From positions 1,054,001 through 1,118,000 of the forward strand of contig NC_014328.1 of NCBI RefSeq assembly GCF_000143685.1: DNA of 64,000 bases. The letters run 5' to 3'. This document shows, one piece after another, positions 1-64,000 of this stretch; the first letter of the stretch is position 1; every line of letters starts with the position of its first letter. The notes beneath the pieces are model-generated. The model worked only from the letters and a program-made list of their open reading frames with translations, ran no database searches and was not told the origin of the DNA. A program made the position numbers and the translations under genes. This stretch comes from Clostridium ljungdahlii DSM 13528. GTDB taxonomy: Bacteria; Bacillota; Clostridia; Clostridiales; Clostridiaceae.

Positions 1-1937
1 ATACAATAAAAGGAATGGCAGCTACTATGGGATTTAATGAAGTGGCTGAACTTACTCACAAAATGGAAGATGTACTATCTGAATTTAGGGATGGACAATT
101 AAAAGTAAACCAAGATGTAGTTACAGTCTTATTTAAATGCCTGGATACTCTTGAGCAGATGATAAAAAATATAGAGGATGGAGTAGATGAAGAAACTCCT
201 ATTCAGGATATCATTGAAGAATTGGAAAAGATATCTGGTCAAAAAGATGAAAGTGAAGCTAATAAACCTGAAAAAGAAGATAATGTCCAGGAACAAAATG
301 CTGCAGTGGAATCTAAAGGCAAAGATTCTATGGTAGAATTGAATGAATATGATATAAATGTAGTTAAACAAGCTGAGGACAAGGAATTTAACGCTTATGA
401 AATAAAAATTAAACTTAGCGAAAATACTCTTTTGAAATCTGCAAGGGCATTTTTAATATTTAAGGATTTGGAAGCAGTAGGAGAAATAATAAAGTCTATT
501 CCTGGTACAGAGGATATAGAAAATGAAAATTTTGAATTTGAAATATGCCTTGTTTTATTAACTAAAAGTACTTCAGAAGATGTCCATAAACTTTTGATGA
601 ACATATCTGAGGTGGAAGAAGTTACTGTGGAAGACGTGGACATCCAGGCAGAAAAAGCAAAGAAAATGGAATCAGATTCAGCTAAAAAAGAAGAAGAGAT
701 AAAAGTTAAAGCTGAAAAGAAAGCTGCCCAGGAAGTAGTAAAGCCAAAGCCAGCAGCAGTAGCTCAAAAGAAAAGTAAAAATCCTCCTAAAAAGGAACCT
801 CATAAAAAAATGCACCAGTCTGTAAGAGTTGATCTGGAAAGATTAGATAAATTTATGAATATGGTGTCTGAATTGGTTATAAATAGGACAAGAATGGAGC
901 AAATTAGCAGCAGTTATAAGTTAAATGAATTAAATGAAGTTTTAGAACAGGTGGCAAGGACAACTTCAGATTTACAAGATTTAGTAATGAAGATAAGAAT
1001 GCTGCCTCTTGATACTGTATTTAACAGATTTCCTAGGATGATAAGGGATTTATCCGTAGAACTGGATAAAGAGATGGAGCTTATAATTGAAGGAGCAGAT
1101 ACAGAACTTGACAGAACAGTAATAGATGAAATTGGAGAGCCTCTAATTCACTTGCTTAGAAATGCAGCAGATCATGGTGTAGAATCTAAAGAAGAAAGAA
1201 TTGCAAAGGGAAAAGATCCTGTAGGAAAAATAAAACTTATTGCTTATCAGGAAGGAACTAAAGCTGTAATTAAAGTTGAAGATGATGGAAGTGGAATACC
1301 TGTAGAGAAGATAAGAGAAAAAGCAGAAAATGCAGGTATAAATACTGAAGGAATGACAGAAGCTGACATAAAGAATCTCATATTTATGCAGGGAATAAGC
1401 AGTAATACCGAGGTAACAGATATATCAGGAAGAGGAGTTGGAATGGATGTAGTAAAGACCAAAATATCCTCTCTTGGTGGAACAGTAGAACTTGTAAGTG
1501 AAAAAGACAAAGGATCATCTTTTATAATAAGGCTTCCACTTACACTTCAGATAATTCAAGTACTTCTTGTAGGTGTAGGGGATGAAACCATGGCTATATC
1601 TTTAAGCTATGTAGACAGAGTTATAGATTATAAAGATGATTTAGTGAAGATGACTAATAATAAAGAAGTTATAATATATAATGGAAATGTAATACCTCTT
1701 ATAAGACTTTATGAAAAACTTGGTGTTGAAAAATCAGCTAGCAACAAAAATTATATAGTAATAGTTAAGGTAGGAGAAAAAACTGTAGGACTTATGGTAG
1801 ATTCCTTACTTGGACAGAGGGAAATTGTTATAAAACCTCTTGGAAAGACACTGAAAAATTTGAAAGAATATATGGGAGCAACCATATTGGGAAATGGACT
1901 TGTAACTTTGATATTGGATGTTGCTGCCCTGGTATAA
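1..1937 (+). CDS. cheA: Chemotaxis histidine kinase CheA, 5' end cut by window
   Basis: CheA phosphorylates CheY in response to chemoreceptor arrays. The frame is open to the window edge and reads xAT-T-I-K-G-M before the first in-window ATG at 15. HPt domains have H-x-x-K-G here, so bases 1-2 are probably the end of the phospho-acceptor His codon and the true start lies upstream. Counting from the ATG at 15, a CheY-binding P2 region lies at about 125-210 and a charged linker rich in Lys and Glu follows. The dimerisation helices are at about 275-345. The ATPase has an N box (HLLRNAADHG, near 379), a G1 box (DDGSGI, near 423) and a G2 box (GRGVGMD, near 473). A CheW-like domain ends the protein. 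cheC follows after 11 bases, so the two are probably co-transcribed. Confidence 0.97.
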   Translation, partial: TIKGMAATMGFNEVAELTHKMEDVLSEFRDGQLKVNQDVVTVLFKCLDTLEQMIKNIEDGVDEETPIQDIIEELEKISGQKDESEANKPEKEDNVQEQNAAVESKGKDSMVELNEYDINVVKQAEDKEFNAYEIKIKLSENTLLKSARAFLIFKDLEAVGEIIKSIPGTEDIENENFEFEICLVLLTKSTSEDVHKLLMNISEVEEVTVEDVDIQAEKAKKMESDSAKKEEEIKVKAEKKAAQEVVKPKPAAVAQKKSKNPPKKEPHKKMHQSVRVDLERLDKFMNMVSELVINRTRMEQISSSYKLNELNEVLEQVARTTSDLQDLVMKIRMLPLDTVFNRFPRMIRDLSVELDKEMELIIEGADTELDRTVIDEIGEPLIHLLRNAADHGVESKEERIAKGKDPVGKIKLIAYQEGTKAVIKVEDDGSGIPVEKIREKAENAGINTEGMTEADIKNLIFMQGISSNTEVTDISGRGVGMDVVKTKISSLGGTVELVSEKDKGSSFIIRLPLTLQIIQVLLVGVGDETMAISLSYVDRVIDYKDDLVKMTNNKEVIIYNGNVIPLIRLYEKLGVEKSASNKNYIVIVKVGEKTVGLMVDSLLGQREIVIKPLGKTLKNLKEYMGATILGNGLVTLILDVAALV

Positions 1938-1948
1938 GGAGGAAAATA

Positions 1949-2548
1949 ATGGACTATAAAAACCTTACTCCTATTCAACTTGACGCATTAAGAGAAGTTG
2001 GGAATATAGGTACAGGGAATGCAGCCACAGCATTATCTCAGCTTATAAATAGAAAAGTTGATATGACAGTACCTGCTATAAATATAGTGCCTTTTGACGA
2101 CATCTTTACGAACATTGGTGAAGGTGAGGTAGTTATAGGCGTAATAGTTAGAATCTTAGGCGATATACCTGGAAATATACTGTTTATATTTGAAAAGAAT
2201 ACTGCTATGGATCTAATTTCTATGTTAACCGGTCAGAGGGAAGAGGAATTAAGTGATATGGGAAACTCTGTTATATGCGAAATAGGCAATATAATATCTA
2301 GTTCCTATATGAATTCTATAGCAAAATTTACTGGACTGCATGTAATACCATCAGTTCCAGCAGCTACTTGCGATATGCTTGGGGCAATACTTTCAACTAC
2401 ATTTATAGAATCAGGACAATATGATGAGTATGTTCTTGACATAGAAACACTTTTTATGCAAAATAATTCAGAGTTAAGTGGGCACTTTTACTATATTCCG
2501 GTGCCTGGTTCAATGGAAAAAATTTTAAGTGCTTTAGGAATAGGATAA
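1949..2548 (+). CDS. cheC: CheY-P phosphatase CheC
   Basis: CheC dephosphorylates CheY-P and in Bacillus-type chemotaxis also interacts with CheD. The 199-residue protein has the two expected phosphatase signatures of form (D/S)-x3-E-x2-N. The first is at D12/E16/N19 (DALREVGN) and the second lies in the SVICEIGN stretch near residue 110. A strong AAGGAGG site precedes the ATG. It sits between cheA and cheY in one strand-consistent run. No cheD is visible in this window, so if CheD is used it must be encoded elsewhere. Confidence 0.95.
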   Translation: MDYKNLTPIQLDALREVGNIGTGNAATALSQLINRKVDMTVPAINIVPFDDIFTNIGEGEVVIGVIVRILGDIPGNILFIFEKNTAMDLISMLTGQREEELSDMGNSVICEIGNIISSSYMNSIAKFTGLHVIPSVPAATCDMLGAILSTTFIESGQYDEYVLDIETLFMQNNSELSGHFYYIPVPGSMEKILSALGIG

Positions 2549-2581
2549 ATATTTAGTAGTAAATAATTTGGAGGGAAGAAA

Positions 2582-2944
2582 ATGGCTAAAATATTAATTG
2601 TAGATGACGCTGCTTTTATGAGAATGATGATAAAGGATATATTAGAAAAGAACGGATTTGAGGTAGTGGGGGAAGCAAACAACGGATTAAAAGCTGTGGA
2701 GTTATATAAAAAGGAAAAACCAGATGTAGTTACAATGGATATAACGATGCCGGATATGGATGGTATTGAGGCTGTTAAGGCAATAAAAGGATTTGATGCA
2801 GGTGCAAAAATTATAATGTGCTCTGCAATGGGTCAGCAGACTATGGTTATGGATGCTATAAAAGCTGGAGCTAGAGATTTTATAGTAAAGCCTTTTCAAC
2901 CGGATAGAGTTTTAGAAGCAATAAATAAAGTAGTAGCTTCTTAA
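2582..2944 (+). CDS. cheY: Chemotaxis response regulator CheY
   Basis: This is a single receiver domain of 120 residues with no output domain. The acidic pocket D8/D9, phospho-acceptor D53 (in VVTMDITMPDMDG), conserved S81 and K103 (FIVKPF) are all present. It is the substrate of CheA just upstream and of the phosphatases CheC and FliY on either side. As CheY-P it would bind FliM and FliY, whose N-terminal docking motifs are visible downstream. GGAGGG precedes the ATG. Confidence 0.96.
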   Translation: MAKILIVDDAAFMRMMIKDILEKNGFEVVGEANNGLKAVELYKKEKPDVVTMDITMPDMDGIEAVKAIKGFDAGAKIIMCSAMGQQTMVMDAIKAGARDFIVKPFQPDRVLEAINKVVAS

Positions 2945-2977
2945 TAATAAGAATATAATTATTTGTAAATTGTTAAA

Positions 2978-3120
2978 CAGATAATCAGAAATTAAAATTT
3001 TATGGCTGGTATAAAGGTAACAAGGTTTATTACGAAAACTATCAAGTAGAGTTAAATTTATTGCAAACTTTAAATAGCTAGGATAGTATACTCCATATAT
3101 TTAATTTCTGATTTAATCTG
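2978..3120 (+). other. Long inverted repeat, candidate structured RNA or MITE between cheY and cheW
   Basis: The left arm at 2983-2996 (AATCAGAAATTAAA) is exactly complementary to 3100-3113. CAGAT at 2978-2982 pairs with ATCTG at 3116-3120 across a 2-base bulge. Inside, TATGG/CCATA, GTATA/TATAC and ACTATC/GATAGT could extend the stem. The 143-bp unit has no convincing ORF. It lacks the invariant GGGACGCAAAGCC-type core of class I cyclic-di-GMP riboswitches. It could be a cis-acting RNA controlling cheW-fliM-fliY or a MITE-like insertion. I do not recognise it. Confidence 0.5.
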
Positions 3121-3165
3121 GTAAGCAGAAAATTAAGATTTGAAATTTTATACAAGGATACTTGT

Positions 3166-3188
3166 TACATAGTTTGTGTACCTATGTA
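3166..3188 (+). repeat. Short hairpin upstream of cheW ribosome binding site
   Basis: TACATAG (3166-3172) is complementary to CTATGTA (3182-3188), just 5' of the TGGAGGTG ribosome binding site of cheW. It could modulate translation initiation, but nothing beyond its position supports this. Confidence 0.35.
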
Positions 3189-3203
3189 TATGGAGGTGTA
3201 AAT

Positions 3204-3605
3204 ATGCAAGTTGTTATATTTAGATTAAATAACGAACAATTTGCTGTAGAAACAGCTAAAGTTCAAAGTATAAATAATTCTATGGAAATAACAAAAGTCC
3301 CACAGGCGCCAGCTTACATAAAGGGACTTATAAATTTAAGGGGAAATGTAATATCTCTCCTAGATATAAATCTCTTGATGGATATTCCAAAAGCTGAGAT
3401 AAGTGAAAACAGTATACTTATACTGGAAATGGAAGACGAATTAGTGGGAATAACAGTAGATCAAGTAGATGAAGTTTTAGATGTAGAAGAAAATGCTATT
3501 GAAAAGATAAATGATGAAGGAAAAAAAGTCTATATAGAGGGAATAATAAATTTTAAAGATAGTATAGTTACTTTAATTGATATAGACAAACTTCTTTCAA
3601 ATTAG
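3204..3605 (+). CDS. cheW: Chemotaxis coupling protein CheW
   Basis: CheW links chemoreceptors to CheA. The protein is a single CheW/SH3-like domain of 133 residues with the typical GLINLRGNVISLLDI stretch near residues 40-55 and a C-terminal FKDSIVTLIDIDKLL. An in-frame TTG at 3162 would add 14 residues. The ATG at 3204 is chosen because TGGAGGTG lies 6-8 bases upstream and the family normally begins with the first beta strand, as here (MQVVIFRLNNEQFAV). It is followed by fliM after 27 bases. Confidence 0.95.
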   Translation: MQVVIFRLNNEQFAVETAKVQSINNSMEITKVPQAPAYIKGLINLRGNVISLLDINLLMDIPKAEISENSILILEMEDELVGITVDQVDEVLDVEENAIEKINDEGKKVYIEGIINFKDSIVTLIDIDKLLSN

Positions 3606-3632
3606 AATTTTCTTAAGAAATGAGGGAAGAGA

Positions 3633-4628
3633 ATGGCAGATGTATTATCACAGAATGAAATAGATGACCTTTTAGCTGCCTTATCTGCTGGAGAACTTAC
3701 TCCAGATGAAGTACCCAAAGAAGAGGAAAAGCAGAAAGTAAAGCCTTACGATTTTAGAAGTCCCCAGAAGTTTTCTAAAGATCATATAAGGACTCTTGAA
3801 CTTATTCATGACAATTATGCTAGAATAATTTCAAATTATTTAACTGCGCAGGTTAGAACTAATGTAAAAGTAAAAGTGGAATCTGTTCAGCAAATAACTT
3901 ATGAGGAGTTTATTCATTCTGTACCTAATCCTACTGTTTTAACTATATTTAAAATGCCGCCGTTAAGCGGATCTGTTTTGTTTGAAGTAAATCCTCAATT
4001 TGTATTTCAAATTATAGATTTGCTCTTGGGGGGAAATGGTAAAGGAAAATACAAAGTTAAGGAATTTACTGATATAGATAAAAATATTATAAAGGTTGTA
4101 AATGCAGGGCTTATATCAAATTTGAAATTGGCCTGGGAAGATGTAATGCCTATAGAAACAGAAGTGGAGGGGCTTGAGACAAATCCTGCACTAAACCAGA
4201 CACTTGCACCTAATGATCCTGTTGCACTTATAACTTTTTCAGTGGAGATGGGAAACAGCAGTACTTTTATAAACATATGCATTCCTTATTTGAGTATAGA
4301 AAAGGTACTTGATAAATTAGTAGTTCAATACTGGTTTCAGGACAGTGATGAAGATATATTGAATGAGTCCAGAGAGAAGCTTAGAAATAGGTTAGATATA
4401 GTTGATGTAGAACTCACTGCCATACTTGGAACTGTAGATGTTACGGTACAAGAATTTTTGAACCTTAATGTGGGAGACGTATTGACCCTAAAGGAAAAAA
4501 CTACAAGCCCTGTGAAACTAATGGTGGAAGATAAGGTGTATTATTATGGAAAGCCTGGTGTAATAGATAAGAACATGGGCGTTGAGATATTAGATATTTT
4601 AGATAAGGATGTGGAAAATTATGAGTAA
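3633..4628 (+). CDS. fliM: Flagellar motor switch protein FliM
   Basis: FliM forms the C-ring with FliG and FliY and binds CheY-P to reverse rotation. The N-terminal docking peptide LSQNEIDDLL is at residues 5-14. The middle domain starts after KPYDFRSPQKFSKDHIRTL (about 38-56) and runs to about 235. A C-terminal SpoA domain with VTVQEFLNLNVGDVLTL ends the 331-residue protein. Its stop codon overlaps the fliY start by 8 bases (ATGAGTAA), which implies translational coupling. Confidence 0.97.
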   Translation: MADVLSQNEIDDLLAALSAGELTPDEVPKEEEKQKVKPYDFRSPQKFSKDHIRTLELIHDNYARIISNYLTAQVRTNVKVKVESVQQITYEEFIHSVPNPTVLTIFKMPPLSGSVLFEVNPQFVFQIIDLLLGGNGKGKYKVKEFTDIDKNIIKVVNAGLISNLKLAWEDVMPIETEVEGLETNPALNQTLAPNDPVALITFSVEMGNSSTFINICIPYLSIEKVLDKLVVQYWFQDSDEDILNESREKLRNRLDIVDVELTAILGTVDVTVQEFLNLNVGDVLTLKEKTTSPVKLMVEDKVYYYGKPGVIDKNMGVEILDILDKDVENYE

Positions 4629-5826
4629 TGGATTTCTTTCACAGGAAGAGATAGATGCACTTTTAAATGGAGGAGAAAGTACGCCGGATCCACCATCAGA
4701 AACAAATTCTCAAGATGACCCACAGTTGCCAGATATAGAGAAAGATTTACTTGGAGAAATAGGAAATATATCTATGGGATCTGCCTCTACAGCACTTTCT
4801 ACAATAATAAACCAGCAGGTAAATATAACTACACCAGTGGTAGTTGTAACTACTCTTAAAGAGTTGAAAAATGAATTTGAAGTTCCAAATGTTGCTTTGG
4901 AAGTTAAATATACAGAAGGTATAATAGGAGAAAACTTACTGGTAATGAAGATTACAGATGCGGCTGTAATTGCAAGTCTTATGATGGGCGGAGACGGTAA
5001 AATAGATCCAGATATTAAAGAATTAGGCGAGATAGAAATAAGTGCAGTATCTGAGGCTATGAACCAGATGATAGGGTCGGCTGCTACATCTATGGCTACT
5101 ATGCTAATGAGGGAGGTAAATATATCCCCTCCTGTGTCTAAAGTATGGAATGATATTACAAAACCTCTTACTGAAGGAATAAGTGAAGATGAGGCGGTTG
5201 TAAAAGTATCATTTTCCCTTAAAATAGGGGAACTAGTAGATAGTAGTATAATGCAGGTATTACCTATAGCTACAGCTAAAAAAGTAGTTTCTATAATGAT
5301 GGGTCAGGAAGAAACTGCACCAGCGGAGTCAGCTCCTAGTGCACCTGAAAATGATAGTACTAGTACTGAACCTGAACTTGAGCCTCAACCTGAGTCTCAA
5401 CCACCTATACAGCAGTCTCAGCCAGCACCAGCACAGTCTCAAATGGAGCAAAGGACACCGGTGTACGAGAAACCTATAGAAACAAATGTAAACAAGCAAC
5501 CTGTAGAAGTCAGCCGGGCATCTTTTCAGCCACTTAGTGGATCGCAGGATACAGAAGTTGTCCCTAAAAATATAGATCTTATATTGGATGTACCTCTTGA
5601 AATATCAGTGGTACTTGGAAGAACAAAAAAGAACATTAAAGATATATTGAATTTAGGGACGGGTTCTCTTATAGAATTAGATAAATTGGCAGAGGAACCT
5701 GTGGAGATACTGGTAAATGGTAAGAAAGTAGCTTATGGAGAAGTGGTAGTAATAGATGAAAACTTTGGAGTTAGAATAACGGGAATTGTGAGCAATGAGG
5801 AAAAAATTAGATCTTTAGGAAGATAA
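4621..5826 (+). CDS. fliY: Flagellar motor switch phosphatase FliY (FliN-type)
   Basis: This is a FliN-type switch protein carrying a CheC-like phosphatase module. The start at 4621 (MSNGFLSQEEIDALL) is preferred over the in-frame ATG at 4609, because AAGGA lies too close to the latter and the CheY-P docking motif begins right after residue 5. Two phosphatase motifs are visible, LLGEIGNISMG near 40 and SAVSEAMNQ near 140. A Pro/Gln-rich linker spans about 225-315. The C-terminal SpoA/FliN domain (about 320-395) contains VPLEISVVLGRTKKNIKDIL. It closes the chemotaxis/switch run and is followed by a strong terminator. Confidence 0.95.
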   Translation: MSNGFLSQEEIDALLNGGESTPDPPSETNSQDDPQLPDIEKDLLGEIGNISMGSASTALSTIINQQVNITTPVVVVTTLKELKNEFEVPNVALEVKYTEGIIGENLLVMKITDAAVIASLMMGGDGKIDPDIKELGEIEISAVSEAMNQMIGSAATSMATMLMREVNISPPVSKVWNDITKPLTEGISEDEAVVKVSFSLKIGELVDSSIMQVLPIATAKKVVSIMMGQEETAPAESAPSAPENDSTSTEPELEPQPESQPPIQQSQPAPAQSQMEQRTPVYEKPIETNVNKQPVEVSRASFQPLSGSQDTEVVPKNIDLILDVPLEISVVLGRTKKNIKDILNLGTGSLIELDKLAEEPVEILVNGKKVAYGEVVVIDENFGVRITGIVSNEEKIRSLGR

Positions 5827-5854
5827 TATTACTATAAGTATAAATAAATTTAGA

Positions 5855-5896
5855 AATAAGATGTGTATGGTGAAAGCTATACACATCTTATTTTAA
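5855..5896 (+). terminator. Rho-independent terminator after fliY
   Basis: A perfect 14-bp stem, 5855-5868 with 5879-5892 (AATAAGATGTGTAT and its complement), encloses a 10-base loop and runs into a T-rich tail. It separates the switch operon from the flgM operon. Confidence 0.9.
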
Positions 5897-5988
5897 TTTA
5901 TAATATAATGAAATTTATTTGTGTATTAAAGTGGAAACATATAGGGACTTTTTATTTAAAATAAGCAATTTATATTCAATTCAAAGTA

Positions 5989-6015
5989 TAAATATTAAAT
6001 ATATGTACTCGATAA
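5989..6015 (+). promoter_or_regulatory. Sigma28-type promoter for flgM operon
   Basis: TAAA at 5989-5992, a 15-base spacer and CTCGATAA at 6008-6015 fit the sigma28/SigD consensus TAAA-N15-GCCGATAA at 10 of 12 fixed positions. It lies about 55 bases before flgM. FlgM is the anti-sigma28 factor and its operon is commonly autoregulated. Confidence 0.7.
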
Positions 6016-6071
6016 TGTTACTAGTAAAGAAAAATGATATTTGAAGTAGTTATGGTTAGGGGTGTATTTTT

Positions 6072-6344
6072 ATGAAAATAAATGGGATCAATTCCAGTAA
6101 GCTGGTGAGCTTTTATAATAGGAGCAAAGTAGAGAAAAGTTTAAAGAGTGAATCAAACAGCAAGGATTCCATTCACATATCATCTATAGGAAAAAGTCTC
6201 AGCCCTTATTCCTTAGATGATAAATTTGTAAATTCTAAAGAGAGAGTAGAAAGCATAAAAAAGGCTGTAGCAAATGGAACTTATAAAGTAGATTCTAAGC
6301 TCGTGGCGCAAAAAATTATAGATAATATAAAGGGTAAGGTATAA
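6072..6344 (+). CDS. flgM: Anti-sigma28 factor FlgM
   Basis: FlgM binds and inhibits sigma28 until the hook-basal body is complete. The 90-residue protein has a low-complexity Ser/Lys-rich N-terminal half. Its C-terminal half has the family pattern ERVESIKKAVANGTYKVDSKLVAQKIIDNI (split over about 57-86), the sigma-binding helices. AGGGGTG precedes the ATG. It is first in the late flagellar run and has its own sigma28-type promoter, giving the usual feedback loop. Confidence 0.92.
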   Translation: MKINGINSSKLVSFYNRSKVEKSLKSESNSKDSIHISSIGKSLSPYSLDDKFVNSKERVESIKKAVANGTYKVDSKLVAQKIIDNIKGKV

Positions 6345-6371
6345 TTTGCATATACCCGGGAGGTGATGTAA

Positions 6372-6779
6372 TTGGAACTGCAGCTGTCTGAGATTATGTT
6401 AGAAGAATATGAAATGCTTAAATCACTTTATGAAGCTTTAATTGAACAAAATAAATATCTTGTGGAAAGACAGGTGTTTTTACTAGATAAAATAGTTAAG
6501 GTCATAGAAGAAAGAAGTAGAAACGTAGCAAGGCTCGAAGTTGAAAGAAGAAAAATAACTGGTGACAGACCTATGAGAGAGATTATAAAAGAATCAGAAG
6601 ATAAAAAATTAGAAAAAGTATATTTAGATATAGTTAACTTGCTTGGAAAGATGAAATTTCAGAAAGATACAAATGAAGCCCTTGTAAAACAATGGCTTGG
6701 CTTTGCAAATCAAATGCTGAGGGCGTTGAACCCAAATAAGCAATCAAAAACCTATAATGCTTTTGGAAGAAGCAGGTAA
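6372..6779 (+). CDS. flgN: Flagellar chaperone FlgN-like
   Basis: FlgN is the export chaperone for the hook-filament junction proteins FlgK and FlgL. The 135-residue helical protein starts at a TTG placed 5-6 bases after a near-perfect GGGAGGTGAT site, so the TTG start is well supported. It is rich in heptad-like Leu/Glu/Lys repeats. Position between flgM and flgK is diagnostic, since sequence conservation of FlgN is low. Confidence 0.85.
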   Translation: MELQLSEIMLEEYEMLKSLYEALIEQNKYLVERQVFLLDKIVKVIEERSRNVARLEVERRKITGDRPMREIIKESEDKKLEKVYLDIVNLLGKMKFQKDTNEALVKQWLGFANQMLRALNPNKQSKTYNAFGRSR

Positions 6780-6803
6780 ATAGAAAGTAAGGAGTTGAAT
6801 TAA

Positions 6804-8720
6804 ATGCCTGGGTTATTTTCAATATTTAATACGGCAAAAAGTGGGCTTTTTGCACAACAAACCGCTATAAATGTAACATCTCACAATATAGCAAATGCTA
6901 ATACAGATGGATATTCAAGGCAGAGGGCAGATATGGAAACCACAACACCCTATACTTTGCCAAGTGTGGATGGTGCAGCTGGTGCAGGACAGCTTGGTAC
7001 GGGAGTAACTGTAGACTCTATTGAGAGAATAAGAGACAGTTTTTTGGACTATCAAATAAGAGTAGAAAAAGGAGCTAATGGACAATATAAAGCCCGTGAT
7101 AAATACTTAAGTCAGGTAGAAAAAGTACTGGGAACAGATGTTGAGTCATCAGGTACAGGAATATCTTCACTTATACAGAAATTTTTTAGTTCCTGGCAGT
7201 CACTGTCTACATCTTCTCAAAATGTAAGTACGGTAAAAGAGCAGGCCTATCAACTTACTAATGAATTAAACCATACTTATTCACAAGTTTCAAATATTAA
7301 AACTAATACTAATACAGAAATAAAAAATGTGGTAGTAAATGTAAACAATATATTAGGCAAGATATCTAATTTGAACCAACAGATAAAGGATACAAAAGCG
7401 ACAGGGCAAAATCCAAATGATCTTTTAGATAGCAGAGATTTACTTTTGGATCAGTTAAGCAGCGAATTTGGAATAAATATTACTGATAAAGACAGTGATG
7501 GAATTGATGTAACTACCTCAAATAGTGCTTCCGTCGAAGGGGATAATGGATCTGCACCATTACTAGATGGGAAACCACTTAATATAGTTCAATCTGATAA
7601 TCCAGATGATACAAATGTAGCGTCATTTTCCTATATAACCAATATAACAGCTGTAGCTGATTCTAATGGTAATGTTACAAAAGATAGTAATGGAAATACT
7701 GTATATAAAGTAGATTATTATAAAAAAGGAGATACCCTCACGGATGCCAATAAAGTAAGCATATATGTAGGTATGACATCAGATCAGGAAAAAGAGTTGG
7801 ATGAAAACAGAGTACTTTGGGCAGATGCAGATGGGGTTGCCTATAAGGTTACAGGAGGACAGGATCCATCAGGTAAAGCAGCAACAGTTGTTGATGGAGA
7901 AAAATTAGATGGCACTTCTGTAGATCCCATAAGCTTTAGTGAACTTGCTATTTTTAGGCCTCCAACAGGTGAACTCAAAGGTTATACATCAGTACAAAAG
8001 AATATAGATGATTATCAAGATGAACTCAATAATTTTGCAAAAGGATTGGCACTTTCTGTAAATGCAATAATAAGCCAGAGTAGTACTTGGGTAGCAGATA
8101 ATGTTACGGATGGTTCTGCAGAAGGTGGGATAAATAATTTCTTTGTAAATGCAGATCAAAAAGATTCATCTAAATATTCAGCAGTAGATGAAAATAATAT
8201 AACAGCAGCCAATATAACAGTGAATGTGGCAATAATGAATGATCCATCTAAAATAAAAGTAGATACCAAATATGATTCAAAAGGAAATTCATTGAGCACT
8301 AGCACTGATGGCAATAGAGCAGTAGCTGTAGCACAGCTTGCCAATAGTCTTATGAATATTGGAGGAATAACAAGTGATAGTAGTAGAAGTGATTTATTAA
8401 AGAATATATTTAAGTCAGATAGCACAATAAACAATGTATATTCTGTAGGAAAAGTGGATGGAGGGTCTACTTTAGATAATTATTTTAATGACCTGGTAAA
8501 TAAAGTAGGTAATCATGAACAGGAAGCTAAACAAACGCTGGACACTCAATCTGTTCAGCTTCAAAGCTATACTCAATCTAGAGAGGCGAATTCTGGAGTA
8601 TCGATTGATGAAGAAATGACAAATCTCATTCAATTTCAGCACTGTTATCAGGCAAATGCAAAGATGATATCTACAGTAGATGAACTTTTGGACGTAGTTA
8701 TAAATCAACTTAAAAAATAG
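6804..8720 (+). CDS. flgK: Hook-filament junction protein FlgK (HAP1)
   Basis: FlgK joins hook and filament. The N-terminus PGLFSIFNTAKSGLFAQQ with TSHNIANANTDGYSRQ (residues 2-46) is the conserved flagellar rod/hook/HAP signature. The C-terminus with SGVSIDEEMTNLIQFQ and a final coiled D0 helix (VDELLDVVINQL) matches FlgK. The central part (about 230-510) is variable and rich in Asp, Asn, Thr and Ser. At 638 residues it is slightly longer than many homologues. AAGGAG precedes the ATG. Confidence 0.96.
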   Translation: MPGLFSIFNTAKSGLFAQQTAINVTSHNIANANTDGYSRQRADMETTTPYTLPSVDGAAGAGQLGTGVTVDSIERIRDSFLDYQIRVEKGANGQYKARDKYLSQVEKVLGTDVESSGTGISSLIQKFFSSWQSLSTSSQNVSTVKEQAYQLTNELNHTYSQVSNIKTNTNTEIKNVVVNVNNILGKISNLNQQIKDTKATGQNPNDLLDSRDLLLDQLSSEFGINITDKDSDGIDVTTSNSASVEGDNGSAPLLDGKPLNIVQSDNPDDTNVASFSYITNITAVADSNGNVTKDSNGNTVYKVDYYKKGDTLTDANKVSIYVGMTSDQEKELDENRVLWADADGVAYKVTGGQDPSGKAATVVDGEKLDGTSVDPISFSELAIFRPPTGELKGYTSVQKNIDDYQDELNNFAKGLALSVNAIISQSSTWVADNVTDGSAEGGINNFFVNADQKDSSKYSAVDENNITAANITVNVAIMNDPSKIKVDTKYDSKGNSLSTSTDGNRAVAVAQLANSLMNIGGITSDSSRSDLLKNIFKSDSTINNVYSVGKVDGGSTLDNYFNDLVNKVGNHEQEAKQTLDTQSVQLQSYTQSREANSGVSIDEEMTNLIQFQHCYQANAKMISTVDELLDVVINQLKK

Positions 8721-8730
8721 ATAAAAAAGA

Positions 8731-8776
8731 GCAAATATCAAATAATAATTATATTTTTTCTTTGATATTTGAACTT
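8731..8776 (+). repeat. Inverted repeat between flgK and flgL
   Basis: CAAATATCAAA near 8732-8742 is complementary to TTTGATATTTG near 8761-8771, and the right arm continues GAACTTTGA. The arm TTTGATATTTGAACTTTG is the same sequence that ends the palindromic leader repeats at 12176, 18311, 28297 and 29001, so this is probably a shortened member of that family. Confidence 0.55.
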
Positions 8777-8800
8777 TGAAATAAAGGATGTGATTGAGTT

Positions 8801-10207
8801 TTGAGAATAACAAATAAAACATTATCGGACAATTTTTTAGCAGATATGCAGAGAAATCTTGAAAATTTAAGTAAAGTTCAGCAGCAGGTATCTTCTACGA
8901 AGAATTTTTCGAAGCCTTCTGATGATCCAATAAATGTTGAAAGAGCTATGCAGCTTCAAAGTTCTGTTAATTATACCACTCAGTATGGTTCAAATATAAA
9001 AACTGCAAATACATGGATGGAAACAACAGATACCACTTTAGGGCAAATAGGAACTGTACTTAGTAATATAAGAAACAATTTAGAGCAAGCAGGTGGAGTT
9101 TATACACAAGATGAAAAAGATAAAATTAATGACGCAGTAAGTCAGGAAGTACAGCAGGTTGCCACATTATTAAACACAAACTTTCAAGGAGAATATATAT
9201 TTGGGGGAACTGCAGGACTTTCAAAACCAATAACTACAACTACTGATGCTAATGGAATTGTTTCATTACAGTATGCTGATAAGGATGGAAATGCTGTACA
9301 GTTTCTTCCAAGTGTAGAGTCTAGTGGATTTGATAAAGGTAATTGGGAGGGCAAAAGTATAACTTTTACTGTTGATGGAAAGGATTATAAAGTAAACTTA
9401 AACTCTTCCTATTCAGGAATAGATGATGTGGTTAAAGATTTAAATAACAAAATACAAGGTAATAATGTTACGCCAACTCCAGCTAATCCACCTACTGCAG
9501 CTGACCCTGGAGTTAGGGATAAAATTAACGTAGTAAAGACAGATGATGGCAATATAAAAATTGTGGCTATAAATAGCAGTGATACTATAACATTGAAAGA
9601 TTCAGATGTATCTGACTTATCGTCTGCAAAGGGAAAACAACTTTCTAACATGACTATGGAAAACATAGGAGCAGATAAAAACATAGAAATTTCTCAGGGA
9701 GTAGTACTATCCTATAATGCAACAGCATCAGATATGATGCAGTATGGAAACAATTATAATACAACTTCAGGGGATAGCATAAATGCACTTGTAAATAGGA
9801 TACAACATCATTTAGCAGGGCAAGTTTTAAATGATGCAGCAGCCGGTGATCCAGGTGCAATAAATATACCAAATTCAGATGGAACACCCCATTATTATGT
9901 ATGGAAAACTGATGAAGATGCAGCAAAAAAGGAGCTAATAGGGCAGGATCTTACAGATATAGATGCAGCCTCAAAGAATGTACTTGCGATTCGCTCAAAG
10001 ATTGGTGCAAAAGAACAGAGAATGAGTGACTTAAGTACTCAAAATGGATCTTCAATAACAGACTTAAAAGAGGTACTTTCAAAAACAGAAGATATAGATA
10101 TTACCCAGAAGACCATAGAATATTATACATCTATTACAGTTTATCAGGCGTGTTTACAAACTGGTGGTAAAGTAATACAACCTACGCTTTTGGATTATAT
10201 TAAGTAA
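8801..10207 (+). CDS. flgL: Hook-filament junction protein FlgL (HAP3)
   Basis: FlgL is the second junction protein, sitting between FlgK and flagellin. The 468-residue sequence starts at a TTG (MRITNKTLSDNFLADMQ) preceded by AAAGGATGTGAT, and begins exactly where the family does. The N-terminal D0/D1 region includes QQQVSSTKNFSKPSDDP (near 30-46). The C-terminal coiled region ends with a TISVYQACLQTG-like stretch. A Pro-rich insert (TPTPANPPTAADPG) lies near residue 225. Confidence 0.95.
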   Translation: MRITNKTLSDNFLADMQRNLENLSKVQQQVSSTKNFSKPSDDPINVERAMQLQSSVNYTTQYGSNIKTANTWMETTDTTLGQIGTVLSNIRNNLEQAGGVYTQDEKDKINDAVSQEVQQVATLLNTNFQGEYIFGGTAGLSKPITTTTDANGIVSLQYADKDGNAVQFLPSVESSGFDKGNWEGKSITFTVDGKDYKVNLNSSYSGIDDVVKDLNNKIQGNNVTPTPANPPTAADPGVRDKINVVKTDDGNIKIVAINSSDTITLKDSDVSDLSSAKGKQLSNMTMENIGADKNIEISQGVVLSYNATASDMMQYGNNYNTTSGDSINALVNRIQHHLAGQVLNDAAAGDPGAINIPNSDGTPHYYVWKTDEDAAKKELIGQDLTDIDAASKNVLAIRSKIGAKEQRMSDLSTQNGSSITDLKEVLSKTEDIDITQKTIEYYTSITVYQACLQTGGKVIQPTLLDYIK

Positions 10208-10257
10208 GAGTTAATTATTAACTATACACTACTAATTGAACGTAGAGGGAGATAAGG

Positions 10258-10689
10258 ATGGAACTGAATACAAAATATCATGGAGTACTAAGTTATGAAG
10301 AAGAAGATATAATAATATTCGAAAAAGGAATTCCTGGTTTTGAACATTTGAAAAAATTTATATTGGTTCCGGCAGAGGAAAATAATTTATTTTATATACT
10401 TCATTCTATTGAAGATTTAAATATTGGAATTGTGGTGGTTTCACCTTTTAATGTAGTGAAAAATTATGAATTTGACTTAAATGATGACAAAGCATCTGAA
10501 CTTAATGTAAAGAGTCAAAATGACATTATTGTGGTAAATACAGTTCATTTGAATTCTAAACTAGAAAATATAACAGTTAATTTGAAAGCTCCCATAGTGA
10601 TAAATAAGAATGAAAATATTGGGGAACAATTAATATTGGATAGAGTTGATTATCCAATAAAATACCCACTTTTTAAGGGGGAGTTTTAA
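10258..10689 (+). CDS. fliW: Flagellar assembly factor FliW
   Basis: FliW binds flagellin and antagonises CsrA, coupling free flagellin to flagellin mRNA translation. The 143-residue protein has the family pattern FEKGIPGFEHLKKFIL near 22-38 and a C-terminal LDRVDYPIKYPL. The csrA TTG begins on the base after its stop codon, so the two are translationally coupled. The flagellin leaders in this window carry matching CsrA-type hairpins (see 18474 and 29205). Confidence 0.96.
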   Translation: MELNTKYHGVLSYEEEDIIIFEKGIPGFEHLKKFILVPAEENNLFYILHSIEDLNIGIVVVSPFNVVKNYEFDLNDDKASELNVKSQNDIIVVNTVHLNSKLENITVNLKAPIVINKNENIGEQLILDRVDYPIKYPLFKGEF

Positions 10690-10905
10690 TTGTTAGTTAT
10701 AAGCAGGAAAAAGGGAGAGTCCCTTCGTATAGGAGAAGATATAGAAATTACTGTTGTAAAAATAGATGATGGAAGTGTCAAGCTTTCTATATCTGCCCCT
10801 AGAAATGTAACAATACTTAGAAAAGAACTTTATAAGGAAGTAGTAGAAGAAAATAAAAATGCGATAGTTTCAGATATAAGTATTTTAAAAAAATTGAAAA
10901 AATAA
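10690..10905 (+). CDS. csrA: Translational regulator CsrA, copy 1
   Basis: CsrA is a dimeric RNA-binding protein that recognises ANGGA in hairpin loops and blocks ribosome binding. The 71-residue protein begins [15 protein letters not shown] and keeps the RNA-contact strand [14 protein letters not shown]. It starts at a TTG immediately after the fliW stop, with AAGGGGG as ribosome binding site inside the end of fliW. It is longer at the C-terminus than the second copy at 28114. Confidence 0.97.
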
Positions 10906-10938
10906 ATTTGATAAATAAAATGTAAAGAGGTGTTTTGC

Positions 10939-11298
10939 ATGGAAGTTAAAGATATAGGTCAAGGAAGACAGCTATCTTTAGATTTTAATACATCTAATAA
11001 CGTTTTAGAGACTCAGCAAAGTACAGATGTAATTGATAAAACTACTGATAAAAGTTCAAGTGAAAAAAAGTTGACTGAAAAAGATGTGAAAAAAGCTGTA
11101 GATAAATTAAACAAACTGCTTGAGGACAAAGCTACCCACTTAAAATATGAAGTATGTGGCAAATTTAATGATATTACGGTACAAATAATAGATGATAAAA
11201 CTAATAAGGTTATAAAAGAAATACCACCTAAAAAGATAATAGAAATGGTAGATAAACTTTGTGAATTGGCGGGAGTTTTTTTGGACAAAAAAGTTTAA
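10939..11298 (+). CDS. flaG: FlaG family flagellar protein
   Basis: FlaG is a small protein of late flagellar operons that affects filament length in some species. The 119-residue sequence has a variable N-terminal half and the conserved C-terminal module (KYEVCGKFNDITVQIID, then VIKEIPPKKIIEMVDKL). An in-frame GTG at 10930 overlaps the AGAGGTG site, so the ATG at 10939 is used. It lies between csrA and fliS, as is typical. Confidence 0.9.
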   Translation: MEVKDIGQGRQLSLDFNTSNNVLETQQSTDVIDKTTDKSSSEKKLTEKDVKKAVDKLNKLLEDKATHLKYEVCGKFNDITVQIIDDKTNKVIKEIPPKKIIEMVDKLCELAGVFLDKKV

Positions 11299-11328
11299 AA
11301 CAATGATATTATTATAGGGGGGATTTTT

Positions 11329-11631
11329 ATGGAATTTAGGTTAAATAAAATAGACCCGGAAGTTCGCCGCAGAGTAAAGGAAACTACAAGTGCAGGAAAA
11401 GTTCATAATAAGTCAGGAATTTTTATAAATAAAGACTATAAAGGTCAGAAAAAAAATAGTCAGGGAGATTTTAAGGCAGAACTTACAAAATACAAACAGG
11501 GCAAAAGTAAAAAACGTATTTTTGTAGAAGCAAGTAAAGTGGAAGAAGTTCAAGTAAAAGCTTTTAAAGAAGATAAGGAAAACATTTCAACAAATGATGA
11601 AAGAGGAAACATTTTAGATGTTAAGAAGTAA
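11329..11631 (+). CDS. Small basic protein of the flagellar operon, function unknown
   Basis: This is a 100-residue Lys-rich protein (MEFRLNKIDPEVRRRVKE at the start) with no signal peptide, membrane segment or recognised catalytic motif. It has a clear GGGGGG ribosome binding site and the same base composition as its neighbours. It lies between flaG and fliS in the late operon, so a role in filament assembly or export is plausible but not shown. I do not recognise a named family. Confidence 0.75.
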   Translation: MEFRLNKIDPEVRRRVKETTSAGKVHNKSGIFINKDYKGQKKNSQGDFKAELTKYKQGKSKKRIFVEASKVEEVQVKAFKEDKENISTNDERGNILDVKK

Positions 11632-11700
11632 TTAATAATTAAGAATTAAGAATTAAGAATTAATAGTTGAGGTAGCACAATTATTAATTCAATAAGGGAG
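11632..11700 (+). repeat. Short tandem AATTAAG-type repeats before fliS
   Basis: Bases 11632-11662 consist of about four copies of an AATTAAG unit. TTATTAATTC near 11682-11691 could pair back with the repeats. This is a simple-sequence tract between the unknown small gene and fliS, with no gene content. Confidence 0.6.
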
Positions 11701-11709
11701 GTTTATTGT

Positions 11710-12096
11710 ATGTATGCAGGTAACGCTTATAAAACCTATAAAACTAATAGCGTAAATTATGCCTCAAAGGAACAGCTCCTTTTGATGCTGGTAGATGGTG
11801 CAGTTAAGTTTTCCAAGATAGGAAGACAAGCGATAGTTGACAAAGATATAAAAAAAGCTCATGAAAACATAATTAAGGCTGAAAATATATTTAATGAACT
11901 TATAATATCTTTGGATGTTTCCAAGGCAGGAAAATGGGGACAATCTCTTATGAGCTTATATGATTTTATAGTAAGAAGACTTATTGATGCAAATATGAAA
12001 AAAGATGTAAAAGTAATAGATGAGGTGATTCCACTAATAGAGGATGTCAGAAATACTTGGGAAGAGGCTTATAAGATTTCTAAAGGTAATAAATAA
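11710..12096 (+). CDS. fliS: Flagellin export chaperone FliS
   Basis: FliS caps the C-terminus of flagellin before export. The 128-residue sequence shows the family start YKTNSVNYASKEQLLLMLVDGAVKF (split over 10-36) and the helical SLMSLYDFIVRRLIDANMKKD near 76-96. GGGAGG precedes the ATG. It is the last gene before the fliD modules. Confidence 0.94.
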   Translation: MYAGNAYKTYKTNSVNYASKEQLLLMLVDGAVKFSKIGRQAIVDKDIKKAHENIIKAENIFNELIISLDVSKAGKWGQSLMSLYDFIVRRLIDANMKKDVKVIDEVIPLIEDVRNTWEEAYKISKGNK

Positions 12097-12106
12097 TAGA
12101 CGAAAA
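12081..12106 (+). promoter_or_regulatory. Possible sigma28-type promoter before fliD1
   Basis: TAAA (12081-12084), a 14-base spacer and GACGAAAA (12099-12106) resemble the local sigma28 motif with a weakened -10 (CGAAAA in place of CGATAA). It overlaps the fliS stop codon. The same variant -10 occurs at 59026. Confidence 0.4.
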
Positions 12107-12128
12107 ATAATTATCAACTGTCAATTAT

Positions 12129-12367
12129 TCAACTTTCGCAGTTTAAAAACTTTGCGAAACAAAGCTTTTGAAAATAACAAAGTTCAAATAACAAAGAACA
12201 GATAAAGATGATTTCCCTCGTACCTCAGGAAATCTATAATTTTAATATTTTCTGACGTTAGGAAGAAAATTATCCTTATTTGATATTTGAACTTTGCACT
12301 TTGTTCTTTAAAAATATTACTTCGTAATTTTTTTATATTAAGTTAATTTCTTATGTGCGAAAGTTGA
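12129..12367 (+). repeat. fliS-fliD1 intergenic inverted-repeat element (palindromic leader repeat, copy A)
   Basis: A 12-bp inverted repeat, TCAACTTTCGCA at 12129-12140 and its complement at 12356-12367, bounds the region. Inside lies copy A of a repeated palindromic element (about 12176-12308). It has the outer arm CAAAGTTCAAA, a central hairpin GATTTCC/GGAAATC at 12210-12234 and a closing TTTGATATTTGAACTTTG. A nested hairpin TTTCGCA/TGCGAAA is near 12134-12157. ATTAC-TTC-GTAAT followed by a T run (12315-12334) could act as a terminator. No gene is present in this 309-base gap. Confidence 0.6.
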
Positions 12368-12405
12368 GTTAATTATTAGTTAACGAGATAAAGGGGGAGA
12401 TAAAT

Positions 12406-14763
12406 ATGTCAGATAGTGTAAGTAGTATGCCTACAGGTGCAACTGGTGCTGGCGGTGGAAGTATGCTTAGAATTACCGGATTAAATACGGGTCTCGATGT
12501 AGATTCCATAGTAAAAAAGATGCTTAAAGGTGATCAGGCAAAACTAGATAAAGTTAAGCAGTCCCAGCAGCTGATTCAGTGGAGGCAGGACGCTTATAAG
12601 ACTATAATAAGTGATATACAGGATCTACAAAAATCTTTTTTTGATGTGAGTGATTCGGCAGATTATCTTTTAAATCAAGATAACTACAGTAATATGAATG
12701 CAGTAAGTGATGCTGCAGGACTTGTAAGTGCTACGGCACAGACTGGTGCTGCAGCCGGAACATATAAAATATCTGTAGCTGATGTGGCAAAGAATGCAGT
12801 TATTGGTGGTTCATCTTCTTTAAACAGTCAGGTTAAAATAACAGATATTTCAAGCTGGGGAGGATCAGGAAAATCTATATCATTTGGTATAGAAGGGGTG
12901 GCTAATCCTGTTACTTTAGATTTATCTGGATTTACAGGAACAACAGGAGCTAGTTTAGTTTCATATATTAATCAAAAAATAGCTGCGGATCCAAGTTTAA
13001 CGGGCAAAATGTCAACTTCTTATGTAGAGGATGGATCTAATAAATATATAAAATTTACACCATTAGATAATGATTCAAATATTGGAATAGTAAATGACAC
13101 TGCTAATGGTCATCCAACTAACATAACTGATATGGATGGTTTAGTCAATAAGCAGTTAGTATCAGCTTCAACAAGTACAAAGTTAACTGATCTGGGTAGT
13201 GGATTAGATGGGAAAATTGCATTAAATTTAAATTACAATGGAAAAGAAGTATCTGTTCAAGTAGATAACAGCAGCAGTGGAAAAAATGGTTCAGCAACTG
13301 TGGGAGATTTGATTACAGCTATTAGCAGTGCTACTGGTGGAGCTGTAACAGGTAAGTTTGATGATACCACGGGAAATTTCACACTTCAAACTACAGCTAC
13401 TGGAAGCATATCTAGCTTGAAAATAGAGGATTATTTATCAACTCATGGCCAGGCTGGAGATACGTCAAGTGAAACCACACCAGGTTTATTGGGTGCACTT
13501 GGTATGCCGGCAGATGCATTAGGAAAATCATATCAGGGAAGTGATGCTGAGGTTACAGTTACAGGAATCGATGGTCATTCAACTACTATGACTGAGTCCT
13601 CCAATAGTTTTACTGTAAATGGAATTAATTATAATGTAATTGGAAAAACTACAGATCCAGTAAGTATATCCGTAACTTCTGATACTACAAAGATATATGA
13701 TAAAATTTCAAATTTTATTGATAAATATAACAAGGTAATGGATGAAATTCAAACTAAATTGACTGAGAAAAGTGATAATGATTATCCACCGCTTACAGAT
13801 GCAAAAAAGAGCGCGATGAATAGTGATGATATAAAAAACTATGAAGCCAAGGCAAAGCAGGGAATTTTAAGAAACGATGAAGATTTGACAAACCTTATGT
13901 ATAGTTTGAGATCAGCATTTTCTAATGTAGTTCAGGACGGAAATGGAAATAGTGCTGCATCTGTTGCATTTGGTCAATATGGAACTAATGCTATAGGAAT
14001 AGATTTGTCTAATGATCCTGAGCAGCCAAATAAACTTGTTATTGCTGATAGTTCAAAATTAAGAGATGCTATAGCTAATCACGGTGATCAAGTTTTAAAA
14101 TTGTTTGCAGGTACTTATAATTCAGCTTTAAACAATAGATATAATATAGCTGGTAATGATTTATCAGCCTGGAAAGGGGCAGGTAAAACTATAAATCTAC
14201 AATCAAGCAGTGGAAATGTCGCAATAGATATGAGTGGATTCACGAGTGATTCTTTAAATGACTTAGAAACATATATTAATAATAAAATAAATGCAACATC
14301 TTTAAAGGGTATGGCATCTGTATCTACTTCAGTAGATGCTTCAGGAACAAAGCATATAAAATTTACTACATCAAGTGATATATCTATGTCAGCAACGGGT
14401 ATATCAGATTTACCAACTTCTTCTACGAAAATGCTTTCGGATAAAGATGCAGAATTTAATCAGTCAGGTATATTCTCAAGAGTAAAGGGTATATTTGAAG
14501 ATAATGTAGGTACGCTTGGTACGTCACTAAATAATGCCACATTAACGAAGTTTGCTAATTATCAAGATGATTTCAGTTTATATGGAGGTATAGGAAGTAC
14601 CCTTCCTGATCAGATATACCAGAAACAACAGCAAATTAAGGATTTGACTGATCAGATGACTAATGACGAAAAAAAGTATTACGATCAATTTACAAGGCTT
14701 GAAGTTGTTATGCAGCAGTTGAATTCACAACAATCTGCCCTTTCCATGTATACTAGCGGCTAA
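12406..14763 (+). CDS. fliD: Filament cap protein FliD, copy 1
   Basis: FliD (HAP2) caps the growing filament and folds flagellin. The N-terminal LRITGLNTGLDVDSIVKKML (residues 21-40) is the conserved FliD_N start. The C-terminal D0/D1 part contains DQIYQKQQQIKDLTDQM and ends RLEVVMQQLNSQQSAL. At 785 residues it is 171 longer than the second copy at 16022. A long Ser/Thr/Gly-rich central region includes an apparent repeat of AWKGAGKTINL/SWGGSGKSISF-type strands near 145 and 585. It is followed by a FliT-like gene, as is copy 2. Confidence 0.94.
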   Translation: MSDSVSSMPTGATGAGGGSMLRITGLNTGLDVDSIVKKMLKGDQAKLDKVKQSQQLIQWRQDAYKTIISDIQDLQKSFFDVSDSADYLLNQDNYSNMNAVSDAAGLVSATAQTGAAAGTYKISVADVAKNAVIGGSSSLNSQVKITDISSWGGSGKSISFGIEGVANPVTLDLSGFTGTTGASLVSYINQKIAADPSLTGKMSTSYVEDGSNKYIKFTPLDNDSNIGIVNDTANGHPTNITDMDGLVNKQLVSASTSTKLTDLGSGLDGKIALNLNYNGKEVSVQVDNSSSGKNGSATVGDLITAISSATGGAVTGKFDDTTGNFTLQTTATGSISSLKIEDYLSTHGQAGDTSSETTPGLLGALGMPADALGKSYQGSDAEVTVTGIDGHSTTMTESSNSFTVNGINYNVIGKTTDPVSISVTSDTTKIYDKISNFIDKYNKVMDEIQTKLTEKSDNDYPPLTDAKKSAMNSDDIKNYEAKAKQGILRNDEDLTNLMYSLRSAFSNVVQDGNGNSAASVAFGQYGTNAIGIDLSNDPEQPNKLVIADSSKLRDAIANHGDQVLKLFAGTYNSALNNRYNIAGNDLSAWKGAGKTINLQSSSGNVAIDMSGFTSDSLNDLETYINNKINATSLKGMASVSTSVDASGTKHIKFTTSSDISMSATGISDLPTSSTKMLSDKDAEFNQSGIFSRVKGIFEDNVGTLGTSLNNATLTKFANYQDDFSLYGGIGSTLPDQIYQKQQQIKDLTDQMTNDEKKYYDQFTRLEVVMQQLNSQQSALSMYTSG

Positions 14764-14819
14764 TATGAAAGTAAAAAAATAGGCTTTTGTTAAAAGTAAA
14801 GTCTAGGAGGATTTTTAAT

Positions 14820-15164
14820 ATGGAAGAATCTATAGAGAAAATATGGAAGGAGTATAGGGACTGTACTGTTAATATTATAAATACGGTAAAGCAGGGCAAT
14901 TTTGATTCTTTGGATAGTGAAATGAAAATGAGGCAAGAAATTTTAAATAAAATAACTTCTATGAAAGAGAATAAAGATTGTGCTAAAGAATTATATGATG
15001 AACTTCATATTAGTGAACTTGAGAAAGAATTAGAATCACTTATGAAACAGAAAATGCTTGTAATTAAAAAGAAGTTGGGAAGTATAATTAAGAATAAAAG
15101 AGCTAGTACAGCCTATGGAGGTATGGGAAAAGGCTTTGCCACTATTTTTAGCAAGAAAATTTAA
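14820..15164 (+). CDS. FliT-like small flagellar protein, copy 1
   Basis: A 114-residue, entirely helical, Lys/Glu-rich protein. The ATG at 14820 follows TAGGAGG by 7 bases. The in-frame TTG at 14787 lacks such a site. It ends in a basic tail (KRASTAYGGMGKGFATIFSKKI) shared with the paralogue at 17891 (KRKASTKG...IFSKKI). Its position right after fliD is that of FliT, the FliD export chaperone. Similarity is by size, position and helicity, not by a diagnostic motif. Confidence 0.7.
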   Translation: MEESIEKIWKEYRDCTVNIINTVKQGNFDSLDSEMKMRQEILNKITSMKENKDCAKELYDELHISELEKELESLMKQKMLVIKKKLGSIIKNKRASTAYGGMGKGFATIFSKKI

Positions 15165-15276
15165 CTACCATAAGATAGCTAATATGTAAGAATTAAGGGA
15201 AATTTTCTGAAGTGAAGCAGAATAAAATCTTCCATAACTATTAATTCTTAATTTTTAACTATTAATTAATAAAAAT

Positions 15277-15315
15277 GCGGGCAGGATGCCCATTAAAATT
15301 CAAGGAGGAATTAGT
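15277..15315 (+). promoter_or_regulatory. Orphan flagellin leader with CsrA-type hairpin, no flagellin attached
   Basis: GGGC-AGGAT-GCCC at 15279-15291 followed by TTAAAATT and CAAGGAGGAATT (15301-15312) repeats the fliC1 leader almost exactly, but no ATG or flagellin codons follow. It appears to be a scar of a third flagellin copy. Confidence 0.7.
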
Positions 15316-15565
15316 TATATAATATAATCTGGACGGTTAATAAAAGGCTTTTAGAAATCAATAAGTGAAATAATTAAGAAAAAGCAGCCAATCCTTTTTT
15401 ATTTTGTTTGTTTCATTACTTACAATAATAAAACAAATAGGGAGGGGTTTTTTTATGTCTTAAATTTTTCTACACAAGTCATGTTAAAGTAAATCTACTT
15501 TCTTTCGACATATTAAAATAATAATCAATAAATTTATATAAAAAAGTAAAAGTAATCAAAATTTA
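15316..15565 (+). other. Gene-free spacer with remnants
   Basis: This stretch holds no gene. It contains GGGAGGGG with an ATG two codons from a stop at about 15441-15463 and a T-rich tract near 15397-15410. It resembles decayed leader material between two flagellin-type leaders. Nothing else is recognisable. Confidence 0.4.
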
Positions 15566-15592
15566 TAAAGTAAAAAAAGATAATCACGATAT
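15566..15592 (+). promoter_or_regulatory. Sigma28-type promoter of the flagellin remnant/fliD2 unit
   Basis: TAAA (15566-15569), 15-base spacer, CACGATAT (15585-15592). The -10 core CGATAT matches the SigD consensus. It lies at the same distance from the flagellin-type leader as the fliC1 promoter at 18283. Confidence 0.65.
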
Positions 15593-15610
15593 AGTAAATA
15601 AGAATCATAA

Positions 15611-15732
15611 AACAAATAACAAAGTGTAAATTAAATAACAAGGTTCAAAGAACAAAAAATGAAGATTTTCGGTATTAGCCGAAAATCCACCTAATTTGAA
15701 CTTTCATATTTAAACTTTGTTCTTTATCTTGT
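15611..15732 (+). repeat. Palindromic leader repeat, copy B
   Basis: The order is A-rich AACAAATAACAAAG, then GTTCAAAGAACAAAAAATGAA, then a perfect 9-bp hairpin GATTTTCGG/CCGAAAATC (15664-15672 with 15679-15687), then CCTAATTTGAACTTT and TTTAAACTTTGTTCTTT. It lies between a sigma28-type promoter and the flagellin-type ribosome binding site, so it would be transcribed as 5' leader. Confidence 0.7.
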
Positions 15733-15769
15733 TTAATAAAACCTTAGGGTTTACTAACAAAATAAAAAT

Positions 15770-15805
15770 GTGGGCAAGGATGACCATTTAAAATTCAAGG
15801 AGGAA
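15770..15805 (+). promoter_or_regulatory. Degenerate CsrA-type hairpin and ribosome binding site before flagellin remnant
   Basis: GGGC-AAGGAT-GACC at 15772-15785 matches the fliC1 hairpin but the right arm has GACC in place of GCCC, which breaks one base pair. CAAGGAGG follows at 15796-15803. Confidence 0.55.
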
Positions 15806-15810
15806 TTTTT

Positions 15811-16032
15811 ATGATAATCAATCACAACCTTATGGCAAATAATGCTATAAGAAACATGAACATCAACTCAAATAATGCTAGCAAATCATATGTAACAGGT
15901 CTTGCAATATCAGAAAAAATGAGAGGACAAATCAATAGATTAAATCAGACCTCATTTAATGCTCAAGATGGTATCTCCATGGTACAGACGGATGAAGGTG
16001 CATTAGAAGGAGGAGATAAGCATGTCAGATAG
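15811..16032 (+). pseudogene. Truncated flagellin remnant fused to the fliD2 start
   Basis: The 73-residue frame begins MIINHNLMANNAIRNMNIN as in full flagellin. It has lost 18 codons (fliC1 has [18 protein letters not shown], here YVT), an in-frame deletion of 45 bases net. It follows flagellin again through [13 protein letters not shown] to EGAL and then runs into the ribosome binding site of fliD2. Its stop overlaps the fliD2 start by 11 bases. It cannot form a filament subunit, but it places the flagellin promoter and leader in front of fliD2 and may act as a translated leader peptide. Confidence 0.8.
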
Positions 16033-17866
16033 TAGTATGCCGATAGGTTCAACTGGTGCCGGCGGCGGTAATATGATTAGATTAACAGGTTTATCTTCAG
16101 GTCTTGATGTAGATGCAGTGGTAAAAAAGATGATGGCAGGAGAACAGACAAAACTTGATAAAGCACAGCAGGATCAGCAGACTACCCAGTGGAAGCAAGA
16201 GGCATATCAAGATATCATTAAAAATATAAAAGATTTGCAAAGTAGTTTTTTTGATTCAGGAACTTCAGATAAAAATATTTTGTCACAATCAAATTTTGCA
16301 CCATTTACTGTAAGTGATGCTAATGGAGCATCTACAGTAGATACATCGGTGGCAACCTTTAATCCGATGGTTGGAGCACAGACAGGAAAATACTCAATAT
16401 CAGTTACTCAATTAGCTAAAGGTGCAGGAGTAACTAATACGTTAGCGGCGGGGACAAAACTTACTACAAAATTAACTGACATAACAGGTACAACTGCAGA
16501 GGGAACAGAAGCGACTAGTTTAAAGAAAGTTATTACTTTAACAGTAAATACAGGTGCTAGCGATGTAAATATTACCTTAGATAATACAGATGGAAACGCT
16601 TCAGTAGGAGATTTAGTTAATGCAATAAATAATCAAAGTGGAGGTAGTGTGAAAGCGAAATTTAGCGAACTTACAGGACAATTTGCTTTATCTTCATCTG
16701 GTACAGGTAAATCTTCAACTTTAACGATAAAAAGTGGAACTACAGCTTCACTTTCTAGTATAATTGGATTTTCCACTGATGTTGTTTCAAATAAGGGAAC
16801 AGGAACAACTACTAATACTGTTACAAAAGATGGTGTAACTACGACAACTACTGTAACTGAAGGAGATTGGGAAATTACCAGTGAAAGTGCAAGTAACTAT
16901 AAGGTTACAGATGCTGCAAAAGTTGTAATTCAAAATTCTCAAAATGCAGATGTAACTATTACTGTTCCAGGCGGTAGTCCTGTTACTTTAAATGGTACAA
17001 ATGGTAATGCACAGTCTACTAATAATTTTACTATAGATGGAGTGAGCTATGTGCTGTCAAGTGAGGGCAATGCATCAGTAAATATTGGTTCAGATACGGG
17101 CAAGGTATATGATAAAATTAAATCATTTATTGATAAATATAATGATATAGTAGATGATATCCAAAAAAAACTCACTGAAAAGCCAAACAAGGACTATAAA
17201 CCTTTGACAGATGCACAAAAAGCTCAAATGACTACTTCGCAGATTACAGCTTGGGAAACTAAAGCTAAAGCTGGCATTCTTTGGAATGATGATAATCTTG
17301 AAACTATGCTCAATGATTTGTCTACGGCATTTACTACGGCAGTAAATAATGTTGGTCTTTCGTTAGGTCGTTATGGCAGTAATAATTTTGGTATAGATAC
17401 ATCTAAAGATTATACTACACCTTCTCATATTGATATAGTTGATCCAGAACAATTAAAAACGGCTATAGCAACTAAAGGTGATCAAATATCCAAAATGTTT
17501 ACCAATATATCTGCTATTTCAAATACTGCAGAATATGGCAGCAGCCTTACACAGTATAAAGAAGATGGAATTTTTACTAGAATTTCAAAGATACTTCAAA
17601 AAAATGTTGGTTATGTAAACACTACATTTAATAGTGCAGTACTGACATCTTATGCAAATAAGCAGTACGATTTTACTCTTACAGGAACTGGAGGAAAAAA
17701 TACACTTCCAGACCAATTATATGAACAGCAGCTTAAGATAAAAGATATTAAAAGTAAAATGAGTACAGATCAGGAAAAATATTATCAGCAATTCTCCAAG
17801 CTTGAAACTGCTATGGATAGGTTAAATTCTCAGCAGTTACAGTTATCTTCTATGCTTGGAAACTAA
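16022..17866 (+). CDS. fliD: Filament cap protein FliD, copy 2
   Basis: The 614-residue paralogue of the FliD at 12406 has the same N-terminal plan (SMPIGSTGAGGG, then MIRLTGLSSGLDVDAVVKKM) and C-terminal plan (LPDQLYEQQLKIKDIKSKM, then RLNSQQLQL). The central domain is shorter and differs in sequence, so the exposed part of the cap would differ. GAAGGAGGAG lies at the end of the flagellin remnant, 7-8 bases before the ATG. Expression is expected to follow the flagellin-type promoter and leader upstream. Confidence 0.93.
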   Translation: MSDSSMPIGSTGAGGGNMIRLTGLSSGLDVDAVVKKMMAGEQTKLDKAQQDQQTTQWKQEAYQDIIKNIKDLQSSFFDSGTSDKNILSQSNFAPFTVSDANGASTVDTSVATFNPMVGAQTGKYSISVTQLAKGAGVTNTLAAGTKLTTKLTDITGTTAEGTEATSLKKVITLTVNTGASDVNITLDNTDGNASVGDLVNAINNQSGGSVKAKFSELTGQFALSSSGTGKSSTLTIKSGTTASLSSIIGFSTDVVSNKGTGTTTNTVTKDGVTTTTTVTEGDWEITSESASNYKVTDAAKVVIQNSQNADVTITVPGGSPVTLNGTNGNAQSTNNFTIDGVSYVLSSEGNASVNIGSDTGKVYDKIKSFIDKYNDIVDDIQKKLTEKPNKDYKPLTDAQKAQMTTSQITAWETKAKAGILWNDDNLETMLNDLSTAFTTAVNNVGLSLGRYGSNNFGIDTSKDYTTPSHIDIVDPEQLKTAIATKGDQISKMFTNISAISNTAEYGSSLTQYKEDGIFTRISKILQKNVGYVNTTFNSAVLTSYANKQYDFTLTGTGGKNTLPDQLYEQQLKIKDIKSKMSTDQEKYYQQFSKLETAMDRLNSQQLQLSSMLGN

Positions 17867-17890
17867 TATAAAAATTAAAATGGAGAATAA

Positions 17891-18232
17891 ATGATGGAAG
17901 TGGATTTAAAAAAAGCTATGGAGAATTTGAGGGATGTCACTTGCGAGCTTATTGATAAACTTCAGAAGGATGATTATGATGCTTTGGAAGGTATAATTGA
18001 TAAGAGACAGAAATTATTAAATGATTTAGAAAAGATGCATTGTACAATAGAGCAGTATGGCAGTCCAGTCAAACAATTTGAAATAATTGCTTTTCAGAAT
18101 AAATTATCAAAAATGATGTTTGAAAAGAAAAAGGACTTAAGAGAAAAAATTGATGATATATCTAAAAGGAAGGCTTCGACGAAAGGTTACTATAAGCATA
18201 TAGGTACAAATATATTTAGCAAGAAAATATAA
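17891..18232 (+). CDS. FliT-like small flagellar protein, copy 2
   Basis: The 113-residue helical paralogue of the protein at 14820 has the same basic C-terminal tail (KRKASTKGYYKH, ending NIFSKKI) and follows the second fliD by 24 bases. Tandem starts at 17891 and 17894 are both compatible with GGAG at 17882. The duplicated fliD-FliT-like pair supports a chaperone-client relation, each cap with its own partner. This is an inference from position and size. Confidence 0.7.
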   Translation: MMEVDLKKAMENLRDVTCELIDKLQKDDYDALEGIIDKRQKLLNDLEKMHCTIEQYGSPVKQFEIIAFQNKLSKMMFEKKKDLREKIDDISKRKASTKGYYKHIGTNIFSKKI

Positions 18233-18282
18233 TTAAATTATAGAAATAAATAAAAAATCAATTAAAAAGTCGAAAAAAGTAG

Positions 18283-18309
18283 TAAAGTAAATAGAAATAA
18301 CAACGATAA
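18283..18309 (+). promoter_or_regulatory. Sigma28-type promoter of flagellin gene fliC1
   Basis: TAAA (18283-18286), 15-base spacer, AACGATAA (18302-18309). It implies a 5' leader of roughly 195 bases carrying the palindromic repeat and the CsrA-type hairpin. Confidence 0.7.
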
Positions 18310-18310
18310 A

Positions 18311-18432
18311 ATAAATAACAAAGCGCAAAGTAAAAAACAAAGTACAAAGAACAAATAACAAAAAATGAAGATTTTCAGCATTAGCTGAAAATTAACCTAA
18401 TTTGAACTTTGATATTTAAACTTTGAACTTTA
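18311..18432 (+). repeat. Palindromic leader repeat, copy C
   Basis: Same layout as copy B: ACAAATAACAAAAAATGAAG, a perfect hairpin ATTTTCAGC/GCTGAAAAT (18371-18379 with 18384-18392), then ACCTAATTTGAACTTTGATATT and TTTGAACTTT. The stem bases CAGC/GCTG replace CGG/CCG of copy B, so pairing is kept while sequence changes. Confidence 0.75.
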
Positions 18433-18440
18433 ATTAGTTA

Positions 18441-18504
18441 GTAAACCTTCGGGTTTAACTATAAATAAACAAAGGGCAAGGATGCCCGTTAAAATTCAAG
18501 GAGG
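18441..18504 (+). promoter_or_regulatory. fliC1 leader: hairpin, CsrA-type AGGA hairpin and ribosome binding site
   Basis: TAAACC/GGTTTA form a small hairpin (18442-18457). GGGC-AAGGAT-GCCC at 18474-18487 presents AGGA in the loop, the CsrA recognition element. CAAGGAGG at 18497-18504 is the ribosome binding site and also holds AGGA. The two-site layout is that of the Bacillus subtilis hag leader, where CsrA blocks translation and FliW relieves it. Binding here is inferred. Confidence 0.7.
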
Positions 18505-18512
18505 AATTTATT

Positions 18513-20225
18513 ATGATAATTAATCACAACTTACAAGCAAATAATGCCATAAGGAACATGAACATCAATTCAAACAATGCAAGCAAATCAATGCAAAAAC
18601 TTTCATCAGGTCTTAGAATCAACAGTGCAGCAGATGATGCAGCGGGACTAGCAATATCTGAAAAAATGAGAGGCCAGATAAATGGTCTTGATCAAGCAGC
18701 TTCTAACTCACAAGATGCTATATCAATGGTTCAAACAGCTGAAGGTGCTTTAAATGAGACAACTTCAATTCTTCAAAGAATGAGACAACTTGCTAACCAG
18801 TCAGCAAATGGTACAAACGTTACTGTTGATAGACAATCTATACAGACAGAAATGAATCAATTGACATCAGAAATTAACAGAATTGGTAATACTACAGAAT
18901 TCAATACTCAGTCACTTTTGAAAGGTGATGGTTCTGTTAAGGTTGCTGGTTCAGGCTTAACTACTGGAGTTGGTAATTTTACTGGCGGTGTAGATCCTTC
19001 AAAGACTGCAGCAACTCAAACTAATACCATAACAGCAACAGCAACAGCAGCAGATACTTATACTGTTACACTTAACGGACAAGCACTTACAGTTACTTTT
19101 GCAGCATCAAATGCTGGTGGACAAGCAGCTCAGGCTGTATATAATGTAACAGGAACAGCAGCTACTGTTAATCTTGAATCAACTGCAACAGTAAATGGTG
19201 CAGCAACTGGAATAAGAACAGCACTTCAAGATATGATTGATAATAATTCAGCTTTAAAAGGAAACTATACAGTAACAGGTAATGGTGCTAATGTTACTAT
19301 TACAGCAGTTTCAGGTGGAACATTTGATGGTGCAGCTGGTATTATAGGAGCATCAGCAAAATCTGGTACGACTCTTGCTGGAACAGCTGCAGGAAACACA
19401 GGAACAACTAGTACAGGAACAGCTGCGGCTGCTACTATTACTATAGGTGGTACTTATTCAGCTTATATTGGAACTGGTATGACAATTGACAATCAACAAG
19501 TTGAATTCTATGATGGTACTAAAGGTGCTTATACTGGTTCTGCAATTGGTGTTGATTTAGCAGGACTTTCAACGGCAGATGATATTTCTAAAGCAATAAT
19601 TGCACAGGCTGGACCAAAGCTTTCAGGTGTTACACTTGCTACAGGTGGTGGTGCTGGAAAAGTTACTATTTCAGCTGCAGATCCAGGAGTTGCAGGAAAT
19701 CAAATAAAAGTACAAGATGGAAGTATTCAGCAAAATTTCAAGACTACAATGCAAGTAGGAGCAAATATGGGACAGACATTTGAAATATCTATAGCAGATA
19801 TGAGATCAAATGCTCTTGGAATTGCTGGTACAGCTGGTGCATCCGTTGCAGGAGTTGCAGGTGCTAAATTTACATCAACAAATGTTGTTACGGATGGAAC
19901 TAGTGCTACATTAAGAGAAGCATCCCTTGATGTATCAACAACTGATACTGCTACAGCTGCCCTTAAAGTATTAGATAATGCTACAGCTGCAGTTTCAGCT
20001 CAGAGATCACAACTTGGTGCTTACCAAAATAGATTAGAGCACACTATAGCAAACCTTGGTACATCTTCAGAAAACTTAACATCAGCAGAGTCAAGAATTA
20101 GAGATGTTGATATGGCAAAAGAAATGTCAGCATTCTCAAAGAACAATATTTTATCTCAAGCTGCTCAGGCTATGCTTGCTCAAGCTAACCAACAGCCGCA
20201 GCAGGTTCTTCAGTTATTGAGATAA
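18513..20225 (+). CDS. fliC: Flagellin, copy 1
   Basis: This is the filament subunit, 570 residues. The N-terminal D0/D1 region ([19 protein letters not shown], then [20 protein letters not shown]) and C-terminal D1/D0 region (RDVDMAKEMSAFSKNNIL, ending [11 protein letters not shown]) are intact. The centre (about 140-470) is Ala/Gly/Thr-rich and exposed, with many Ser and Thr residues that could carry glycans. The neighbouring modification genes fit this. The leader has the CsrA-type hairpin and the gene ends in a strong terminator, giving a monocistronic unit. Confidence 0.97.
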   Translation: MIINHNLQANNAIRNMNINSNNASKSMQKLSSGLRINSAADDAAGLAISEKMRGQINGLDQAASNSQDAISMVQTAEGALNETTSILQRMRQLANQSANGTNVTVDRQSIQTEMNQLTSEINRIGNTTEFNTQSLLKGDGSVKVAGSGLTTGVGNFTGGVDPSKTAATQTNTITATATAADTYTVTLNGQALTVTFAASNAGGQAAQAVYNVTGTAATVNLESTATVNGAATGIRTALQDMIDNNSALKGNYTVTGNGANVTITAVSGGTFDGAAGIIGASAKSGTTLAGTAAGNTGTTSTGTAAAATITIGGTYSAYIGTGMTIDNQQVEFYDGTKGAYTGSAIGVDLAGLSTADDISKAIIAQAGPKLSGVTLATGGGAGKVTISAADPGVAGNQIKVQDGSIQQNFKTTMQVGANMGQTFEISIADMRSNALGIAGTAGASVAGVAGAKFTSTNVVTDGTSATLREASLDVSTTDTATAALKVLDNATAAVSAQRSQLGAYQNRLEHTIANLGTSSENLTSAESRIRDVDMAKEMSAFSKNNILSQAAQAMLAQANQQPQQVLQLLR

Positions 20226-20266
20226 ACAGTTAACCTAATTTAGTTACAAGTGAATTAATTACTATT

Positions 20267-20302
20267 AATAAGGGTGGAGTTTGTATTCCACCCTTATTTA
20301 AT
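20267..20302 (+). terminator. Rho-independent terminator after fliC1
   Basis: A 12-bp stem AATAAGGGTGGA (20267-20278) pairs with 20287-20298 around an 8-base loop and is followed by TTTAAT. Confidence 0.9.
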
Positions 20303-20383
20303 ACAAAATATTAATTTTTTAGAAAGTTAAAGTATTTAATTCTGTAAAAAATTAATATCAAAACTTCAAGAGGGGTTGAAATT

Positions 20384-22270
20384 ATGAAAATCACGGCATG
20401 TTTAATAACAAAGAATGAAGAAAAAAATATTAAAAAGTGTATTGAAAGCTTTAAAGAAGTCGTAGATCAAATAATTGTCGTAGATACTGGCTCAATAGAT
20501 AATACAATTAGCATAGCAAAAGAATATGGTGCTGAAATATATAATTATGTTTGGAATGATGACTTTTCTCAGCCGAGGAATTTAGCTCTTTCTAGAGCAA
20601 AAGGTGACTGGATAATATTTTTGGATGCAGATGAGTATTTTTATGGAGATACTAGTAAAAATATACTTAAGATTATTAAAAGTATTGATAATAGTAAAAA
20701 CATAGTTGGAATATATTGTCCTCGAATAAATATTGACACTGTAAAAAATATTAAAGTTACAGATTATATGGTGCGAATATTTAGAAATAAGGAATCTATG
20801 GGATACCTGGGCAGGATTCATGAAAATGTATATGATAATGGAAAAAAGATAGATTGCTTTACTGCAGATAAAAAAGATATAACTATTTATCATACAGGTT
20901 ATTCTTCTGAAATCCTTAAAAGCAAATATGAAAGAAATTTATTTTTATTACAAAAAGATGTAGATGAAGGAAAAGCTACAGCTGAAACTTATTTCTATTT
21001 TGGTGACTGCTATTTTTCACTTGAAAATTATGAACTGGCAATAAAATATATGAAAATGTATATTGATAGTGGTGAAGAAAATGGGGGATATAATACAAAA
21101 CCATATTATATAACCATAGCTTCAATGATGATGTTAAATTCACCTTATGAGTCTGTAAGAAAAGTAATTGATGAAGCCATAGCAAAAAAAACTAGTTATC
21201 CTGAGTTCTATAGGCTTTGGGCATCTTTAGAACATGTTTATGGAAGTTATGATAAATCACTTGAACTTTATAAAAAAGCATTTGAACTTAATGAAAAGTA
21301 CAATGATATAGAACATAATAATTTTGAGGCCAATATATATAATGCCTATTATAATATGGGAAGGCTTTATGAACTTGAAAATGATAACATCAATGCACTT
21401 GAGTATCAGGTTAAGTCCTTAGAGCAAAATAAATATTTTGATGGGGCATTTCAGTGTTTGTTAGGATTAATAAGAAATGAAAATTATTCTGATATAATTT
21501 TATTTATTAACAGTATTTATGATATTAATAATGAGAAAGACATTGAATTTTTGGTTAACCAAACAGCAAAAGTTAAATTAGGGAAAGTACTTTATTATTA
21601 CGAAAACATAAGGTTAAATAAATTTAAAAAAGAAGATAATAAAATAATGTTTGCCTTATACTCAAACGAAAATTACGAAGAAGCATATAAATATTTTTCT
21701 AAGTGCTATTTTGATGAGTGGAGTTATACCTGGAGTCAGTTTTCAGTGCTGTCTGCACTTTTGAGTAAAGATGTTAAATTAGTAGAAGAAATAAAAAATT
21801 ATGTAAAGCCATCTCTTAAAAGAATCATTGAAGGGTACTTAGGAAATAAAAATGTAAAATTTATTAAAGAAGATAAAGGTGATTATTTAAGATTGCTGAA
21901 AGAAATAGTATTAGTTAAAGGAAATTCTATTGAATTAAAAAAATTTATTGAATTAAAAAGTAATTTTGAGGAAAATATATCTTCTAGTATAGGAAATATA
22001 TTGTTTGAATGCAAACAGTATATTGAAGCTGTAAATAACTATAATGATTCGCTGAAAGATGCAGGTATGTATTATGGTATGGCATGTAAATGTGCTGGAG
22101 TATGTTATTTTAAAATGAAGAATTATAAGAAGAGCATGGAATATATGCAAAAGGCTGTAGAAAAAGAATATAAACCTAAAGAAGTAAAACAATATTTAAT
22201 CTGGCTGGAGAAAAAAGTAACTGATCAAAAATTAAAAATAGAAGCAAAAGAATTACTTAATAATTTTTAG
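20384..22270 (+). CDS. Family 2 glycosyltransferase with TPR tail
   Basis: The N-terminal GT-A domain (about 1-220) starts KITACLITKNEEKNIKKCI, has VVDTGSIDNT near 32-41 for nucleotide-sugar binding and the metal-binding D81-A-D83 (LDADEYF). The remaining 400 residues are helical repeats of TPR type, for example SYDKSLELYKKAFEL and YNMGRLYELENDNINALEY. This architecture occurs in SPINDLY/flagellin-modification enzymes where the TPRs hold the acceptor protein. Its place directly after flagellin suggests flagellin O-glycosylation. The sugar is unknown. GAGGGG precedes the ATG. Confidence 0.85.
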   Translation: MKITACLITKNEEKNIKKCIESFKEVVDQIIVVDTGSIDNTISIAKEYGAEIYNYVWNDDFSQPRNLALSRAKGDWIIFLDADEYFYGDTSKNILKIIKSIDNSKNIVGIYCPRINIDTVKNIKVTDYMVRIFRNKESMGYLGRIHENVYDNGKKIDCFTADKKDITIYHTGYSSEILKSKYERNLFLLQKDVDEGKATAETYFYFGDCYFSLENYELAIKYMKMYIDSGEENGGYNTKPYYITIASMMMLNSPYESVRKVIDEAIAKKTSYPEFYRLWASLEHVYGSYDKSLELYKKAFELNEKYNDIEHNNFEANIYNAYYNMGRLYELENDNINALEYQVKSLEQNKYFDGAFQCLLGLIRNENYSDIILFINSIYDINNEKDIEFLVNQTAKVKLGKVLYYYENIRLNKFKKEDNKIMFALYSNENYEEAYKYFSKCYFDEWSYTWSQFSVLSALLSKDVKLVEEIKNYVKPSLKRIIEGYLGNKNVKFIKEDKGDYLRLLKEIVLVKGNSIELKKFIELKSNFEENISSSIGNILFECKQYIEAVNNYNDSLKDAGMYYGMACKCAGVCYFKMKNYKKSMEYMQKAVEKEYKPKEVKQYLIWLEKKVTDQKLKIEAKELLNNF

Positions 22271-22286
22271 AGAGGAAGTAAAAGAC

Positions 22287-23858
22287 ATGGCGAACTATCT
22301 AAAAATAGCAAATATAAGTATAGATAATAGAAGTGCAGTATTCAATAATTTATATGATGATTTAATAAATAAATATTTACAGGATACAAAACTTAACGCA
22401 GTACTAGAATGTATATCAATAAATGATTTGGAAAATTTAAATGATTATGATGCAATTATTATTAAAAATGAAGATATAGATAGATTTAAAACTACCTTTA
22501 ATATAAAAAGTATAGAAACAGAGGAGACTAAAATAATAGTCTTAAATGATACAAAAAATAATTTTAATAACATGCTTTTAGGTATAAGAAAATTATATTA
22601 TCTTCCCATTGTTGAAGCTGCAGATAAAATAATTTCTGTAAATATTCAAAACTTAAAATATGATATTTCTAAAGATAAGTTAGAGTGGATGTATGAACAG
22701 CTTCAAATATCACTTCAAATATTGATTAATAATGGATATAAAATAAACGTATTTTCACTTAGTAACAATGAGGATATATTGATAAACAATAAGCTATGTG
22801 AAGAATTTGCATATCAATTTCAAAATGATAACATTAAATATGTTGGGAATATAGAAAGCAGTGAAAAATTTGTTGAACTAATTAATGAGTCTTTGTTTTT
22901 TATAAATTTATCTATGGAGGCCAATATATTATGTACTTCATTTAAGAAAACATTTATTACATTTAAGCTAGATGAAGAGTTTGAGGATTTCCTTAGTTAT
23001 TTTGAATTAGAAAATATGGCATTTGGTGCAGATGAATTTAATGCTGGAGAAATGTTGAAAAAGGTAGAAAAATTAAAGAGTTTTCTTGAATCAGAAGTTA
23101 TTGATAATAAAATAGAAAGTATATTTGATAAAAATAAAACATTCTTTTATGATGAATTGGTTAACATTAAACCTAAAAAATTGTTTAAAGACAGCAGGTT
23201 AGATACAGATGAAAATAGAGTTTATAATAATGGTGGGAAACGAAAAAAGAAAAAACCATTTATCTATAAACTAGATAAAAATAGTGCAAATAAATTAGAA
23301 CTTGGCTGTGGTAAAAATCCTATGCCCGGCTGGATTCATTTGGATTACATGGAGTTACAAGGAGTAGATGTGGTAGCAAATCTTGATACATGCGATGAGG
23401 TGCCGCTTCCTTTTGAGGATAATACTATAGATGAATTTTTTGGCAGTCATGTAATAGAACATATTTCAAAACCATTACCTATGATGGAAGAGCTTCATAG
23501 AATTGCAAAACCAGGAGCAAGGGCTTTATTTAAGTGTCCATATGGTTCTAGTGATGATGCCTTTGAAAATCCTACCCATGTAAGGCAGTATTTTTTACAT
23601 TCTTATGGGTATTTTTCGCAGCCCTATTATTGGAGAGAAGATTATGGATACAAGGGAGACTGGAAAGTAGAAAAAATATATCTTGTCGTAAGTAAAAAAA
23701 GATATGAAGGTAAAACATTAGATGAAATAATGTATGAAGTTAACACTTTTAGAAATGTAGTTATAGAAATGACAGTAGAACTAAGTGCAGTAAAACCAAT
23801 TAGAGAACCTAAAAGGGAATTACAGACACCTGATAATATTGAATTTGTATTTGTATAG
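22287..23858 (+). CDS. Chimeric protein: unknown N-terminal domain plus SAM methyltransferase
   Basis: The C-terminal part (from about residue 330) is a type-11 class I methyltransferase. It has the SAM-binding KLELGCGKNPMPGWIHLDY near 336-354, then LPFEDNTIDEFFGSHVIEHI and GARALFKCPYG. The N-terminal 300 residues are Asn/Ile/Lys-rich with a Rossmann-like pattern. KINVFSLSNNEDILINN followed by an INLSMEANILCTSF stretch weakly recalls polysaccharide pyruvyl transferase folds, but I cannot confirm this. It lies 17 bases after the TPR glycosyltransferase. Methylation of the flagellin glycan is a reasonable guess. Confidence 0.75.
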   Translation: MANYLKIANISIDNRSAVFNNLYDDLINKYLQDTKLNAVLECISINDLENLNDYDAIIIKNEDIDRFKTTFNIKSIETEETKIIVLNDTKNNFNNMLLGIRKLYYLPIVEAADKIISVNIQNLKYDISKDKLEWMYEQLQISLQILINNGYKINVFSLSNNEDILINNKLCEEFAYQFQNDNIKYVGNIESSEKFVELINESLFFINLSMEANILCTSFKKTFITFKLDEEFEDFLSYFELENMAFGADEFNAGEMLKKVEKLKSFLESEVIDNKIESIFDKNKTFFYDELVNIKPKKLFKDSRLDTDENRVYNNGGKRKKKKPFIYKLDKNSANKLELGCGKNPMPGWIHLDYMELQGVDVVANLDTCDEVPLPFEDNTIDEFFGSHVIEHISKPLPMMEELHRIAKPGARALFKCPYGSSDDAFENPTHVRQYFLHSYGYFSQPYYWREDYGYKGDWKVEKIYLVVSKKRYEGKTLDEIMYEVNTFRNVVIEMTVELSAVKPIREPKRELQTPDNIEFVFV

Positions 23859-23875
23859 AATAAGAGGTAAGTATC

Positions 23876-25018
23876 ATGGCAAAAGATTATGATTTTTATG
23901 TGAACGCTCAATCCAGTATTTATAAAAGTGTTGATAGAAAATTAAAAGTTTATTTTTCAGAACCAGATAGCGGTATAAATAATAATACGGGGATTTTATT
24001 ATTAATCCCTGGATTTGGTGCAAATTCTAATTCAAACATATATAGAAAAATGAGACGTGATTTTTCAGATAAATATAATTTAGTGGTTTTGTCTTGTGAT
24101 TATTTTGGATATGAATTTATGCAGAACATGCCATTTTTTATTGAAAAAAATATATTGGAAATTAGCGTTAATAATGAATTTGTTAATTATAATAGTTCAC
24201 TAATTAATAATTTAATGGATGAATTAATGAAATCTCCTAAGGAAAGTCTAACGTTAAGCGGAAGACTAAAAATTCATGAAAAGCCTGAATATTGCTGTGA
24301 TATGGGATTAATGCAGGCTATTGATAATATTACAGCAGTTCTTTCAGTTATATCTATTATTTATGATAATGATCTTAAATTTAATACTAAGAAAATATTA
24401 ATTTATGGTAATTCTCATGGCTCCTATTTATCCTATTTATGTAATGCTTTTGCACCAGAGTTGTTTTCTCTTATAATTGACACAGCAGCATATACATATC
24501 CAAAGTATATAAAAAAAAGACAGCCTTGGTTTATAAAGTATAATAATTCTATATTTAGAACTAATGACAGATGTATTGAGAAAAGTATAAAAATACAATT
24601 TGATATTAACTATATTATATCTAAGTTGTTCTATGATTTAGATATTTTAAAACTTGATGTTTTATATAATCAATTCAATAATAAATGTAAAATTATATCT
24701 TTTCATGGAACTAATGATGATCTAACGCCTATCAGTGAAAAAAGAAAGTTTTGCGGTTCAATAGATAATTGTAAGTTGAATGAAATTATTGAAATTGGTG
24801 CAAGTAAATCTGATAGCTCCATATTTCAAAATGATCATCATGACATAGGAGTAAACTTTATTAGTTTATTTGATAAGATTATGAATGAATACAATAGTAC
24901 ATTTAAAATTTCAGAATATTTAGATCTTAAGAATGAGTATATTTATAGCACAATGAAAAATGAATATAAAATAAGTTATAAAGATATTTTTCCAAGATTA
25001 ATTATTAATTCAATATAA
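23876..25018 (+). CDS. DUF2920-type alpha/beta hydrolase
   Basis: A 380-residue protein with an alpha/beta hydrolase core: oxyanion region LLIPGFGANSNSNIY (about 40-54), nucleophile motif G-N-S180-H-G, an acid candidate in FHGTNDDLTP (near 281-290) and His in NDHHDIG near 324. The pattern matches the DUF2920 family, which is known from flagellin-glycosylation loci of Campylobacter and Helicobacter. The substrate is unknown. Acyl transfer to or removal from a flagellar sugar would fit the context. Confidence 0.75.
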   Translation: MAKDYDFYVNAQSSIYKSVDRKLKVYFSEPDSGINNNTGILLLIPGFGANSNSNIYRKMRRDFSDKYNLVVLSCDYFGYEFMQNMPFFIEKNILEISVNNEFVNYNSSLINNLMDELMKSPKESLTLSGRLKIHEKPEYCCDMGLMQAIDNITAVLSVISIIYDNDLKFNTKKILIYGNSHGSYLSYLCNAFAPELFSLIIDTAAYTYPKYIKKRQPWFIKYNNSIFRTNDRCIEKSIKIQFDINYIISKLFYDLDILKLDVLYNQFNNKCKIISFHGTNDDLTPISEKRKFCGSIDNCKLNEIIEIGASKSDSSIFQNDHHDIGVNFISLFDKIMNEYNSTFKISEYLDLKNEYIYSTMKNEYKISYKDIFPRLIINSI

Positions 25019-25019
25019 T

Positions 25020-25106
25020 CAAAATATGTGAAAAGCTATTTGCAAAGAAGATGGATCGGATATAAATGAGTTTGTAGATGAAATTGAATTAAAATATGTA
25101 AATGTT
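25020..25106 (+). pseudogene. Fragment of a Maf-like gene (duplicate of 26633-26716)
   Basis: About 84 bases are nearly identical to an internal part of the gene at 26463 (the stretch encoding MWKAICKEDGSDIDEFVDEI), but out of any long frame. It appears to be the scar of a deleted paralogue that once preceded fliB. Confidence 0.75.
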
Positions 25107-25131
25107 CAATTTATGATTAGAGGTGAATAGG

Positions 25132-26379
25132 ATGACTATTTATAAGGCGCTAATTCCACATTATGTAATGGAATTTAAATGTATTGGTTCACAATGTGAA
25201 AGAAATTGTTGTGCTCAAGGATGGAAAACGGACGTTGATAAAGAGCATTTTTTAAAATATAAAAAAATAGTAAACCGGGAATGGAAAGATAAGTTTCAAA
25301 GATATGTTAAAAGAAATAGACAAAATGTAGAGAAACAATTTGAGAATCTATTTTATGGTAAAATTAATTTGGATGAAAAAGGGAAATGCTCATTTTTGTC
25401 TGAAAACATGCTGTGCACTATTCAATCAGAAATCGGCCCTAGGTATTTGTGTAGAACTTGCAGTATTTATCCAAGAGAGTTTATAAATGTAGATGGTGTA
25501 CTTCAATGTGCACTTACAACAGCTTGCCCTGAAGCTGCAAGAAAAATGTTATTGAATAAAGACGCTATGCAGTTTGATTTTATTGATACTTATGAGTATG
25601 GGTGGGATTTCAATTGCATTGTTCATACTAATAAAAATCTGAAGTTCAATGGTGCACTAAAATACTTTTATGAAATAAGAAATTTTATTATAGATGTACT
25701 ACAGTTAAAAAATTATTCCTTAGATAAGAGATTAACAATTTTATCCATATTTGTATATGATCTTGAAAAACTAATAAAAAGTTTAAGTATTGATGCTATA
25801 CCGGAACTTTTACAAAATACTGTATCTAAAATTAATAATGGAGAAATAGATGATGCAATTAATTCAATAGGCGTACCATCTCAGGTACAGTTAGCTGATT
25901 TAAATGAAATTATTCAATATAATTTTACTTTTGTACGTCAAAAACAATATATGATGTATGTTAGCGAGTTTTTAACAGGAATTTCATATTCAAAGGATGT
26001 TCTTTTTGAAGTAATTGAAAAAAATTATATAAATTCGTATGATGAATATTTAAAACCGTTTTTAAATGAATATGGATATATATTAGAAAATTACATGGTA
26101 AATAATGCTTTTAAAAATGTAATACCATTTGGAGAAACAATTTCAAATAACGTGTTTGAAGAGTTTTACAACTTTGAATTAAAATATTGTATACTTAAAA
26201 TGCTTTTAACAGGTATTGGAGCATACAGGAAGGGAATTACTCCTGAACTTGTTATAGACTTAATATCTGTATTCACAATTAGTGTTGATCATTCTAAAGT
26301 TTATATGGTAGAAGCATTAAAAAAATTAAAAAATAAAGGTTTACTTAATTTAGAGGGATTAATATATTTGTTAAAATGA
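25132..26379 (+). CDS. fliB: Flagellin lysine-N-methylase FliB-like
   Basis: FliB methylates lysine side chains of flagellin. The 415-residue protein has the family's metal-binding Cys cluster at C17, C22, C26 and C27 (FKCIGSQCERNCCAQGW), then GKCSFL, MLCTIQ, and LCRTCSIYPR. The ATG at 25132 follows AGAGGTG by 6 bases and is preferred over the in-frame GTG at 25123, which overlaps that site. Its presence between two flagellin genes indicates that the filament is methylated as well as glycosylated. Confidence 0.88.
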   Translation: MTIYKALIPHYVMEFKCIGSQCERNCCAQGWKTDVDKEHFLKYKKIVNREWKDKFQRYVKRNRQNVEKQFENLFYGKINLDEKGKCSFLSENMLCTIQSEIGPRYLCRTCSIYPREFINVDGVLQCALTTACPEAARKMLLNKDAMQFDFIDTYEYGWDFNCIVHTNKNLKFNGALKYFYEIRNFIIDVLQLKNYSLDKRLTILSIFVYDLEKLIKSLSIDAIPELLQNTVSKINNGEIDDAINSIGVPSQVQLADLNEIIQYNFTFVRQKQYMMYVSEFLTGISYSKDVLFEVIEKNYINSYDEYLKPFLNEYGYILENYMVNNAFKNVIPFGETISNNVFEEFYNFELKYCILKMLLTGIGAYRKGITPELVIDLISVFTISVDHSKVYMVEALKKLKNKGLLNLEGLIYLLK

Positions 26380-26462
26380 GCATGGTAACTGTGGATTGGA
26401 AGCAGCAGTATAATTGATCATAGAATGATTTATTAGCGTATTTTTAAAAATAGAGGTGTAGT

Positions 26463-27548
26463 ATGGATTTTGAATCAAAATATTTAAAAAGTGAAGAAGA
26501 AAAATTTACAAATAATGCTAAATTATTAAGTAAATATCAAAATATTAAAATAAAGAATATGGACTTAAATCCTCTTACTCATAAAGTGAAAAAAATATCT
26601 GATAATTATGTAATACCATTTATTTATAATCAAAACATGTGGAAAGCTATTTGCAAAGAAGATGGATCGGATATAGATGAGTTTGTGGATGAAATTAAGT
26701 TAAAATATGTAAATGATGTTATAATTGTTTTTGGATTTGGTATTGGTTATCACATTGATGCGTTACATAAGAAATATCCAAATAATAACATCCTTGTACT
26801 TGAAAGTGATTTTCAAATCATAAAAATTGCTGCACTTTATGGTAATTTAGAAAATATATTAAGCAGTGATAAAGTTTCTATTGGTCTATTTAAAAAGGAA
26901 GAGGATTTAGATAAAATATTAAGACATTATTTTGGAAATTATAATAGAGTAAATTTTATAGCTTCAGCATTTTCAAATTATAGTGAACTTTATACATATG
27001 AATTTGAACAATTAGTTAATTCTCTTAATAAATTAAAAATAGACATTGAAAAAAATAGACAGGAACGAATTAAGTTATCTGAAGATATTTTAAATAGTAC
27101 TGATTTAATAAGTATAATTAAAAAATTAATAGATGATTCAGAAGCTTTAAATCAATTGAATATTAAAATTAATATGAAAAACATATTAAAAGAAATTAAT
27201 ATTAAAAGTAATCTAATTAAGGAAGGTATAAGTTGTTTAAATAATTTATATAGTTTTTTAATTGGAGATAGAAACATAAATATTAATAAAGCAGTAGAGA
27301 AATTTAATCAAATTGAAGTAAAAACACAGCTTAGCCCAGAACTATCAGCAATTATGGATATTGCAATGTATAAGTACGTTGATATTTTAAATGAAGATGA
27401 AGAAATCAAAATAAGGGTTACTGATTCAGAAAATATTACTCAGATTAAAAAGATAATGTATAATTTAAAAATATATAAGTATAGGAATAAGTGTATGAGC
27501 AGTATTACTGCTGAGTTGAAAAGATTAATAAAGCAGCCTCAGAGGTAA
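26463..27548 (+). CDS. Maf-like motility accessory factor, N-terminal part only
   Basis: The 361-residue protein resembles the N-terminal domain of Maf/DUF115 motility accessory factors that add nonulosonic acids to flagellin (NDVIIVFGFGIGYHIDAL then NNILVLESDFQIIKIAALYG near 78-125). Family members are usually about 600 residues or more and carry a second, catalytic 6-HMPK-like domain, which is not visible here. The tail from about 200 is Asn/Ile/Lys-rich helical. It may be truncated, or a split partner. A duplicate fragment sits at 25020. Confidence 0.65.
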   Translation: MDFESKYLKSEEEKFTNNAKLLSKYQNIKIKNMDLNPLTHKVKKISDNYVIPFIYNQNMWKAICKEDGSDIDEFVDEIKLKYVNDVIIVFGFGIGYHIDALHKKYPNNNILVLESDFQIIKIAALYGNLENILSSDKVSIGLFKKEEDLDKILRHYFGNYNRVNFIASAFSNYSELYTYEFEQLVNSLNKLKIDIEKNRQERIKLSEDILNSTDLISIIKKLIDDSEALNQLNIKINMKNILKEINIKSNLIKEGISCLNNLYSFLIGDRNININKAVEKFNQIEVKTQLSPELSAIMDIAMYKYVDILNEDEEIKIRVTDSENITQIKKIMYNLKIYKYRNKCMSSITAELKRLIKQPQR

Positions 27549-27553
27549 GAAGC

Positions 27554-27870
27554 ATATTAACTTTATGTATGATAGTTAAAATAGAAGTTATTTATCCGAT
27601 GACTACCTGCTCTAGTACTTACACGCACTTTATGAAAGCGACTGTCACCAAATCAAAGATTTGGGATATCTGCTTTTCTCTAAGTTTACGTTGCGAGTAG
27701 CTATGTTCCTGGATAACGATTTCTAGGCATCAAGTGGAGTTAAAACTCCATCTGATGCCTAGAAATCTGTTTATGAAATACTTGGTTTTAGAGAAAAGGC
27801 TGTAGAGTATTATAATATGTATGGTGAATATAAGCCTGCAAGAAATAGATTTAGTAAAAAATATTTTTTA
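27554..27870 (+). pseudogene. Glycosyltransferase remnant with its core replaced by a palindromic insert
   Basis: Bases 27554-27587 match the start of the glycosyltransferase gene at 49839 (encoding LTLCMIVK). Bases 27773-27865 match its 3' end (LGFREKAVEYYNMYGEYKPARNRF). About 940 bases of coding sequence between them are missing and 185 bases of unrelated palindromic DNA take their place. No long frame remains. Confidence 0.8.
27588..27770 (+). repeat. Palindromic insert of unknown type
   Basis: The ends TTATCC-GATGA-CTAC (27589) and GTAG-CTATGTTCCT-GGATAA (27697-27716) form imperfect terminal inverted repeats, with a hairpin CCAAATC/GATTTGG near 27648-27664 between them. Adjacent is a strong hairpin, GATTTCTAGGCATCA (27718-27732) with 27753-27767 and an inner TGGAGT/ACTCCA. 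The GC-richer composition differs from the neighbours. It looks like a small non-autonomous mobile or structured RNA element. Confidence 0.6.
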
Positions 27871-28010
27871 TAAATATATTTTTATTTTTTATATAAAGTC
27901 CATTTAACTTAAAACGAATAATTAAGTAGAAGGATAAGGAATCCAAAGAAAAAAATATTGAAATTGGATATAAAGTTCTTTAAAGTTTTATCGAATAAAT
28001 TAATGTGAAA
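27871..28010 (+). other. Gene-free spacer before the csrA2 leader
   Basis: No gene. TAAA (27971-27974), a 15-base spacer and ATCGAATA (27990-27997) is a weak sigma28-like candidate with only 4 of 8 matches at the -10, so the csrA2 promoter remains uncertain. Confidence 0.3.
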
Positions 28011-28085
28011 GTCAGGACGACTAATAGACCTATTTATACTCTGCAGGAGGCAGAATTGATAGGTGTATTAGTCGCATTTTCATTG
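28011..28085 (+). ncRNA. Terminator-shaped RNA element with AGGA loops before csrA2 (copy 1 of 2)
   Basis: GTC-AGGAC-GAC opens the element at 28011. A 16-bp stem with one mismatch (28018-28033 with 28059-28074) carries an apical hairpin CTGC-AGGAG-GCAG (28041-28053) and is followed by GCATTTTCATT. The AGGA in the apical loop is the CsrA recognition type. A related element with the same layout is at 35236. It may be a small RNA, or a leader through which CsrA controls csrA2. Confidence 0.6.
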
Positions 28086-28113
28086 TAGAGATTTGACCAA
28101 GGAGGGAAGTAAA

Positions 28114-28290
28114 ATGTTAGTATTAGGCAGGAAGCCCGGAGAGTACATTGTAATTGGCGATAATATTAAGGTAAAAGTTATTAAAAGTGAAGCAGGTGAT
28201 TTAAGGCTTGCTATAGATGCTCCTAGAGATGTAGAAATCACTAGAGGTGAAGTTTGGGAAGAACAGCAGAAATTGAGACAAGCTAAATAA
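28114..28290 (+). CDS. csrA: Translational regulator CsrA, copy 2
   Basis: A 58-residue CsrA paralogue (MLVLGRKPGEYIVIGDNIKVKV) with the RNA-contact region DAPRDVEITRGEVWEE. The ATG at 28114 is placed 8 bases after AAGGAGGG. The in-frame TTG at 28093 lies before that site and is rejected. It is shorter than copy 1, has no fliW beside it and stands alone between a glycosyltransferase scar and the second flagellin. AGGA-loop hairpins lie both just upstream and just downstream. Confidence 0.93.
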   Translation: MLVLGRKPGEYIVIGDNIKVKVIKSEAGDLRLAIDAPRDVEITRGEVWEEQQKLRQAK

Positions 28291-28296
28291 AATAGC

Positions 28297-28430
28297 AAAG
28301 GTCAAAGAACAAATAACAAGATTTAAGACAAATAATAAAGTTCAAAGAACAAATAACAAAAAATGAAGATTTTCTGTTAATACCGAAAATCAACCTAATT
28401 TGATATTTGATATTTAATATTTGAACTTTA
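28297..28430 (+). repeat. Palindromic leader repeat, copy D
   Basis: GTCAAAGAACAAATAACAAG occurs twice in slightly varied form, then AAAAAATGAAGATTTTC, a loop, GAAAATC and ACCTAATTTGATATTTG, ending TTTGAACTTTA. Only the ATTTTC/GAAAAT part of the central stem still pairs. It separates csrA2 from the AGGA-loop RNA. Confidence 0.65.
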
Positions 28431-28447
28431 AAAAGTTACAGTATAAA
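28421..28447 (+). promoter_or_regulatory. Possible promoter for the AGGA-loop RNA
   Basis: TTGAAC (28421-28426) and TATAAA (28442-28447) are separated by 15 bases, shorter than the usual 17. The element is placed so that transcription would start just before the first AGGA hairpin. Confidence 0.35.
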
Positions 28448-28453
28448 CAATTT

Positions 28454-28533
28454 AATAAAAAACTCAGGAGGAGTCAATTGTTCTCGTAATTCAGCAGGAT
28501 GCTGATAGGGCGGGCATGATTGGCTCCTTTTTT
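28454..28533 (+). ncRNA. Candidate CsrA-binding small RNA downstream of csrA2
   Basis: Two AGGA-loop hairpins are present: ACTC-AGGAG-GAGT (28462-28474) and TCAGC-AGGAT-GCTGA (28491-28505). A 9-bp stem GGAGTCAAT/ATTGGCTCC (28470-28478 with 28519-28527, one G-U pair) followed by six T forms a terminator. No ORF of note is present. The layout of repeated GGA loops plus terminator is that of CsrB/RsmY-type decoy RNAs. Its position beside csrA2 supports this, but binding is not shown. It could also be the csrA2 3' region. Confidence 0.55.
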
Positions 28534-28645
28534 AATAAATAAAAAAGTTTAAGGAACAAATAACAGATAAATTAAGATTTTAGCTGATTAAATGTTGATT
28601 AATGTGTTTAGAATCTAGATATATTAAAGCATTTAGGAGGTTGAA

Positions 28646-29002
28646 ATGTTAAAGAAAAATATACTTTACGAAAAGACTTTTAAATTTTCAGTGAGAATAG
28701 TAAAGCTATATAAGTACCTTATTGATTATAGAAAGGAATATGTTATTTCAAAGCAAATACTCCGGTCAGGTACAAGTATAGGAGCTAATGTAAAGGAAGG
28801 AATAGTAGCACAGAGTAAAAGAGATTTCCTATCAAAAATGTATATTGCATTAAAAGAAGCTTCGGAGACAGAATACTGGCTTGAACTTCTAAAAGAAACT
28901 GGATATATTGATGGAAAAATGTTTAATTCTATTATTGAAGATTGTAAAGAAATTAGTAAAATTTTATGTGCTACAGTTAGAACTACAAAGGAAAGAATAT
29001 AA
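28646..29002 (+). CDS. Four-helix bundle protein (S23/IVS type)
   Basis: The 118-residue helical protein matches the four-helix bundle family first found in 23S rRNA intervening sequences: a central ISKQILRSGTSIGANVKEGI (near 32-52), then FLSKMYIALKEASETEYWLELL. Such proteins are often stand-alone and of unclear function. There is a GGAGG site before the ATG. It lies between the AGGA-loop RNA and flagellin copy 2, an unusual context. No rRNA is nearby. Confidence 0.85.
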   Translation: MLKKNILYEKTFKFSVRIVKLYKYLIDYRKEYVISKQILRSGTSIGANVKEGIVAQSKRDFLSKMYIALKEASETEYWLELLKETGYIDGKMFNSIIEDCKEISKILCATVRTTKERI

Positions 29003-29110
29003 AGCAAATAACAGAGTGCAAAGAACAAATAGCAAAAAATGAAGATTTTCGGTTAATACCTAAAATCAACTTAATTTGATATTTGATATCTGAACTTTGA
29101 ACTTTATTTT
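29001..29110 (+). repeat. Palindromic leader repeat, copy E
   Basis: Begins in the stop codon of the four-helix gene: AAGCAAATAACAGAG, AAAGAACAAATAGC, then AAAAAATGAAGATTTTCGG, a loop, TAAAATC, ACTTAATTTGATATTTGATA and TGAACTTTGAACTTT. The central stem has one mismatch (GATTTTC against TAAAATC). It lies in the region upstream of fliC2 as copy C does for fliC1. Confidence 0.7.
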
Positions 29111-29117
29111 GTTAGTA

Positions 29118-29183
29118 ATCCTCAAATGAATTGATAATCAATAATTGTTAAATATCAATTGTGAATTGTCATTTGATGAGGGG
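29118..29183 (+). repeat. Extra imperfect palindrome in the fliC2 upstream region
   Basis: CCTCAAATGAATT near 29120-29132 pairs imperfectly with AATTGTCATTTGATGAGG near 29164-29181, with TTGATAAT/ATATCAA inside. It interrupts what in fliC1 is a short TAAACC/GGTTTA hairpin. The following GGGTTTAACTATAAATAAA is identical to the fliC1 region at 18451. Confidence 0.5.
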
Positions 29184-29204
29184 TTTAACTATAAATAAAA
29201 AATT

Positions 29205-29244
29205 TAGTACACAAGGAAGTGTACTACTCGAAAATCAGGGAGGG
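29205..29244 (+). promoter_or_regulatory. fliC2 leader: CsrA-type AGGA hairpin and ribosome binding site
   Basis: A perfect 8-bp stem, TAGTACAC (29205-29212) with GTGTACTA (29219-29226), presents loop AAGGAA. CAGGGAGGG (29236-29244) is the ribosome binding site and contains AGGGA, which also fits ANGGA. The stem shares no sequence with that of fliC1 (GGGC/GCCC) but the loop and the spacing to the start are kept, strong internal support for a CsrA site. Confidence 0.72.
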
Positions 29245-29251
29245 AAATATT

Positions 29252-30895
29252 ATGATAATTAATCACAATTTACAAGCAAATAATGCTATTAGACACATGA
29301 ACAGCAATACTAATGCTGCAAGCAAATCAATGCAAAAACTTTCTTCAGGTCTTAGGATAAACAGTGCAGCAGATGATGCAGCAGGATTAGCTATATCTGA
29401 AAAAATGAAGGCACAGGTTGGTGGCCTTAATCAGGCTAATGCAAATGCACAAGATGGTGTATCAATGACTCAAACTGCTGAAGGTGCATTAAATGAAACT
29501 ACTTCAATTCTTCAAAGAATGAGAACGCTTGCTAACCAGGCAGCAAATGGAACTAACACTGATCAAGATAGATCCAATATACAGGATGAAATGGATCAGT
29601 TAACATCAGAAATCAACAGAATAGGTAACACTACTGAATTCAATACACAGAAGTTATTAGATGGTGGAACAGGCTCAGTTGATGGAAATAAAATTACTCA
29701 GGCTACAAGTGCAACAGCTACAATTGGAAAACTTACTGCCGGTACACTTACAAATGCATCTACATTAACTATTGATGGACAAACATTTAATTTTTCAAAT
29801 GTTAAAGTAGCAGGTAATGCAACAGATGGAGCAACTTTAGGCAATGTTACTAATGCTAATGGAAAGAAATTATCAGATTATGTAGATATTAAGGCTACAG
29901 CTAATTCAATTACATTTACTGATAAAGCAACAGGAACTACAAGTACACTTAGTGGTGCTACTGCATTCAGTGGTGTAACAGGTACAGGTACTGCAGCTAC
30001 AATAGCAAAATCTGGAGTTGAAGGTGCGAATGCTCTTACAGGTGCTGATATTTCAATAGCAGCAGGGTCTTCATTTACGGTTAAAGTGGGGCAGGATGCA
30101 GCTGTTACTGTAAATTTACCTTCAACAATGTCTAATAAAGTTTATAATACTAGTAGCACAGATAAGAATATACAACAAGCTGCTCTTCAAGATTTGGCAA
30201 GAGATTTAAATGCAGCTTTGCAAAATGCAGGACTTGGAAATAATGTTACTGCTGCAGTTTCAAGCGGAAATAAACTTCAGTTTATATCAAATACAGGAAA
30301 TGATATAACTCTTGCAGAAGTTGGAGCAGGTACTACATTAAGCACTACATTGGGAATGGACACTAATCTTAAAACAACTGGAATTGCTATACAACAAGTT
30401 GTAGGACCTGGAGCTGCAGGAAGTGGATTTAATACAACATTCCAGATAGGAGCTAATGAAGGACAATCCATGTCATTAAACATAAATGATATGAGAGCAG
30501 CAGCTCTTGGAATTACAGGAAATGCAGGACAGACAGGATTTACAATGACAAATACTGTTACAAATGGAACTACAGATATCAAGCAGGAAGCTGCATTAAA
30601 TGTTATGAATAAGGATGACGCTTCAGCAGCACTTACAACTATTGATAAAGCATTATCTACAGTTGCTGCTGAAAGAGGTAAATTAGGAGCAGTACAAAAT
30701 AGACTAGAACATACTGAAAACAACTTATCAACTTCAGCAGAAAACTTGACATCAGCTCAAGCTAGAATAACAGATGTTGATATGGCATCAGAAATGTCTG
30801 AGTACTCAAAGAACAACATTTTGTCACAAGCTGCTCAGGCTATGCTTGCACAAGCTAATCAACAGCCACAACAAGTTCTTCAGTTATTAAAATAA
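29252..30895 (+). CDS. fliC: Flagellin, copy 2
   Basis: A 547-residue flagellin paralogue with intact ends ([39 protein letters not shown], and C-terminal [18 protein letters not shown] to [11 protein letters not shown]). The centre, about 145-440, differs from copy 1, so the filament surface would differ. The ATG at 29252 matches the family start. An in-frame GTG at 29219 lies inside the CsrA-type hairpin and is rejected. The gene ends in its own terminator. Confidence 0.97.
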
Positions 30896-30909
30896 TTATA
30901 AGTGAATTA

Positions 30910-30941
30910 AAGAGTCAGGGTATTACTCTGGCTCTTTTTAA
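30910..30941 (+). terminator. Rho-independent terminator after fliC2
   Basis: AAGAGTCAGGGT (30910-30921) pairs with ACTCTGGCTCTT (30925-30936, two G-U pairs) around ATT, followed by TTTTA. Confidence 0.85.
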
Positions 30942-31015
30942 AAATTGACAGTGCATAGAATCAACAGTCAAATGATTTTATGCAGTATTAATTTTTGTTT
31001 AGGAGGAAATTAAAT

Positions 31016-33094
31016 ATGCTTCTAAGTATAGGTATGATGGTAAAAGATGAAGAAAAGTATTTGGATAAATGTTTAAAGGCATTAATTCGAATTTTTCGTA
31101 ATATAGATTCGGAATTAATAATTGTAGATACAGGTTCAACAGATAATATTGTTGAAATTGCAAAGAGGTATACAGATAAGGTATATTTTCATGAATGGAA
31201 TAACAATTTTTCTGAAATAAGAAATGTTGTTCTAAGTTACTGTAAAGGAGATTGGTTTTTTTATGTAGATGGTGATGAGATACTTGAGGATTGTAATGAT
31301 TTAGTTAATTTTTTTAAGTTTCAGGAATATAAAAAGTATAATTCAGCATCAATATATATAAAAAATTTATGTGATTTGGAAGATGAAACTGATTATAGCA
31401 TTTTTGCAGCTTTAAGATTATTTAAAAAAGATAAAGACTTTAAATTTGTTAATGCAGTTCATAATCAACCTTTATATAAAAAGCCTATAAAGACACTTTC
31501 TACAAAGTGTAAGCATTATGGATACTTAAGTAATGATAAGAAACTCATGGAAAAAAAGTATAAAAGGACAGCAACTATTTTAAAAGATGAATTAAAAAAG
31601 AATCCCCAAAACATTTACTATTGGTATCAGCTTTCTGTAAGTTATGGTATGCATGGTGATAATCAGAAAGCTGTTGATTGTGCCCTTAAAGCTTTTCAAC
31701 TTATGAAAATAAGAGTGCCAGGAAAATGTATTCAAAAATACATATATGTATATACGCAATTAGCATTAAGTTGCATTATTATTAGAGACTTAAAAAAGGC
31801 TGAATATGCATGTAGTGAGGCTATAAAGGTTGGAATTAAACATATAGATATTTATTATTTATTAGGGAAAAGTCAATTTTTGATGAAAAAGAATAATGAG
31901 TCTATAAAAGCTTATGGAAAGTATCTAGAATTTTTAAATACAACCCAGGGTATGGATAACGCTAATACTCAAGTATACTGTTATGGTAAAAAGGAGTATG
32001 TGTACTTTGATTTATTTATATTATATAAACGTGTTGGAAAATTTGAAAAGGCAATAGAATACTTTAATAAAATTCAAGATGTTCGTATACTTACTAATTT
32101 TGAATGTATCGAAGAAAATATAAGCTTATATCTAGATATGAATGATTATGATGGTTTAAAGAATTTTTATGACAATGTAGTAAACATATATGACATTAGG
32201 GATACTTTTATTTTATATTTGGAAAAATATATAAATAAGCATGAAGTAAATATAAATAAAATAAAAGATATTTTAAATGAAGAAGACTCGTATATGTTGC
32301 TTTTAAATATTAGATTAGCTATACAAAATGATGATGAAAGTTTATATTATGACGCAGAAACTATGGATAATGTACTGGAACTTAATCTAAATGAATTATA
32401 TTATTTTTATGGTGACATTTTGTATTATTATATGAAATATTCTATACATAATTTTGTAAATTTAAATGAAAGTATAAATTTAATTAAAAATATAAGTGAG
32501 CGAAAAAATATTGAGTTTTTTAAATATTTGGATGGTAAGTATGAGAATTTGAAAAAGGTGCTTTATGAGTTCCTATATTTTAACCTTGAAGAGGATTTGA
32601 GTATTATCAATTTAAAGAAAACAGCAACAAAGTATTTAGTAGCTACTATAGATAGCAGTAATACGTATTTTAGAGAAGCTTTTAATCAGTATGTTGATTA
32701 TGGTATAAATTACATACAGTGTGTTTACAATGTTGAATTGTTGGAAAGCAATAATGTATATTGTTTAAGAAATGAAGAAGAAGCTTTCTTTTTGTATATG
32801 AGAAAAGCGAACTTAGTGAAAACTTCAAGTGATCAAAAATATTTGTATTATTTAAAGAAAGCCTTAGATGTCTATCCATATATGAATAATGGAATTAAAT
32901 TTTTACTTGATGAATTTAAGAAAAGTGAAAATATTAGTGAAATGGAGAAATATAAAAAACAGGTTAAAAAAACTATAAGGGCACTTGTAAATGAAAATAA
33001 AATAAATGATGCAAATAAACTCATAAGTGAGTATGAAAAAATAGTGTATGGTGATTCGGAAATTGAAAATATAAAAAGAGCTATGTATTCATAA
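31016..33094 (+). CDS. Family 2 glycosyltransferase with long TPR tail, copy A
   Basis: A 692-residue protein. The N-terminal GT-A domain begins LLSIGMMVKDEEKYLDKCL, has IIVDTGSTDN near 36-45 and metal-binding D85-G-D87. Helical TPR-like repeats fill the remaining 480 residues. The ATG at 31016 follows AGGAGGAA. The in-frame TTG at 30995 has no such site. It is a close relative of the next gene: both share the N-terminus and a C-terminal block with YLKKALDVYPYMNNGIKFLL against YLEKALEAYPYMKKGIEILL. Placement after fliC2 points to flagellin glycosylation. Confidence 0.85.
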   Translation: MLLSIGMMVKDEEKYLDKCLKALIRIFRNIDSELIIVDTGSTDNIVEIAKRYTDKVYFHEWNNNFSEIRNVVLSYCKGDWFFYVDGDEILEDCNDLVNFFKFQEYKKYNSASIYIKNLCDLEDETDYSIFAALRLFKKDKDFKFVNAVHNQPLYKKPIKTLSTKCKHYGYLSNDKKLMEKKYKRTATILKDELKKNPQNIYYWYQLSVSYGMHGDNQKAVDCALKAFQLMKIRVPGKCIQKYIYVYTQLALSCIIIRDLKKAEYACSEAIKVGIKHIDIYYLLGKSQFLMKKNNESIKAYGKYLEFLNTTQGMDNANTQVYCYGKKEYVYFDLFILYKRVGKFEKAIEYFNKIQDVRILTNFECIEENISLYLDMNDYDGLKNFYDNVVNIYDIRDTFILYLEKYINKHEVNINKIKDILNEEDSYMLLLNIRLAIQNDDESLYYDAETMDNVLELNLNELYYFYGDILYYYMKYSIHNFVNLNESINLIKNISERKNIEFFKYLDGKYENLKKVLYEFLYFNLEEDLSIINLKKTATKYLVATIDSSNTYFREAFNQYVDYGINYIQCVYNVELLESNNVYCLRNEEEAFFLYMRKANLVKTSSDQKYLYYLKKALDVYPYMNNGIKFLLDEFKKSENISEMEKYKKQVKKTIRALVNENKINDANKLISEYEKIVYGDSEIENIKRAMYS

Positions 33095-33110
33095 AAGTGG
33101 GGGATATGAA

Positions 33111-35186
33111 ATGCAGATATCAATATGTATGATGGTAAAAGATGAAGAAAAGAATATAAGAAGATGTTTAAATAGTATAAGACCTATTTTAGAAAGTATA
33201 GATTCAGAATTAATAATTGTGGATACAGGCTCAACTGATAATACTGTAAAAATTGCAGGTGAATATACAAATAAAATTTATTTTCATAAATGGGAAAATG
33301 ACTTTTCAGGTATGAGAAATAAATCCATAAGTTATGCAAAGGGAAAATGGATTTTAATAATAGATGCAGATGAAGAAATGACAGATTGCAAAAATATGAT
33401 TGAACTTTTGAAGTCACCACAATTTAAAATGTTTAATACAGGTTTTATGGATGTAAAGAATATGCAAAATTTGCATGATGATTGTGGGTATGCAATGCTT
33501 AAATCACCAAGGCTTTTTAGAAATGATGGATATTTTTACTATGAGGGCATTGTTCACAACAATCCTGTGTTCAAAGAACCTACCATTGATTTAAAAACAA
33601 CAATAGTACATTATGGCTACATAGAAGAAAATAAGGATGTTTTAGACAAAAAATTTATAAGGACAAGCAGCTTGCTTAAAAAGGCACTTGAAGACAAACC
33701 AGATGATATCTATTATATATTTCAGTTATCTGTAACTTATTCAAGCCATAAGGATTATCTTAAGGCTTATGAAATTGTAAAAAAGGCATATAATCTATTA
33801 ACTCAATGTAAAGATAAAAAGAAATATAAATATGTTTATTATCAGGTAGCATTGTGCTGCCTTTATCTGGAATATGATCAAGAAGCAAAGAAAGCTTGCA
33901 AGGAAGGTTTAGAAATAGATAATGAATATGTTGATTTGGTATTTTATCTGGCAAAAGCCCAGGGACTTACATCAGAATACGAGGAAGCTTTAGAAAATTA
34001 TAAAAGATATATGTATTTATGTGATAATTATAATAATATGAGTATAAATTTTGATGTGAGCTTAGGAATGTATACTTTAGGTCAAAAAGATGAAGCATTG
34101 CAGGACATAGTAAAAATATGTTATAGACTTGGAAAATTTGATGATATTTTTGATTTCGCACCTAAGTTAAAAAAATATAAGTATATAAAAAATGTTTTAG
34201 AGCTAGTAATAGATGGAGCAATAAAATCACAAAAAATCAAGTATATTAAAACCTTTTATGAAGATAAATTTATTGGAGACAAGCTAAGAGAAAAAGATTT
34301 TTTTAATACTTTAGAAAAGTATTGTAATAATGATATATGTAGGCTTTTTTCCAATTATGATAATGATTATTCAAGGCTGTATTTATTTAGATACAAATAT
34401 AATATGAAAGACAGTAGTTTTAAAAATGTTGTTGATGAGTTGTCTTTTGAAAATGATTTTAACAATTTGGAGGATTATTTTGGAGATATCATTTACTGTA
34501 AAATAAAATATTTAAGTTCAATATCACATTTACTGTTTAATGTATGGGATAAAAACATAGATAGATATTTGAGTTATATTTCAAAAAAATACGATGATTT
34601 TAGTGATGCAGCAGCTGGATATATAGTGCATTTTAAAGATAGTACTAGCCATGGTGATTTAAGAATTAACAAGATATTATGCAGATATATTTTGCTAATT
34701 GATAAAATAAGCAGCTTCAAATACGAAAAAATGTTTAACTACTATGTAGACATCGGTGTTAAATGGATTAAGTATGTTTATAGCAATGATTTGATATCAG
34801 ATGATTATATTGATATTTTTAAAAATAGTGAAGAAAAATTTTTAGTTTATATGATTATTGCTAACAAGAACCAGTCAAATACAAAAATGTATTTAAGATA
34901 TTTAGAAAAGGCTCTTGAAGCTTATCCATATATGAAAAAAGGAATAGAAATACTTTTGCAGGATGTTAAAAGCAAAATAAATCAATCGAATAGTGAATTT
35001 GAGAAATATAAAGTTCAAGTTAAAAATACAATAAAAACGCTAATTGAAAATAACAAACTTGATGAAGCTGATAAAATTATTCAAGAATATGAAGAAATAG
35101 TTAAAAATGATATGGAAATAGTATTTCTTAAATCTGAAATGGCATTAAGAAAACTTAAAAATCCCAGTACAATTTATAAAATGTAA
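33111..35186 (+). CDS. Family 2 glycosyltransferase with long TPR tail, copy B
   Basis: A 691-residue paralogue of the preceding gene, 16 bases downstream. GT-A motifs are ISICMMVKDEEKNIRRCL at the start, IIVDTGSTDN near 36-45 and D85-A-D87-E (LIIDADEEM). The TPR region runs from about 195. The tandem pair probably arose by duplication and diverged, perhaps giving two sugars or two acceptor sites. GGGGGAT precedes the ATG. Confidence 0.85.
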   Translation: MQISICMMVKDEEKNIRRCLNSIRPILESIDSELIIVDTGSTDNTVKIAGEYTNKIYFHKWENDFSGMRNKSISYAKGKWILIIDADEEMTDCKNMIELLKSPQFKMFNTGFMDVKNMQNLHDDCGYAMLKSPRLFRNDGYFYYEGIVHNNPVFKEPTIDLKTTIVHYGYIEENKDVLDKKFIRTSSLLKKALEDKPDDIYYIFQLSVTYSSHKDYLKAYEIVKKAYNLLTQCKDKKKYKYVYYQVALCCLYLEYDQEAKKACKEGLEIDNEYVDLVFYLAKAQGLTSEYEEALENYKRYMYLCDNYNNMSINFDVSLGMYTLGQKDEALQDIVKICYRLGKFDDIFDFAPKLKKYKYIKNVLELVIDGAIKSQKIKYIKTFYEDKFIGDKLREKDFFNTLEKYCNNDICRLFSNYDNDYSRLYLFRYKYNMKDSSFKNVVDELSFENDFNNLEDYFGDIIYCKIKYLSSISHLLFNVWDKNIDRYLSYISKKYDDFSDAAAGYIVHFKDSTSHGDLRINKILCRYILLIDKISSFKYEKMFNYYVDIGVKWIKYVYSNDLISDDYIDIFKNSEEKFLVYMIIANKNQSNTKMYLRYLEKALEAYPYMKKGIEILLQDVKSKINQSNSEFEKYKVQVKNTIKTLIENNKLDEADKIIQEYEEIVKNDMEIVFLKSEMALRKLKNPSTIYKM

Positions 35187-35235
35187 AGTTTTCAAGGATT
35201 AATTACTAATAATTAGTAAAAAATTCACAGATAAA

Positions 35236-35320
35236 GTCAGGATGACTAATAAATCTAGTATATTTTGCAGGAGGCAGAAGAAAAGAAGAAAGTAGGCTCA
35301 TTAGTCGTTATTTTTATTAT
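35236..35320 (+). ncRNA. Terminator-shaped RNA element with AGGA loops (copy 2 of 2)
   Basis: GTC-AGGAT-GAC (35236-35246) opens the element. GACTAAT (35244-35250) pairs with ATTAGTC (35300-35306) and an inner TCTA/TAGG segment extends the stem. An apical hairpin TTTTGC-AGGAG-GCAGAA (35263-35279) carries the AGGA loop. A T-rich tail GTTATTTTTATT follows. The layout and several blocks are shared with 28011-28085. It ends transcription of the glycosyltransferase pair or is an independent RNA. Confidence 0.6.
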
Positions 35321-35370
35321 TAAATATAATTACTACATATTATATGAGATCATGTAAGGTGGAAGATCAA

Positions 35371-36723
35371 ATGAAAAATGATATAGATTTATTAAAAAAA
35401 CAATTAAAAGGTAATATACAAAAGCTTATAGATAGTGGTGATTTAAAGGATGCCAGGCAACTTATAGATCAATATAAGGATATAGATAGTGATGATGCTG
35501 AAGCATATTCAATGGATGCAGTTATTCTTATAATGGAAAACAAGTTTGATGAAGCAGAAGAAGTACTTAGAGAAGGGTTAGATATAGATGAAAATAATTT
35601 TGATTTAAATTATAATTTTGGATATGTTTATAAACAGAATCAAAATTTTGAAGAAGCACTCTGGTACTATAAAAAAGCTTTAGATAATTGCAGTAACAAA
35701 AATATGGTAAGTGATATTGATAAAATTATTAGAAAGATAAAAAGTGAACACAATATTAGTGCAATAGTTGATAAAAAAAAGATAGTTTTTTTTGATAAGG
35801 GTGATGACAAGTTTATATGGGATATAATAAATGAGTTATCTGAAGAATATAAAACAAAACATATAAGAGTTACAAATTATAGACAGATTGATGAAGGTAT
35901 GAAGTGGGCTGATATTTGTTGGTTTGAGTGGTGTGATGAACTTGTTGGATATGGAAGTAAACTTAAATTAGCGAAGAATAAAAAAATAATATGCAGAATT
36001 CATGGATATGAAGTGTATTCTGATTTTATTAGGGAACCAAATTGGAAGAATGTTAATGATTTGATTATTGTGGCTCCGCATATTAGAAGAATATTTGAAG
36101 AAAATACAAGAAATATAGATAAGGGAAACTTAAGAATCCATACAGTATTTTGTGGAATTAATGTGGACAAGTATCCATTAAATATAAAAAAGAAAGGTTA
36201 CAACTTAGGATATTTAGGATATATAAATTTCAAAAAAAATATACCATTAACTCTTGATATATTTAAAAAATTGCACGATATTGATTCAAGATATAAGTTG
36301 TATATAGCAGGCCAATTTCAAGATGCGAGAACATTAGCATATTTTCAGTATTTTATAAAGGAATATAAACTTGATAAAAGTGTAGTTTTTGAAGGATGGC
36401 AGAATGAAAAGCAAAAGATTGAGTGGTTTAAAAAAATAGATTATATGGTTATATCAAGTATTGATGAAGGATTATGTTTTGCAGCTGCAGAAAGTATGGT
36501 AAGCGGTATAAAGCCTATTTTACATAATTGTGAAGGCATAAAAGACCACTATGATAAAAAGTATATATTTAATTCTGTTGATGAAGCAGTAAAAATGATA
36601 ACAGAAGAAAAATATGATTCTAGAGAATATAGAAAGTTTATTCAGGACAAATATTCACTTGACAAAGAAAATTTTTATATTACAAAAGTACTTGATAGAT
36701 TAAATGAAGGTGAATTGAAATGA
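35371..36723 (+). CDS. TPR plus GT-B (family 4-like) glycosyltransferase
   Basis: A 450-residue protein. Residues 1-115 are TPR-like (DAEAYSMDAVILIMENKFDE; NYNFGYVYKQNQNFEEALWYY). The rest is a GT-B fold with a C-terminal nucleotide-binding half: GYLGYINFKKNIPLTLDIF, VVFEGWQNEKQKIEWF, and the SIDEGLCFAAAESMVSG stretch typical of family 4. The ATG at 35371 follows AAGGTGG. An ATG at 35344 has no site. Its stop overlaps the next start (ATGA), so the two are coupled. Confidence 0.82.
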   Translation: MKNDIDLLKKQLKGNIQKLIDSGDLKDARQLIDQYKDIDSDDAEAYSMDAVILIMENKFDEAEEVLREGLDIDENNFDLNYNFGYVYKQNQNFEEALWYYKKALDNCSNKNMVSDIDKIIRKIKSEHNISAIVDKKKIVFFDKGDDKFIWDIINELSEEYKTKHIRVTNYRQIDEGMKWADICWFEWCDELVGYGSKLKLAKNKKIICRIHGYEVYSDFIREPNWKNVNDLIIVAPHIRRIFEENTRNIDKGNLRIHTVFCGINVDKYPLNIKKKGYNLGYLGYINFKKNIPLTLDIFKKLHDIDSRYKLYIAGQFQDARTLAYFQYFIKEYKLDKSVVFEGWQNEKQKIEWFKKIDYMVISSIDEGLCFAAAESMVSGIKPILHNCEGIKDHYDKKYIFNSVDEAVKMITEEKYDSREYRKFIQDKYSLDKENFYITKVLDRLNEGELK

Positions 36724-38900
36724 AAATATTGTATATAAGTGTTATAGAACAAAATGCAGGATGGGGAGCTGAGTATTTTGTAAACAGAGGATTTATAAAA
36801 AATGGACATAAAACCATTACACTTGATTATAGAAAATACAGAGATCAGTTGGGAGAAAAGTTATTGCAAGTTGGTGATTTTGATGTATTATTACTTCAAA
36901 GAGGAGATTGGTTTCCTATAGAACTTTTAAAAGCTGTAAATAGACCTAAGTTTTTTTGGGCATCAGAACCAATTGTATCGTGTAGGGATGAGGATAGGCT
37001 TTTAACATCAGGAAAGTTTGAACACATATTTGTTCATACTAATAGGTGTTTAAACTTTGCCGTAGAAGATTATAAATGGCTTAGTAGAAGTAACACATCA
37101 GTTTTGGTAAATGGATTTGATGAAATGATGCAATATAAAATGCCTAGTACATTGAAAGATATTGATGTTCTTTTTGTAGGTACACCTTCAAAAAGAAGAG
37201 AAAAAATAATTCAGATACTAGAAAAAAAATTTAATATAGTATATACACAAGCATTTGGTGAAGAAATGACAAAATATTTTAATAGAGCTAAAATTGTGCT
37301 TAATCTTCATACATTTGAAAATCTTGATACTGAAACAAGAGTATTTGAGGCACTTGGTTGTGGTGCATTTTTAATAAGTGAAAAGCTTTCAACTGAAAAT
37401 CCTTTTATCTCTGGGAAAGACTATGTGGAAGTAGAAACAGGTGATGTAGAAGCAATAGACAAAGCAATAGAATATTATTTAAGAAATAGTAAAGAAAGAA
37501 ATCAAATAGCGGAATCTGGATATAATGAGGCACTAAAACATCATACGTATACAGAAAGAGCAAAGTATATTACAGAAGTGATGGAAAAGTATACTGGTGA
37601 AATAGATAAAAGTAAACCAGCTATAAACAAAAATGTTGTTATGAATTATATTAAAAACAAGAATAATCCTAAAAGTTATGATAAAGTTTATGACATTAGA
37701 ACGAATTATACCACAAATAAATTATTTACTATAATTAATAGTATGGATAAGGAAGAAGATGTCATAGATAATACGCAGCAAATTATCAGTTTAATAAATA
37801 AGAATGAAATAAATATTAATGATTTAATTAATATAATTGTAAATAGAACTGTAAAAAAAGAAGAATTATTAGATTATATTGCTGTGAAATTTTATGAAAC
37901 TAAATTGGTAGATTTGGCATTAAAACTTTTAATGGTTGCTTATGAAATTAATGAAGAAAATATTGATACTCTTTATAATTTAGGATATGTACTTAGTAAT
38001 TGCGGTGAATATAAAGTTGCAATGTCATATATTCAAAAATATAAAGGTAAAGATAAAGATTTAGATTGCCTCATAAAAAATATTTATGAGAAATTAAAGT
38101 GTGATGAAAGTTTATACATTAAAAATTATAAATATGTATTTGATAGTGAAGGAAATTATGCTGAAGAATTGAAAGCTCAATATTGGCTAAGAGTCAATTC
38201 TGAATATTGCTCACAGATTGAAAAAACTTTTAAATGCGTTGAAACATTAGATAATGGTTTTGGAGGTTGGGCTTTATCTAAAAGTTCATTAAGATATTTA
38301 TGTGGTTATTTATTTAGCAAACGAAAAAGTGAATATAACATAATTGAATTGGGCAGTGGGCAATCAACTTTATTCTGGAATAAATTTATGGATATATCAA
38401 ATTTAAATTTAAATATTAATACATTTGAACATGACGGATATTGGGCTAATGAAGTAAGAAAAAAAGTAAACTATAATGGTAAAATAAATATTAATGTATG
38501 TAAGCTATACACTATTGATGATAATATATGGAATTGTATGTTTTCATATCCTAAAAATTCAATTGGAATTTGGAGTAAATATTCAACTGAAATTCCAGAA
38601 AACCAATATAAAAATACCCGAGTACATAATTGTTTTTATAATATAAAAAAATCAATGTTTAGCAAAGAAGGTAGCATTGATGCAATGATTGTTGATGGTC
38701 CGCATGGTAATGGGCGCTCTTTAAGTTATGTTTTGTTTTATAATTATCTAAAATCTGATGCGTATATTTTAATAGATGATGTGAATCATTATCCATTTTT
38801 AGATGAATTGAACAAAATTTATAATTTTATCATACTTGAATCATCATTTTCCAGTAACAAAAGGTGGATATTGTTAAGATTAAATGGGTACAAGTTTTAG
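36720..38900 (+). CDS. Three-part protein: CgeB-like glycosyltransferase, TPR, methyltransferase-like
   Basis: The 726-residue protein starts as a CgeB/YkvP-like GT-B enzyme (DVLFVGTPSKRREKI near 147-161, then RVFEALGCGAFLISEKL and a FISGKDYVEVETGDVEAID block). A TPR-like segment follows (about 385-460). It ends in a Rossmann domain with IIELGSGQSTLFW near 541-553, DAMIVDGPHGNGRS and YILIDDVNH, as in SAM-dependent methyltransferases. It overlaps the preceding gene by 4 bases. The fusion suggests sequential sugar transfer and methylation on a TPR-held substrate, which is inferred. Confidence 0.75.
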   Translation: MKILYISVIEQNAGWGAEYFVNRGFIKNGHKTITLDYRKYRDQLGEKLLQVGDFDVLLLQRGDWFPIELLKAVNRPKFFWASEPIVSCRDEDRLLTSGKFEHIFVHTNRCLNFAVEDYKWLSRSNTSVLVNGFDEMMQYKMPSTLKDIDVLFVGTPSKRREKIIQILEKKFNIVYTQAFGEEMTKYFNRAKIVLNLHTFENLDTETRVFEALGCGAFLISEKLSTENPFISGKDYVEVETGDVEAIDKAIEYYLRNSKERNQIAESGYNEALKHHTYTERAKYITEVMEKYTGEIDKSKPAINKNVVMNYIKNKNNPKSYDKVYDIRTNYTTNKLFTIINSMDKEEDVIDNTQQIISLINKNEININDLINIIVNRTVKKEELLDYIAVKFYETKLVDLALKLLMVAYEINEENIDTLYNLGYVLSNCGEYKVAMSYIQKYKGKDKDLDCLIKNIYEKLKCDESLYIKNYKYVFDSEGNYAEELKAQYWLRVNSEYCSQIEKTFKCVETLDNGFGGWALSKSSLRYLCGYLFSKRKSEYNIIELGSGQSTLFWNKFMDISNLNLNINTFEHDGYWANEVRKKVNYNGKININVCKLYTIDDNIWNCMFSYPKNSIGIWSKYSTEIPENQYKNTRVHNCFYNIKKSMFSKEGSIDAMIVDGPHGNGRSLSYVLFYNYLKSDAYILIDDVNHYPFLDELNKIYNFIILESSFSSNKRWILLRLNGYKF

Positions 38901-38939
38901 TATTAGAGTAGGCAGTGAAATATGCTATATATACCTGTA

Positions 38940-39060
38940 AAAATAAATGGTCATTTGTTAGAATAGTCATAACTTGCTACTTGTTTTTTACAGGAGGATT
39001 GAACCCACGGGGGGGATTCCATGGTAGATGTTCTTCCAGAAAGGCCGTGAAAATAATTTT
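38940..39060 (-). pseudogene. Degenerate IS66 tnpC 3' end fragment
   Basis: The region near 38980-39050 (ACAGGAGGATTGAACCCA, then CCATGGTAGATGTTCTTCCAG) is a decayed copy of the 3' end of the intact-edged IS66 transposase at 39380-39450. A weak hairpin near 38948-38970 mirrors the ACGACCATTT/AAATGGTCGT hairpin at 39340-39364. It marks an older IS66 insertion next to the present one. Confidence 0.6.
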
Positions 39061-39300
39061 GTGTATTCTCTTTCTTTAGGCTAATAATTCTAAATCAAAA
39101 AGTTTGTAGAATAATGTTACTACAAGGCAATATACTTTATGGATAATATTATTTGTATATCATCTCCAATTTTAGTCGATAATATACTTACCAATAGCAG
39201 GATAAGGCAATGCTGAGGAGCAACCTGAGCGTCTATTGGTGTTCTTTACAGAAACGGATGGTTTTAAACTATCCGTTTCATCCGTTTCTGGGAGAACAAA
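39061..39300. other. Gene-free stretch left of IS66
   Basis: No gene. One hairpin, AAACGGAT/ATCCGTTT near 39252-39278, is followed by a second CCGTTTCTGGGAG. The stretch is probably IS-derived non-coding DNA. Confidence 0.4.
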
Positions 39301-39370
39301 GTAAGCGATAAACTACCCAGTGTATAAACATAAAAAATAAACGACCATTTATTAAAATGGTCGTAATTTA

Positions 39371-40191
39371 TTATGCTTTCTTTTTACATGAAGATTGAAC
39401 CCATTGGTCCCATGGCAGGTATTCATCCAGGAATTCTGGATGTGCTCCAAATTGAACACCTGGTAAATTTTTAAACAAAAACTTGAGATAACTATAGGGC
39501 TCAAGGCCGTTAGCTTTAGCCGTTTCAATTATACTATAAACTGCTGCACTGGCTTCAGCTCCCCTTGGACTTCCACTGAAAAGCCAGTTTTTTCTTCCTA
39601 TCGTAAATGGTCTTATGCTATTTTCTGATAGGTTGTTTGAAATGGCACAATTTCCATCCATTAGATAGTTCATAAATCCTTCTTTATTCTTTACTGCATA
39701 ATCTACTGCCTTACCGAGCCTTGATTTTGGAAGACAGCTCTGTTTTATAGAATTAGCCCAGCTCCAAAAGGCCTCAAGAATCGGTTTTTCCGTTTCAAGA
39801 CGCTTCGTTTTTCGCTCCTCAGGTGTAAGATTCACAAGTAGTTTTTCTTCTGAAAAGAGTTTATTGCAAAAGTCAATTCCTATTGCCGGAAGTGTAGCTT
39901 CTGGACTTTTTATGTCTTTAGGAAGTGCTTCAACAAAATACCTTCTAAGATGTGTCCAGCACAGGCATCTTATTACTTCAGGTACTTTATTGTACCCACT
40001 ATAACAGTCGGTATGAAGGTATCCTTTAAAACCTTTTAAAAATTTTTGTGGACAATTTCCACTTCTTGAAGGCTTGTAATCAAACAACCTTATAGGTGTC
40101 TGGCTGCCTGCATACGTACTATATACCCACATATAGGATTCAGATGCGTTTTTCCTTCCAGGTTCCATAAGTACCTGTACAGGTGTCTCAT
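39371..40191 (-). pseudogene. tnpC: IS66 transposase TnpC, C-terminal part
   Basis: The frame reads DETPVQVLMEPGRKNASESYMWVY from the junction and continues with the second catalytic Asp (GYLHTDCYSGY) and Glu (NCAISNNLSENSIRPF), ending KKKA. It is the 3' part of the transposase whose N-terminal part is at 43279-44030. The insertion falls just after the first catalytic Asp. Confidence 0.9.
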
Positions 40192-40278
40192 CTTATGCAG
40201 AGTTAAATATTATGTAGAGTAGAAAATGGTTGAGCTGGATATATAGGCATGGGTAAGCTTAACCACTCTACATAATAT

Positions 40279-41295
40279 TTAGATGTTTTTACGGAGCCAT
40301 TCCAGTAAATCGTTCTTTTCTGTTTTTGAATAATCTTGGACGGTTTCTGTTATAAAATTACTGGCTTCCTCGATATATTTTCGTTTCAGTTCGGGATTAC
40401 ACCTAGCATAGATTTCTGTTGTTGTTACTGAGGAATGCCCCAAGAAGTCACGAATGTATATTAGATTAACATTATTTTCAAGCAGATGCATAGCTTTTGA
40501 ATGTCTAAGTATATGAGGATGTAGTTTGTATGGATAAAGGTCTAATCTATTTTTTCGTGCCATATCCCCATATTTATTAAGAATATAAGCAACTCCTGAT
40601 CTTGAAAGTGGGTTACCCAATCTATTGACAAATATATTTTCTTCAAAATTATGTCGGGTTGAAATACTTAAATAATTTTTTATGATTTCAGATACCTGTT
40701 GGCTAATGGGAACAACTCTTATCTTATTCCCTTTACCAGTTAATGCAACAGTATTTGGAATACGGAATGATATATCTCCAATTTTTAAATCAATGATTTC
40801 TTGAACTCGACATCCAGTTTCATAAAGCAATGCAAGCAGTGCTAAATCACGTATTCCTCTATCAGAAGTTTTGTCTGGCATCTTCAGAAGATAGGAAATA
40901 GCTTCTATATTAAGATAGCCTATAGATTTTTGAGTTGCTTTTTTAGCTCGTATGCCTAAAACCTGTTGGCATATGTCACTTTTTTCTGGATTTTCTCGAA
41001 TGACATAAATACAGAATGATTTCAAAGCTGCAAGGCGTTGATTCCTTGAGCTAACAGTACATTGTCTTTCTTTTTCAATCCAGTTTAGAAAGTCATTAAC
41101 ATTATCAGCAGATAAAATATCCATATTTAACTTGTTAATTTTGCAAATTCTGAAGAGTTCAATATATCGAAAGAAGAGTATAAAAGTATCTCTATATGAT
41201 TTGATTGTATTAGGTGAAAAGCCTGCTTCTCTATCAAGATAGTTTGTAAAATATCTTGTAACATAATATGAAAAATCTTTTTTATGCATGCTCAT
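40279..41295 (-). CDS. Tyrosine recombinase, third gene of RIT element
   Basis: An intact 338-residue tyrosine recombinase. A SAM-like core-binding domain (about 5-115) precedes the catalytic domain with Arg in GCRVQEI, Lys in TGKGNKIR, the HPHILRHSKAMHLL box, FLGHSSVTTTEIYAR with His and nucleophile Tyr. It starts at an ATG overlapping the preceding recombinase stop (ATGA). It is the only undamaged recombinase of the trio. Confidence 0.9.
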   Translation of the reverse strand: MSMHKKDFSYYVTRYFTNYLDREAGFSPNTIKSYRDTFILFFRYIELFRICKINKLNMDILSADNVNDFLNWIEKERQCTVSSRNQRLAALKSFCIYVIRENPEKSDICQQVLGIRAKKATQKSIGYLNIEAISYLLKMPDKTSDRGIRDLALLALLYETGCRVQEIIDLKIGDISFRIPNTVALTGKGNKIRVVPISQQVSEIIKNYLSISTRHNFEENIFVNRLGNPLSRSGVAYILNKYGDMARKNRLDLYPYKLHPHILRHSKAMHLLENNVNLIYIRDFLGHSSVTTTEIYARCNPELKRKYIEEASNFITETVQDYSKTEKNDLLEWLRKNI

Positions 41296-42258
41296 ACCTC
41301 CGGGAAGATATTTTCTGCATCTTCTGCGCTGTACTGGAGAATATCTTTAAAATATTGTTTTGTTAGACGAAGATATTTTTCAGTAGATTCTATACCTTTA
41401 TGTCCAAGGTATGTGCTTAATATTGGTAATGCACAATATGGATCTTTCCCCTGAGAAACCATCTGTTCTAATGCATGAACACTAAATGTATGTCTTAGGT
41501 CATGCACTCGGGGATACTTTCCATGATATATTTGCCTGTTTCTGGAATTTATAAAACTGATTACGAAATGTCAAAGGAGAATACATCTCATTGTGTAGTG
41601 CTGGGAAAAAGTAAGGATTTTCTCGCCGATTCACTTTAAATTCATATGCAATTAGATACTGTTGAAGTGATTTTGACATTGGAACTAAGCGCGAGACATT
41701 ATTTTTGCCATTCATGATGACAAGAATTCCATTTTCTAAGTCAACATCTGTGAATTTTAATGAAAGAGCTTCACTTATTCGTAAGCCACATCCATATAAC
41801 ACTCGTATGACTGCAGGATAAATAAGAGGGGTGTTAACAAATTTATTCTTGTTTGGCTTAATGCAATCAGCAGCATATATAATCTTCTGTATTTCTTCAA
41901 TGGTAAAGATGTATGGGACAAAATCTTCAGAAGTTTTTACTAGCTCTTTTGGATATATATATGCAGGAATACCTTTTAGATTAAGAAAAATGGCAAATTG
42001 ACGTATAGTTGACTGTTTTGCATGAAGATGATGCTTACTATCACTTGTATTTCTAACAGCATATTTTTCAACTAATTCCTGTGACATCTCATATTTGGGT
42101 TCAGATTTGGAATAGTTATATATGTATTTCAAGAGGGAATTTAATTTTCCCTGCTCACCTAAAGGATATTTGAATCCAAGCGAATGTTTGTAATTTACAT
42201 ACTCCATTGCAATATCACAGTAAATCTTAGGAAAGTGGAATATTTCATTCTGTTTCAT
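41292..42258 (-). pseudogene. Tyrosine recombinase, second gene of RIT element, frameshifted
   Basis: The first frame (from ATG at 42258, MKQNEIFHFPKIYCDI) contains the N-terminal domain and Arg box (YGCGLRISEALSL). It runs out at about 41500 as ISWKVSPSA, and the catalytic end continues in another frame as YHGKYPRVHDLRHTFSVHAL, then LGHKGIESTEKYLRL. One frameshift near 41520-41530 accounts for this. The start overlaps the end of the first recombinase by 14 bases. Confidence 0.85.
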
Positions 42259-43146
42259 AAGGCACCTCCAGAGAAACTGTTCTAAGTGCATCAATATTTA
42301 TATTAAGATACATTCTAGTTGTATTCAGATTGGAATGACCTAATACTTCTTTTATTATATGCATAGGGGTATTGTTGTGTAATAAGTTACTTGCAAGGGA
42401 ATGTCTCATGGCATGAGGGCCATGTTTACGCTTTGAAATATCAATATTAGACTTTATAAAATATTTTGAAACAATCCTGTGTATACATGTGTTTGTCAGT
42501 TGACGACCGCCATTCCTTATACCTATAAAAATAATATCTGATTTAGTATCTGGTCTACTATTTTTAAGATAATCCAGTAATGCATACTTTATATTTTCCA
42601 ATAAAGGCAACTGATTGAATATTTTAGTTTTATACTGTATAAACTCTATTGTATTATGTTCCCAGTGTATATTAGATAATTTTAGCCGAACAATGTCACC
42701 TGAACGGATTCCTAGTTCTCCTGCTAAAAGTATGACAGCAAAATCTCTTTTACCATACAGAGTTGTTCTGTCAACAGAACTGATTAACCGTCTAATTTCA
42801 TTAGGTGAATAAAATGATAAAATTCGTTGCCTGAATACATAATATAACTAGCATTATATAGGTAATTGAAGAAATGCCTAAGAATAAATGTTCTTCCGCT
42901 TATAGTAGAAGAAGCTAAATTACATATAGAGATAAGATAGTTGGTTACATTTTTTTGATTACAATTGTATATACTGGCTACGCCATTATCACCTAAATAA
43001 TTCATAAATGATACTATGGTTAGCCTTCTGGATGAAATTGTTAATGGCGATAAATTATTAAACTCATCCAAAGAAAGATAATCTTTTAAAAGTCTTGCAT
43101 ATACATCATATTTTAGAAGTAGTTTAGTGGAATTTTTAATTTGCAT
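42245..43146 (-). pseudogene. Tyrosine recombinase, first gene of RIT element, frameshifted
   Basis: The N-terminal part (MQIKNSTKLLLKYDVYARLL, to YNASYIMYSG) ends at 42784. The catalytic part continues in another frame from about 42838 (FRQRILSFYSPNEIRRLI, LAGELGIRSGDIVRLKL) and ends with GPHAMRHSLASNLL and LGHSNLNTTRMYL. One frameshift near 42835-42845 joins them. A GGAGGTG site precedes the ATG. Confidence 0.85.
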
Positions 43147-43278
43147 TTTTATGCACCTCCTATTAGAAGTATAGACATAAAAATGTTATGTAGAGCTAAT
43201 TGTTTAAATAATTTCTAAAATTCTAGAATATCCAGTACTCATTACTATTAACTCTACATAATATTTAACTCTGCATAA

Positions 43279-44030
43279 GATGAGTTATGTTGTGCTACAC
43301 ATAACTCATCTGCATGCAAATATTTTTCTTCAATAAGTTTCTGGTGCATCAATTTTGTAAGTGGTATCAGCCAATCTCTAGCTGCAACCATAATCCAGTT
43401 ACTCATTGTTGCACGGCTTAGCTTTACCCCCAGTGACTCCCATTCTTTCTCCTGACGGTATAGTGGAAGAGCATCTACAAATTTCTCATACATGATATGG
43501 GCAACCGTAGATGGTGAAGCCATTGAATGCTGTACTACAGGGTACGGCATTGGTGATTTCTCTATATAAGGTAACCCTTCTTTTCTGCATTTCCTACATT
43601 CGTAAGATTCCCGGTAATAGTCAATAACACGAACTTTTGCTGGAATAAATTCTAATTCTGTGCGAATAAATTCTCTGCCAATGCTTACTAGAGATGTTCC
43701 ACATTTTTCACAGAAACGTTCGTCTTCTTCAAGACCACAAATTACTGTATCATGGGGAATATCTTTTAGAAGTTCTGCCCGTTGTCCATTGAATTTCTTA
43801 CGTCGGTAGTTTGCTACTTCTTGTAATGTTGGTTCTGGCGCAGACGGCTTGCTTTCTGTTTCTACTTCATTAAAAAGGTTTATCTGACCTGCAATTACAG
43901 ATGTTTTTTCACTGCTCCTGCCAAATAACTTGTGTGTTAAAAATTCAACTGTCTCATGGAGAGTTTTATTCTCCTTCTCCAGTTGTATTATGCGATTTTT
44001 AAGCTCTAGAATTTCATTTTTGGTATACAT
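43279..44030 (-). pseudogene. tnpC: IS66 transposase TnpC, N-terminal part
   Basis: Typical IS66 TnpC start: a leucine-zipper-like stretch (ELKNRIIQLEKENKTLHETV), then LTHKLFGRSSEK, a zinc-binding CEKCG plus CRKCRKEG pair, then the segment ending KYLHADE, where the catalytic Asp lies. The next codons belong to the RIT insertion. Confidence 0.9.
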
Positions 44031-44117
44031 AATTGAGACAGTTCCTTTACTATTTTTTATATCTATTATTATACCATGAATTTCTATAAAACCGCATGAT
44101 TTCAGATTTCTCTGACA

Positions 44118-44473
44118 CTAGAGGGCATTTTGTACATCTACCTTTTTTACAGCCTTCGGCTGATTCAATGACAGTCCTTCCATGAGCCACCGAAATTCCC
44201 GGGGAGTTATGCATTTTACTGCCTGTGCATCCTGGGCCACTGAAAACATCCATTTTCTAATCTTTTATAAAGAAGTACAAAGCCATCACCCTCCCAATAT
44301 AATGCCTTCATTCTGTCTCTTTTCCGACCACAGAATAAAAATAAACTATTTTGGAATGGATTCAACTCAAAATTCTGCTGTACAATTGCGGCAAGTCCAT
44401 CAATGGATTTTCTCATATCTGTATATCCAGTTGCAATATATATCTTCGCTGCTTTTGAGATATCACCCAACAT
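44118..44473 (-). pseudogene. tnpB: IS66 TnpB, frameshifted
   Basis: The first frame (SKAAKIYIATGYTDMRKSID, LFLFCGRKRDRMKALYWEGD, to GCFQWPR) is the IS66 accessory protein TnpB. It stops early at MHRQ. The missing C-terminal part (ITPREFRWLMEGLSLNQPKA, VKKVDVQNAL) is found in the next frame up to a stop at 44118-44120, so one frameshift near 44225-44235 explains the break. Confidence 0.85.
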
Positions 44474-44843
44474 TTTTGAGCACCTTTATAATATTTTGAA
44501 TTAAACTTTCTGAAGCACTGTTGTGAAATTCAAGTACTGCAGAGCCTAAATGGACAATAACATCAGCTTGAGATGTTTCTGAAGAAACATAAGCTGTATC
44601 TGTAGAGATGACATTAGATATTTTGGACATATCCATTGGAACTATTTGTTCCTGATTGTTTATTGAAGGCAGTGCTTTACAGGCAGCCGCACGTATTTTC
44701 CTTAGCCAGTAGTAATAACTGTTTGTCTTAATTCCATTATTCCTGCACCAAGAAGATACATTTTCTCCACTGTCCATGCATTCACGTATAGTCTTAATCC
44801 ATTTATTCATTCTATAATCCTGTGTTGTTTTTTGTACATCCAT
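44463..44843 (-). CDS. tnpA: IS66 TnpA
   Basis: A 126-residue helix-turn-helix protein (MNKWIKTIRECMDSGENVSS, WCRNNGIKTNSYYYWLRKI) matching IS66 TnpA/OrfA. It overlaps tnpB by 11 bases. An AGGAG site lies before the start. It appears intact although the element is not. Confidence 0.85.
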   Translation of the reverse strand: MDVQKTTQDYRMNKWIKTIRECMDSGENVSSWCRNNGIKTNSYYYWLRKIRAAACKALPSINNQEQIVPMDMSKISNVISTDTAYVSSETSQADVIVHLGSAVLEFHNSASESLIQNIIKVLKNVG

Positions 44844-44856
44844 TTAAAATCTCCTA

Positions 44857-44890
44857 TTAAAGTTTTTCAAGTTAACTTGAAAAACTTTAA
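44857..44890. repeat. 34-bp perfect palindrome upstream of IS66 tnpA
   Basis: TTAAAGTTTTTCAAGTT (44857-44873) is followed directly by its exact reverse complement, centred on GTTAAC. It lies 14 bases beyond the tnpA start, inside the IS66 end. It could be an operator, a transcription barrier against outside read-through, or a composite end. Confidence 0.85.
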
Positions 44891-44958
44891 AACTTATTTT
44901 AGAAGATTATCTCACATTTTTTAAACACTTTCTATCCAACTTCTTATTTGACGCTTAC

Positions 44959-46127
44959 GTAAAAGAGATATGTGAAAGACACAAGGAAGCCTTTATTCGC
45001 CAGGAATATGATTATGGTGATGTGTGTGAATTTGACTGGGGAGAAGTTAAACTTAATATAGGTGAAGAAGGATTTAAAAAATATCAAATGGCAGTATTTA
45101 CTGCTGCTAAAAGCAACTATCGGTTTGCAATGTTGTTTAAATCACAGGATACTCCAGCATTTCAACAGTCACATGCTGATTTTTTTGAACGCTGTCAGGG
45201 TTCTTTTAGAAGTATGGTTTATGACAATATGAAAGTTGTAGTTAGAAAGTTTGTCGGACCTATGAAAAAGAACCAACAAAAGCCCTTATGGAACTCTCTA
45301 TATATTACGGATTCAATTTTCGATTTTGCAACATTGCTACTGGCAATGAGAAAGGACATGTAGAGAGAAGCGTTGAATTTGTAAGAAGAAAGGCATTTAA
45401 AATTAAGGAATGTTTTGATTCTATTTCAGATGCTAACAATCATCTATTAGAATGCTGTATGCAGATAAATAGTAAACCTATTTCTAATGATACAGTTCCA
45501 TTAGAGGTATTTCATCAGGGAAAAATGTATTTAAACCCACGCTTGCCTATATTTGAAAGTTGTATTGCCTTAGAATATAGAGTAGACAAATATTCAACTA
45601 TTATAATAAGTCAAAATCATTATTCAGTACCTGATTTCCTGGTTGGAAAAATGCTGCTAGTTAAAGTATATACAGATAAAATTGTTATTTATCATAAAAA
45701 TATCATTGTTGCAGTTCATAAAAGAAATTATCTTAATCACAGCTGGAATATTCAGCTTAAACATTATCTTAAAACTCTATATAAAAAACCAGGTGACCTA
45801 CATAAAAGCACAGCACTGCTTCAAGAGAACACCAAAATACAAAACATATTCAACAAATATTATAGCAAAGATGCAAAAACATTTCTAGAAGTTTTAGAGA
45901 TTATCTATGAAAGAGGCGTTGATGATGTTGCCGATGCCTTAATAAAATTAGAAAAAATATCACCACTGGATATGAGTAGAGATAAAGTAATGGCTATTTG
46001 CGATTATGCTTCACAAACTAAATGTAGTACTAAGAAAGACTATACAGATGTCCTGTCGAAAAAGTCAAGGGCAAGCCTTTCTTTGTACAATAACCTTGCT
46101 AATCTACAACTTGAAAGGACGGTGTAG
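44959..46127 (+). pseudogene. istA: IS21 transposase IstA, truncated and frameshifted
   Basis: The frame is open from the IS66 junction (VKEICERHKEAFIRQEYDYG). Catalytic residues are visible: Asp in CEFDWGE, Asp in MVYDNMKV and Glu in GNEKGHVERSVEFV. Near 45285 the frame shifts (KKNQ to PTKALMELSIYYGF). The C-terminal part runs to 46127. The N-terminal DNA-binding domain is missing. Confidence 0.88.
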
Positions 46128-46865
46128 GGATGAAAATAAAATTCAATAAGAGATTAAAGAATTCTGCAATATACTCAAACTCAGAGGAATACATGACCAC
46201 TTTGAGGAAGTTATTGAGGAATCCAGAGATTATGAAGAATTTTTGCACAAACTACTGCTGCTTGAGATTGATGAAAAAGATAAACGTGGAGTTGAGTGCC
46301 GGATAAGTAATGCAAAGTTTCCATATAGAAAATACCTTGATGATATTGACGTAAGATATTTGCCTGAAGGTATGCAGAAAAAGCTTCCTGAACCCAGTAC
46401 TCTACATTTATAGAAAAAGGTCAAAACGTAATTTTAGTAGGTAATCCAGGTACAGGTAAAACACATGTAAGTATAGGACTAGGTATAAAAGCTTGTATGG
46501 AAGGATACAAAGTGTTGTTTACCACTATTCCATTACTAATAACTAAACTTAAGGAATGTAACAGCCAGAAAACATTAACTTATTTTGAACGTAGATTTGA
46601 AAAGTATGACTTAGTAATAGCAGATGAACTTGGATATATTTCTTTTGATAAAGAAGGTGCTGAGCCGCTTTTTACAAATCTTTCTTTAAGGGCATCAAGA
46701 AAATCAATAATAATAACCACCAATTTATTCTTTGATCGATGGGAAGAAATATTTGGTGATCCAGTTATAACAAGTGCTATGGTAGACAGACTTACAAACA
46801 AAGCACATATCATAGACATGACAGGTGACTCCTATAGACTTCGTGAGTCTCTTAGTCAATGCTAA
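46128..46865 (+). pseudogene. istB: IS21 helper ATPase IstB, frameshifted
   Basis: Three frames hold an IstB: EIKEFCNILKLRGIHDHFEE to GMQKKLPEP, then after a small deletion FIEKGQNVILVGNPGTGKTH with the Walker A motif. The open C-terminal frame from 46497 has the Walker B DLVIADELGY and RASRKSIIITTNL. At least two frameshifts (near 46150 and 46405) disable it. Confidence 0.85.
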
Positions 46866-46960
46866 AACTTAGCACCTATGAAAATTCATAGGTGTAACGT
46901 CTTATAATTAGTGACCTAAAATTCAATGAGCAGATGACCTAAATTTCACTTGACATATAC
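46866..46960 (+). other. Spacer right of IS21
   Basis: Contains a small hairpin (GCACCTATGAA/TTCATAGGTG near 46870-46894) that may terminate istB. No gene is present. Confidence 0.4.
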
Positions 46961-47157
46961 ATTGAATTGGCTGCTCTTTTTAGTATATCTAAATGATTAT
47001 AAAAAGAACAAATGTTTGTATAAAATTAATTTTTTATGACCATAATAAAAATACAGCTTTAATAATGGAAAAATATGATTGTTATAGATTATAATAAAAT
47101 AGAACATGAAGAAATTTTGTGGATATATACTATCTATAAAAAGGTGGTTTTAAAATT
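46961..47157 (+). repeat. Shared leader repeat, copy 1, before AAA-ATPase pseudogene
   Basis: ATTGAATTGGCTGCTCTTTT starts a block of about 195 bases that recurs before 49493 and 51121. It includes GCTCTTTTT/AAAAAGAAC arms and ends with ATAAAAAGGTGG as the ribosome binding site. It marks segmental duplication of leader plus gene. Confidence 0.8.
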
Positions 47158-48541
47158 ATGAAAAAGAGATTTAATGTAACGGGAACCTGCATACCGGAGA
47201 AACATTATATGGTAGACATTTCTGATAAAATAAAAAGGATAATGAATTTCATAGAAGATGAAGAATATTTTGTAATAAACAGACCAAGACAATATGGAAA
47301 GACTACAACTTTGTATATGCTTGAGAGGTCTTTGAATAAAAATGAAGATTATTTAGTTGTTTCCATAAGCTTTGAGGGAGTTGGAGACTTGATATTTGAG
47401 GAGGAACAAAGCTTTGTAAAAGCATTTTTGGAAATAATGGCTGATAGTTTATATTTACAGCATGAAAATTTAGCATCTTTTTTAGAAGAAGAAAAAAAGA
47501 ATTTAGCAAATTTTAAAGATTTATCAAGAGCAATAACAAAATTTATTGTAAAAGTTAATAGAAATGTAATTTTAATGATAGATGAAGTGGATAAGAGCAG
47601 CAATAACCAGCTGTTTTTAAGCTTTTTGGGAATGCTTAGAAATAAATATTTACTTAGGAATGCAGGAAAAGACAGAACATTTCACAGCGTGATACTTGCT
47701 GGAGTGCATGATGTCAAAAGTTTAAAACTCAAGATAAGACCTGATGAAGAGTATAAATACAACAGCCCCTGGAATATTGCATCTGATTTTGATGTGAATA
47801 TGAGCTTTTCAAAAAAAGAAATAGGAACAATGCTTGATGATTATGTTAAAGATAAAGGTGTAGAACTTGATAAAAAGTATTTTTCAGATAGACTCCGTTT
47901 TTATACTTCGGGATACCCTTTCCTTGTAAGCAAACTCTGTAAGATAATAGATGAAAAGATAATGGTAGAAGATCAGCTTAAGTGGGAAAAATAATAGCTT
48001 AAAAATAAACAATAGAATATATGAGCAGCTTATATATGATTATATGAGTTCTTTAATAGAGACTTCAACTGATGTGGGTTTTTACAACGAAAAGTCGAAT
48101 TTTATAAATGAAGATGGTAATTTAGATGTAAAAAAGGTACTTATAAAATTTCAGAAATTTATGAAGCATGAGTATTCAGAAAAAAGAGAAGCCTTCTTGG
48201 AGGCAGACGGTAGGCTTCTGTTTTTAGCTTTTATAAGTCCAATAATAAATGGAACAGGTTTTGCCTTTAAGGAAGTGCAGGGCGGAGAGGAAAAGCGGTT
48301 TGATATAGTTATAACTTATAATAAGAAAATGTATATAGTGGAGCTTAAAATATGGCGTGGTGAAGAGTACCACGAAAAAGGACTTGTCCAGCTCGGAGAA
48401 TACTTGGAGCAGTACAGTCTAGATCAGGGATATCTTCTGATATTTGACTTTAGAAAACTAAAAGATGAAGTGGGAAAAGTAAATGAGGTTAATGTTAAGA
48501 TAGGAAATAGGAAGAAAAGGATAGTGGAAGTTTATTGCTAA
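47158..48541 (+). pseudogene. AAA-ATPase/PD-(D/E)XK protein, copy 1, internally deleted
   Basis: The first frame (278 residues, to LKWEK) carries the ATPase part with NRPRQYGKTTT and VILMIDEVDKSS. A stop follows at 47992-47994. The second part (in frame from about 48000, INNRIYEQLIYDYM, onward) carries the nuclease-like domain with RFDIVITYNKKMYIVELKIW. Against the intact copy at 51121 about 80 codons are missing between the two parts, including the EYIDMAVKRLL block. Confidence 0.85.
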
Positions 48542-48640
48542 TAATATGATTATGATATAATATAAGTAAAGAAGGATTAAAATAATAATCATATAATATA
48601 ATCGATAAAAATTGAATATTTTTAGTACGGGTGATTAAAA

Positions 48641-48943
48641 GTGATAGATGATAAATTGAAAATTGAGTTAGAAACAATTTTTAGCAAATATGCAGAAATT
48701 GAAAAAGTTTTATTATTTGGGTCACGAGCTAGAGGAGATAATAGGTACAATTCCGATATAGATTTATGCATATTTGGAGAAGGTGTAACTCATTTAATTT
48801 TAGCAAAAATAAATATGGATGTAAATGAATTAAATACATGCCTAAGCTTTGATATATTATCCATTAATGAGCTTAGCAAAAAAGAATTAATAGATAATAT
48901 ATTAAAAGAAGGTGTTGTTATATATAATGAAGAGATTAGATGA
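48641..48943 (+). CDS. MNT-type minimal nucleotidyltransferase, pair 1
   Basis: A 100-residue protein with the GSRARGDNRYNSDIDLCIF motif (about 28-46) of nucleotidyltransferase-fold proteins. Such proteins pair with HEPN proteins as type VII toxin-antitoxin modules in which the MNT protein AMPylates and neutralises the HEPN RNase. It starts at GTG with GGGTGAT 5 bases upstream. It overlaps the HEPN gene by 17 bases. Confidence 0.88.
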   Translation: MIDDKLKIELETIFSKYAEIEKVLLFGSRARGDNRYNSDIDLCIFGEGVTHLILAKINMDVNELNTCLSFDILSINELSKKELIDNILKEGVVIYNEEIR

Positions 48944-49313
48944 AAGAATATATGATTTTATAAATGCCTTGAGTAGATTAAGAGAAGCCTTAGAAAAAGA
49001 TATTACAGATGATATAATAGTAGATGGTATTATTCAGAGATTTGAATTTACATTTGAGCAAAGTTGGAAGGTTATGAAGCTTTATCTAGAGGATCAAGGA
49101 ATATTGGATGAAGCTTTAGCACCAAGAAGCACTATAAGAGTGGCTTTTAAGCATAAAATAATATCTAATGGAGACTTATGGATTGAGATGATGTTAGATA
49201 GAAATAGAACATCTCATATGTATGATGAAACAACTGCTAAAAATATAGTTGAAAGAATCAAAAAAGTGTATATTAATGAATTTAATGATTTGGAGAAATT
49301 CTTAAAAGAGTAG
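48927..49313 (+). CDS. HEPN-type partner (HI0074 family), pair 1
   Basis: A 128-residue helical protein (MKRLDERIYDFINALSRL) of the nucleotidyltransferase substrate-binding/HI0074 family. The region IIQRFEFTFEQSWKVMKLYL and the MMLDRNRTSHMYDE stretch with R-N-x-x-x-H (near 98-107) are typical. The ATG at 48927 matches the family start, better than the GTG at 48912. It forms a two-gene unit with the MNT gene. Confidence 0.85.
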   Translation: MKRLDERIYDFINALSRLREALEKDITDDIIVDGIIQRFEFTFEQSWKVMKLYLEDQGILDEALAPRSTIRVAFKHKIISNGDLWIEMMLDRNRTSHMYDETTAKNIVERIKKVYINEFNDLEKFLKE

Positions 49314-49378
49314 CAGACAAAATGAAAATTGAGTAACAGATACCTGTAAAATAATGTAATAATATTTCTAGAACAGTC

Positions 49379-49492
49379 ATTGAATTGGCTGCTCTTTTTA
49401 GTATATCTAAATAATTATAAAAAGAACAAATGTTTGCATAAAATTAATTTTATATGATCATAATAAAAATATAGCTTTAATAATGGAAAAAT
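49379..49492 (+). repeat. Shared leader repeat, copy 2
   Basis: Same leader as at 46961 and 50926 (TGAATTGGCTGCTCTTTTTA to GGAAAAATATGATTG). It is cut short and joined directly to the 3' part of the AAA/nuclease gene. Confidence 0.8.
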
Positions 49493-49732
49493 ATGATTGG
49501 TATAGATTATAATAAAAAAATGTATATACTGAAGCTTAAAATATGGCGTGGAGAAGATTACCATAAAAAGGGACTAATGCAGCTTAGAGAATATTTAGAT
49601 CAGTATGGATTAAGTCAAGGATACCTTTTAATATTTGATTTTAGAAAACTTAAAGAAGAAACAGAAAAAGCAAATGAAGTCAATGTTAAAATAGAAAATA
49701 GGAAGAAAAGGATAGTGGAAGTTTATTGCTAA
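49493..49732 (+). pseudogene. AAA-ATPase/PD-(D/E)XK protein, copy 2, only the C-terminal end
   Basis: The 79-residue frame (DYNKKMYILKLKIWRGEDYH, to NRKKRIVEVYC) equals the last part of the intact copy at 51121. The leader TATAGATTATAATAAAA and the coding ATAACTTATAATAAGAAA share TTATAATAA, so the deletion of about 1.4 kb probably ran through this microhomology. ExK has changed to LxK (LKLK for VELK), which also removes the active-site Glu. Confidence 0.85.
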
Positions 49733-49838
49733 GTTTTCTTAAGCGTCTTAAATTTATAACTTAAGAGCCAAGCATTAGATGTTCCAAGCATAAAGGTTTT
49801 GAAAACAGATTAAAGTGATAAATTATAGGGGTAAAAAT

Positions 49839-50888
49839 ATGTTAACTTTATGTATGATAGTTAAGAATGAAGAAGAAAATTTAAAAAATTGTTTATCAAA
49901 AATAGCTAATTTTGTGGATGAGATAGTTATTGTAGATACTGGATCAAAAGACAGTACAAAGTCTATTGCTTTAGAGTTTACAGATAAAATTTATGATTTT
50001 AAGTGGTGCAGTGATTTTTCCAAAGCTAGAAATTTTTCTATATCAAAAGCGTTAAATGATTGGATACTTATTTTAGATGCAGATGAGTTTGTAACACAGT
50101 TCTCTACATATAATATAGATAGATTTATAAACAATTCTTCAAATAAAAATAAAGTGGGTAGGATTCAGAGAATTAATATAATGGAGGATTCGAGTGGAAA
50201 TAAGAAATATATAGAAAGGGTAAATAGACTTTTTAATAAAAACTATTTTCACTATGAAGGAATAATTCATGAACAGATTACAGCCTTAGATGGTAAAACT
50301 TATGAAACAGATATGCTAGATATAACTGCAGAGCATGTAGGCTATACAAAGGAAGTATTAAAAAGAACAGATAAACTTAAAAGAAATATAGATTTATTGG
50401 AAATAGCAGTGAAAAGTAACGCAGAAGATCCTTATCTTTATTTTCAACTAGGTAAGTCCTATTATATGCTGACGGATTACAAAACTTCTGTATTATATTT
50501 TGAAAAGGCTTTATCTTTTAATTTAGATTTTAGACTGGAGTATGTTGAGGATCTGGTAGAGACTTATGGATATTCTCTAATTAATAGCAATAGGTATTCA
50601 GAGGCACTTATTTTAGAAAAATGTATTGAGATTTACTCAAAGTCTGCTGATTTTCATTTCCTTATGGGACTAATATATATGAATAATGCTAAATTCACAC
50701 AGGCAATAGAAAGCTTTTTAGAGTGTACCAGGTTTCCATATGCTAAGGTGGAAGGAATAACTACATATATTTCGTATTATAATATAGGGGTTATTTATGA
50801 AGTGCTTGGTTTTAGAGAAAAAGCTATAGAATATTATAATATGTGTGGTAACTATGAGCAGGCAAGAAACAGGCTTAAGGTGCTTTAG
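49839..50888 (+). CDS. Family 2 glycosyltransferase with short TPR tail
   Basis: A 349-residue protein: GT-A domain with LTLCMIVKNEEENLKNCL at the start, IVDTGSKDST near 31-40 and metal-binding D80-A-D82 (LDADEF). TPR repeats follow from about 190 (YLYFQLGKSYYMLTDYKTS; YYNIGVIYEVLGFREKAIEYY). The ATG at 49839 follows AGGGG. The in-frame GTG at 49815 lacks a site. A broken close relative sits at 27554, so this gene type belongs to the flagellin-modification set and was copied or moved here. Confidence 0.87.
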   Translation: MLTLCMIVKNEEENLKNCLSKIANFVDEIVIVDTGSKDSTKSIALEFTDKIYDFKWCSDFSKARNFSISKALNDWILILDADEFVTQFSTYNIDRFINNSSNKNKVGRIQRINIMEDSSGNKKYIERVNRLFNKNYFHYEGIIHEQITALDGKTYETDMLDITAEHVGYTKEVLKRTDKLKRNIDLLEIAVKSNAEDPYLYFQLGKSYYMLTDYKTSVLYFEKALSFNLDFRLEYVEDLVETYGYSLINSNRYSEALILEKCIEIYSKSADFHFLMGLIYMNNAKFTQAIESFLECTRFPYAKVEGITTYISYYNIGVIYEVLGFREKAIEYYNMCGNYEQARNRLKVL

Positions 50889-50925
50889 CCCCCTAAATGT
50901 AAATTTTAGAGATTAGGAATAGCTT

Positions 50926-51120
50926 TAATTGGCTGTTCTTTTTTAGTATCTTAAATTGTTAAAAAGAACAAACGTTTGTATAAGATTATATTCTTGCGGC
51001 CATAATAAAAATATGCCGTATATAATGGAAAAATATGATTGTTATAGATTATAATAAAAGTAGAAGATTAAGAAATTTTGTGGAGATGAACACTATCTAT
51101 AAAAAGGTGGTTTTTAAATT
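50926..51120 (+). repeat. Shared leader repeat, copy 3, before intact AAA-ATPase gene
   Basis: Third copy of the leader (AATTGGCTGTTCTTTTTTAG to ATAAAAAGGTGGTTTTTAAA). GTTCTTTTT and AAAAAGAAC form a possible hairpin. GGTGG is the ribosome binding site. Confidence 0.8.
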
Positions 51121-52713
51121 ATGGAAAAGGAATTTAATGTAACGGGAACCTGCATACCTGAAATGCATTATATGGTAGATATATCAAATAAATTGGATAA
51201 AGTATTTAAGCTTATTGAAAAGGGAAAGTATTTTGTGATAAATAGACCAAGACAATATGGAAAAACTACAACTTTATATATGCTTGAGAGGACTTTGAAT
51301 AAAAATGAAGAATACTTTGTTATTTCTATAAGCTTTGAGGGAGTTGGAGATCTAATATTTGAGAAAGAACAAAGCTTTGTAAAGGCATTTTTAGAAATAA
51401 TGGCTGACAGTTTATATTTCCAGCATGAAACGTTATCAGCCTTTTTAGAAGAGGAAAAAAGGAATGTAATTAACTTTAAGGATTTATCGAGAGCTATAAC
51501 TAAATTTGTTATGAAGAGTAATAAAAAAGTAATACTTATGATAGATGAGGTAGATAAAAGCAGCAATAATCAATTGTTTTTAAGTTTCTTAGGAATGCTT
51601 AGAAATAAATATTTACTCAGAAATGTGGGAAAAGACAAAACCTTTCACAGTGTAATACTTGCAGGAGTGCATGACGTCAAGAGCTTAAAGCTTAAAATAA
51701 GATCTGATGAAGATCATAAATACAACAGTCCCTGGAATATAGCTTCGGATTTTGATGTGGATATGAGCTTTTCAAAGAAAGAAATAGGGACTATGCTGGA
51801 TGATTATATGGAAAGTAAAGGTGTAGAACTTAACAAAGAGTACTTTTCAGATAAACTTTATTTCTACACTTCAGGATATCCCTTCCTTGTAAGTAAACTT
51901 TGCAAGATAATAGATGAGAAAATAATGAAGGAAGGTCAGCTTAAGTGGGAAAAAGAATATATTGATATGGCTGTTAAGAGACTTTTAAATGATGATAATA
52001 CGAATTTTCAAAGTCTGATTAAGAATATTGAAAACAACAATGAACTATATGATTTTATAAGGAAAATAGTTTTAGATGGAGAAGATATGACATATGTAAA
52101 AAGTGATGAGATAGTAAGTTTAGGAACATTACACGGTATCCTAAAAGAAAAAGGTGGTAATTGCAAGGTAAATAATAAAATTTATGAACAGCTAATATAT
52201 AACCACATGATGATTAAGGTAATAAGAAATAAAGAATATGCTGAAATATCTAAATATAATTATAAGTCAAATTTTATAAGTGAGGATGGAAATCTTGATG
52301 TAAAAAAGGTACTTATAAAATTTCAAAAATTTATGAAACACGAGTATTCAGAGAAAAGAGAAGCCCTCTTGGAGGCAGACGGCAGGCTTCTCTTTTTAGC
52401 TTTTATAAGTCCTATAATAAATGGGATAGGATTTGCTTTTAAGGAAGTTCAAGGTGGAGAGGAAAAGCGTTTTGATATAGTTATAACCTACAATAAGAAG
52501 ATGTATATAGTGGAGCTCAAAGTATGGCATGGTGAAGAGTACCACGAAAAAGGACTTGTCCAGCTTGGGGAGTATCTGAAGCAGTACAGTTTGGATACAG
52601 GATATCTTCTGATATTTGACTTCAGAAAACTTAAGGCTGAAGCAGGAAAAGTAAATCAAACTGACATTGAGGTAGACAGCAGAAAAAAAAGCATATTTGA
52701 AGTTTATTGTTAA
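51121..52713 (+). CDS. AAA-ATPase-like/PD-(D/E)XK nuclease-like protein, intact copy
   Basis: The 530-residue protein belongs to the AAA-ATPase-like plus PD-(D/E)XK group that is often multi-copy in Clostridia and Bacteroidetes. The P-loop is atypical (N41-RPRQYGKTTT). Walker B is VILMIDEVD (137-145). The C-terminal nuclease core has Asp452 (RFDIVI) and E465-x-K467 (VELK). Its function is not established. Mobile or defence roles have been proposed for relatives. Here one intact and two broken copies share a leader, interleaved with MNT/HEPN pairs and a glycosyltransferase. Confidence 0.88.
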   Translation: MEKEFNVTGTCIPEMHYMVDISNKLDKVFKLIEKGKYFVINRPRQYGKTTTLYMLERTLNKNEEYFVISISFEGVGDLIFEKEQSFVKAFLEIMADSLYFQHETLSAFLEEEKRNVINFKDLSRAITKFVMKSNKKVILMIDEVDKSSNNQLFLSFLGMLRNKYLLRNVGKDKTFHSVILAGVHDVKSLKLKIRSDEDHKYNSPWNIASDFDVDMSFSKKEIGTMLDDYMESKGVELNKEYFSDKLYFYTSGYPFLVSKLCKIIDEKIMKEGQLKWEKEYIDMAVKRLLNDDNTNFQSLIKNIENNNELYDFIRKIVLDGEDMTYVKSDEIVSLGTLHGILKEKGGNCKVNNKIYEQLIYNHMMIKVIRNKEYAEISKYNYKSNFISEDGNLDVKKVLIKFQKFMKHEYSEKREALLEADGRLLFLAFISPIINGIGFAFKEVQGGEEKRFDIVITYNKKMYIVELKVWHGEEYHEKGLVQLGEYLKQYSLDTGYLLIFDFRKLKAEAGKVNQTDIEVDSRKKSIFEVYC

Positions 52714-52841
52714 ATATTAGGTATATGTTAATTTATAGAGATGAACTAGATTAGGTAGTCTGAAAGCTGTTATTTTGATTATATAGATAATATTATTGCA
52801 AAATTTAAATAGGTAATAGATATAAGTGAGGTGTGAGTCAA

Positions 52842-53249
52842 TTGAATATAGATAAAGATAAGGTAAATAAGATAATTCAATTTCTTACTGGAAATATAGA
52901 ACCATATTTAATATATTTATTTGGTACAAGTGTAAATGGAATTTTTAGAGAAGACAGTGATATTGATATTGCCTTTATTAGTGATAGCAATACTACAGAC
53001 TATGAAATATTTATGTTAGCACAAAAACTTGCAAATATATTAAAAAGGGATGTTGATTTAATTAACTTAAAAAAAGCATCTACTGTATTTAGAATTCAGG
53101 TAATAGCTAAAGGCGAAAAAATATATTGCAGTGATAATAAAAGAAGGGCTTATTTTGAAATGTATGCATTTAAAGATTATGCTACGTTAAATGAAGAAAG
53201 AGAGATAGTACTAAAAAATATAAAAAAGAGAGGAAAAATATATGAATGA
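52842..53249 (+). CDS. MNT-type nucleotidyltransferase antitoxin-like (MntA), pair 2
   Basis: A 135-residue MNT-fold protein with LFGTSVNGIFREDSDIDIAF (about 27-46). The usual GSxARG is GTSVNG here but the two Asp of SDIDIA are kept. The TTG at 52842 is preferred, because GAGGTG ends at 52833 and would overlap the alternative GTG at 52833. It overlaps the hepT gene by 8 bases. In characterised HepT-MntA pairs MntA AMPylates a Tyr of the HepT R-x4-6-H region. Confidence 0.85.
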   Translation: MNIDKDKVNKIIQFLTGNIEPYLIYLFGTSVNGIFREDSDIDIAFISDSNTTDYEIFMLAQKLANILKRDVDLINLKKASTVFRIQVIAKGEKIYCSDNKRRAYFEMYAFKDYATLNEEREIVLKNIKKRGKIYE

Positions 53250-53646
53250 TGTGATATTGAATAAAATATCTGCTATTGAAAGATGTATAAAAAGGATAAA
53301 TGAAGAATATGATAATAATACTGAAAACTTAAAGAATTATACTAAACAAGATTCTATAATTTTGAATATTCAAAGAGCCTGTGAGGCATCTATAGATTTA
53401 GCTATGCATATAGTTTCTGAAAGAAAACTTGGCATTCCACAAAACAGCAGAGATGCATTTGAAGTACTGTTTGAAAATAAAATTGTAGATGAAAAACTTA
53501 TGAATAATTTAAAATCTATGGTTGGTTTTATAAATATAGCTGTTCATGATTATCAAACTGTAAATTTAGATATAGTAAGAGAAATTATTGAGAAACATAT
53601 ACATGATTTAGAAAAGTTTTCAAAGCATATGCTTGATATTTCGTAA
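53242..53646 (+). CDS. HepT-like HEPN protein with altered catalytic motif, pair 2
   Basis: A 134-residue HEPN protein. SIILNIQRACEASIDLAMHI and the C-terminal MVGFINIAVHDYQ identify HepT. In HepT toxins this segment is usually GFRNIAVHDY, with Arg and His forming the RNase R-x4-6-H site. Here residue 97 is Ile (ATA) instead of Arg (AGA in most homologues' codon family), while N98, H102 and Y104 remain. The RNase is therefore probably weak or inactive. Confidence 0.85.
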   Translation: MNDVILNKISAIERCIKRINEEYDNNTENLKNYTKQDSIILNIQRACEASIDLAMHIVSERKLGIPQNSRDAFEVLFENKIVDEKLMNNLKSMVGFINIAVHDYQTVNLDIVREIIEKHIHDLEKFSKHMLDIS

Positions 53647-53690
53647 AATCAATAAATATACTTGTGGAATTTTACCGAAGGGAGCTTATA

Positions 53691-54376
53691 ATGAAAATAC
53701 TTATTACAGATATAGGAGATAGAGTTCAGCTCATAAAATATTTAAAAAATAGCTGCATTGTAATAGGAACAGATTATGTAGATAACATGTCTCCAGCAAC
53801 AGCTTTTGTAAACAAATTTTACAGTATATCTAAAATTAATAATATTAATTACATAGATTTTCTATTGGATATATGTAAAAGGGAAAGTATAAAATTCCGC
53901 TTCATGAAGCGGAATTTTATACTTTATGTGATAATAGACAAAAATTTGCTTATGTTGGTATAACTCTTTTACTAAGTAATAAAAAATAATAGAAATATGT
54001 AAGAATAAATTAAAGACATATGAATTTTTTAAAAGAAATATCAGGAGAAGTTTCAAAGAGTAGGACTGTAATGAACGGCCCCATAATAAAGGAAAATTAT
54101 AAGCTTATTAAAACTTTGGTTGAAGATGTTGATAGTACGGAAAATATTAAAGTAATAGGACCTTATACTATTCAATGCAAGGTAACAGAGGATGATAAGA
54201 TAAAGTATATAGAAGTGAATCCACGCTTGGGAGGTGGTGTCCCCCTTACTTTTAAAGCTGGAGTTGATTATGGAAAATACTTTAATATGATGGCAAGAGG
54301 AGAAGAAATAGAACCTGTTATTGGAAAGTTTGAAGAAGTAACAATGATTAGGTATGACGAGGCCATATTTATATGA
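53691..54376 (+). pseudogene. ATP-grasp enzyme, broken by internal deletion
   Basis: The first part (MKILITDIGDRVQLIKYLKN, IVIGTDYVDNMSPATAF) is the pre-ATP-grasp domain of carbamoyl-phosphate-synthase-like ligases found in polysaccharide loci. The last part (from about 54020: TENIKVIGPYTIQCKVTEDD, KYIEVNPRLGGGVPLTFKAG) is the end of the ATP-grasp fold. The middle, including most of the ATP site, is missing and a perfect palindrome lies in the gap. Confidence 0.82.
53884..53925. repeat. 42-bp perfect palindrome in the broken ATP-grasp gene
   Basis: AAAGTATAAAATTCCGCTTCA (53884-53904, 21 bases) is followed directly by its exact reverse complement (53905-53925). The hairpin ends in TTTATAC-type bases and may terminate transcription. 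It sits at the deletion junction of the ATP-grasp gene. Confidence 0.85.
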
Positions 54377-54478
54377 TGCAAGAGGATATTAGGTACTTTT
54401 ATAGAATAAATTAAATAATATGAAGTAATGAGTTCACAGAAACTCTTAATTATTCTTATATGAGGAAAGAGGTAGAGT

Positions 54479-55489
54479 ATGATGAACATATTAATCACAG
54501 GAGGAGCTGGCTTTATTGGCCGTTGGATGGTAAAAAAACTATTGGAGAACGGGAATAAAGTTACAGCTTTTGATAATTTATCCAATGGAAGAATTGAGAA
54601 TTTGCAGGAATTTAAAAATAACTCTGGTTTTAAATTCATAGGCGGAGATGTAAGAGATGAAAATAAGTTGGATGAAGTATTTAAGGAAAAGTTTGATATA
54701 GTATATCATTTGGCGGCATCTATAAATGTTCAAGACAGCATTGAGAATCCAAGGACTACTTTTTATAACGACGTAGTAGGTACTTTTAATATACTTGAGA
54801 GAGCTAGAATTCAAATGTTTGGTAGAAATGGAAAAATGGATGAAGAAGGTTGGGTACTTGATCCTAATGAAGATACTTATCCATGTAAAGTTGTGTTTAC
54901 TAGTACGTGCATGGTTTATGATGTGTCAGGGCAAGAAGGAATAGATGAAAAGCATCCAGTAAAGCCTGTGTCACCTTATGGCGGAAGCAAAATAGCAGCA
55001 GAAAATATGGTACTTTCCTATTACAATGCATATAAACTTCCAACGGTAGTTGTAAGGCCTTTTAATACTTATGGACCATTTCAGAAAACTGGAGGAGAAG
55101 GTGGCGTAGTTGCTGCATTTATAAACAATTCACTGCACAGTAGAGATATAAATATATATGGTTCAGGAGAGCAGACTAGAGATCTTCTATATGTTAAGGA
55201 TTGTGCTCGATTTTTGGCAATGGCAGGGTATTGTGATAAAGTTAATGGGCAGATAGTTAATGCTGGTACTGGAAGAGATGTTACTATAAATGAATTAGCC
55301 CAAATTATTACGAAAAACAGAGTTAAAGTAAGACATGTAAAGCATATTTATCCTCAAAGTGAAATTATGAAATTAAAGTGCAATTATAAGAAGGCAAGAG
55401 ACCTTATAAATTGGGAGCCGGAACATACATTGGAGAAGGGAATTGGAGAAACTGAACGTTGGATAGAGGGAACTAAACTGTTAAAATAA
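54479..55489 (+). CDS. NAD-dependent epimerase/dehydratase (sugar nucleotide)
   Basis: A 336-residue extended short-chain dehydrogenase: NAD-binding GGAGFIGRWMV (near 8-18), VFTSTCMVYD with the catalytic Thr/Ser region, and YGGSK (Y and K of the active site, near 168-172). It resembles UDP-glucose 4-epimerase or GDP-sugar dehydratase. It follows the broken ATP-grasp gene and probably supplies a nucleotide sugar. Tandem ATG codons at 54479 and 54482 are both usable. Confidence 0.88.
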   Translation: MMNILITGGAGFIGRWMVKKLLENGNKVTAFDNLSNGRIENLQEFKNNSGFKFIGGDVRDENKLDEVFKEKFDIVYHLAASINVQDSIENPRTTFYNDVVGTFNILERARIQMFGRNGKMDEEGWVLDPNEDTYPCKVVFTSTCMVYDVSGQEGIDEKHPVKPVSPYGGSKIAAENMVLSYYNAYKLPTVVVRPFNTYGPFQKTGGEGGVVAAFINNSLHSRDINIYGSGEQTRDLLYVKDCARFLAMAGYCDKVNGQIVNAGTGRDVTINELAQIITKNRVKVRHVKHIYPQSEIMKLKCNYKKARDLINWEPEHTLEKGIGETERWIEGTKLLK

Positions 55490-55524
55490 TATTTCTTTGG
55501 GTATATAAAGCACCAATAGCTGAT

Positions 55525-55620
55525 TGAACCGACCCCCAAAAGTTAGACCTAAAATCTAACGATTGGAGGTTGGTTTTTTATTGGCAAAATATAGTTTTGA
55601 ATTTGTTCTTAAAATTCCTG
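55525..55620 (+). mobile_element. IS3-family left-end remnant
   Basis: TGAACCGACCCCCAAAAGTT (55525-55544) resembles IS3/IS150-type terminal repeats. GGAGGTTGG precedes a TTG-initiated frame (AKYSFEF at 55581) typical of IS3 OrfA, which diverges after eight codons. A GTTAGA/TCTAAC hairpin lies near 55542-55560. The rest of the element is gone. Confidence 0.7.
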
Positions 55621-55621
55621 T

Positions 55622-55647
55622 TAAATATTTCCCTAAGATTACGATAA
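55622..55647 (+). promoter_or_regulatory. Sigma28-type promoter of flagellin-like gene
   Basis: TAAA (55622-55625), 14-base spacer, TACGATAA (55640-55647). The spacer start TATTT and following CATAAGTA are nearly the same as in the yjfB promoter at 58429. Confidence 0.7.
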
Positions 55648-55713
55648 CATAAGTAGTGATGTGAGATAGTTATTACTGTACAAAAACATTTAGTGGTAAG
55701 GAAGGTATAAATT

Positions 55714-56607
55714 ATGATGATTTCAAGTGCTGTGTCTAAAAATAAATCAGTTAATATATGCTGTAAAAAAAATAAGAAGTTAACTCAGATAGAAAAAAGT
55801 ATTTCAAATAAGTATTCTAAAGAATCTAATACATTTGAGGTAAATGAGCTTAGATCCCAATTAATGAAGGCGGAAACTTCAGAAGACCACATACATGAAG
55901 GTGTATCATTTATTCAAGAAAGAAATAAGTCTGTTGATTCTTTAAGAAATATGTCCGAAAAGCTTAAACAATTATCTGATAAATACAACAGCGATAAATA
56001 TACTGATGAAGATAAGGAGAATATAAAAAAACAAGCAAAAGATTTAATAGACAATATGGATAATATAATAAATGAAGGTTTTGAAATCAAAAATAAAACT
56101 TCAAGCAGTGAAATTAGTATAGAAACTTGTCATGGATCGAATATTATTATAGATACAAAACCTTTAAAGATAAGTATGGATGATACTATGATTAAATACA
56201 ATCCAGATAATAAAAGAACCAGTATTGAAGGTAGTTTAAGCATAGATAATATATTAAAGAATACTAATAAAATAGAAAAAAATTTGATAAAGCCTTTAGA
56301 TGAGTATTCAGATAATATGAGAAAACAAATGTCAAGTATTGCAGGTGATGCTATGTATCAGGATATGATAGTAAATATGGCAGTTAAACAATTGTGCGAT
56401 TTAGGAGATATGGATGGAGATACGGCAAGGCGGATTATAAGAAATTCTAAAATCATATTAGAAGAATGTGGTTTAGGAGATATTGATCAAGACACAGCAA
56501 AGCAGACTATAGCAAATTTCAAAAATGTATTAGAAGATTCAAATAATGCATTAAGATGTCAGTCATCTGGATTGTCAAGAGATGCTGCTTTGCAACTATT
56601 AAATTAA
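55714..56607 (+). CDS. Divergent flagellin-like protein
   Basis: A 297-residue protein. Residues about 48-118 follow the flagellin D1 helix pattern (SEDHIHEGVSFIQERNKSVD, SLRNMSEKLKQLSDKYNSDK, YTDEDKENIKKQAKDLIDNM align with [35 protein letters not shown] and the [19 protein letters not shown] stretch). It ends SSGLSRDAALQLLN, like the flagellin tail [10 protein letters not shown]. The strong flagellin start MIINHN is not kept. A sigma28-type promoter lies upstream. It may be a minor filament component or an unrelated secreted flagellar protein. Confidence 0.6.
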   Translation: MMISSAVSKNKSVNICCKKNKKLTQIEKSISNKYSKESNTFEVNELRSQLMKAETSEDHIHEGVSFIQERNKSVDSLRNMSEKLKQLSDKYNSDKYTDEDKENIKKQAKDLIDNMDNIINEGFEIKNKTSSSEISIETCHGSNIIIDTKPLKISMDDTMIKYNPDNKRTSIEGSLSIDNILKNTNKIEKNLIKPLDEYSDNMRKQMSSIAGDAMYQDMIVNMAVKQLCDLGDMDGDTARRIIRNSKIILEECGLGDIDQDTAKQTIANFKNVLEDSNNALRCQSSGLSRDAALQLLN

Positions 56608-56713
56608 ATGTTTTGCCATAGAATCCCATAGATATAGATCAGAGAATATACTATTCTAATAAAATAGCTGCAACATGCTAACGAGCTCGGTGATTGTAAT
56701 ATTACAGGGATAG

Positions 56714-56758
56714 AAATGTTCCCATTAGGTGCCTGGCACCTAATGGGAACATTTTTAT
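56714..56758 (+). terminator. Terminator-like perfect palindrome of GGTGCC type
   Basis: AAATGTTCCCATTAGGTGCC (56714-56733) pairs exactly with 56735-56754 around a single T, and the right arm runs into TTTTTATAT. It ends the flagellin-like unit and belongs to the GGTGCCTGGCACC repeat family seen at 58361, 58944 and 59997. Confidence 0.85.
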
Positions 56759-56853
56759 ATAGAATAAACTATTAACATATGTTAATATAAATTTAATAAA
56801 ATATTAATCGAAAATTATAACATTTTTAAACTTGTATATGAGGAGGCGTTAAG

Positions 56854-58323
56854 GTGAAATTTTGTGTTAAATGTGGAAATAAATTAGAAGATAATGATAT
56901 GTTTTGCCCAAAATGTGGACATAAATCTGGAGTAGAAAAGGGACAAGAGGATGATGTAGGGAATACTCAAATTTTTAATACCGACCTTATAAATAAGCAA
57001 AATAATGATTTTCAGTTTAAAGAAAATCTTAATAAAGAAGATTTTAATGATGATGAAGAAGTAGATGAAAGTATATTTTATACATTTAGAAGAAAGTTAG
57101 GATTGAATAAAAAAGTGGCAGTAATTACAGCGATAGGTATTTTATGTATTACAATACTTGTATCCTTTCTAATAGGTAATGCAGCCAGCAAGCCTTCTAA
57201 TGTGGTTTCAAAATTTCAAAAAGCGGTTGCATCCAGTAACAAAGGACAATTGGTTGATATTCTTTATTGCAGTGATAATAGATTAAAAATAGATGAAAAG
57301 AGTGTAGCACCTTTAATTAATTATTTTAAGGACAATCCTTCTTATTTAAATGAAGTGGTAAGTCAATTAAATAATGAAGTAGCTAGATCTAACGGAAATT
57401 TAAATTCTAATTCTAAAGGCAAGTTTGATATAGTCTATGCAGGAAAGAAGTATTTGTTTTTCAAGGATTATAAGATAGGAATAAAACCATCATTTATATC
57501 AGTAAAAACGGGAATAAAAGATGTGCAATTTTCTTTAAATAGTACTCAAATAGCCAAAAGTGATTCAAAGAATTTTTCTAAACAGCTCGGCCCTTTTATT
57601 CCCGGGAAATATAAGCTTAATGCAGATTACAAAAACAGTTATGAATCTTTAAATGAATCCCGTGATATAGATTTTATGAATTCAAACGAAGATAGCGAAA
57701 ATGTAGAAGTGTTTAAGGATGTTTCTTATGTCAATATAAACAGTGATTATCCAGATGCAGAAATATTTTTAAATAATAAGGATACTGGGGTTAAGGCAAA
57801 GGATGCTAGTAATTTTGGACCACTGGCTGCTAATTCATCTGTATATGGTGTTGCGGCTGTAAATGGGCAAAAACTGAGAAGCAGCGACTATATTCTGAAA
57901 AAGGATGATGATTATATAAAACTTGATTTTACTCAATCTCAAACTAGTATGCAAATTGATCAGTATAGAATGCGTAATTTAATATATTGGTATACCTATT
58001 ATTTTACACAAGCTGTAAATACTGGTCAATTTGAAGATGTTGAGGACTATTTATATCCGGGAAGCTCTTTATATGATGCACAGAAAAGTTATGTGGCGGC
58101 TACTTACGAAAAGGGAATAAAGGAAGATATCAAATCCTTTAATGTAATCTCATACAACTTAAGTGATGATAAGAGATCTGGAACTGTGAGTACAGAGGAG
58201 GTTTATAATATATATCAAAGTGATAGTACTACTCCTAGCACTAAGACTTTTCATTATACTTATACATTCAGATATAATGAGGAATTTTCTGGATATCAGC
58301 TTTCAGATATAAAATCTAATTAG
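56854..58323 (+). CDS. TcaA-like zinc-ribbon membrane protein
   Basis: A 489-residue protein: N-terminal zinc ribbon with C4-x2-C7 and C18-x2-C21, an acidic linker, one membrane helix at about 88-108 (VAVITAIGILCITILVSFLI), then a long extracellular part. This has TcaA-like domains and an NTF2-like C-terminal end (YWYTYYFTQAVNTGQFEDVE to YNEEFSGYQLSDI). It begins at GTG after AGGAGGCG. Relatives influence cell-wall stress and antibiotic response in Staphylococcus. The role here is unknown. A weak sigma28-like site (TAAA 56788, ATCGAAAA 56807) lies upstream. Confidence 0.8.
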   Translation: MKFCVKCGNKLEDNDMFCPKCGHKSGVEKGQEDDVGNTQIFNTDLINKQNNDFQFKENLNKEDFNDDEEVDESIFYTFRRKLGLNKKVAVITAIGILCITILVSFLIGNAASKPSNVVSKFQKAVASSNKGQLVDILYCSDNRLKIDEKSVAPLINYFKDNPSYLNEVVSQLNNEVARSNGNLNSNSKGKFDIVYAGKKYLFFKDYKIGIKPSFISVKTGIKDVQFSLNSTQIAKSDSKNFSKQLGPFIPGKYKLNADYKNSYESLNESRDIDFMNSNEDSENVEVFKDVSYVNINSDYPDAEIFLNNKDTGVKAKDASNFGPLAANSSVYGVAAVNGQKLRSSDYILKKDDDYIKLDFTQSQTSMQIDQYRMRNLIYWYTYYFTQAVNTGQFEDVEDYLYPGSSLYDAQKSYVAATYEKGIKEDIKSFNVISYNLSDDKRSGTVSTEEVYNIYQSDSTTPSTKTFHYTYTFRYNEEFSGYQLSDIKSN

Positions 58324-58360
58324 TACCTGTACCTTAATGGGACATAAATGACTCCACTAA

Positions 58361-58373
58361 GGTGCCTGTCACC
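58361..58373 (+). repeat. GGTGCCTGTCACC repeat
   Basis: A 13-base imperfect palindrome after the TcaA-like gene, of the same family as at 56725, 58944 and 59997. A related GTACCTGTACC lies at 58323. CATTTTTG follows, so it may help termination. Confidence 0.6.
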
Positions 58374-58428
58374 ATAAGGGATCATTTTTGCCCCACTTAA
58401 GTATGAGACATTGAAAAGAAGATATTGC

Positions 58429-58455
58429 TAAATATTTTTCCTTAATTTACGATAA
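58429..58455 (+). promoter_or_regulatory. Sigma28-type promoter of yjfB-like gene
   Basis: TAAA (58429-58432), 15-base spacer, TACGATAA (58448-58455). It lies 34 bases before the yjfB start. Confidence 0.75.
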
Positions 58456-58488
58456 TATAAGTATAAAAAATTATTTGGAGGGATAAAT

Positions 58489-58668
58489 ATGGATATAGCA
58501 GCACTATCGGTGTCAATGAGCCAATCAAGCGTACAACAGGCAGCAGGTATAGCAGTTACCAAAATGGCTATGAATACAGAACAAGAAAATGCAGCTAATA
58601 TGACAGAAATGATAAGCAATTCTGCAGTAAATCCTAATTTAGGCAGTCACTTGGATGTAAGGGCATAA
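58489..58668 (+). CDS. yjfB: YjfB-family putative motility protein
   Basis: A 59-residue protein, MDIAALSVSMSQSSVQQAAG, IAVTKMAMNTEQENAANMTE and onward to HLDVRA. It matches the small YjfB family of motility-associated proteins that in Bacillus subtilis is under SigD. GGAGG precedes the ATG and a sigma28-type promoter lies directly upstream. The biochemical role is unknown. Confidence 0.85.
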   Translation: MDIAALSVSMSQSSVQQAAGIAVTKMAMNTEQENAANMTEMISNSAVNPNLGSHLDVRA

Positions 58669-58692
58669 CCCCTAGGAGTGTAAAAATTAGTA

Positions 58693-58944
58693 ATGAATCA
58701 AAAAGAGCTATTAATGCAAGAATTGGAGGAAAAGCTTCAGTGGGTAAAGTATAGGCAGCAAATGCTTGGTATTATGGAGAAAAAGCTGCTTAGAATGAGA
58801 AAAATAGCAGAACAAGCTAAACATGATAATATTGGCGAAAAATACTTAAAAGTTTTAAATGATAAAATAAATGATTTGGCAGCGCAGGTTAGGGCTTTAG
58901 ATGGAGAAAGTAGAAAAACAGAAGATGAAAAAATATTGGACTAG
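58693..58944 (+). CDS. Small coiled-coil protein, function unknown
   Basis: An 83-residue helical protein (MNQKELLMQELEEKLQWVKY, QQMLGIMEKKLLRMRKIAEQ) with heptad Leu/Met spacing and no other motif. It lies 24 bases after yjfB and is probably co-transcribed with it from the sigma28-type promoter. AGGAGTG is 13 bases before the ATG, longer than usual. The stop codon overlaps the start of the GGTGCC hairpin. I do not recognise the family. Confidence 0.7.
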   Translation: MNQKELLMQELEEKLQWVKYRQQMLGIMEKKLLRMRKIAEQAKHDNIGEKYLKVLNDKINDLAAQVRALDGESRKTEDEKILD

Positions 58945-59004
58945 CAAAGGTGCCTGTCACTATGGAGGATATTAATGTTCTCACATGGTGACAGGCACCT
59001 TTGC
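58944..59004 (+). terminator. GGTGCC-type inverted repeat closing the yjfB unit
   Basis: GCAAAGGTGCCTGTCAC (58944-58960) is the exact complement of 58988-59004, with a 27-base loop. It overlaps the preceding stop codon. The T tract after it is weak. It either terminates transcription or is a repeat-element copy. Confidence 0.7.
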
Positions 59005-59006
59005 AT

Positions 59007-59033
59007 TAAAGTAATTTATAAATTATACGAAAA
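59007..59033 (+). promoter_or_regulatory. Sigma28-type promoter before FlxA-like gene
   Basis: TAAA (59007-59010), 15-base spacer, TACGAAAA (59026-59033), one mismatch to the local TACGATAA. FlxA of E. coli is a known sigma28 target, which supports the call. The distance to the start (110 bases) is long. Confidence 0.6.
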
Positions 59034-59143
59034 ATAAATAATGGGATTAATGGATAACTACTGCAAATGTGTCACATGGAGGCAAGTACGCAATAGCTAA
59101 TTATAAATAATTATGAAATAACATATAGAGGGGAAGTAAATAT

Positions 59144-59875
59144 ATGATAAGTGCAATTTCATCTAATAGGAGTATACAGACAATAACTCAGAATAAAGAC
59201 AATACGTCGGAACAGGAAGTAAAATCACTCGAACGCCAAAAAGCTGATCTTGAGAAACAATTAGATAGTATAAAAAATGGCAGTGGAGATACAAGAACTA
59301 AGGAGCAGCTTATGAAACCTATTCAGGAAGAAATACAGCAAATTGACGCTGAAATTCAACAGAAGCAAGTAGATAGCGTTAGCAGCAAAAATGATCATTC
59401 TGATGGTAAAAGTAACACAAATACTAATTCTAGTAGGATAAATACTCAAAATAGTGGACAATATTCTGGTGAGAATTTATTACTTGATGCATCAAAGATA
59501 TATAAGCAAATTGAAACTGTTAATTCTGCAAAAAATGGTTTGATAAGTAAAGCCAAAGAGTTTAACTCAGATGCAGACATGGATGAAATGACTCATAATC
59601 CCAGAATGGCTGAAATTGATAGAGGTAAAGCTGCTGAAAGTAAGGCAAGCGCAGTCAGTTTGGAATCTAAAATAGGAAAATTAAATGGACAGATGAATAG
59701 AGATGTAAAAAATGAAACAGAAAAAATAAAAGATGTAGATAGTACTGTTGAGGAAAAGAGAGAAACTGATGATAAGCAAAGTGTGCTTAAAGACAAAAAT
59801 TTAAAGGAATATGATAAAAATACTGGTGAGGACAGTAAAGAGAATAAAGATAAGTCGATAAATGTATTTGTATAA
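59144..59875 (+). CDS. FlxA-like family protein
   Basis: A 243-residue hydrophilic protein. The N-terminal coiled coil (VKSLERQKADLEKQLDSIKN near 26-45, then LMKPIQEEIQQIDAEIQQKQ) matches the FlxA-like family. The rest is Ser/Asn/Lys-rich with a second helical part (SKIYKQIETVNSAKNGLISK) and a charged tail. There is no signal peptide or membrane helix. Starting MISAISSNRSIQ, it shares MIS-AxS with the flagellin-like protein (MMISSAVSKNKS), perhaps a common export signal. AGAGGGG precedes the ATG. Confidence 0.75.
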   Translation: MISAISSNRSIQTITQNKDNTSEQEVKSLERQKADLEKQLDSIKNGSGDTRTKEQLMKPIQEEIQQIDAEIQQKQVDSVSSKNDHSDGKSNTNTNSSRINTQNSGQYSGENLLLDASKIYKQIETVNSAKNGLISKAKEFNSDADMDEMTHNPRMAEIDRGKAAESKASAVSLESKIGKLNGQMNRDVKNETEKIKDVDSTVEEKRETDDKQSVLKDKNLKEYDKNTGEDSKENKDKSINVFV

Positions 59876-59996
59876 ATTTAAATTTTTTTAATAGACAAAC
59901 TCCTTTCCAGAAATTATGGGTGATTATATGCTAATTTTATGGTGAAAATTGCTATTAAATTAGGTATAATGTTAATAATGGTAATATTTCTTATTA

Positions 59997-60048
59997 GGTG
60001 CCTGGCACCGAGTGGGACATTTATTACACCATTAAGGTGATAGGCACC
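59997..60048 (+). repeat. Paired GGTGCC-type repeats before CWB2 gene
   Basis: GGTGCCTGGCACC (59997-60009) and GGTGATAGGCACC (60036-60048) form two small palindromes in direct order 26 bases apart. They belong to the same family as the copies at 56725, 58361 and 58944. Confidence 0.65.
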
Positions 60049-60062
60049 AAAAAATAAAAGTA

Positions 60063-62360
60063 ATGGGGATCATCATGAAAACTAAAGAAAGGAGTTGCCT
60101 ATATATTAATATGAATAGCTTTAAATTTAAGGGTACGCTAAGAAGTAAGAGATTAGTTTTATTAGTTGCCTCTGCAGCAATTATAGGTATTTTAGGTAAT
60201 ACAAAAGTATATGCGTCACCAACAGTAGATAGGTATGGTGGTATGGATAGATATGAGACATCTGCCAAAGTATGTGATGCTGGATGGAGTACTAATACTG
60301 ATTATGCTGTATTAGTAAATGGAGATGATTACCATGATGCTCTTTCAGCTGCACCTCTTGCTAAAAAGTATAATGCCCCTATACTTTTAACAAACACAGA
60401 AGTGTTAAATCCTTATACATCTTCAGAACTTATAAGATTAAATGTAAAAAATGTATTTATAGTGGGTGGAAAAGGTGTAGTATCACAAAGTATAGAAGAT
60501 TCACTAGTGGCTAAAGGAATGAAGGTTGTTAGAGTTGGTGGCAAAGACAGGTATGAAACTGCTCTTCAGGTTGCAGCAAAGATTGGTAAGACCAGTGAGA
60601 TTGCATTAGTAAATGGAAATGATTTTAGAGATGGAATGACAATAGCATCAATAGCTGCTTTAAAAGGAATGCCTATAATATTAACAGATGGAGAAAATAT
60701 GCCTGCTTCTGTTAAAAAATATTTAGGTAATACATCTAAAATGGCTCAAATATATGTAGTAGGTGATGCAAATACTATAAGTGACAATGTTATAAGTGGG
60801 TTATCTAATGTTAAAAGAATAGGGTCAGGAGGCAATGTGTATGCTAGAAATGTAAGTATAATACAAGCCTTTCAAAATGAAGTAAATACTGGTACTTTAT
60901 ATATAGCTTCTGCTAAGAACTTTCCAGATTCATTGAGTGCGTCAGCTTTAGCTCCAAAAACATCATCTCCAGTACTATTTGTGGATAGTCCAATGGATGA
61001 GGCTACATCAAATTTTCTTAAAACCCACATAGTAAATAGTTTAAAAATATTAGGAGGAACAGGTTCTGTAAGTTATGATTCAGAAACTTCAGTTGAAAAT
61101 ATGACTTTGGGAGTAAGCGGCACTGATGCTATAAATGATACTATATGGCAGGGTGAGAAATATACTCCAAGGGCGACTATGGTTATAACAGCTACAGATG
61201 GCACCAAAAAGGAAGTTGCTATAGACTGGAACTTAAGTCAAGTAAATACTGCAAATCCAGGTACTTATACTTTTACAGGAAAATTAAAAGGAACAGATAC
61301 TACAGTATATGCAACTCTTACAGTAAAACCTCTTCCATATAAAATTGAGGATTTAACTCAAACTGCAGTTAGTAGGACAAGCTTTGGACTTCCAACTACT
61401 GTTTCGGCTCAGATGACGGATGGTACAACAACTGATGTACCTGTGTTATGGGATTATGGTACACAGTCTGGGAATAAACCAGGAGTTTACGTCTTTTATG
61501 GAACAGTAGATAAATACAGTAAAAAGGTTAAGCTTACTTTAACGACAATTGATAATGGAACAGGTAAGACTATAAAAACTATAAATAACATAAAGGCAAC
61601 TGTAACTACTAAATCTAGTTATGTATTTCCAACTACAGTATCAGCTATAATGACTGACGGTTCAACACAAAGTTTATCTGTAACTTGGGCAAATGAAATT
61701 AAATATTCTACTGGAGTGTATACTTATGAGGGAACAGTAAGTGGATATAGTAAAAAAGTAGGTCTTATGCTTATAGTTACAGGAGAAGGTGGGACAGACC
61801 CTAATGATCCAAATTATCCTACTAACCCTAGTGATCCAAATGTAATGGACTTAGGAGAATTGGAGCCTATAATGCAAGATGAAAAATATCCAACTACAGT
61901 AAAAGACCCTACTACTGGAAAACAAGTACCAGTTACATGGACAGATGCTGTTAGTATTGATTCTACTTTTTTAGATAATCAATATTTAGATGATTGTAGA
62001 GTTGCTAAATTTACTTTGAATGGAACTATAAGTGGTAATAAAAAAGTTAGAGCAACTATAGGAATAATTCCTAAAATTATTACTCTTAATGTAGATGGAA
62101 AAACTAGCAACGTTCCAGCTGTATCTATAAATATTAAGAAAAGTGACTATCCAAATGGTGTATTTAATATGAGTGAGTTATCAACTAGAATAAATGCAGT
62201 TATAAATGGGCCAAATGGAATTAGAGAAGCAAAAAATGTACATGTTCTTCTTTGGGATCCACCAGTTGTTGATATAAGTGATGCTAGTACATACTATGTA
62301 ACAGCAACTATAGAGCATTATAGTACACCTGTGACCGTTACAATAAAAATTGAAAACTAG
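60063..62360 (+). CDS. CWB2 cell-wall binding protein with Ig-like (Big_4) repeats
   Basis: A secreted surface protein of up to 765 residues. A signal peptide (KRLVLLVASAAIIGILG, cut near VYAS) precedes three cell-wall binding type 2 repeats (about 55-345; for example DRYGGMDRYETSAKV, VGGKDRYETALQVAAKIG). These anchor proteins to the wall by anionic polymers in Clostridia. At least three Big_4-type modules follow (about 350-575; VLWDYGTQSGNKPGVYVF, SVTWANEIKYSTGVYTYEGT), then a linker rich in Asp, Pro and Asn and a C-terminal domain. The exact start is uncertain (ATG at 60063, 60075 or 60111). Confidence 0.88.
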   Translation: MGIIMKTKERSCLYINMNSFKFKGTLRSKRLVLLVASAAIIGILGNTKVYASPTVDRYGGMDRYETSAKVCDAGWSTNTDYAVLVNGDDYHDALSAAPLAKKYNAPILLTNTEVLNPYTSSELIRLNVKNVFIVGGKGVVSQSIEDSLVAKGMKVVRVGGKDRYETALQVAAKIGKTSEIALVNGNDFRDGMTIASIAALKGMPIILTDGENMPASVKKYLGNTSKMAQIYVVGDANTISDNVISGLSNVKRIGSGGNVYARNVSIIQAFQNEVNTGTLYIASAKNFPDSLSASALAPKTSSPVLFVDSPMDEATSNFLKTHIVNSLKILGGTGSVSYDSETSVENMTLGVSGTDAINDTIWQGEKYTPRATMVITATDGTKKEVAIDWNLSQVNTANPGTYTFTGKLKGTDTTVYATLTVKPLPYKIEDLTQTAVSRTSFGLPTTVSAQMTDGTTTDVPVLWDYGTQSGNKPGVYVFYGTVDKYSKKVKLTLTTIDNGTGKTIKTINNIKATVTTKSSYVFPTTVSAIMTDGSTQSLSVTWANEIKYSTGVYTYEGTVSGYSKKVGLMLIVTGEGGTDPNDPNYPTNPSDPNVMDLGELEPIMQDEKYPTTVKDPTTGKQVPVTWTDAVSIDSTFLDNQYLDDCRVAKFTLNGTISGNKKVRATIGIIPKIITLNVDGKTSNVPAVSINIKKSDYPNGVFNMSELSTRINAVINGPNGIREAKNVHVLLWDPPVVDISDASTYYVTATIEHYSTPVTVTIKIEN

Positions 62361-62424
62361 CTAAGTGATTGATAATATATTTTCTTATGATGTAAAAATT
62401 GTTGCTAGATTTTATATAAAAAGG

Positions 62425-62451
62425 TAAAAAAATTACAAATTGTTACGATTA
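62425..62451 (+). promoter_or_regulatory. Sigma28-type promoter before DUF5050-type gene
   Basis: TAAA (62425-62428), 15-base spacer, TACGATTA (62444-62451), one mismatch to TACGATAA. It would give a leader of about 110 bases. Confidence 0.6.
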
Positions 62452-62568
62452 TAAGAATATAAATGTTTTGTTGTATATATTTAGTAAGTTATAAAATTAA
62501 GTGAATTAGCACCCGCGAATTTCACGAGTGAATAATTATAACACAATAATGTATGGAGGTAATAAATA

Positions 62569-64000
62569 ATGAAGAAAACTAGGCTATTGGTAATGACAGC
62601 AGCAATTGTACTTGGAATAGGTACTAGTGTTTACGCTAAGTTGCCACCTAATTCCATAGTAGTAGGAAATAATGTTTATGATATAAGTTATTTTACAAAT
62701 GATGCTAGTGGTACTAATACTGCTAAGGTAAATGATCAGCTAGCAAACAATTTAGGTAAATTATACTATGTAGATTCTACAGGTGTAGCAAAGGATATAT
62801 TTACAGAAGCAACTGTAGATGATAGTCAGATAGTATCTAAAGTTGGTAACACTTTAACATATTATCCTGGAAATGGAACTACGGAAAAAATTGTTACTGA
62901 TGCAAATAATAATTTTTTAGATCCTAATACGATTACTGGTGGGTATGTAATAGCTCATATTACTTATAAACAGCTACTATCAGAAGGATTAAATTTATTT
63001 ACTTGTCAGCTTAGTCAATTATCAGGTGTAAGTGGAGCAGCTTATTTCCAGGTAGGAAGCAGTCCAATGACTCCTTTAACAGATGTAGCTACTTATATGG
63101 GACAACTTTCTAATGGAGCTGGTAATATGGTACATTTATATGCTAGTGATGGTGCTACAGAATTAGCAAATGGATATTTGAATATAGTTACAAATGGGGC
63201 TTCATCAGGAGATAAGAACTTAACAGTTAATTTGACGTTAACTGGAAACTCAACAGATGTAGATAGTTCTACTCAGGGAAATAAAGCTTATAATATAGTT
63301 AATAATGGATTTGTTACAATTGATAAAAGTGGAAAATGGATTTACTACAGTAACACAGGAGATAGTGGTAAACTTTATAAAAGAAGTGCAACAGGTACAG
63401 ATGATATGCTCATTAGTAATGACAGTGCAAAATATATTAATGTAGTAGGAGATTGGGTATACTATAGCAATTATAACGATGGTGGAAAGATATATAAGGT
63501 TAAAATAGATGGAACTCAAAGACAGAAGATTTCTGATGATATGGCATCTTGTGTAAGTGTAGTAGGAGATTCCATATATTATATAAATCATAGTGACAAT
63601 GATAGAATATATGTACAGGATTCTACAGGTAAAAAAATGGTTTTAAGTGACCAAGCCAAATATTTAAGTGTTACAGGAAACTTTTTGTTCTATGTTAATG
63701 CAGGAGATTCAAATACGTTATATAGCTATGATTTAAGAAATAGTAGAAAAGCAAAGATAAGTACTATAAATACAAAATTTATTAATGCTTGTAATGATTA
63801 TCTGGTTTTCTATACGGGCTATGATGGAGTGTTATATAGATCTACAAATGCACAAGGACAAATTCCAGTACCTATGAGTGTAACTACAAATGTACAAACA
63901 TCTGCAAAAGCCAGTTCCTATAAAGCATTAACAGACAAACCTACAATTATATGTGCTACCGATGATAATAATATTTATTACATAAGTTATGTAGATGGCA
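62569..64000 (+). CDS. Secreted DUF5050-type beta-propeller protein, 3' end cut by window
   Basis: The frame runs open from an ATG at 62569 (after TATGGAGGT) to the window edge, 477 codons. A signal peptide (MKKTRLLVMTAAIVLGIGTS, cut near VYAK) is followed by a first domain (about 25-220) of unknown type. Repeats of about 45 residues with WIYYSNTGDSGKLYKRSATG, WVYYSNYNDGGKIYKVKIDG and SIYYINHSDNDRIYVQDSTG match DUF5050 propeller-like blades. It probably acts on the cell surface. The sigma28-type promoter suggests co-expression with motility genes. Confidence 0.82.
   Translation, partial: MKKTRLLVMTAAIVLGIGTSVYAKLPPNSIVVGNNVYDISYFTNDASGTNTAKVNDQLANNLGKLYYVDSTGVAKDIFTEATVDDSQIVSKVGNTLTYYPGNGTTEKIVTDANNNFLDPNTITGGYVIAHITYKQLLSEGLNLFTCQLSQLSGVSGAAYFQVGSSPMTPLTDVATYMGQLSNGAGNMVHLYASDGATELANGYLNIVTNGASSGDKNLTVNLTLTGNSTDVDSSTQGNKAYNIVNNGFVTIDKSGKWIYYSNTGDSGKLYKRSATGTDDMLISNDSAKYINVVGDWVYYSNYNDGGKIYKVKIDGTQRQKISDDMASCVSVVGDSIYYINHSDNDRIYVQDSTGKKMVLSDQAKYLSVTGNFLFYVNAGDSNTLYSYDLRNSRKAKISTINTKFINACNDYLVFYTGYDGVLYRSTNAQGQIPVPMSVTTNVQTSAKASSYKALTDKPTIICATDDNNIYYISYVDG

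Follow-up and report, generated by a model that had tools for sequence, protein, structure and literature searches.

How a CsrA protein is controlled when its gene stands apart from fliW is the question raised by csrA2, a gene of Clostridium ljungdahlii DSM 13528 that lies in the window (i.e. the whole stretch of 64,000 nucleotides analysed here). In Bacillus subtilis, FliW is the named antagonist of CsrA and has been reported to bind the CsrA C-terminus, and the joint action of FliW and small RNAs (sRNAs) on CsrA is called undetermined for any species in the available portion of a review of the field (PMC7652899). The 4.63 Mb genome contains two csrA matches and a single FliW match, which adjoins csrA1; the absence of a fliW gene beside csrA2, noted in an earlier, sequence-only reading of this DNA, is thus borne out. 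The csrA1 product has 71 residues in translation and csrA2 is shorter at the C-terminal, FliW-binding end, so that csrA2 of the window may, judging from its length, lie outside FliW control. This argument is not general to relatives, since csrA products span 51-74 residues in a sample of 80 csrA loci drawn from Clostridium, Tepidibacter, Desulfosporosinus, Bacillus-like genera, Paenibacillus and others. Within the same sample, a FliW match is found within approximately 3 kb of csrA in six loci (0.9-2.9 kb upstream of csrA) and a flagellin match in 76.

The presence of conserved, terminator-like hairpins at both ends of csrA2, each with two probable CsrA sites built around GGA, suggests that RNA elements help control this gene. 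Our main reading, to which we assign a probability of about 0.47, is that the hairpins form a family of intrinsic terminators to which CsrA binds and through which the csrA2 transcription unit would be controlled. In this one genome csrA1 is linked to fliW and csrA2 is flanked by CsrA-type RNA elements, which makes the question of the joint action of FliW and sRNAs testable. The features discussed below are collected in table 1.

Table 1. Features of the csrA2 region and the third element copy, in window coordinates.
Feature	Position	Strand	Remarks
Sigma-70-type candidate promoter	27958-27986		overlaps the sigma-D-like motif
Sigma-D-like promoter, TAAAG-N16-CGAA	27971-27995	+	14 nt ahead of the 5' copy
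5' copy, in the csrA2 leader	28010-28080	+	R2 60.6 bits; GGA at 28015-28017 and 28046-28048
csrA2	28114-28290	+	58 aa; PF02599, E 6.2e-22
3' copy, two-GGA terminator-type hairpin downstream of csrA2	28462-28533	+	fold, model R2 (59.5 bits), covariation
GGA site 1 of the 3' copy	28467-28469	+	foot of long stem; alternative small hairpin 28462-28474 (ACTC-AGGAG-GAGT)
GGA site 2 of the 3' copy	28497-28499	+	apical hairpin 28491-28505 (TCAGC-AGGAT-GCTGA)
23S_rRNA_IVP gene	28646-29002		downstream of csrA2 and the 3' copy
Flagellin leader, likely CsrA target	29205-29254	+	AAGGA-loop hairpin TAGTACACAAGGAAGTGTACTA; GGGAGGG at ribosome-binding site
Flagellin gene	29252-30895		Pfam match
Third copy	35235-35315	+	between two glycosyltransferase genes; T-rich run after

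The starting point was the suggestion that positions 28454-28533 may encode a CsrA-decoy sRNA with two AGGA-loop hairpins and a terminator. A two-GGA hairpin with a U-tract is real, and both of the hairpin strings quoted for it are present (table 1), as are the 3' arm and the T run reaching 28533; only half of the arrangement had been seen, this hairpin being the 3' member of a pair. The two AGGA hairpins do not stand separately: the most stable structure is one long hairpin (28466-28531, -33.7 kcal/mol), whose apex is formed by the second of them and whose long stem includes the 9-bp terminal stem of the original description, while the first is an alternative fold drawing on bases that make up the foot of this stem. 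The 80 nt as first delimited fold with a z-score of -6.1, and none of 200 shuffles was as stable. The TATAAA string put forward as a -10 element is found at 28442-28447, but a consensus scan lists no plus-strand promoter there, and in 25 of the 36 relatives having a 3' copy it starts 4-52 nt past the csrA stop codon; both observations weigh against a promoter of its own for the 3' copy and against a stand-alone 80-nt sRNA gene, as does the copy in the csrA2 leader, which is just as well conserved. The 3' copy does possess the stable stem followed by a U-tract that characterizes intrinsic terminators; a simple terminator scan, which allows only loops of 3-8 nt, picks up neither this copy nor the one in the csrA2 leader.

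The 5' copy was noticed by side-by-side reading of homologous csrA loci. It has the layout of the 3' copy, namely an AGGA, a long stem, an apical hairpin whose loop contains AGGA, a closing arm and a T run, which is short in the window, and it folds with -28.2 kcal/mol (z -5.8). A scan for two-AGGA hairpins (two AGGA, a fold of -12 kcal/mol or better and at least eight outer pairs) over 160 records returned 86 hits, from which nine rejected by eye and offset duplicates were removed to leave 63, and 47 of these 63 make up alignment A2. A first covariance model, R1, was set aside, its alignment having caught the apical hairpin only. When the whole C. ljungdahlii genome is searched with model R2, three strong copies are found, all of them in the window, the next match having an E-value of 0.045; the third copy scores 49.2 bits with filters off and 38.6 bits with default filters.

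The RNA structure of the element is strongly supported. In the 47-row MAFFT alignment, the rows of which were picked for folding and for AGGA so that pairing, covariation and GGA conservation are inflated, 86.7% of cells are paired compared with 67.4% after shuffling, and covariation is 0.586 compared with 0.245, a value reached in none of 500 shuffles, which do not keep the relatedness among rows; sliding the structure by 1-3 columns lowers covariation to 0.11-0.21. For 19 3' copies alone, the corresponding figures are 96.0% versus 77.4% paired and 0.656 versus 0.290 for covariation, again matched by none of 500 shuffles, with changes on both sides in 16 of 21 pairs, and the apical helix is 95.8% paired with both-side changes in all five of its pairs. 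The covariation of alignments A2 and A4 is partly selected for; a fold test of the region from -130 to -20 before csrA is free of row selection. At the 80 loci it gave a median z of -5.1 (control median, -0.4), with z below -3 in 56 of the 80 csrA leaders versus 8 of 160 control windows from the same loci, and 62 of 80 leaders had a loop with GGA in their best fold, versus 408 of 4896 control windows. The small 5' hairpin is no requirement of the structural scan; of 72 distinct flanks, 43 can form at least four of its pairs, compared with a mean of 22.1 and a maximum of 31 over 1000 shuffles, and 13 are limited to one pair. In the 19 3' copies its pairing is 92.1% versus 88.1%.

Conservation in relatives with linkage to csrA2, which the sequence-only reading had proposed as a check, emerged from the covariance model search. 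Among 206 genomes of the family, R2 matches with E <= 1e-6 were found in 21, each of which belongs to the 22 genomes that encode a csrA2-type protein (E <= 1e-14), and the remaining one of the 22 (G195) has a copy at 32.9 bits, approximately 40 nt upstream of csrA2. The association (21 of 22 versus 0 of 184) has a Fisher p of 8e-28, which is to be read with the facts that both cut-offs were picked after the lists had been seen and that R2 E-values are rough. Weak matches occur in 12 of the 184 other genomes, their best E-values ranging from 5.5e-5 to 0.0055. The rows of A2 were drawn from 39 sources, and 19 of the 21 positive genomes (all except G023 and G027, as judged by coordinates) supplied training rows, so that presence in these genomes is partly by construction and absence from the 184 is not. 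Of 44 loci that gave no training rows, 30 were matched in the csrA flanks at E <= 0.01. In a set of 59 relatives, strong matches are confined to the eight csrA2 genomes, with weak ones in three others. No match at E <= 0.01 was obtained in 23 loci whose csrA genes are less similar (43-58% identity), csrA1 of the window's own genome among them.

Of 157 matches, 150 form alignment A3; inclusion of the seven weakest, which were omitted, would raise the number of loci with a 5' copy by two (L079 and L087) and that with a 3' copy by one (L081). Matches on the minus strand, which for the most part mirror the same hairpin, were excluded. Counts of transcription signals use 126 plus-strand rows, those of GGA pairing the 121 with both GGA, those of GGA spacing 116 distinct sequences and those of the small 5' hairpin 72 distinct flanks. 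A 5' copy is present in 59 of the 80 csrA loci, a 3' copy in 36 and both in 29, tandem copies occur in some loci, and in one locus (L137) a copy lies 799 nt from the csrA start; 13 loci have no match in A3. The 5' copy ends 28-46 nt upstream of the csrA start codon in 48 of the 59 loci, i.e. it occupies the fixed place before one kind of gene that is expected of a cis-regulatory leader. In 27 of the genomes behind these loci, searched whole, 51 matches at E <= 0.001 were obtained, one of which is a mirror, with 1-3 copies per genome; 48 of the other 50 fall within csrA loci and two within 8 kb. One of these outlying copies is 71 nt before a FliD gene (FliD_N, E 6e-25), with a sigma-D-like motif ahead of it by eye, and the other lies approximately 150 nt ahead of a flagellin-like open reading frame (ORF). 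Two Desulfosporosinus loci (L086 and L098) have a weaker copy ahead of a flagellin-like ORF.

The two GGA of each element differ in how far pairing exposes them. In the 121 rows with both, the median predicted probability that GGA 1 is unpaired is 0.95 before the 3' arm is made and 0.02 in the full hairpin; GGA 1 is more open at the earlier stage in 119 of the 121 and exceeds 0.5 at that stage in 100. For GGA 2 the probability of being open is greater than 0.5 in 110 of the 121 before the 3' arm and in 119 after it. CsrB-type RNAs repeat GGA in their loops; here there are two GGA per element, and as a rule just the apical one remains exposed in the full hairpin. For the 3' copy of the window, GGA 1 has a probability of 0.39 or 0.98 of being unpaired, according to the cut point, and then of 0.06 in the full hairpin, GGA 2 having 1.0 in every state tested; for the 5' copy GGA 1 starts at 0.48 or 0.99 and ends at 0.72, and for the third copy the values are 0.99 and then 0.37. 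The flanks of the sites, C-A-A-GGA-C/T-G for site 1 and GCAGGANGC for site 2, resemble the SELEX consensus of CsrA, RUACARGGAUGU (PMC7652899, in the part available). The spacing of the GGA was considered as evidence for bridging by CsrA and dropped: with a standard deviation of 1.61 against 1.78 for the 3' side of the hairpin, it is no tighter than the latter and is therefore not independent evidence.

Signals for starting and ending transcription accompany the element. At least six T within 7 nt come after 49 of the 57 near 5' copies, and the same holds for 33 of the 41 3' copies. The motif TAAAG-N16-CGAA ahead of the 5' copy of the window is sigma-D-like. With a spacer of 11-16 nt and CGA[AT] allowed, 22 of 60 leaders (the 59 loci and the window) have it in the 130 nt that precede their first 5' copy, versus 99 of 3000 control windows (p 8e-17). 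Twenty of the 22 leaders that bear it belong to Clostridium, Tepidibacter, Desulfosporosinus or the window, and the gap between motif and element is 14-47 nt in 19; as written, the motif is absent from the other 38 leaders. An RNA comprising the 5' copy could be made alone from the promoter-like motif if transcription stops there.

As synthesis of the 3' arm usually ends the exposure of the 5' GGA, CsrA bound to the growing transcript would be in competition with the terminator, and from the modelled pairing it looks as if terminator formation usually excludes occupation of GGA 1. The more specific form of our reading, a transcription switch operated by CsrA in which CsrA binding and the intrinsic terminator are mutually exclusive, and which would be found throughout Clostridia and Bacilli, both at the two ends of a csrA gene lacking an adjacent fliW and in further flagellar leaders, is put forward tentatively, its chances being somewhat short of even. 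As we envisage it, a sigma-D-type promoter would start the RNA just ahead of the 5' copy; once the first 45 or so bases are made, GGA 1 would be mostly single-stranded or in the small hairpin loop and GGA 2 in the apical loop, and a CsrA dimer could hold both, approximately 30 nt apart. Without CsrA, the 3' arm would pair down to GGA 1 and transcription would stop at the U-tract; with CsrA on the nascent RNA, the terminator would be hindered, and RNA polymerase would continue into csrA2 or, at the 3' copy, on towards the flagellar genes. The leader copy would in this way make csrA2 expression dependent on free CsrA, and the 3' copy would govern readthrough towards the flagellar genes, while the short terminated RNAs, with at least one exposed GGA, may additionally titrate CsrA as decoys. 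If the switch is true, it is a protein-operated terminator built from very simple parts. The further copies in flagellar leaders (FliD, flagellin) count in its favour. Counted against it are the 13 loci that are without a match in A3, the openness below 0.5 of GGA 1 in both csrA2-flanking copies at one of the two cut points (0.48 and 0.39), the best fold of a truncated RNA, in which GGA 1 is partly paired, and the positive feedback that antitermination of csrA by CsrA would entail. The 5' copy of the window also fits the switch poorly, having a short T run and a GGA 1 that the full hairpin leaves largely exposed (0.72); as modelled, it may be more a CsrA binding site than a terminator.

The same exposed sites might instead serve chiefly to sequester CsrA in trans, the terminated leader and the 3' end of the csrA2 mRNA acting as decoys while termination itself is uncontrolled. 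Such a role would suit the near-general exposure of GGA 2 in the full hairpin and that of GGA 1 as well in the window's 5' copy, the combination of a promoter-like motif with a terminator, which would yield a short RNA, and the tandem copies in some loci, and the Csr-family sRNAs of many Gammaproteobacteria do work by binding CsrA (PMC7652899, in the part available). We nevertheless regard it as rather unlikely, given that GGA 1 is usually predicted to be paired in the full hairpin, which leaves one good site, and that the 27 genomes searched whole have 1-3 copies each at E <= 0.001.

Still less probable, and in our view improbable, is translational autorepression, by which the 5' copy would tether CsrA2 so that it covers the csrA2 ribosome-binding site. 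The short and regular distance to the start codon and the GGA contained in that ribosome-binding site are in keeping with it, and tethering by a hairpin with bridging to the ribosome-binding site has been described for glgC (PMC7652899, in the part available), but neither the 3' copies nor the U-tracts are explained by it. That these are ordinary intrinsic terminators with incidental GGA motifs, as the long stem with its U-tract and the place of the 3' copy, where a csrA2 terminator belongs, might indicate, is hardly credible in view of the presence of the same element at both the front and the rear of csrA2, the varied bases that partner GGA 1 in the near 5' copies (TT in 26, CC in 19 and others in 12 of 57), the restriction of strong copies to csrA2 genomes in the family set, and the excess of GGA-bearing loops in csrA leaders over control windows.

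The element proposed here as a CsrA-binding terminator can be set beside known CsrA ligands. It shares with CsrB, CsrC, RsmY and RsmZ the GGA in hairpin loops, a terminator-like end and a probable, i.e. predicted, role as CsrA ligand, but it has two GGA, one of them within the terminator stem, it flanks csrA, it occurs in Firmicutes, and no CsrB/C or Rsm model of Rfam matches it, either in the window at the gathering threshold or in 27850-29300 at E <= 5. CsrA-binding RNAs have been proposed in Firmicutes before: Gardner and Eldai (2014) predicted two families, TwoAYGGAY (RF01731) and Bacillaceae-1 (RF01690, in reverse complement), for Clostridia and for Bacillales/Lactobacillales (PMC4333381, in the part available). 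These have two CsrA-type motifs in common with the csrA2 element, which matches neither model in the window (gathering threshold), in 27850-29300 (E <= 5), in 20 loci (gathering threshold) or in 11 loci (E <= 1), and which is, by those Rfam models, a distinct family. Across these scans the element could be placed in no Rfam family at all. Weak Rfam hits at the copies (mir-5583, E 0.85 and 1.5) and overlapping copies in L096 and L108 (Plastid-psbJ-3 and mir-237, each E 0.62) were judged to be due to chance. Titles and abstract openings in the literature searched contain no description of a two-GGA csrA2 element, and 'csrA' occurs 0 times in the available text of each of two structured-RNA surveys (PMC8632094 and PMC6429828); as far as these sources go, what is new is the architecture and the fixed link to csrA2, the kind, a CsrA-type regulatory RNA, being known.

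Two further systems offer partial parallels (PMC7652899, in the part available). In the Escherichia coli pgaA leader, CsrA bound at two sites blocks a hairpin and alters transcription termination, but there CsrA promotes Rho-dependent termination; in the csrA2 element the hairpin is itself an apparent intrinsic terminator, so that CsrA would oppose termination. The FliW-CsrA-flagellin switch of Bacillus subtilis has in common with the present locus a csrA near flagellin and CsrA-type sites in the flagellin leader, and differs in that csrA2 has no adjacent fliW and, in the window genome, a shorter C-terminus. The flagellin leader of the window (fold z -3.6) is, from its sequence, a likely CsrA target, and comparable flagellin leaders are seen by eye in two relatives (L032 and L145).

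Some other peculiarities of these loci may be recorded. Two AT-rich direct repeats of 122 nt, D1 and D2 (28309-28430 and 28985-29106, 84% alike), bracket the 3' copy and the 23S_rRNA_IVP gene, resembling an inserted or duplicated unit, and the AT-rich repeats between csrA2 and the 3' copy may be the cause of the long spacer found here. Pieces resembling 23S_rRNA_IVP are apparently downstream of csrA2 elsewhere too (L141 and L083, by eye). The interval preceding csrA2 contains an inverted repeat with 24-nt arms, 92% complementary, and a 2 nt gap (27718-27767). Tandem csrA genes within a single locus were called by eye from ORF lists, some on the opposite strand, in L088, L097, L112, L090, L083, L094, L101, L129 and L110; several have an element copy before or between them, which suggests duplication of element and gene together. 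Group I introns are found near the csrA/flagellin region in L076 (1982-2330) and L088 (4550-4879).
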